A stretch of DNA of 22,719 nt from Dicyema japonicum (Eukaryota; Dicyemida; Rhombozoa; Dicyemidae): positions 329,322 through 352,040 of the forward strand of contig RDEW01000047.1 of assembly GCA_011109175.1 (NCBI GenBank), read 5' to 3'. Position numbers and translations under genes: made by a program. This document shows, piece by piece, positions 1 through 22,719 of the stretch. Within the stretch, counting starts at the first letter, position 1. The number at the start of each line of letters is the position of its first letter. The notes under the pieces are model-generated. The model did no database searches. It saw only the letters and a list, made by a program, of their open reading frames with translations, and was not told the DNA's origin.

Positions 1-913
1 TCGTCATTAATTTCTTCAATAAAATTTTGGGTCCATTTAGAATGTCGATAACAGTTTATTGTACTATTTACCTTTGCCCATGCTAGATAAGCATCCTTTA
101 GGCTTATTTCTTTACATGCTTTGGATGATGATTTTCCGAATCAATTTTTTGATAATTTCAAGAAATTTGAATTTATTGAATAGCGTATTTAATGTCTTAA
201 TGACTTTTGGTCCATCGGCTGTAAAACACATGAAACATTTGACAGTAAAAACATTATTTCAATTTGCTGTAAATTTGTAAAAATCTTGTGAGATGGACAT
301 TGGTCAATTACGAGTATATTTTGCGCTTTTCCAATCAAACAAAAATTCCTTTGCAAAGCCCTCGGCCTTTGTAAGAATAATCGCGTCATTAAGAATTCCT
401 CCTCTGGTTTTCATCAGTTTAATCCATGATATGGTATCCTAATCGATTTCATTGAAATTGCATAATAATTCTGAAAAAAAGCAAGGTGGATACAAGTCAT
501 CTAAGGAAGAAGTTCCTCAAGTCATATAAGGATCGTCTTGAAGCAACACGTTTGAAATTCCGGAAAAGATTTCGGACAGTCTAGTAGGCGAAATCCCTGG
601 ATTTTGATCGATAAATTTTATAATTTTGAGTTTTTCAGAATTTTTTAATCATGTACAATTACTTTTCATTAGGACCAACAACACAAAAATGATAATGTCT
701 CGTGTATAAGTATTTTTGAATTAAAAAAAATTCGAGGCTTTTTATTAAAAAAAAGAAAAGAGAGTAAACGGTTATATAGCGGCTGCCATGACTGCGTGGC
801 TATTTCCTCTCAGGATGGAGCGAGATTCGCTCAAATAACCAGCATTAAAAAATAAAAATAATTAAGATAAAAAAATATTTTTAAAAATGCGGCGGATTCG
901 AGAGGTTTTACTG
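1..913 (-). mobile_element. pogo/Tigger-type DNA transposon, internally deleted, cut by the window edge
   Basis: Minus-strand reading gives broken pieces of a pogo-family (Tc1/mariner superfamily) transposase. About 640-550 encodes a CENP-B-like N-terminal helix-turn-helix (KLKIIKFIDQNPGISPTRLS). About 440-360 encodes the second DNA-binding helix region (ILNDAIILTKAEGFAKEF). About 330-190 encodes the catalytic block with NILVIDQCPSHK and VLQPMDQ, whose two aspartates are separated by 30 residues, the DD30D spacing of pogo. The first catalytic D (a NADETG-like motif) is missing, so an internal deletion joins the DNA-binding part to the second catalytic block. Frameshifts and stops occur in each piece, for example just after VLQPMDQ, where the frame moves to VIKTLNTLFNKFKF (ending near 115). 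The terminal repeat is at 889-913; the other end lies outside the window. The protein is not functional. Confidence 0.85.
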
Positions 914-915
914 TA
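889..915 (-). repeat. terminal inverted repeat of the pogo-type element plus TA target site
   Basis: On the minus strand the sequence reads TA then CAGTAAAACCTCTCGAATCC, followed by GCCGC. The opening CAGTAAAACCTCT matches the terminal repeats known from Tigger/pogo elements, and TA is the target duplicated by this superfamily. It sits about 240 bp outside the transposase N-terminus in the correct orientation. Confidence 0.75.
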
Positions 916-2211
916 TTATTCGTAATAATGTAAGATCTTGGAAAATTTTACAATGATAATGTTATGTAAATATTCTGACGACTTTTTTATTATAATTAAC
1001 CCCGGATATACCGAGAAAGTTAACTAATTATTTGTATCAGTTTTCACTGTCACAGGAAGAGTCCTTTACGTCACACATGTATACTCGGAACAAACATAAA
1101 AGCTAAAAGATGTCCATTCATGTTGTGGAATCCCCTCCAATGAAGAGGGGGAGAGCAAATAATCCTTTTTTGTGCCATCCTGGGACTGGGTGTCACCTGA
1201 GACTAGTAGATAACATGACACCACTCTATTAAAAAAGGGGATATGAGGAAAAACAGAATTCTTAGACCATTTGGCCACATAGTACAACATGGTGCCACGT
1301 GAAATTTTTGATCTGACGACTAGACGAGGAAAAATTGTTTGAGATAGTAGCGGGCTAACTGGGCCAGTATTATATCCATGATCACCTTCAAAGGCATTGT
1401 TGCATTAGAAGGATGAGGGAAAACAAAAATTGTTTGAGATAGTAGCGGGCTAACTGGGCCAGTATTATATCCATGATCACCTTCAAAGGCATTGTTGCAT
1501 TAGAAGGATGAGGGAAAACAAAAAAATAGAAAGATCTCTTTGAGGATTCCAAAGATATTATTAGGAGAAAATTAATTTCTACGATAACCAAAAGCAAAAA
1601 GGCGACTATAGTGGAGATATTAAAACCAAGAGAAACAAAACCCTTTTGTTGTTCAACATAAGTAGGATATTTTTCTTTTCGTTTTTCAAGAAATTGTATT
1701 GCCTTCAATTTTATATATATGCGAGGGGTGTTTCTCTCAAAGGAAAGTGAGAATAATTTTGGTGTTGAAAAAGACTGAGAGATTATGCATAGGGTCTGAC
1801 GTCAAGTTAAATAAGGACCAGTGGTGGTGCCAGTTAAAGAGAGAATAGCGACCATCCCTATGAAGGGTTGTGATCTACCTTCACATGTCCAGATGAAGAG
1901 TCCATGCCCTTTGAGGTACTATTTATGCTATTTAAACTTTCCCTCTTCTTTAACCATACATAATTCTGTGATGATAAAAATAATCCATTTATAAAGATGG
2001 TGTTATAATTGCCGAACAGAATTCAGATCCTTTCCGGTTTGAATCTTGCTTCTCCGATTGAAGTTCCTTGCATCTATGATGTTTTCTGGCTTTACGAGTA
2101 ACACCTTAATTGATAATCCACTGATATTAAATTGTCTACTGGAAATTTATAATCATACTTGATACCCTGGATAAATTAATATAGCTGTTCTTTTCCTCTT
2201 AAAATTAAATA
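914..2211. other. no recognisable gene; contains a tandem duplication
   Basis: I recognise no gene here. The longest open stretch (minus, 1708-1388) starts at TTG rather than ATG, runs through both copies of the 95-bp duplication and is rich in hydrophobic residues. I found no domain in it and no convincing small-intron exon chain. A second open stretch (minus, 1290-1066) is likewise unrecognised. TGACGTCA occurs at 1798-1805. Confidence 0.4.
1331..1520. repeat. perfect 95-bp tandem duplication
   Basis: The block beginning AAAATTGTTTGAGATAGTAG at 1331 is repeated at 1426 with a 95-bp period, and the copies look identical. No inverted ends flank it, so it looks like a recent replication or unequal-exchange duplication, or an assembly effect, rather than a transposon. 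Confidence 0.9.
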
Positions 2212-2922
2212 CCGTATTTGCCGAAGTATAAGTCGACCTTTTTCAATCAAAATTGACCTAAAAAAATCGACCTCGACTTGTACACCGAGTCATGAAATTC
2301 AACTTCGTATTCATTGCTTCAAATATGATGGTAATTACTACACTCTCACAAAAGAAAATTTAAATGCAACAACACTGATGTTGCCGTTATTCCTGGTGCA
2401 CTAACAAGTGTTGTGCAGCTACTTGATGTTTCTTTGAACAAGCCGTTCAAAGACAGATTGAGAGAAAATTGGAGTAATTGGATGATAGAAGGCGAAAAGC
2501 AGTTTACTAAAGGGGGAGCTATGAAAGCACCCTCGTTAGAAATAATAACAGGATGGATTAAACAGTCGTGGGATGATGTGTCGCTGTCTACTGTGGAACG
2601 CTCCTTTAAGAAATGCTGCATTTCCAACGCTCTCTATAGGACAGAAGACGACCTTATCTGGGAATAGGAGGAAACTGATGATAAAGAAGACCAAGAAGAT
2701 GCCCTTTATGACAACAAACCTTTATGGAAATGAATGGATGGAACGAGCTTTTTGGAAATAGTGACGATGAAGACGGATTTTTATAATTCTAATTTATTGT
2801 TTCTTAATTAAAAATAAATCACTTTCTAAGAGTGTTCATTGTTGTTAGTCTCTCTCGGCGCGTAATATCACAGGGTTACAAAGTAAATAGTAGGCGGTCG
2901 ACTTATACTCCAACAAATACGG
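2212..2922 (+). mobile_element. deleted pogo/POGK-like DNA transposon with both terminal repeats
   Basis: The left terminal repeat (2212-2238, beginning CCGTATTTGCCGAAGTATAA) is matched in inverted orientation at 2896-2922 (GGTCGACTTATACTCCAACA onward, ending AATACGG). TA dinucleotides at 2210-2211 and 2923-2924 form the target duplication. Between them, about 2365-2667 keeps one open C-terminal transposase segment of about 100 residues, containing VIPGALTSVVQLLDVSLNKP, FTKGGAMKAP and SFKKCCISNAL. This is the signature of the vertebrate/invertebrate POGK-like Tigger lineage: the third catalytic D lies in LLDV, and the region after it ends in DDLIW. The helix-turn-helix and the first two catalytic residues are deleted, so the copy is non-autonomous. 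This terminal repeat differs from that of the element at 1-913, so the two are separate families. Confidence 0.88.
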
Positions 2923-3005
2923 TATATGTCTTCCAAAGTGGAGGTTTTGTATTGAAAGGTTACAAAGTAAATAGTAGGCGGTCGACTTATACTCCGGCAA
3001 ATACG
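2874..3005 (+). repeat. 84-bp tandem duplication of the transposon right end
   Basis: The block GGTTACAAAGTAAATAGTAG followed by GCGGTCGACTTATACTCC occurs at 2874 and again at 2958. The second copy ends GGCAAATACG at 3005 without the final G and TA. It is closer to the left repeat (CCGG where the first copy has CCAA), so the outer copy may be the original end and the inner one a diverged duplicate. Confidence 0.85.
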
Positions 3006-4811
3006 CCTCTACGAAAAAATTGTCTTCAATCCCACTTATGAAATTAATGCGACCAGTTAAGCCTAATATATTACATTATTAATGCACTTTCGCTATACAA
3101 CAACGTCATCCTCCATTTTCTTATGTCACAGGTAAGTTCTATTTATTTAATAACCCCGAGAAGGGACTACCAAGAAATAAGGAGTAAACCAACTAATTAA
3201 GTGATTATTAGGTAAGCTCTAGTAGTCTATGAATTCACCAGGGACGTCAGTTGTACTTTTTGTGATGTTATTGCCTCTCACATTCTCACTTTTCTATAGT
3301 ATTCAACTATGACATCCGTTAGTTCATTCTGATGCCAGGTTTATAGGTAGGCCATTGAGTTTAGTACCCAGATGCTTCTTTTACTCATGGCTACACTTGC
3401 AGTCTTTAAACTGTCCAGATTATAATGTTATGAATGTAAGAAACCGACATATTACAAAGTCTATTTGGTTATAGATTTGATAACCTGGCCATCAGATATG
3501 TCCGCTGGGTACAAGAAACCATTATTTTCTGTATAAACCATTATTTTCTATAGAATTCATCTCAATCCACCCACTGTGGGGTGAATAATTGTTAGATAAC
3601 TTTTAGGAAGAATCATTTATTTTGAGTTGTAGCAATCCAACTCAGTCATTAATTCTCCAATATTGTGATATATCGGAAGTCAGATCATTCCTAATCCCAA
3701 GCAACTTGGTGGGAAGATTAGACAATACTCTCAAGTCAACTGGCCAGTTTACCAACTCAACCAACTATTACATATTGAATTTATGAATAAACAATAAGTA
3801 TGCTTAAACAGATTAATTATTAGATATTAAATAATGCTAATAAAAAAGTATCTCAATCTTCTTAATAAAAAAGTATCCGTTGATAAAATAGATTACAATA
3901 ATTACAGAAAGAGTTGTTTTTTCATGTTTAATATATTTATGGTGTTAAATATAGTTTTTCGATTACCTTCCAATGATATCACAAGCATTGTAATCTCTTA
4001 AAGGAATTTGTTTTTCTCGATAAGAGGATGTGTGATCACTACAAGAAAACAATTATTTGATCACTATATGTGGCAAAATTTTAGACAGAATGCATCCGCA
4101 GAGAACTCTCGATCCTGTATGACGCTCCAGTAAAAATTAAGATATGAGAAGGAGAGATGACTAACTTGTATGCTTCTCCAGTTGATCTTGGCTACGTAAA
4201 TTATGGATCCAATTAACTCATAATAACTATTATAATCGGTGACGTCATTATCAATATTTCGTTGTTGCGAATGTGCATAATCATTGATGCTATGCTAGTA
4301 ATAGACTTTGAATTAATTCAACAAAAATCTAATCCGGGTTGTTTATGTCAATTATAATAAAGCTACAAACAATTTTCATAGAGACAGCTGAAGGCATAAG
4401 TCTCTTTAATAGACTGGGACGTCACGGGTACACTCAAAAGCCGTAATCTCATTGTCTCCTACCACGAGAGCTAACACAGTGTCAATTATTTGGATGGGGA
4501 TAGTCAGAACTTAACCTGATTTAAAGGAATTGGAGTGCTACAACTCAGAGCGCAATCTATAGACCTTAAAATAATCAATTAGACTATTCAAAATGGATCA
4601 ACTTACGTTAATCAAATTGAACCTTGAAATTATCTAAAAAAAGACAGGCCATATGGTGATATCAATAGTAATTTGGAGAATTAATAATGTTGATTGAGCA
4701 TTCATTGTGGTTATAGATTACTTAGCAGAGAGCACTGAGTGATATTGACGTTCAAATCAATTTAATATAAACCAGTAAAGTATGTTTAATATTCAAGTTT
4801 AAGTATAAAAA
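3006..4811. other. AT-rich intergenic region, nothing recognised
   Basis: No protein or RNA gene was recognised on either strand, including attempts to join short ORFs across 20-30 nt introns. A small tandem repeat of ACCATTATTTTCT lies near 3517-3550. A perfect TGACGTCA palindrome lies at 4240-4247, and GACGTC hexamers near 3243 and 4419. The minus-strand ATTAAA at 4785-4790 serves the neighbouring RING gene. Confidence 0.4.
4785..4790 (-). promoter_or_regulatory. candidate polyadenylation signal ATTAAA of the RING gene
   Basis: ATTAAA on the minus strand begins 22 nt after the RING-gene stop codon, the usual place for a cleavage signal in a genome with very short UTRs. Confidence 0.45.
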
Positions 4812-5715
4812 TCAATTTGGCCTGTAAACAATCTCACTAACAGTCGAGACAGAATCCGAATCAAAATATGATCGTATGTGGTAAGGAAAGTACTGTGGTC
4901 CATCAATATTACTCCTAAAGTGATGACCTGGTCCATAATACGTATGCATTAAATGTCTTCTCATTGGTGACCGAGAGTAATACCTAACACTAAGCATTAA
5001 TTACACATAAACTGATGAAATGTATTAATTTGGCACATATCCAATAAATTTCTCCAATCAACACGGGGATCTACCATAATAACAAATACTACCATATGGA
5101 ACACGTGCTCTACGTCTGTTATTAGAGTGGACCACATTATTTAATGTTGAAATGTGTGGTTTACGACAACTTTTCCTTTCAGAAATAGATTCATCACGTC
5201 CATTTTTAAATACACCTCCAACAGAGTCGACAATATGTTCAATGTAGTTATTAATGATAGCAGACGGACAGTATCCTGTGATTGGACTCCTGCAGAGAGG
5301 ACAACAATTTGAGTTGTCTAGTTGTGTTTGAGCAGTCCATTCCTCGACACAGGAACGACAGAATGAATGTGAACAGTTGAGAGTAACAGCCTTCATTAAA
5401 TTAATGAGGCCATTACATCAATAAAAATTAGCTGACAAACGGTGCAGGTCATTTCCTTTTGAAGCGTGGATATTAGTAGACTGCACGATTCTTCAGATAT
5501 TTTAGGAGTCGATTTCTTAAGATGCATCAAATTTTGTTGCAATTCACATTTCTAATAAGGTCATATATAAGCAATATTGGACAGCTGAAATTACTAATTC
5601 TGACCGCATTATATTCAATTAATTTTCCTACCTTTAAATGAGCCTTTAATCCATGACGTTTTGATAAAGCTTGTAGTCTTTTGTAGCTTAGTTTCATTAT
5701 CTCTGTTCTCTCCAT
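4812..5715 (-). CDS. RNF8-like C3HC4 RING-finger protein with SAP-like N-terminus, five exons
   Basis: Likely ubiquitin E3 ligase. The model is join(5548-5715, 5417-5515, 5093-5390, 5007-5070, 4812-4983), about 266 residues. The introns are 26 nt (5391-5416), 22 nt (5071-5092), 23 nt (4984-5006) and a less certain 32 nt (5516-5547). The N-terminus MKLSYKRLQALSKRHGLKAH resembles a SAP-type DNA-binding motif (compare NUSAP1). A full C3HC4 RING follows: TCTVC, then AVTLNCSHSFCRSCVEEW after splicing, then CCPLC. The RING and the helix after it (AIINNYIEHIVDS) resemble RNF8, but no FHA domain is present. The C-terminal tail is rich in Arg, Tyr and Ser. The loop between the sixth and seventh zinc ligands is longer than usual. 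ATG at 5715 was chosen because a TATA-like box lies 37 nt upstream. The start exon and its junction to the RING exon are the weak points. Confidence 0.75.
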
Positions 5716-5751
5716 CTTCTGGATATTCTAACAATTAAAACGGCAAAATAG

Positions 5752-5759
5752 TATTTATA
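5752..5759 (-). promoter_or_regulatory. TATA-like box upstream of the RING gene
   Basis: TATAAATA on the minus strand would place transcription start near 5728, only about 13 nt before the ATG at 5715. An alternative reading is that GTTTTAATTGTTAGAATATC followed by CAG is a 23-nt intron ending 3 nt before the ATG. The two readings conflict and only one can hold. Confidence 0.35.
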
Positions 5760-7559
5760 GGAACAAATGGCGTAGATTACAGTCATTATTTTTACAAAAT
5801 AGCACATTATAATCTCATTAGACTACATAATCACAAGCATTTCCATAATTACACCAACACTATTAGATTTGATTGTAAATTAAATAAAAAATATTTATTA
5901 CTTTATGGGTAGATGATAAATATTATTTTATAAATTTAATTAACTTTTAATAAATTATATACTCATGTTTATGCTTGCACTAAACGATCATTTATTGTGA
6001 TCAATTTATGGACTATCCAAATTATCAAACGTAATTAATTTGATTTGTTTCTATGGTTTTTTCCAATCGTTAATGCGGAACATCAATTTTAATGGAATCC
6101 TTTATTAGCAGGATCACTATGAGTCATTAATGTTGAGGTTCTTATGATTTATGGAAATTTAATGATCGATACATTTGGGCAATTTCCTACAATAATCAAT
6201 CAAGCATTGACTTGTTTAGATTATTTAGTTATCCAATTATTAATTTTTGGGTTTTAATAATTGGGCTAATGTTAATTTCAACCAAAAAGAAAATCTAAAT
6301 CAGAAAATCCTAAAGACTCTTATATTCTCGTTATTACAAGAGATTCTATTAACTTTTATGAGGAGAACGTGCTTTTATTTTGTGAGAACGTGATGAAGCT
6401 TGAATCTGACGTCATGTGGTTCTTTATTGCCGACCTTGTGATATTCCTAAGAGGATATCAGTCGTGGCATGTTTATCATGAATGATGTAATTATGTTGTT
6501 TGCTGTTTTACTGATAAAATTCCTGTGGGTTGAGCTTACTGAATAATACTTAATGATTTAGTATGTGTTCTTATAATGCCTATTAAACAAAATTATTAGG
6601 TTTTTTTATATTTTACACTTATTCATTAAATATTGGGCTAAATAGCTAGCACATCTGATCACTTGGCCATAAACAACATGGTACTTATTGCCTAAAATAT
6701 ATTGTCTTCTCAGTTTTTCATCGACAGTGCAAAAAAGGTCTTACCACTGTCTTAGATAGTAATGGGATTTTATCACTTCCACAGGATCACTGGATTAATA
6801 AAAAAGAATTTCCTTAGCTAAATAGCCGATAAATGTATAAAACTTGATCACAACAACCATTGAAGAGTAAATTTGAATTTTCAGATCTTCAAGTTTACTT
6901 GACCCACTTCAGCTGTCGTCACCATTCTAGTTTGCATTTAAGCAAGTTGAGGGGAGGAAATTGTGGGCAACAAACGAATATGTTCTTTAACAAGTTGAGC
7001 AAAGAAATTCAGTGACAACTTATGAGTAGGACCTGTGTGAGAGTCGTTTGATTTTCTAAGCGAAAGTTAAAGACTCCCACCATTGGGGAGACGATTATAG
7101 AAATAGTCGATAATATCCTCAGAAAATTCCGTTTAATATGATTGTAAGTAATCCTCCCCTGACTATTTCATGATTATTATGACTGATAACGGAGAAAGGA
7201 AGTTGGTGTTACTTCTAGACTCTTGCAATAATAAATATAGACATAGAATTTCTAAATTAAGGATCTTGTTCCTGATTTATACTCAGTTTTTTAATTAGGT
7301 CTGGGATTGGTGACTCCTTATTAGCATAGACCACCCTTGAGTGTCATTACGTTTGAAAAATAGGGAAAACGTGATTAAGAGGAGAATTAACGTCGTATTG
7401 CTGCCAGATCACAAAATTTTTACAAATCAGGGATTAAGAAAAGTTAATGAATGGTAATTCGTCACAAAAGTTTATTGAGACTTTATTGATTTTCTAGTTC
7501 TTTAGAGTGTCCACGTACAAAATTGGATGTTTTCCCGGAACATTAAACCAATTTTCAAA
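5760..7559. other. AT-rich intergenic region, nothing recognised
   Basis: About 1.8 kb without a recognisable gene. A perfect TGACGTCA palindrome lies at 6407-6414. The right part (about 7100-7560) may hold further decayed sequence of the neighbouring minus-strand LINE, but no conserved reverse transcriptase motif could be read. Confidence 0.4.
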
Positions 7560-8701
7560 GTAGGCCGCTATGCATTCAACTTATCGATTGGGTTTGTCAA
7601 AAGTTTTCCATCACCGTCCTGTTTTATCTTGACTTCTTATTTCTTTCGGTTGCTCAGTTTGTAGGAGTTTTCTGTACTTCGAGATGATCAATTTTTATTT
7701 GCAGTAACTTTTTATCGTAATTCCTATCAAGTGTCTTTTGTACTTTTTCCTTTTGTTCTTTTACAATGTCTACCTCAGGGCAAGTTTTATCTTGAGTAAG
7801 GGTCATTATCATTTTATTAACCGTAAAGTCCAAGGACAGTCCACATACCTTCAGGAGAAATTCATTGCTATAATTTTCTAAATATAAATTTGATAGTTTT
7901 CACCATTCTGTGTCTATTTGCATAGTTGTTTTGTCTTGAATCTTCTGACCTCTGTCACGGGCTCTATTCGCTGCTTATTTTCATAAGAAAACGAGTGGAG
8001 ACAATTTTTGGTCCGACAGTCTCCGCTCTTCCATACAACCAGATTCCCGTAGAATCCATTTTTCTTCTCTGATGTAGTCTATTTGATTAAAGATGTTGAT
8101 TATTTTCCCTGTGGTACAAATTCTTCCAATCCATTTAGTTTATGACGAGAGGGTTGTTGAAAGCAGTTGTTGCATAAAAAACTAAATACTTGGCAGAGGT
8201 TAGCCATTGTCAATCCAGGGATCCTACTGATTCCTCTTCCATGCCGAACTCCTACCTTTGCATTTGAGTCTCCTGCAAAGGATCGAATTTCAGTCATTGC
8301 TCTCCTCAATTCTTTGTAGAAGTAGTCTTTTCATAACACTATGTAGAGAATAGACATTTATGATTGTATTAAACCTTATCGAATCTTTATAAGGTTCCGT
8401 TTTAATTATATTCCACAGATCTTGTCATTAACTTTCCAGTATCTGTACAAACGTGGAATAATGTCCTTATGCATAACAAAACCATAACCATAATGTCTTG
8501 AATCCAAGGGGAGCAGCATTGAGACATAGTTTCCATGCTCTTCGTACAATCCATCGACCAGTTTCCTTCAATCTGTATACAGACCCGCCATTTTTTGAAT
8601 GTCCGAACACAGAATGTGTCTCTGTCACATTTTTCAAGTCTTCTAGTGTTGAAAATAAAAAGGGTTAGTTCTTTTTGAAGTTTCAAACGCTTTTTAGACA
8701 T
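7560..8701 (-). mobile_element. LINE (CR1/RTE-like) endonuclease region, heavily decayed
   Basis: Minus-strand reading recovers an apurinic-type endonuclease in several frames. It starts near 8690 with FIFNTRRLEK (corresponding to the TWNVRTL motif). It continues near 8420-8500 with a GYGFVMHKD-like segment and at about 8350-8380 with RFNTIINVYSLHS. At 8100-8309 it has ELRRAMTEIRSFAGDSNAKV, where GDSNAKVG corresponds to the GDFNAKVG catalytic motif. Near 8060-8130 it reads TGKIINIFNQIDYI, corresponding to the substrate-binding NQIDYI. Further on, about 7590-7630 encodes a KQDGDGKLLTNP motif typical of the linker before the reverse transcriptase. At least four frame changes and several stops exclude function. 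Confidence 0.8.
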
Positions 8702-8933
8702 GTGTGCAATAGAGACACGTTATCAGAACATTCTTCTGTCTAAAGATAAGAAGGATTATAACTAATTTTTCTATACTCATAGATGTCGATATGTTGCATT
8801 CTTTGTTTGACATCCTGGTTGTCTCAATCGAGAGAGACCTGGAATCTGTTATCAGCAAAAGTTCAGTATAGAGAGGTCGCGAAGATCTAAATTAGACAAT
8901 AATGGTAATAATAGCGACCTTTGGGACACACTA

Positions 8934-9420
8934 TTAGGTAGAAAAAGACAGACAGATTTTGTTCATTTTAGACAGACGCGTCATGCGTGCTCTTGAAGCT
9001 GCAGGCTTCCAGGCAGCACTGGAGCCCGTGGGATTGGACCGCGGAGACGGGAAAAGACCGAATAGGTTAACTATCTTTCCGTTCACTGAGGGAAAATCGC
9101 TCGTATGGGACTGCACTGTTGTGGATTCTTTCTCGAACTCGATGATACTCAGGTCGGCGCAGTCTGCTGGATTGGCAGCCGAAATCGAGATTAAAAATAT
9201 GGCGAAATTGGGGACCGCTACCGTTTTGTACTGGTGGCAATTGAGACGTCTGCTACGGCCAGAAGTATCACAGCCTCTTTCCTGAAGGAAATCGGGGGGA
9301 AATTGGCCTACCGCAAGAAAGACGTACGGGAAGCGGTCTGGTTGAGGCAACGAATTGGGATCGCAGTTGTCCGCGGAAACGCTTACTCCGTAATGTCAGC
9401 AGCCGCTCTCCCCCATAGTT
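8934..9420 (+). mobile_element. 5'-truncated non-LTR retrotransposon, C-terminal region
   Basis: This block is visibly GC-richer than its surroundings. From 8959 it encodes a 108-residue open segment with GFQAALEPVGLDRGDGKRPN, LTIFPFTEGKSLVWDCTVVD and EIEIKNMAKLGT. After a frame change near 9230 it continues as VAIETSATARSITASFLKEI and ends RQRIGIAVVRGNAYSVMSAA. This order matches the C-terminal region after the reverse transcriptase in a family of animal retroelements (PDG...FP...G..LVWD.TC, then VETLG..., then QRISLAIQRGNA). Spaced D/E/K residues suggest a nuclease-like fold, which is inference. One frameshift breaks it, and the absence of the reverse transcriptase indicates 5' truncation. 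The open minus-strand frame over the same bases is a shadow. Confidence 0.78.
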
Positions 9421-9518
9421 AATAAATAATATTTTATTGTATTTAATAAAATAAGTCCATTTAAGTATGTAAATAAATTTAAATTGAACACATTATTTTT
9501 TAGTGTGAATATATATAT

Positions 9519-10284
9519 ATGCCAATATATACTCCCACAAACCAGAAAAGATTGACCAATGTAACATCTATAAAAATGAAGAAGAATGGAAAGAGATTTG
9601 AAATAGCCTGTTATCCCAACAAAATAAATGCATGGAGGAATAAAATGTAGTTAGATTACTAATACCAGAGAAAAGGAAATCGACAATGTACTGCAAACAA
9701 CCACCATATTCACAAATGTGTCAAAAGGGGAAGTCGCAAAAAGGGACCAAGTTAAGTCTGCTTTTGGGGAAATGAGTGACCTTGAAGTGTGCAAACTAAT
9801 ATTATCATCTGGGGACTTTAAGGACAACGAAAAGGAACGAACCAACAAAAATCAAAATTCGTATCGTGCAGTGGCGACGTTGGTCAGTGAGAAGTGTTTT
9901 AACCCTCAAACGAAGTTGCCTTATCCAGTCTCCACCATCGATAAGATCATGTCCACCAAACTACACTTTTCCGTCAATCCCAATCAGTCCATAAAACAAC
10001 AGGCAGTCCAAGTAATCAGGAAGATAAAAGAACTCAACATAATTCCCGTAGAAAGGGCTGGAATGCTCATCAAGGTGACATTTGATGGTATTGACGACAA
10101 TCTTATTCAATCAGTGATAGACTTGTCTACTCAAGTTGTTACTCGTGATATCACTCAATTGGTACTTTTATGGATTATTTAGACGGTTGTTGTGGAACCT
10201 GAGGTTTATAGGCAGGTCCTCTCATTGGTGGAGCCTGTTAGAGGATGTTCTGTTGAAATTATTAATTCTAATTTTGTTGAATAA
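9519..10284 (+). CDS. SBDS: SBDS ribosome maturation protein, three exons
   Basis: SBDS works with the GTPase EFL1 to release eIF6 from pre-60S ribosomal subunits in the cytoplasm. The model is join(9519-9646, 9669-10161, 10183-10284), 240 residues against about 250 in human. The N-terminus [15 protein letters not shown] and [12 protein letters not shown] match the SBDS N-terminal domain. [36 protein letters not shown] and [17 protein letters not shown] match the central three-helix domain and the start of the third domain. Intron 1 (22 nt, GTAGTTAGATTACTAATACC then AG) contains a TACTAAT branch-site-like motif and splits an Ile codon inside the conserved [14 protein letters not shown] stretch. 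Intron 2 (21 nt) is in frame but ends in a TAG that would stop the protein. After it the C-terminus reads [18 protein letters not shown]. No damage is seen. A splice-acceptor-like TTATTTTTTAG lies 16 nt before the ATG. Confidence 0.95.
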
Positions 10285-10285
10285 A
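10280..10285 (+). promoter_or_regulatory. AATAAA overlapping the SBDS stop codon
   Basis: AATAAA spans the last two bases of the final Glu codon, the TAA stop and one further base. Cleavage 10-30 nt downstream would fall at or just after the start codon of the next gene at 10297. Confidence 0.5.
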
Positions 10286-10296
10286 TTATTGTTACC

Positions 10297-11058
10297 ATGG
10301 GTGATTATGGGTTTAGTGAGGTTTATAATAAATTGGTGGTTGAGAATATTGTTAAATGGTTATATTCGAAGGTTATTTCTCAGGGGATTGTCATTTGAGA
10401 CACGTGTGTTCAGTTTTGATAAACATTTTACATTGTGGAATCAAAATCAATTCTTTGATGTTTTATTGTGTTGTTAATAGTAGGAATTAGTTGACACGTG
10501 CTGTAATTACAAAGGTATGCACCTTATTATATTTTAGATAAACTATCAGTGAGACAACTTAATAGCACAGTCACATCAATGGAGTTTTTTGACAGGTTGT
10601 TGGGGAGCAATGAGATTGTACGACCGGACGGATCCCTGGTGCAGTGTTTAGAATATTATCTTGATGATTTGTCAATCTGTAATGAACTGAGACGAGTTAG
10701 TGTGTTTATTATTAAGTTTCTTGTTGATAGCGAATCCCCAAACTGGGAATTGTACTCTGGAAACGAAAGGAATGAATTTATATTTTGTATATTCAAGCAT
10801 TTAGTATTTGGAGGACTATTATGTCAATATGATGATAGAATTGATGAATATATAAGTACAACCAAAAAGATATATAAAAAACTGATTAGGTAATATTGTT
10901 TATTACATAGTGTCTGTCTTGTTGAGGACAAGGTTACTGTTTCTTCATTAGTATTTCATTTAAATAATAATAAATGTTACTTTTATGGGATTGTGAATCC
11001 CCTAAACAGGAATGTTATTACTTTCTTCGTTAACAGGGCTTCTGTTTTTAATAAATGA
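10297..11058 (+). CDS. CFAP300: CFAP300 (C11orf70) ciliary dynein-arm assembly factor, six exons
   Basis: CFAP300 is a cytoplasmic factor needed to assemble outer and inner dynein arms of motile cilia, which would suit a ciliated animal. The model is join(10297-10371, 10400-10459, 10484-10514, 10538-10695, 10717-10889, 10911-11058), 214 residues against 267 in human. The introns are 28, 24, 23, 21 and 21 nt. Family-like blocks are VFSFDKHFTLW, MEFFDRLLGSNEIVRPDGS, FIFCIFKHLVFGGLLCQYDD, ISTTKKIYKKLI and, after the last intron, VTVSSLVFHLNNNKCYFYGI followed by VNPLNRNVITFFV. Removing the stop-free 21-nt intron at 10696-10716 restores exactly the human spacing between the ELRR and ER residues. 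The N-terminus is shorter than in vertebrates and the middle region is compressed. It begins only 12 nt after the SBDS stop on the same strand, with no AG between stop and ATG. The last codons contain AATAAA. Confidence 0.88.
11050..11055 (+). promoter_or_regulatory. AATAAA inside the last codons of CFAP300
   Basis: The hexamer covers the final Asn and Lys codons immediately before TGA, as it overlaps the stop of SBDS. It is the only good polyadenylation signal close to this gene end. Confidence 0.45.
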
Positions 11059-11862
11059 TTTTTATAAAATTATAATAATACAATAGGTTGGTGGCTAATA
11101 TTACTACCCTAATCATGAAATGAGTTTCTCATATTATTGATGGTAACTACCCCCTTGTAGATCAACAAATTCAGTTAATCATTATTATTTGAGTCTATCA
11201 AAATTATAGTTTGTTCATCCAAACCAGTTTTTGTTGGAAGAGACTGGAATTCTAAATGAGAATTAATATTAGTGGTAAAAACTGCATTGAAAACCACGTA
11301 ATTGGCTATCGTACTCATCAAGAAACTATCGTGGTCGCATTTTCTTGACATTTTTTTAAGTGAAGAGACTTAATCCATATACAAAAATATTTATGGCTTG
11401 TATTTTTTAAACTCTTCTATTCAATAGGGACATAGTTTTACTAACGGATCTCCCATATATTGTGATCGAATGCTAACGATTATGCGATAATGAATAAGAA
11501 GTGGTAGATGAATAAGCACAATTTGCTGAGATTGAGTTCTCCAGCACAACGACGACGCCTCTCTTTTTTACAAGGAGATATTAGCTCATAGTATTAACAA
11601 TTGTAACATCTCGAAAGAGGTCACCTCGTCCATTCACACATACGTGTCTTAGGTCCGATCGTGAACCCAAATAAGCACGTAGTCTTTGATCTGGATTCGA
11701 TCAACATTTATGCGATATTACGTTCTGAACCCAGTATGGTAAATTTTTATTAAAGATGAATTAGACGGGCGTTATAAGGCAATTACTTAAAACCTAAATA
11801 ACTAATCAGGAAAAGTTATTGTTAGTGAAATGTTTAATGAGATCTATAATAACAATATATGA
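11059..11862. other. convergent intergenic region between CFAP300 and the lectin gene
   Basis: The two flanking genes end facing each other. No coding segment, RNA gene or repeat was recognised. A minus-strand ATTAAA at 11833-11838 lies 25 nt after the lectin stop. Confidence 0.4.
11833..11838 (-). promoter_or_regulatory. candidate polyadenylation signal ATTAAA of the lectin gene
   Basis: ATTAAA on the minus strand starts 25 nt beyond the TAG stop at 11863-11865, the expected distance for a short 3' UTR. Confidence 0.45.
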
Positions 11863-14113
11863 CTACCGCCTGAAGCTTCCGAATGAAGAAGATAAATTAA
11901 ATTGAGGTCGTTTTCTAAAATATAAAATTACAATAACTTAATATAGATGAACACACCTAATGAAATTCCAAGAACAGCGACAATTCCAAAGAATATTCCA
12001 ACACCAAGTTTAGTTTTATTAGAACCTTCAACTTTAATACAAAAATAAACTATTCATTGATGCAGCATAATTAACGGAATCTAAAAATACATAAAAATGT
12101 ATAAACGATATCCAACACAGACTGCTATGTGTTTCTCATTACATCTTGTAGAAACCCATTTTCCATTTTTATCAACAGTAATGCATACAATTTCGTCATC
12201 ATTATATTTTGGTTCGTTGGGAGCCCAAAGAGTAGTCGACTATTTTTAGTAAAAAATAAGTTACTGGAGCATCTCCCAACCATGTGAGAGTTGTGTCATT
12301 CCATAATATTCTATAATCCATATAGAATCTTTGATTTTTAATTTCTAAATTATTTTATATAATAACCTTTATTAAGTTTACTAATAAAATATGTGGACTC
12401 TGTTTTGACCATAGATAAACCAAATTGAGAACAAATTCTTGCAGAATCGTGGTAATTTAATAGTTTTCCGAACATTGTATAAGTTTTCCCGCTCATTTTA
12501 ATAGAATAGGTTTGATTTTTAACATCTAAAATATTATTAAATTTTATACGAAAAAATTTGTTTCTGCAGTTAATGTTGGAATAATTATCTAAGTTATAAA
12601 TTTATATAACAATTGTCGTCATTTTTGTAACAAATAAATCTTGTGTTTCGACAGAAATCATTTATCCATTTTCCTGAAGAAAACTTGGCATAAACGCACC
12701 CATAGGTTTGAGGATCTTTTGGATAGCCAACATCCCAATTTGTAAAATTCTAAATAAATTAATATATACTGAATCATTATCATCGCCTCTCATGAGAACA
12801 TGGTCCAAATAAACTGAACCAAAATTAATTCCAATGTCAAAATCAACGTTTTCTTAAATATTATATTTTAGTAAAACCAAAAACAGCGCAATTTTCTGTA
12901 GAATTGAATGGGGCATAAAGAATTGCGTTTCTTTTATCACAAATTGACAAAGCTTTATCACGGGAAGATAAAAAGTCGAAAACATAAAATGAGTTGTTTT
13001 GGAAGTATAAAATTTGCGAAAAATAGTCTAAAATAAGAATTTGATGAACGATGCTTGTTCTCTTCGTTACAATTCTTAGGAATTGTTCCTTGAACAACAG
13101 AATCTGGATAATCAAAAATGATAACCAGATTCACAGATTATATGTCCAGCTTGATTGCAATCTACTGTTGAAAATTCCCCATTTATAAAGTCCCTCATAA
13201 CACATTCTTTGTCAAGGTGATTGAGGGATGACCATGGAAGATATCTCTTTATATTAAGGATCAACTAATACAGCCAAATAATTTTTTTCTGTCATGAATC
13301 GGTTTTGTCCCAAATTTATCATACCGACGAAAGAAGGTCCGTAAACAATTTCTGATAGGAAAGTAAACTCTTACCGTGAATCGCACAATTTTCTGATCCA
13401 TCGTTGGGAATAAAAATATATCCATCATGATCTGAATGGCAGATTTGACGTGCAGTTCCATAATCTCTATTAACCTTATAGATGTAGTATGTGTGTCCTC
13501 TAAAGGATACCATACTATCATAAGGGACTGTTATATTATTATAAATTAACGATTTAATATTTTGTCAGTTATATTGATTCCATTTGGTGCAATATTATCT
13601 CATAGTTAGTTAAACTTTAACCATCTTCACAAATCCAATATCCTTTGCGCCATTGGTAAGCAACCTTCCATTTTCCAGAACTAGCCAGCATTTGGACTCC
13701 TTTCCAATAGTTAGGTGGGTTATCATTTTCAATAAAATTGGAATAAGTCTCAAATAATATATAACTGCTACAATAATTGTCTGTCTATGTTCAGAATAAA
13801 AGTTTTCTGTACCAGACCCAAGTCTGTATACTCCAATTGTTCTATTTCTATAAATAATACCTAAAGTAAGTAAAAAGTAATCACTTGCAATAGCATCATT
13901 TTCATGTTGGTCTTGAATATCAATAGAGTAGTGACCATCGTCTTTACAATAAAAATATCCATCATAAATGTACCAATCAAATGCTGACATTAAGTAAGAG
14001 TGTTTATTGTAATTGAAGGTTTGCCCATACCAAATTACTAATATTTATCAAAATATACGTTCTTGAAGTGAATCAGAAAAAAACAAAAATAATAAAATGA
14101 AAGACATTTTCAT
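11863..14113 (-). CDS. type I membrane protein with four C-type lectin-like domains, 19 exons
   Basis: Predicted cell-surface receptor of 612 residues. Exons on the minus strand, high to low: 14113-14059, 14037-13885, 13860-13772, 13748-13622, 13598-13551, 13527-13375, 13351-13272, 13246-13126, 13103-13050, 13027-12878, 12852-12770, 12749-12611, 12588-12550, 12525-12367, 12344-12265, 12239-12107, 12080-12051, 12031-11938, 11914-11863. Introns are 19-26 nt. Order: signal peptide (MKMSFILLFLFF), CTLD1 (about 19-141), CTLD2 (158-275), CTLD3 (294-417), CTLD4 (431-554), transmembrane segment (573-595), 17-residue basic tail starting KKRP. CTLD hallmarks include NFTNWDVGYPKD with GKWINDFCRNTRFIC (CTLD3), LWAPNEPKYNDDEIVC with GKWVSTRCNEKHIAVC (CTLD4) and FSTVDCNQAGHIIC (CTLD2). 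CTLD1 lacks the two inner cysteines. No domain has a complete EPN/QPD plus WND calcium set, so classical sugar binding is doubtful. The donor at 13271 could be 13265 instead (19-nt intron). Confidence 0.88.
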
Positions 14114-14128
14114 AATTACTTGAATTTT

Positions 14129-14137
14129 CCTTTTATA
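14129..14137 (-). promoter_or_regulatory. TATA-like box upstream of the lectin gene
   Basis: TATAAAAGG on the minus strand lies only 15 nt before the ATG at 14113. A normal TATA-to-start distance would put transcription start near 14106, at about the in-frame second ATG (14107), so the mRNA may be almost leaderless or start translation at Met3. Confidence 0.4.
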
Positions 14138-14660
14138 TTTAATTTTATTACATTTGATAACCACGCCCTAAATTAATCATAAATTTACAAAGTCGTTAGA
14201 ATTTATTTAAAAGTAACAATCAATTAACACAGCCATCCATCCAACGTGGTCCCCGCCGACAAAAATGACGTAGTGTTGCCTTTCATTATTGAAAAAGCGA
14301 TCAACTGGAGAAACCACCGATTCTCACGTGCATCGTAGCTTTTTAGTGTAGCTAGGCGTCCAAAAATTTAATTATTTAAAAAAATTAACAAATATTTGAC
14401 TTACTCTTATTTCAAAGTTGTAATGAGTGCAATTGTTGATTTTTAGTATTGTCACTACAAAAACATTTAATTTTAGTTATTTTGAAATATCTTGTTCAGT
14501 CAGATTACCCAATAAATTACAATCGAAAATATTTTTGTTATTCATTTACGTGGTTTTTGAATATCATGTTTAGTCAGATGACTCAATAAATTACAATCGA
14601 AAATATTTATTGATTTTTCAACATTTTTAGCTTTCAACATATTGTTTAAAAATTTTTTGT
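14138..14660. other. AT-rich upstream region of the lectin gene
   Basis: No gene was recognised. A GGGCGTGG motif (minus, about 14160) might be a promoter element. A roughly 40-bp segment including AATAAATTACAATCGAAAAT near 14510-14530 recurs near 14584-14604 as an imperfect direct repeat about 74 bp apart. Confidence 0.4.
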
Positions 14661-14669
14661 TTGTGACGG

Positions 14670-15020
14670 ATCTTGATATCTTCTAGTCTCCCCTAACCAC
14701 CATATTATCAAAACTATTCGAAAAACTGTTACTACCGCCATTACTCCGGATCTCTCAATAGGCTTTCAAATACGGTTTTCGTCTTGGGCCCACCACTACA
14801 CATTTAATCACACTATTCAATTATTCTGGTGGAAGGTTCCACGCATCTACGATGCTAAAAAAGGTTTGACGAGTGTCGCCGTCATCAGTGGACATTCACT
14901 GCGGAACTGAATAGTCTAAAAGGACATACACCCAAGAAAAAGAAAACAAAGAAGTGAAGATTAATTTTATTCTCTCTCGATTAGCTGTTATAACTGTTCT
15001 TTGCTTAAAATAAAGTGTGT
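14670..15020 (+). mobile_element. LINE reverse transcriptase remnant with a polyadenylated 3' end
   Basis: From about 14690 the plus strand reads TTILSKLFEKLLLPPLLRIS, then FKYGFRLGPTTTHLI, matching the LINE reverse transcriptase stretch SLLNTLSKIFE...QFGFR...T.HQI, with in-frame stops. After a frame change, 14848-14905 reads YDAKKGLTSV, resembling catalytic motif A (DAKKAFDSV) with Phe and Asp replaced. Immediately afterwards another open piece ends HTPKKKKTKK and TGA at 14955-14957, followed by AATAAA at 15009-15014 and GTGTGTGTT. The jump from motif A to the 3' end implies a large internal deletion or a second element. The 3' part is shared with 18190-18290 on the other strand. Confidence 0.6.
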
Positions 15021-15956
15021 GTTTTCTCTGCGGGGACGATATCTGATATGGCTCCTCGGAAAGTGCGAATATTATTATTATTCCAATTCATTGCCGATGG
15101 AGAACGATTTTAACTGCAAAATATCAGAAAGTAAATTTGGATAACCAAGGATCTCTTACATATTCAACAACGGCTTACTTTTTCTATGGACGATCTGAAA
15201 ATATTTTCTCAAAATGTAGTAACTACAATGAGAATGCCGAAGGAGGTAAATAATTTCTTTGAAGGGGCTTTAATTGAATAGTCAAATCATTCTGGTTGTT
15301 ATGGATAATTATAACTTTCCAATATATGAAAAAATGCTGTGGTTTTTTCAAGCTCCCAACTGATTTTTCAACAATGGTGGTAAAAATTGTAGAACTGTTA
15401 TTCTTTCAAAAAAAATGTAGACCATTTGGCAACAAGGTGCAGTTGAATGCTGCACAGCGACAAAACAAAGATATATACATTTACACCTGTGTCGGCTTCA
15501 TGGAATTAAAAAGTCTAAGAAACTCAAAACTTACTTTTTTAAATCTATTGTTACAAACAGGAGATTCGAATGGATATACTACACACGGAAACAAATGTAA
15601 AAATGTGACATGGACCACGGGCAGCCCGTTACATTAACCTTGAACTAAGATTAACTGAATTAATTTCATTATTGAGTTATTAACCACAAAGAAAAATAAT
15701 TTAAGTAACTATTTTTTATTCTATCAATTCTTACAGTCGATTTAACTTATTCAAGTCTCATTCGGTAACAAATTGTCTGACTGGGAATTTTCTACATATA
15801 GATTTTAAATCTAATTACAGTTTACCCTCCATTTTTTGGAAAAAATTCTAATTTTACTAAGGAAATTCCATTGCTCGCCAAATTCTCTTACTTCCCACGT
15901 TTTAGTATTAAAAAAATAATTTTTCAAATATTTATACCGCGTATCTTTTTAGTAAC
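15021..15956. other. unresolved region with ORF pieces and two intron-like 19-mers
   Basis: ATG at 15048 opens a short signal-peptide-like segment (MAPRKVRILLLFQFIA) before a stop. GTAAATTTGGATAACCAAG (about 15132-15150) and GTAAATAATTTCTTTGAAG (about 15246-15264) have the size and ends of local introns. However, I could not chain the flanking frames into one protein. An open frame at 15296-15637 starts at TTG, is Cys-containing (ending near CKNVTWTTG) and matches nothing I know. It may be a decayed or partial host gene. Confidence 0.25.
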
Positions 15957-17280
15957 ATGAGGAAGTGTTCTAGATTATCTTATGATAAAAAAAGAAATTA
16001 TAAATTATGTTATTCATAACTCTTCTCTTAGTTTAAGACGTGTCTCAGAAATTTTTTCAACGCGTTTCAAAAAATCAATTTCGAGACGTGCAATAAATGA
16101 TCTTAACTTGAATAAAGAGAAGATTCTTGAAATTAATCCAATTTATGGGACAAGTTCTCGTTTTTCGAAACTCAGATTTTCATCAATTGATACTGAATTC
16201 ATTACCTGGATGGATTACATGGAATCAATTGGAGTTTGCCTCAATGATGAGATAATTTTATCGAAAGCAACTGAATTTGCTGCATTAAATGGATTCTCTG
16301 AATTCAAATCCAGTAAAGGATGGCTGGAAAAGTTAAAAAAAGGCACTATGTGAAATTACGAATTTTCCATGGTGAATTAGGATATACTGTGGATGAGTTT
16401 AAAATAGAAATTGAAGACTTTAAAAAATTATCTCCTCAAAAATAAATGAACATGGTGCCGAAAATGTTTATAATGCTGACGAAACCGGTGTGTTTTACAA
16501 GACTATTCATTCAAAAAGTGTATACAGGAGACGCAGATCAGGACAGAAATTAGTTAAAAATTGGTTTAAAATTTTTAAGCTAATCTTCAGATTTTCATTA
16601 ATGCTTTTCGGAAATATGACTGGATCTGATAGAAGAACCCCATTGATGATTGGAAAGTATTAGAAACCAAGCTGTTTCAAAAACATGTACGTTGATAAAT
16701 ATTTACAATACTACAATTCTTTAAATGCTTGGATGAAAATGTAAATTTTTAACGAATGGTTGTATAAATGGGACATGAATCTCAAACAAAAACAAAGAAG
16801 AGTACTTTTGGTTGTAGACCATTGTACTTCTCATAAAATAACAATCGAATTGAGTATGATAGAAATTTTATATTTACCAAAAAACACGACGACAGTGCTT
16901 CAACCAATAGATCAAGGAATTATTAGATCATTCAAATTCCATTTTAACAAATTTAAATTTAAACATATAATGGAAAAAATAAATTGTGATGAAGAAAATA
17001 TTGAATGTTATAAAAAATTAACGGTAAAAGATAGAGTCTTAGTTTTTCATCTTGCTTAGAAAAATGTGTCTGGCTAAAATAAATATTTTCAGCTCGCCAA
17101 ATGGAAAAAAGCATTAAAGAACTTACAAAGGGAGACCAAAAAATAAAGAATTTTGAACAAATTAATAATAAATTAATGATATCGGATCACATTCAAGAAG
17201 AGGAGTTTGTAGACTTTACGTACTCTGAAATTGACGAACTTCTTGAATTTCTTTTATTATTTATTGATTTCTGAATTTAG
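15957..17280 (+). mobile_element. nearly full-length but broken pogo-type transposase
   Basis: The best-preserved DNA-transposon copy here. ATG at 15957 starts MRKCSRLSYDKK. A frame change then leads into 15982-16353, an open N-terminal part with a helix-turn-helix (NSSLSLRRVSEIFSTRFKKS) and a CENP-B/Tc5-type second DNA-binding domain (FITWMDYMESIG, ILSKATEFAALNGF, SSKGWLEKL). The catalytic core follows in several frames: VYNADETGVFYK near 16470-16500 (first Asp), RVLLVVDHCTSHK near 16800 (second) and TTTVLQPIDQGIIRSFKFHF near 16890-16930 (third), with 30 residues between the second and third. An acidic tail follows (HIQEEEFVDF, about 17190-17220). Stops near 16443, 16660 and 16740 and frameshifts make it inactive. 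Clear terminal repeats were not found; TACAGTTTACCCTCC near 15820 is a weak left-end candidate. Confidence 0.85.
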
Positions 17281-17792
17281 ACTCTGAATTTAAAAAAATT
17301 TTATTATTTATTGATTTCTGAATTTAGACTCATTGTCTGAGTTAGTCAGGAGGGCATCTTTGATCGTTTTGGAAAGGACCTCCGCAGCGACAGGTCGTAA
17401 GTTATAGGGGATCCTCACTAAAATTTAACTCAGAGATGAGGAGTAAGAACGTTTCGGGGTCCGTAGTTGATGGGTAATTAACGGAAGAGTTAACATTGGC
17501 GCGGGCNCCTCCATTTACTCTGGAATTACACACTCATCACTTAAATTATCTACTTCGAAAGGACTTTAGTTAGAAAATGAATTGACAGATATGTTACAGA
17601 CAGCAATTTCTAATTTATCAAACCACTTTTTTTACTGTTATCAGCATTTTGGACAACTTTTCGTTATCGTTTGATTGAATCTTTCGATAATCCTTTGTGC
17701 CAGAGGATTGATAAGCCTTCCGTGAATTTACTTGATGTTGAAATGTGTACAAAATTTTATTATTTATTGATTTTTGAATTTAGACTCATTGT
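17252..17792 (+). repeat. short segment present three times around the pogo and H3 remnants
   Basis: TTTATTATTTATTGATTTCT followed by GAATTTAGACTC occurs at about 17253-17284 and 17301-17332, and with one change at about 17757-17788. The second and third copies extend further (CATTGTC). The first two form a 48-bp tandem; the third lies about 456 bp away and abuts the histone pseudogene. The intervening 17340-17750 contains one N (17507) and no recognisable gene. Confidence 0.75.
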
Positions 17793-17794
17793 CA

Positions 17795-18125
17795 CTGCTA
17801 AATCTCAATTGGGTGGTGTAAAGAAGCCACATTGCCTTCGACCAGATTCGGAATCAGAATATATCAAAAGAGTATTGACCTTCTATTGAGAAAAACACAG
17901 TTCCAGAGAGTTGTTAGAGAATCAGCCCAGTTTATGAAAACAGATTTACGTTTCCAATCATCGGCTATTGTTGTCTTCAGGAGGCTGTAGAGACATTTTT
18001 GGTGGAGATTTTTTAGGATAGTAATTTGTGTGCAATACATGGAAAACGAGTAACAAAAATTCCACAGGATATGCACCTTGCAAGGAGAATTCTTGGTGAA
18101 AAAAAACATAACTTTTCGATAAGTA
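17795..18125 (+). pseudogene. histone H3 pseudogene, 5'-truncated
   Basis: Plus-strand frames read [16 protein letters not shown], then [20 protein letters not shown], then [20 protein letters not shown]. After a second frame change they read [13 protein letters not shown], a TAG stop, then [20 protein letters not shown] and LARRILGE. This follows histone H3 from the end of the N-terminal tail (GGVKKPHR) through the whole histone fold to LARRIRGE. Two frameshifts, one stop in place of the usual Glu (IFED) and loss of the first roughly 25 residues make it a pseudogene. Loop 1 has the canonical H3 length, so this does not look like CENP-A. Substitutions such as KIPQDMH for IMPKDIQ suggest either decay or a divergent H3 variant. 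Open frames on the minus strand across this region are shadows. Confidence 0.85.
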
Positions 18126-18189
18126 AGTAATCACTTCCGCATTGTCATAAGCACGTAAAATGGCTAGGGTTTCGCTCGTGCAGAACACA

Positions 18190-18290
18190 CACTTTATTCA
18201 AGTAAAGAACAATTATTATAACTAATCGTAGAGGGAGAACCAAGGAATGTTATTGACATGTTTGTTTTTTCTTTTTCTTGGGTGTGTGCC
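18190..18290 (-). repeat. 3'-end sequence shared with 14930-15020, inverted orientation
   Basis: On the minus strand ACACCCAAGAAAAAGAAAA (18285-18267) is followed after about 40 nt by CGATTAGTTATAATAATTGT and TCTTTACTTGAATAAAGTGT with GTGTT. The plus strand at 14931-15021 has the same 19-mer, then CGATTAGCTGTTATAACTGT and TCTTTGCTTAAAATAAAGTG with TGTGTT. Both copies end an open frame with HTPKKKK and carry AATAAA plus a GTGTGT element, so this is a transcribed 3' end of one repeated family. The family is not identified. Confidence 0.7.
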
Positions 18291-18985
18291 ATTTTAGATA
18301 AATCTAATAAATATAATTTGTCTTTTTTCTCGTTTAAAGTAACGTAGTTTATCAACTTCATCCAGACAAAATTTAGGTATTCCAATCCTTTCGCCTACTT
18401 GATAATGCTTTTCGGGACGCACTGTCGTTTTCAATTTCCTATTTCACGAGAATTTCTCATCATTTGAAGTTCTATCAACTTAGCTAAAAATAACAGTCTA
18501 TAAAATCAAAATTTTAAAGATCCAACTATCTCACTTTCTTTTAATGTAATATAATAACCATATGTAATCTCCCCTTAATTAGAAAAATAAGACACATTTA
18601 TAATTTTCAAACTGTAAAAATATGCAAAAAATAACATCAATTTGTTTTTATATTAAAAAATTAATAAATCGCTGTCGAAAAATTGGGGTCAAATATCCAG
18701 GTTTTCATCTTAAACCTAGTTCATTGAACGCGTCTTGTTTTGCGGGTTAAAATGTGAATTCAGATTAAAATTTGGACTCATGTGGAAAGATTTGATAAAT
18801 GATTACTTTTATTTACAAATCATTTAATTTTTTTAGTTTTTTTGAAATTGATTTGTCTAATTAAATTTGTTCATTAAGCTTGTTTATGTAAGCCTTGTAA
18901 ACCTTTAACTAAATTAATTTATTTTTTAGATTATCCAATAACACCATTTTATTTAACCAACAATAAAAAAATAATATATAATAAT
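18291..18985. other. AT-rich region, nothing firm
   Basis: A 63-codon minus-strand frame (18385-18194) overlaps the shared 3' end, but its frame differs from HTPKKKK and is not recognised. 18480-18985 is very AT-rich, with homopolymer runs and no coding signal. Confidence 0.4.
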
Positions 18986-19871
18986 CAACAACCTTCCTCG
19001 CCTGCCTGTTCGCTAGCTATCTCAGGCAGGTTCGATCTCCGGGCTCTGCCTCCTATACTCCAGTGTCAGTCTCTCTAAGGTCCGCTTTAGTACAGTGGAT
19101 AGATCTGAGCTTCCTATCTACCCCCTAATTGTTTGAGATAGCTCTTGTGGTACTTTGTTGTAAATCCTTCCCACGTAATTACTATTAGAATAACGAGGAC
19201 CTTATAACTAAGCATCTTCCTCATTTCGTTTGTAAGCAAGTCATACTTCTTTTTTTCTCAACCTCCATAAATTGTAATTCGATCAACGCCTTCACATTTA
19301 CTAGCATAACATCATCAACACCATACTTAACAGACAAAAAAGGTCTGATAGTGCCTAGGTGGATTGCCCGTGTTTTCTCGGTCGTTATTATGGCGTGCTT
19401 CCTAGCAGAAACACTTGACCCAGCTATCAGGGTGTCGTATATTCGCATTAGGATACGCTCACTTAGTTGAACTACTCCACCCAGTCCACTACCGAATCTA
19501 TCACGGGGTAAATATAGTCTTTCATTATTGGCTGCCAGCACATAGACATGGTTCTCTCTGAGTACTCCACGGATTATAACATTTATCTCATCATACTCTT
19601 TCCGTTCAAACTCCACAACACCTATTTAATAAATTAGCTGTGAGACAGCATACTCATTTAATGCTAGGAACAAATTCCTTGCATTTAGAGAAGTTTTACA
19701 TAATAACGCTGCTCTTCTACGAATGCCTTCAGTAATTTGTCGCTTTGTCTCAGGCATTATAAGGGACTTTGGAGTTTCGGTAACACCCAGATACTTATAT
19801 TCTTCGTGTTCCTCTAGGACTCTTACTAAATCGTCTTCTAAGAGAAGAGAGATTACCATTAATTCGGACAA
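18986..19871 (-). mobile_element. R2/NeSL-like non-LTR retrotransposon, C-terminal reverse transcriptase part and 3' tail
   Basis: A single minus-strand frame from 19871 to 19221 is interrupted once, by TAA at 19625-19623. It reads EEHEEYKYLGVTET, RRRAALLCKTSLNARNLFLA, LNEYAVSQLIY, stop, IGVVEFERKEYDEIN, then NNERLYLPRDRFGSGLGGVV. This is the post-catalytic thumb region of a retroelement family with YKYLGI, an IN(T)YAIPVLTYSFGIIDW-type segment and RLYLPRxxGGRGL. The stop falls on the Tyr/Ser between the two conserved halves, so the copy is young. The catalytic palm is missing, and the relatively GC-rich sequence 19000-19200 is the probable 3' untranslated tail, ending in a T/A-rich run (plus 18960-18985). 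Confidence 0.75.
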
Positions 19872-20012
19872 AAATCCGCTTAATTAGTTAATTTACTCGT
19901 TAATTTTCAATTATCAAATATATTTATTTTACTAATTATTAAGTCTTTTAAACTTTACATTGCAATATAAAAAACAAGATAGTATATAAAGAAATAAACC
20001 GAAACTACATTT

Positions 20013-20549
20013 GTCAGTTTTTGGTGCAAATTAAGGACAATTTATACATTTAATTATCCCCTAGGTTATGTTCACTCTACTGTTTTTACAGCACATTTTT
20101 TTTATCTTTTACCTATTTTATTAAGATTTATTAGCAATCTTAAAGTCAAGAACCTGTGTTTATCAAGGATACCCGTTAGGCCCTTCACTATTCACCTTGT
20201 ATAGTATCTTACACTTTTACGTAATATGGACACTTTTTATCTTGCATATTCTTCCTGGTAGATATGACATAGTTCAAACNGTCAGTTTTTGGTGCAAATT
20301 AAAGACAATTTATCCATTTAATTATCCCCTAGGTTATGTTCACTCTACTGTTTTTACAGCACATTTCTTTTTTATCTTTTACCTATTTTATTAAGATTTA
20401 TTAGCAATCTTAAAGTCAAGAACCTGTGTTTATCAAGGATACCCGTTAGGCCCTTCACTATTCACCTTGTATAGTATCTTACACTTTTACGTAATATGGA
20501 CACTTTTTATCTTTCATATTCTTCCTGGTAGATATGACATAGTTCAAAC
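20013..20549. repeat. 268-bp tandem duplication with an N at the junction
   Basis: Copy 1 (20013-20279) and copy 2 (20281-20549) both start GTCAGTTTTTGGTGCAAATT and end GACATAGTTCAAAC. They differ by a few substitutions (ATACATT/ATCCATT, CTTGCAT/CTTTCAT) and a 2-bp change in a T-run. The single N at 20280 sits exactly between them. No coding content was recognised. Confidence 0.92.
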
Positions 20550-20616
20550 TACTGAGCACGTGGTCAGCCTGGATTGGGAACTCATTCTTAATGGAGTCGA
20601 CTGCTTCGCAATATGG

Positions 20617-20907
20617 TCAATCTGTCGTAATAAAAATGAATACAGAGGGTAATTCGTTTATGGGAGTAATGGGTACGGGATCATCATAGAGTCCTAACTT
20701 GAATTTGAGGAGATCAACAAACTGAGAAGGGTAGGCTGACTGTTCATTCCAAACAGTGAAGACCCTCTCAAGACGAACACTTATTCCCTCAGTCTTTTGC
20801 TGTGTAGATAAGGTTGCCATCGAGGTCACAGCGGATGGGAGCACACTAGAAAAGGCAGCAGTTTTTAGCTTGTAGCAAAATGTCCAAAATTTGGAAAACG
20901 AGAGCAT
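20617..20907 (-). pseudogene. fragment resembling a CTD-interacting domain (RPRD1/2-like)
   Basis: An open frame of 96 codons contains KTAAFSSVLPSAVTSMATLS and then VRLERVFTVWNEQSAYPSQF followed by VDLLKFKLGLYDDP. This resembles the last helices of the RNA polymerase II CTD-interacting domain in RPRD1/RPRD2 proteins (F..VL..A....A..., then LERVL.IWEERSVY...F...LK). The earlier helices, including the conserved LYLANDV segment, are not found upstream in any frame, nor is a coiled-coil C-terminus. It could be a gene fragment, a single exon of an unresolved gene, or chance similarity over about 40 residues. A possible donor lies after LYDDP, but the nearest useful acceptor gives a 54-nt intron, larger than all others here. 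Confidence 0.38.
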
Positions 20908-21839
20908 TTGATACCAACCTTCCTTTAATTAAACAGAGAAGAGGCGTGCTGGAAGTACAGTCTCTTATTTCCACTTTAGGTGCAGTGTCATTCCTCCTGT
21001 CATTAAGTTTCGAGACTTAGAAACCGCCCATCATCCCAACTTGAACAGGTTGATATAGCTGTTCTTCATGAACAATGAGTTTTCTGGTTCTTTGCAGAAG
21101 CGCAGAAAACCACGGGCATTGGTCTCGTGGATTTTTTGAAAGGAGAGTGGCGAAGGAGAGATAACTTGGTGTAGAAAGACGCAAATTTCTTCATTTAATT
21201 AAATTAAATATCTTCGATGAGAATAAGAGAAGCCTCCATGCTGAATTGTGTATTCAATAGTTAGAGCGATGATCTAATCAGCAGTCTCTAGGATGGAAAG
21301 GGCTCTTTTATACAATTTCCTTCAATAAATTCCACTTCCCGTGTTCCTTGGTTAAGACATCAACGGCGTGGTATGAGAAAGTCTCACTTTTTTCTTTATG
21401 TTCATCGTTATGGAGGAAAAGTAATTAATTTACCTCAATCATTTTTCAGCATAGTTCTATCTACCCCGAAGAGAAAAAGTCCACAAATCAGCTCTATTTT
21501 TATTAAGCCATCCATTTGGGGGAATATATGTGTTTATGATGGTTAGATAACTCTTATGAGGTTAAGATCGTCCTATTTTATTTTTAGTTGACAATTCTGT
21601 CGGTTACACTCCAATGACAGTAAACTCTCAGTTGCACTGCGCAGTCGTTTTAATCATAACAGCCCGGAATGTGAATCGATTCCGGAGCCCTTCGTATTTC
21701 TTCCCTTTGCCTTCTCTGTCTTTTTCGTGGTGTATAGTGTCTACTACGCTCTTGACGATGTTTGAAGAGCAAAAGAAATAGATGCATGTGGTATACCATA
21801 TTAATAGTTTCCTCTCTTTGAACAGAACAATTGTAATTC
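20908..21839. other. region without a recognised gene
   Basis: Both strands were checked, and nothing recognisable was found up to the LINE fragment at 21840. The long minus-strand frame 22242-21628 overlaps the right part and is interpreted as a shadow of plus-strand retroelement sequence. Confidence 0.4.
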
Positions 21840-22085
21840 CGGCAGACCATTTTTCTTCTGCATTGTGCAGGCCCACTGGTTCCAATATGGAGGGAGACTT
21901 TTGGGATTGATCCGTCATGCAATGTTTTCGACCAACATTTTTTGGTGGGATTCGTCCAATTGCTGTTGGAATCATTTTCAAGAGACTGACGGCGAGCATC
22001 GCTTCTGTCCTTCTCAATCTAAACTCCTTGAGAGTTGGGGTACGATTTGACTCCAAGCTGCGCCTCATTCTGTGAGGACGGTTGA
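21840..22085 (+). mobile_element. non-LTR retrotransposon fragment, N-terminal part of reverse transcriptase
   Basis: Plus-strand frames read AGPLVPIWRETF near 21870 and, in another frame near 21940-22000, GGIRPIAVGIIFKRLTASIA, then LNSLRVGVRFDSKLRL. GGIRPIAVG followed by RRL is a highly characteristic reverse transcriptase segment (KDGGIRPIAVGxxLRR...) in the same animal retroelement family as the C-terminal piece at 8934-9420. The fragment is frameshifted and ends before the catalytic YLDD/FADD motif. Confidence 0.6.
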
Positions 22086-22119
22086 CTGCGAAGCTGCACC
22101 GTATTTTTAAAACGAAAAT

Positions 22120-22640
22120 TGTATCATACTCTTCTATGCAGATGATATTATCATCACTGACAGGGCTAGAGATTTTCAAGCATTCACTGAGGTCATACAA
22201 AAAATGCTTAACACTCTGATCCCATAGTTTGCTCAACCACAACTTGAGATTTCCAAACTAAGTCGTTTGTAACATCAAATCAAGGATCCTCCTTAATAAT
22301 TCTATTATTCCGACCAATAGCGTGCCAAACATCCTTGGAGTGATGTTTTACCTCGGACTTTAAAAAAACGTGTGGAAAATCGGGTAACAGAAGCGACGGA
22401 GAGAATGACAATATTAAAAATTGTAGCGAAAGCCCTTGGAAACAGTGGTGGATCCCTCTACTATCTACGGACAATTTTTCCGGATTGTATTGATCTGCGC
22501 GAATGGAATGTGGTGTCCATTTTCCGTTCCTCGATGAATAAATTTATCAAAATCCAGGAAGTCGTTAACCGTTTCATCGGATCTAATTCCGGGTCTATAC
22601 TCTTGAAGCATTCCTACTGTAAATGAGACCGATTTCTCAA
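22120..22640 (+). mobile_element. Jockey-like LINE reverse transcriptase fragment with YADD motif
   Basis: Near 22130 the plus strand reads FYADDIIITDRARDFQAFTE, then VIQKMLNTLIP and, after a stop, LEISKL. This is the catalytic motif C of a LINE reverse transcriptase followed by its thumb helix. Near 22325 NILGVMFYLGL corresponds to LGVxFD. From 22372 an open segment reads TERMTILKIVAKALGNSGGS and MNKFIKIQEVVNRFIG, corresponding to the R..LL..L....WG...........KL..VQN.ALR...G region of Jockey/CR1-type elements. Stops and at least two frameshifts are present. It begins where the preceding, different retroelement fragment stops, suggesting one insertion into or next to another. Confidence 0.72.
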
Positions 22641-22719
22641 CTAAACGACAACGAAAATTTGTGAATGAGACCAACTTCTTAACAGTCCCTTTATGACATT
22701 TTGGTCAAATCGTCAAAAA

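What the first reader, a model, noticed from the sequence alone, without database searches (positions are those of the whole stretch)
11863..14113. Undescribed four-CTLD membrane receptor assembled from phase-matched exon modules
Each lectin domain is coded by three exons with the same intron phases: a phase-1 intron just after the EN-A-I-like segment, a phase-0 intron in the middle, and phase-1 introns at both borders. Domains are separated by small linker exons, themselves phase 1-1. The whole gene is a chain of symmetric 1-1 modules, the classic signature of exon-module duplication, yet every intron is 19-26 nt. A signal peptide, one transmembrane segment and a KKRP tail make it a plausible surface receptor, possibly for host attachment or cell recognition.
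Basis: partly seen in the sequence, partly recalled or inferred. Interest (0 to 1): 0.88.

Follow-up and report, generated by a model that had tools for sequence, protein, structure and literature searches.

The report
Dicyemid-type four-lectin-domain surface receptor family
This is a real gene with very small introns, in a small animal genome that looks like a dicyemid's, for a cell-surface protein with four lectin-type domains; it belongs to a family of at least 26 gene loci that probably captures and takes up molecules from the host fluid, and its tidy exon pattern is shared by many ordinary lectin genes of the same genome.

Summary
The gene is real. The genome of the window (64.7 Mb) holds at least 26 loci of the family. 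In 21 paralogue models, 9 to 18 of the 18 intron positions and phases recur, down to 38% protein identity. All four domains look like CTLDs; D1 needs a profile to show it. None of 36 domains checked has a canonical EPN/QPD plus WND sugar site. The 'phase-matched module' reading is half right: the two introns inside each CTLD lie at the same alignment columns in four single-CTLD genes compared, so the layout is inherited; whether D1-D4 arose by tandem duplication is unresolved. New here: the family's extent, an outer domain D1 under weaker constraint than D2 and D3, and a recurrent F-x-x-[F/L] motif in the tail. 'Undescribed' is doubtful: Lu et al. 2019 report a multicopy 'macrophage mannose receptor' cluster in Dicyema japonicum linked to endocytosis, probably this family (not tested). 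Best reading: a lineage-specific, mannose-receptor-like endocytic receptor family.

The parts
14059..14113 (-). exon 1: signal peptide MKMSFILLFLFFSDSLQE
   Evidence: model; hydropathy 2.49 in an 11-residue window from residue 3
13622..14037 (-). CTLD D1 (exons 2-4: 13885-14037, 13772-13860, 13622-13748); 2 of the 4 canonical Cys kept
   Evidence: Pfam Lectin_C 16.8 bits, below cut-off 22.6, and behind DUF3952 with 21 bits, below its cut-off 25; profile of 7 D1s hits PLA2 receptor E=6.6e-8 and MBP-C E=1.1e-6
13551..13598 (-). exon 5: linker 1
   Evidence: its border introns are found in 18 and 20 of 22 models, the window gene included
13126..13527 (-). CTLD D2 (exons 6-8: 13375-13527, 13272-13351, 13126-13246); most conserved of the four domains
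   Evidence: Lectin_C 25.4 bits; mean pairwise identity 0.548 over 10 members
13050..13103 (-). exon 9: linker 2
12611..13027 (-). CTLD D3 (exons 10-12: 12878-13027, 12770-12852, 12611-12749)
   Evidence: Lectin_C 24.4 bits
12550..12588 (-). exon 13: linker 3 (its 5' intron is found in only 10 of 22 models)
12107..12525 (-). CTLD D4 (exons 14-16: 12367-12525, 12265-12344, 12107-12239), closest to solved lectins
   Evidence: Lectin_C 37.4 bits; surfactant protein D 3g84 E=1.3e-4
12051..12080 (-). exon 17: stalk
11938..12031 (-). exon 18: end of stalk and transmembrane helix LGVGIFFGIVAVLGISLGVFIYI
   Evidence: 19-residue hydropathy above 1.6 only in windows starting at residues 571-579, maximum 2.64
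11863..11914 (-). exon 19: cytoplasmic tail KKRPQFNLSSSFGSFRR with F-x-x-F motif, and stop codon
11915..14058 (-). 18 GT-AG introns of 19-26 nt: 14038-14058, 13861-13884, 13749-13771, 13599-13621, 13528-13550, 13352-13374, 13247-13271, 13104-13125, 13028-13049, 12853-12877, 12750-12769, 12589-12610, 12526-12549, 12345-12366, 12240-12264, 12081-12106, 12032-12050, 11915-11937
   Evidence: positions and phases compared with paralogues

Best explanation
A functional gene for a type I membrane receptor (signal peptide, four CTLDs on short linkers, stalk, one TM helix, short basic tail), one member of a lineage-specific family of at least 26 loci in a dicyemid-type genome. It most likely works like a small mannose receptor: the CTLD stack binds proteins or glycoconjugates of the surrounding fluid without the classical calcium/sugar site, D1 giving the variable contact, and the tail motif F-x-x-[F/L], of the shape of a Yxx-hydrophobic sorting signal, sends it into endocytic vesicles of the absorptive epidermal cells. 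Shown: gene structure, family, CTLD identity by profile, absence of canonical sugar sites in the members checked, purifying selection, recurrence of the tail motif. Inferred: surface location, ligand class, endocytosis, cell type.
For: Model. Family of 26 loci found by DNA and protein search, with 18 of 18 intron positions kept in L018 (65% identity), 16 of 18 in L040 and L041 (43% for L041) and 13 of 18 in L046 (38%). Window gene against L018: dN 0.254, dS 2.22, ratio about 0.11, dS near saturation; non-synonymous changes are significantly rarer than synonymous ones in each of the four domains. Tail F-x-x-[F/L] in 16 of 19 models that enter the tail, with inner residues changing (FGSF, FATF, FATL, FGSL, FRRL). 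D1 profile's best solved relative is the PLA2 receptor of the mannose receptor family; LY75 (DEC-205) scores 1.7e-5. Lu et al. 2019 name 'macrophage mannose receptor' among clusters of more than six copies in D. japonicum and tie it to endocytic nutrient uptake (PMC6736024, section 15).
Against: No transcript, localisation or ligand data. F-x-x-F is at best a weak form of the sorting motif and its role here is a guess; L040, L044 and L048 lack it. The N-terminal domains of mannose receptors are absent. Weak constraint on D1 fits host contact, self-recognition or plain loss of function of D1 as well. Identity of Lu et al.'s cluster with this family was not tested.
Confidence: 0.5

Rival explanations
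1. Host-attachment or host-recognition receptor of the calotte or larva: the four CTLDs bind molecules of the cephalopod renal surface, and copies diversify in D1 to fit different hosts.
For: D1 has the lowest mean pairwise identity of the four domains, 0.381 against 0.548, 0.489 and 0.418 for D2-D4 in 10 members. In L046 against L049 D1 has dN/dS 0.30/0.38 while D2-D4 have 0.13/0.48, 0.11/0.78 and 0.11/0.52; in L022 against L025 D1 has 0.26/0.15, not significantly above 1 (p 0.18). The front cells attach to renal tissue (PMC6736024 passages).
Against: D1 is still under purifying selection in older pairs (window gene against L018 p 2.7e-5) and in L041-L040 (0.30/0.55, p 0.023). D4 is as divergent as D1 or more in comparisons with the L046 group (window gene 0.25 against 0.29 identity, L041 0.28 against 0.41). 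An endocytic-type tail motif is not needed for attachment.
Confidence: 0.27
2. Cell-cell recognition or adhesion receptor of the dicyemid itself, for example between axial and peripheral cells or in self/non-self recognition.
For: No canonical sugar site in the 36 domains checked, as in protein-binding CTLDs; D2 is well conserved (0.548).
Against: Large copy number with many broken copies and a weakly constrained outer domain would be unusual for a structural adhesion protein (a judgement).
Confidence: 0.18
3. The gene model is a chance product or a dead copy: open frames joined by arbitrary GT-AG pairs in AT-rich DNA.
For: AT-rich sequence offers many GT-AG pairs, and even AA-TT gaps reach 1890.5 with 3 stops; many related copies are broken.
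Against: Same 18 joins in L018, frame kept across introns whose lengths differ by non-multiples of 3, third codon positions most variable (0.253, 0.183, 0.508), shuffles score 35.5-46 against 2156.5.
Confidence: 0.02

Closest known systems
Mannose receptor family (CTLD group VI: MRC1, PLA2R, DEC-205/LY75, MRC2)
   Same: Tandem CTLDs, single TM, short cytoplasmic tail, several CTLDs without canonical sugar site (recalled); D1 profile matches PLA2R best and LY75 well; D4 matches MRC2 at E=0.0031.
   Different: No cysteine-rich and no fibronectin type II domain by Pfam, 4 instead of 8-10 CTLDs (the number 8-10 recalled), tail motif F-x-x-[F/L].
'Macrophage mannose receptor' multicopy cluster of Dicyema japonicum (Lu et al. 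2019, PMC6736024)
   Same: Among clusters of more than six copies, mannose-receptor-like annotation, dicyemid genome of 67.5 Mb.
   Different: Domain layout, copy number and sequences are in a supplementary table that was not available; identity untested. Here at least 26 loci, many of them broken.
Non-family CTLD genes of the same genome (27 places)
   Same: The same two internal introns at the same alignment columns with the same phases in the 4 genes compared; both introns found in 16 of 27 places, several of them near copies of each other.
   Different: One CTLD in the stretch modelled; 3 of 10 checked (L009, L011, L072) have both EPN and WND; L010 reads as a secreted protein (hand reading).
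Collectins (surfactant protein D, mannose-binding proteins)
   Same: Best single-sequence PDB matches, to D4: SP-D E=1.3e-4, human MBP E=2.6e-4.
   Different: Here no collagen part (none in Pfam), no canonical sugar site, membrane bound.

Membership tests
C-type lectin-like domain superfamily (PF00059) | Lectin_C profile over the curated cut-off | tested here: met
   Whole protein 78.8 bits, 4 stretches; D2 25.4, D3 24.4, D4 37.4 over 22.6. D1 alone 16.8, below, and behind DUF3952 (21 bits, below its cut-off 25); but a profile of 7 D1s matches solved CTLDs over the whole domain, E down to 6.6e-8
C-type lectin-like domain superfamily (PF00059) | Canonical cysteine pairs | tested here: met
   In the window gene D2, D3, D4 have 5, 5 and 4 Cys including the four canonical columns; D1 keeps only the outer pair
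C-type lectin-like domain superfamily (PF00059) | CTLD fold in a structure model | not testable with these tools
   Structure prediction takes only proteins that the DNA gives letter for letter in one frame; the spliced protein is outside its stated rule and was not sent
Calcium-dependent sugar-binding CTLD | EPN or QPD in the long loop and WND before the third Cys | tested here: not met
   36 domains of 9 members: no EPN; QPD strings in D2 of L046 and L049 lie at the domain's start and WND strings in D4 of seven members lie upstream of the loop, by inspection of alignments. Among 10 single CTLDs of the genome 3 have both motifs
Mannose receptor family (group VI) | N-terminal cysteine-rich domain and fibronectin type II domain | tested here: not met
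   No such Pfam family among the three listed at E up to 1 for the 612-aa protein
Mannose receptor family (group VI) | 8-10 tandem CTLDs (recalled) | tested here: not met
   Four
Mannose receptor family (group VI) | Single TM and short tail with an endocytosis signal | tested here: inconclusive
   TM and tail present; F-x-x-[F/L] in 16 of 19 tails; function untested
Dicyemid multicopy 'macrophage mannose receptor' (Lu et al. 2019) | Sequence identity with that cluster | not testable with these tools
   Supplementary table S3 not available here
Dicyemid genome | Very short introns, small spiralian genome | tested here: met
   19-26 nt here, 64.67 Mb; published D. japonicum 67.5 Mb, Dicyema introns mean 26.2 nt (n=16) and median 27 nt; two homeodomains followed by LTGP peptides like the spiralian Lox5 peptide (peptide recalled). 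Species not identified; no marker gene was compared
Gene built by tandem duplication of 1-1 exon modules | Domains of one gene closer to each other than to other CTLDs, with introns found only in the duplicated module | tested here: inconclusive
   Introns are shared with the four single-CTLD genes compared; the tree gives D1, D2, D3 and D4 as four groups but not their mutual relation

The most novel reading that the evidence does not exclude
In an animal group that has lost most membrane receptors (two rhodopsin-family GPCR hits reported in Dicyema sp., PMC6543705 passage), a single old four-CTLD receptor has been expanded to at least 26 loci and turned into the main host-interface repertoire: a conserved D2 and a recurrent TM and tail motif carry a rapidly changing outer D1, so that new copies read different host molecules.
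Probability: 0.3. Interest if true: 0.65.

Novelty: new variant of a known kind. Interest (0 to 1): 0.45.

Why it matters
Dicyemids have about 30 cells, no gut and few receptors (passages), so a large family of one receptor type is a direct handle on how they feed on, or stick to, their host. The gene is also a stringent test case for splicing: 18 introns of 19-26 nt whose positions and phases largely recur in paralogues of about 40% identity show that intron positions survived extreme shortening. The three-exon CTLD shared with other genes of the genome separates inheritance of an old layout from recent exon shuffling.

Tried and rejected
Homologous proteins: the 612-aa protein found none at E up to 0.001 (1922 candidates), so no outside orthologue could be compared. 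The path search alone missed two inner introns and varied at the 3' end (578 to 631 aa); replaced by the hand-checked join. Spliced alignment of L002, L005 and L007 used the wrong orientation and gave nonsense; the places were fetched again and aligned the right way. The first N-terminal alignment of L018 had read an intron as exon; its first 16 residues were re-read by hand and used. The letters printed after the bar in the tail list are wrong for all rows but the window gene and L050 (a script error); one search gives the right ones, and these are used. Positive selection on D1: dN/dS at or above 1 appears in L018-L019, L020-L021, L046-L042 (D1 models with odd introns) and in L022-L025, where D1 itself reads clean but L025 is broken elsewhere; that one is not significant (p 0.18), so not claimed. 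[quoted passage not shown] an abalone CTLD has exons of 118, 93 and 224 bp (passage), whose second intron would be phase 1, not 0. I recall from older work that vertebrate group II genes also split the CTLD over three exons, but found no text to check it (searches; only listings seen apart from the papers named). Primers for dicyemid 18S are not in the passages seen of PMC12953835. Dicyemid plus lectin: 4 papers listed, none on this topic by title and abstract start; dicyemid plus mannose receptor: one, Lu et al..

Full report
WHAT IS THERE. On the minus strand from 14113 to 11863 (stop codon included) lie 19 exons joined by 18 GT-AG introns of 19-26 nt, giving 612 residues; the phases are 1,1,0,1,1,1,0,1,1,1,0,1,1,1,0,1,1,2. 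A path search without homology had found 13 of these introns first. The protein reads: signal peptide, D1, linker, D2, linker, D3, linker, D4, stalk, transmembrane helix, tail KKRPQFNLSSSFGSFRR. Exon sizes repeat: 153/89/127, 153/80/121, 150/83/139 and 159/80/133 nt for D1-D4.

IS IT MORE THAN CHANCE. Yes. The window lies in a genome of 64,672,829 bases in 191 contigs. A DNA search found 18 matching stretches, the window's own included, and a protein search 123 exon matches, own ones included, with 72 of 105 candidates scored. These fall into 26 loci including the window gene (C134; C111; C117; C115; seven on C87; C13; C164; C132; three on C62; C78; two on C148; C144; three on C159; C1; C44), a lower bound. 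22 of the 26 gave models long enough to compare; C111, C13, C164 and C87:2031264 gave only pieces. Of the 18 introns of the window gene, the same position (to one column) and phase is found in 18 for L018 and L021, 17 for L019 and L020, 16 for L022, L040 and L041, 14 for L028 and L043, and 9-13 for the other 12 paralogues. The front intron (signal peptide/D1) matches in 5 of 22 models and the stalk/TM intron in 8, both in parts that hardly align; the D3/linker-3 intron in 10. Where lengths agree (6 of 18), the introns of the window gene and L018 are 0.44-0.55 identical; 10 of 18 differ in length by a number not divisible by 3; codon positions 1, 2, 3 differ at 0.253, 0.183, 0.508. With GT-AG the L018 protein aligns at 2156.5 without a stop; nine other dinucleotide pairs give 855.5-1890.5 with 3 to 14 stops (the best, AA-TT, 3 stops), no introns 629.5, five shuffles 35.5-46. 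Against L018 the window gene has dN 0.254 and dS 2.22; dS is near saturation, so the ratio of about 0.11 is rough, but in each of the four domains non-synonymous changes are significantly rarer (p 2.7e-5 or less).

STATE OF THE FAMILY. The window gene and L018 give clean models over the whole length. L040, L041 and L046 have no stop either, but the joins in stalk (all three) and linker 3 (L046) are unsure; L022 has no stop and its start is unresolved; L021, L025, L028 and L047 have no stop but need extra introns or lack parts. The other 12 comparable models have one or more stops. Broken copies are therefore common.

WHAT THE DOMAINS ARE. Pfam Lectin_C scores 78.8 bits for the whole protein with four stretches; alone D2 25.4, D3 24.4, D4 37.4 against a cut-off of 22.6; D1 only 16.8, and for D1 the family DUF3952 scores higher (21 bits, below its own cut-off of 25). 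A profile of seven D1s, however, matches solved CTLDs over the whole domain: PLA2 receptor 6.6e-8, mannose-binding protein C 1.1e-6, CD23 6.5e-6, LY75 1.7e-5. D1 of the window gene keeps two of the four canonical cysteines. No EPN occurs in 36 domains of nine members; the QPD and WND strings that the script flags in some D2 and D4 lie outside the sugar site. Among ten single CTLDs of the genome three carry both EPN and WND (L009, L011, L072), one EPN alone, one QPD alone, five neither, so loss of the site is not confined to this family. These four domains have probably lost classical sugar binding.

THE EXON PATTERN. In D1, D2 and D3 the phase-1 intron falls in alignment column 57 and the phase-0 intron in column 100; exactly the same columns and phases are found in the four single-CTLD genes that I compared (L009, L011, L072, L073, picked because both introns were called in them). 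D4 has columns 58 and 98, where the alignment is uncertain. The 31 non-family Pfam hits fall into 27 places; all were modelled (8, 20, one place in both). 16 of 27 show both introns (six, ten; L075 one residue off, L085 and L088 with a further intron; several are near copies of each other). L074 has none; the other ten show one, have the second elsewhere, are partial or are unresolved. In L010 I read, by hand, a signal-peptide exon joined by a phase-1 intron of 19 nt. Hence the three-exon, phase 1/0 CTLD is the commonest layout of this genome's CTLDs and must predate this gene. Phase-1 borders made the modules easy to string together, but the pattern by itself does not show duplication in this gene. 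In a tree of 47 domains D1 (100/99), D2 (99/94), D4 (100/99) and more weakly D3 (83/79) each form one group across nine family members, so the four-domain layout is older than the split of those members; the relation of D1-D4 to each other and to ten single CTLDs is unresolved, and the program warns of long branches.

WHERE IT CHANGES. Mean pairwise identity over ten members (45 pairs): D1 0.381, D2 0.548, D3 0.489, D4 0.418, linker 1 0.595, stalk 0.208, TM 0.476; tail 0.386 (36 pairs). D1 is thus the lowest of the four domains on average, but against the L046 group D4 is lower still (window gene: D4 0.25, D1 0.29; L041: 0.28, 0.41). In recent pairs D1 is under weaker constraint than its neighbours: L046-L049 D1 0.30/0.38 against D2 0.13/0.48, D3 0.11/0.78, D4 0.11/0.52; L046-L047 D1 0.27/0.39 against 0.08/0.22, 0.08/0.22, 0.11/0.15; L041-L040 D1 0.30/0.55 against 0.13/0.49, 0.07/0.16, 0.09/0.24; L022-L025 D1 0.26/0.15 (not significant, p 0.18; L025 is broken elsewhere). 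That is relaxed constraint or change by selection; these data do not tell which. In the tail F-x-x-[F/L] recurs with changing inner letters: FGSF or FATF in 12 models, FATL in 2, FGSL and FRRL in one each, 16 of the 19 models that enter the tail; L040, L044 and L048 lack it at that place, and L025, L042 and L047 do not reach it. In most copies further residues follow the motif before a stop in the plain reading, whereas in the window gene it is followed by RR and the stop. The shape resembles the Yxx-hydrophobic sorting signal (recalled).

WHAT IT MOST LIKELY DOES. The genome is animal (67 homeodomain matches), with two homeodomains followed by LTGP peptides like the spiralian Lox5 peptide (recalled), and its size and introns fit dicyemids (D. 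japonicum 67.5 Mb, PMC6736024, passages; intron mean 26.2 nt, PMC2222250, passages; median 27 nt, PMC6543705, passages). The mean of 38.2 nt reported for D. japonicum is longer than here. The species is not identified. Dicyemid epidermal cells feed by endocytosis and the front cells attach to the kidney (PMC6736024, passages). Lu et al. [quoted passage not shown] That is probably this family, which makes 'undescribed' too strong; their table was not available here. I therefore prefer an endocytic receptor (0.5) over host attachment (0.27) and self-recognition (0.18); the recount did not change these odds.

LIMITS. No RNA, no structure model, no ligand. Family counts are lower bounds. The general CTLD consensus used to model non-family genes was recalled; each place was also tried with a CTLD of this genome and the better score kept.

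Noticed in passing
window 9655-10182 (+) and 10507-10893 (+): Two conserved genes near the receptor gene: SBDS (domain II 75.4 bits) and the cilia protein CFAP300 (124.3 bits) by Pfam.
   Followed up: no
window 2335-2667 (+), 15961-16353 (+), 16745-17059 (+): Pieces of pogo/Tc5-type transposases: DDE_1 46.6 and 58.6 bits, HTH_Tnp_Tc5 30 bits, on both sides of the gene.
   Followed up: no
window 5058-5417 (-): RING finger, zf-C3HC4 31.6 bits.
   Followed up: no
L017 (C111:427500-435000): Closest DNA relative of the window gene (86-94% in four pieces) but split and incomplete, looking like a recent, broken copy.
   Followed up: partly
L020 and L021 (C87): Two close copies whose D1 aligns only with an additional 20-nt GT-AG gap at the same place; either broken frames or a new intron.
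   Followed up: partly
L074 (C113:179500-181100): A CTLD in which no intron was called, in a genome where most CTLD places modelled have one or two.
   Followed up: no
G000, 67 places: 67 homeodomain matches against 16 homeobox genes reported for D. japonicum; exon-wise matches and repeats may inflate the number.
   Followed up: no
L028, L039, L040, L041 stalks: In the models the stalk of these members is a long threonine/serine-rich, mucin-like stretch, unlike the short stalk of the window gene.
   Followed up: no
window gene D1: D1 scores better against Pfam DUF3952 (21 bits, below cut-off) than against Lectin_C; probably chance, given the profile result.
   Followed up: partly
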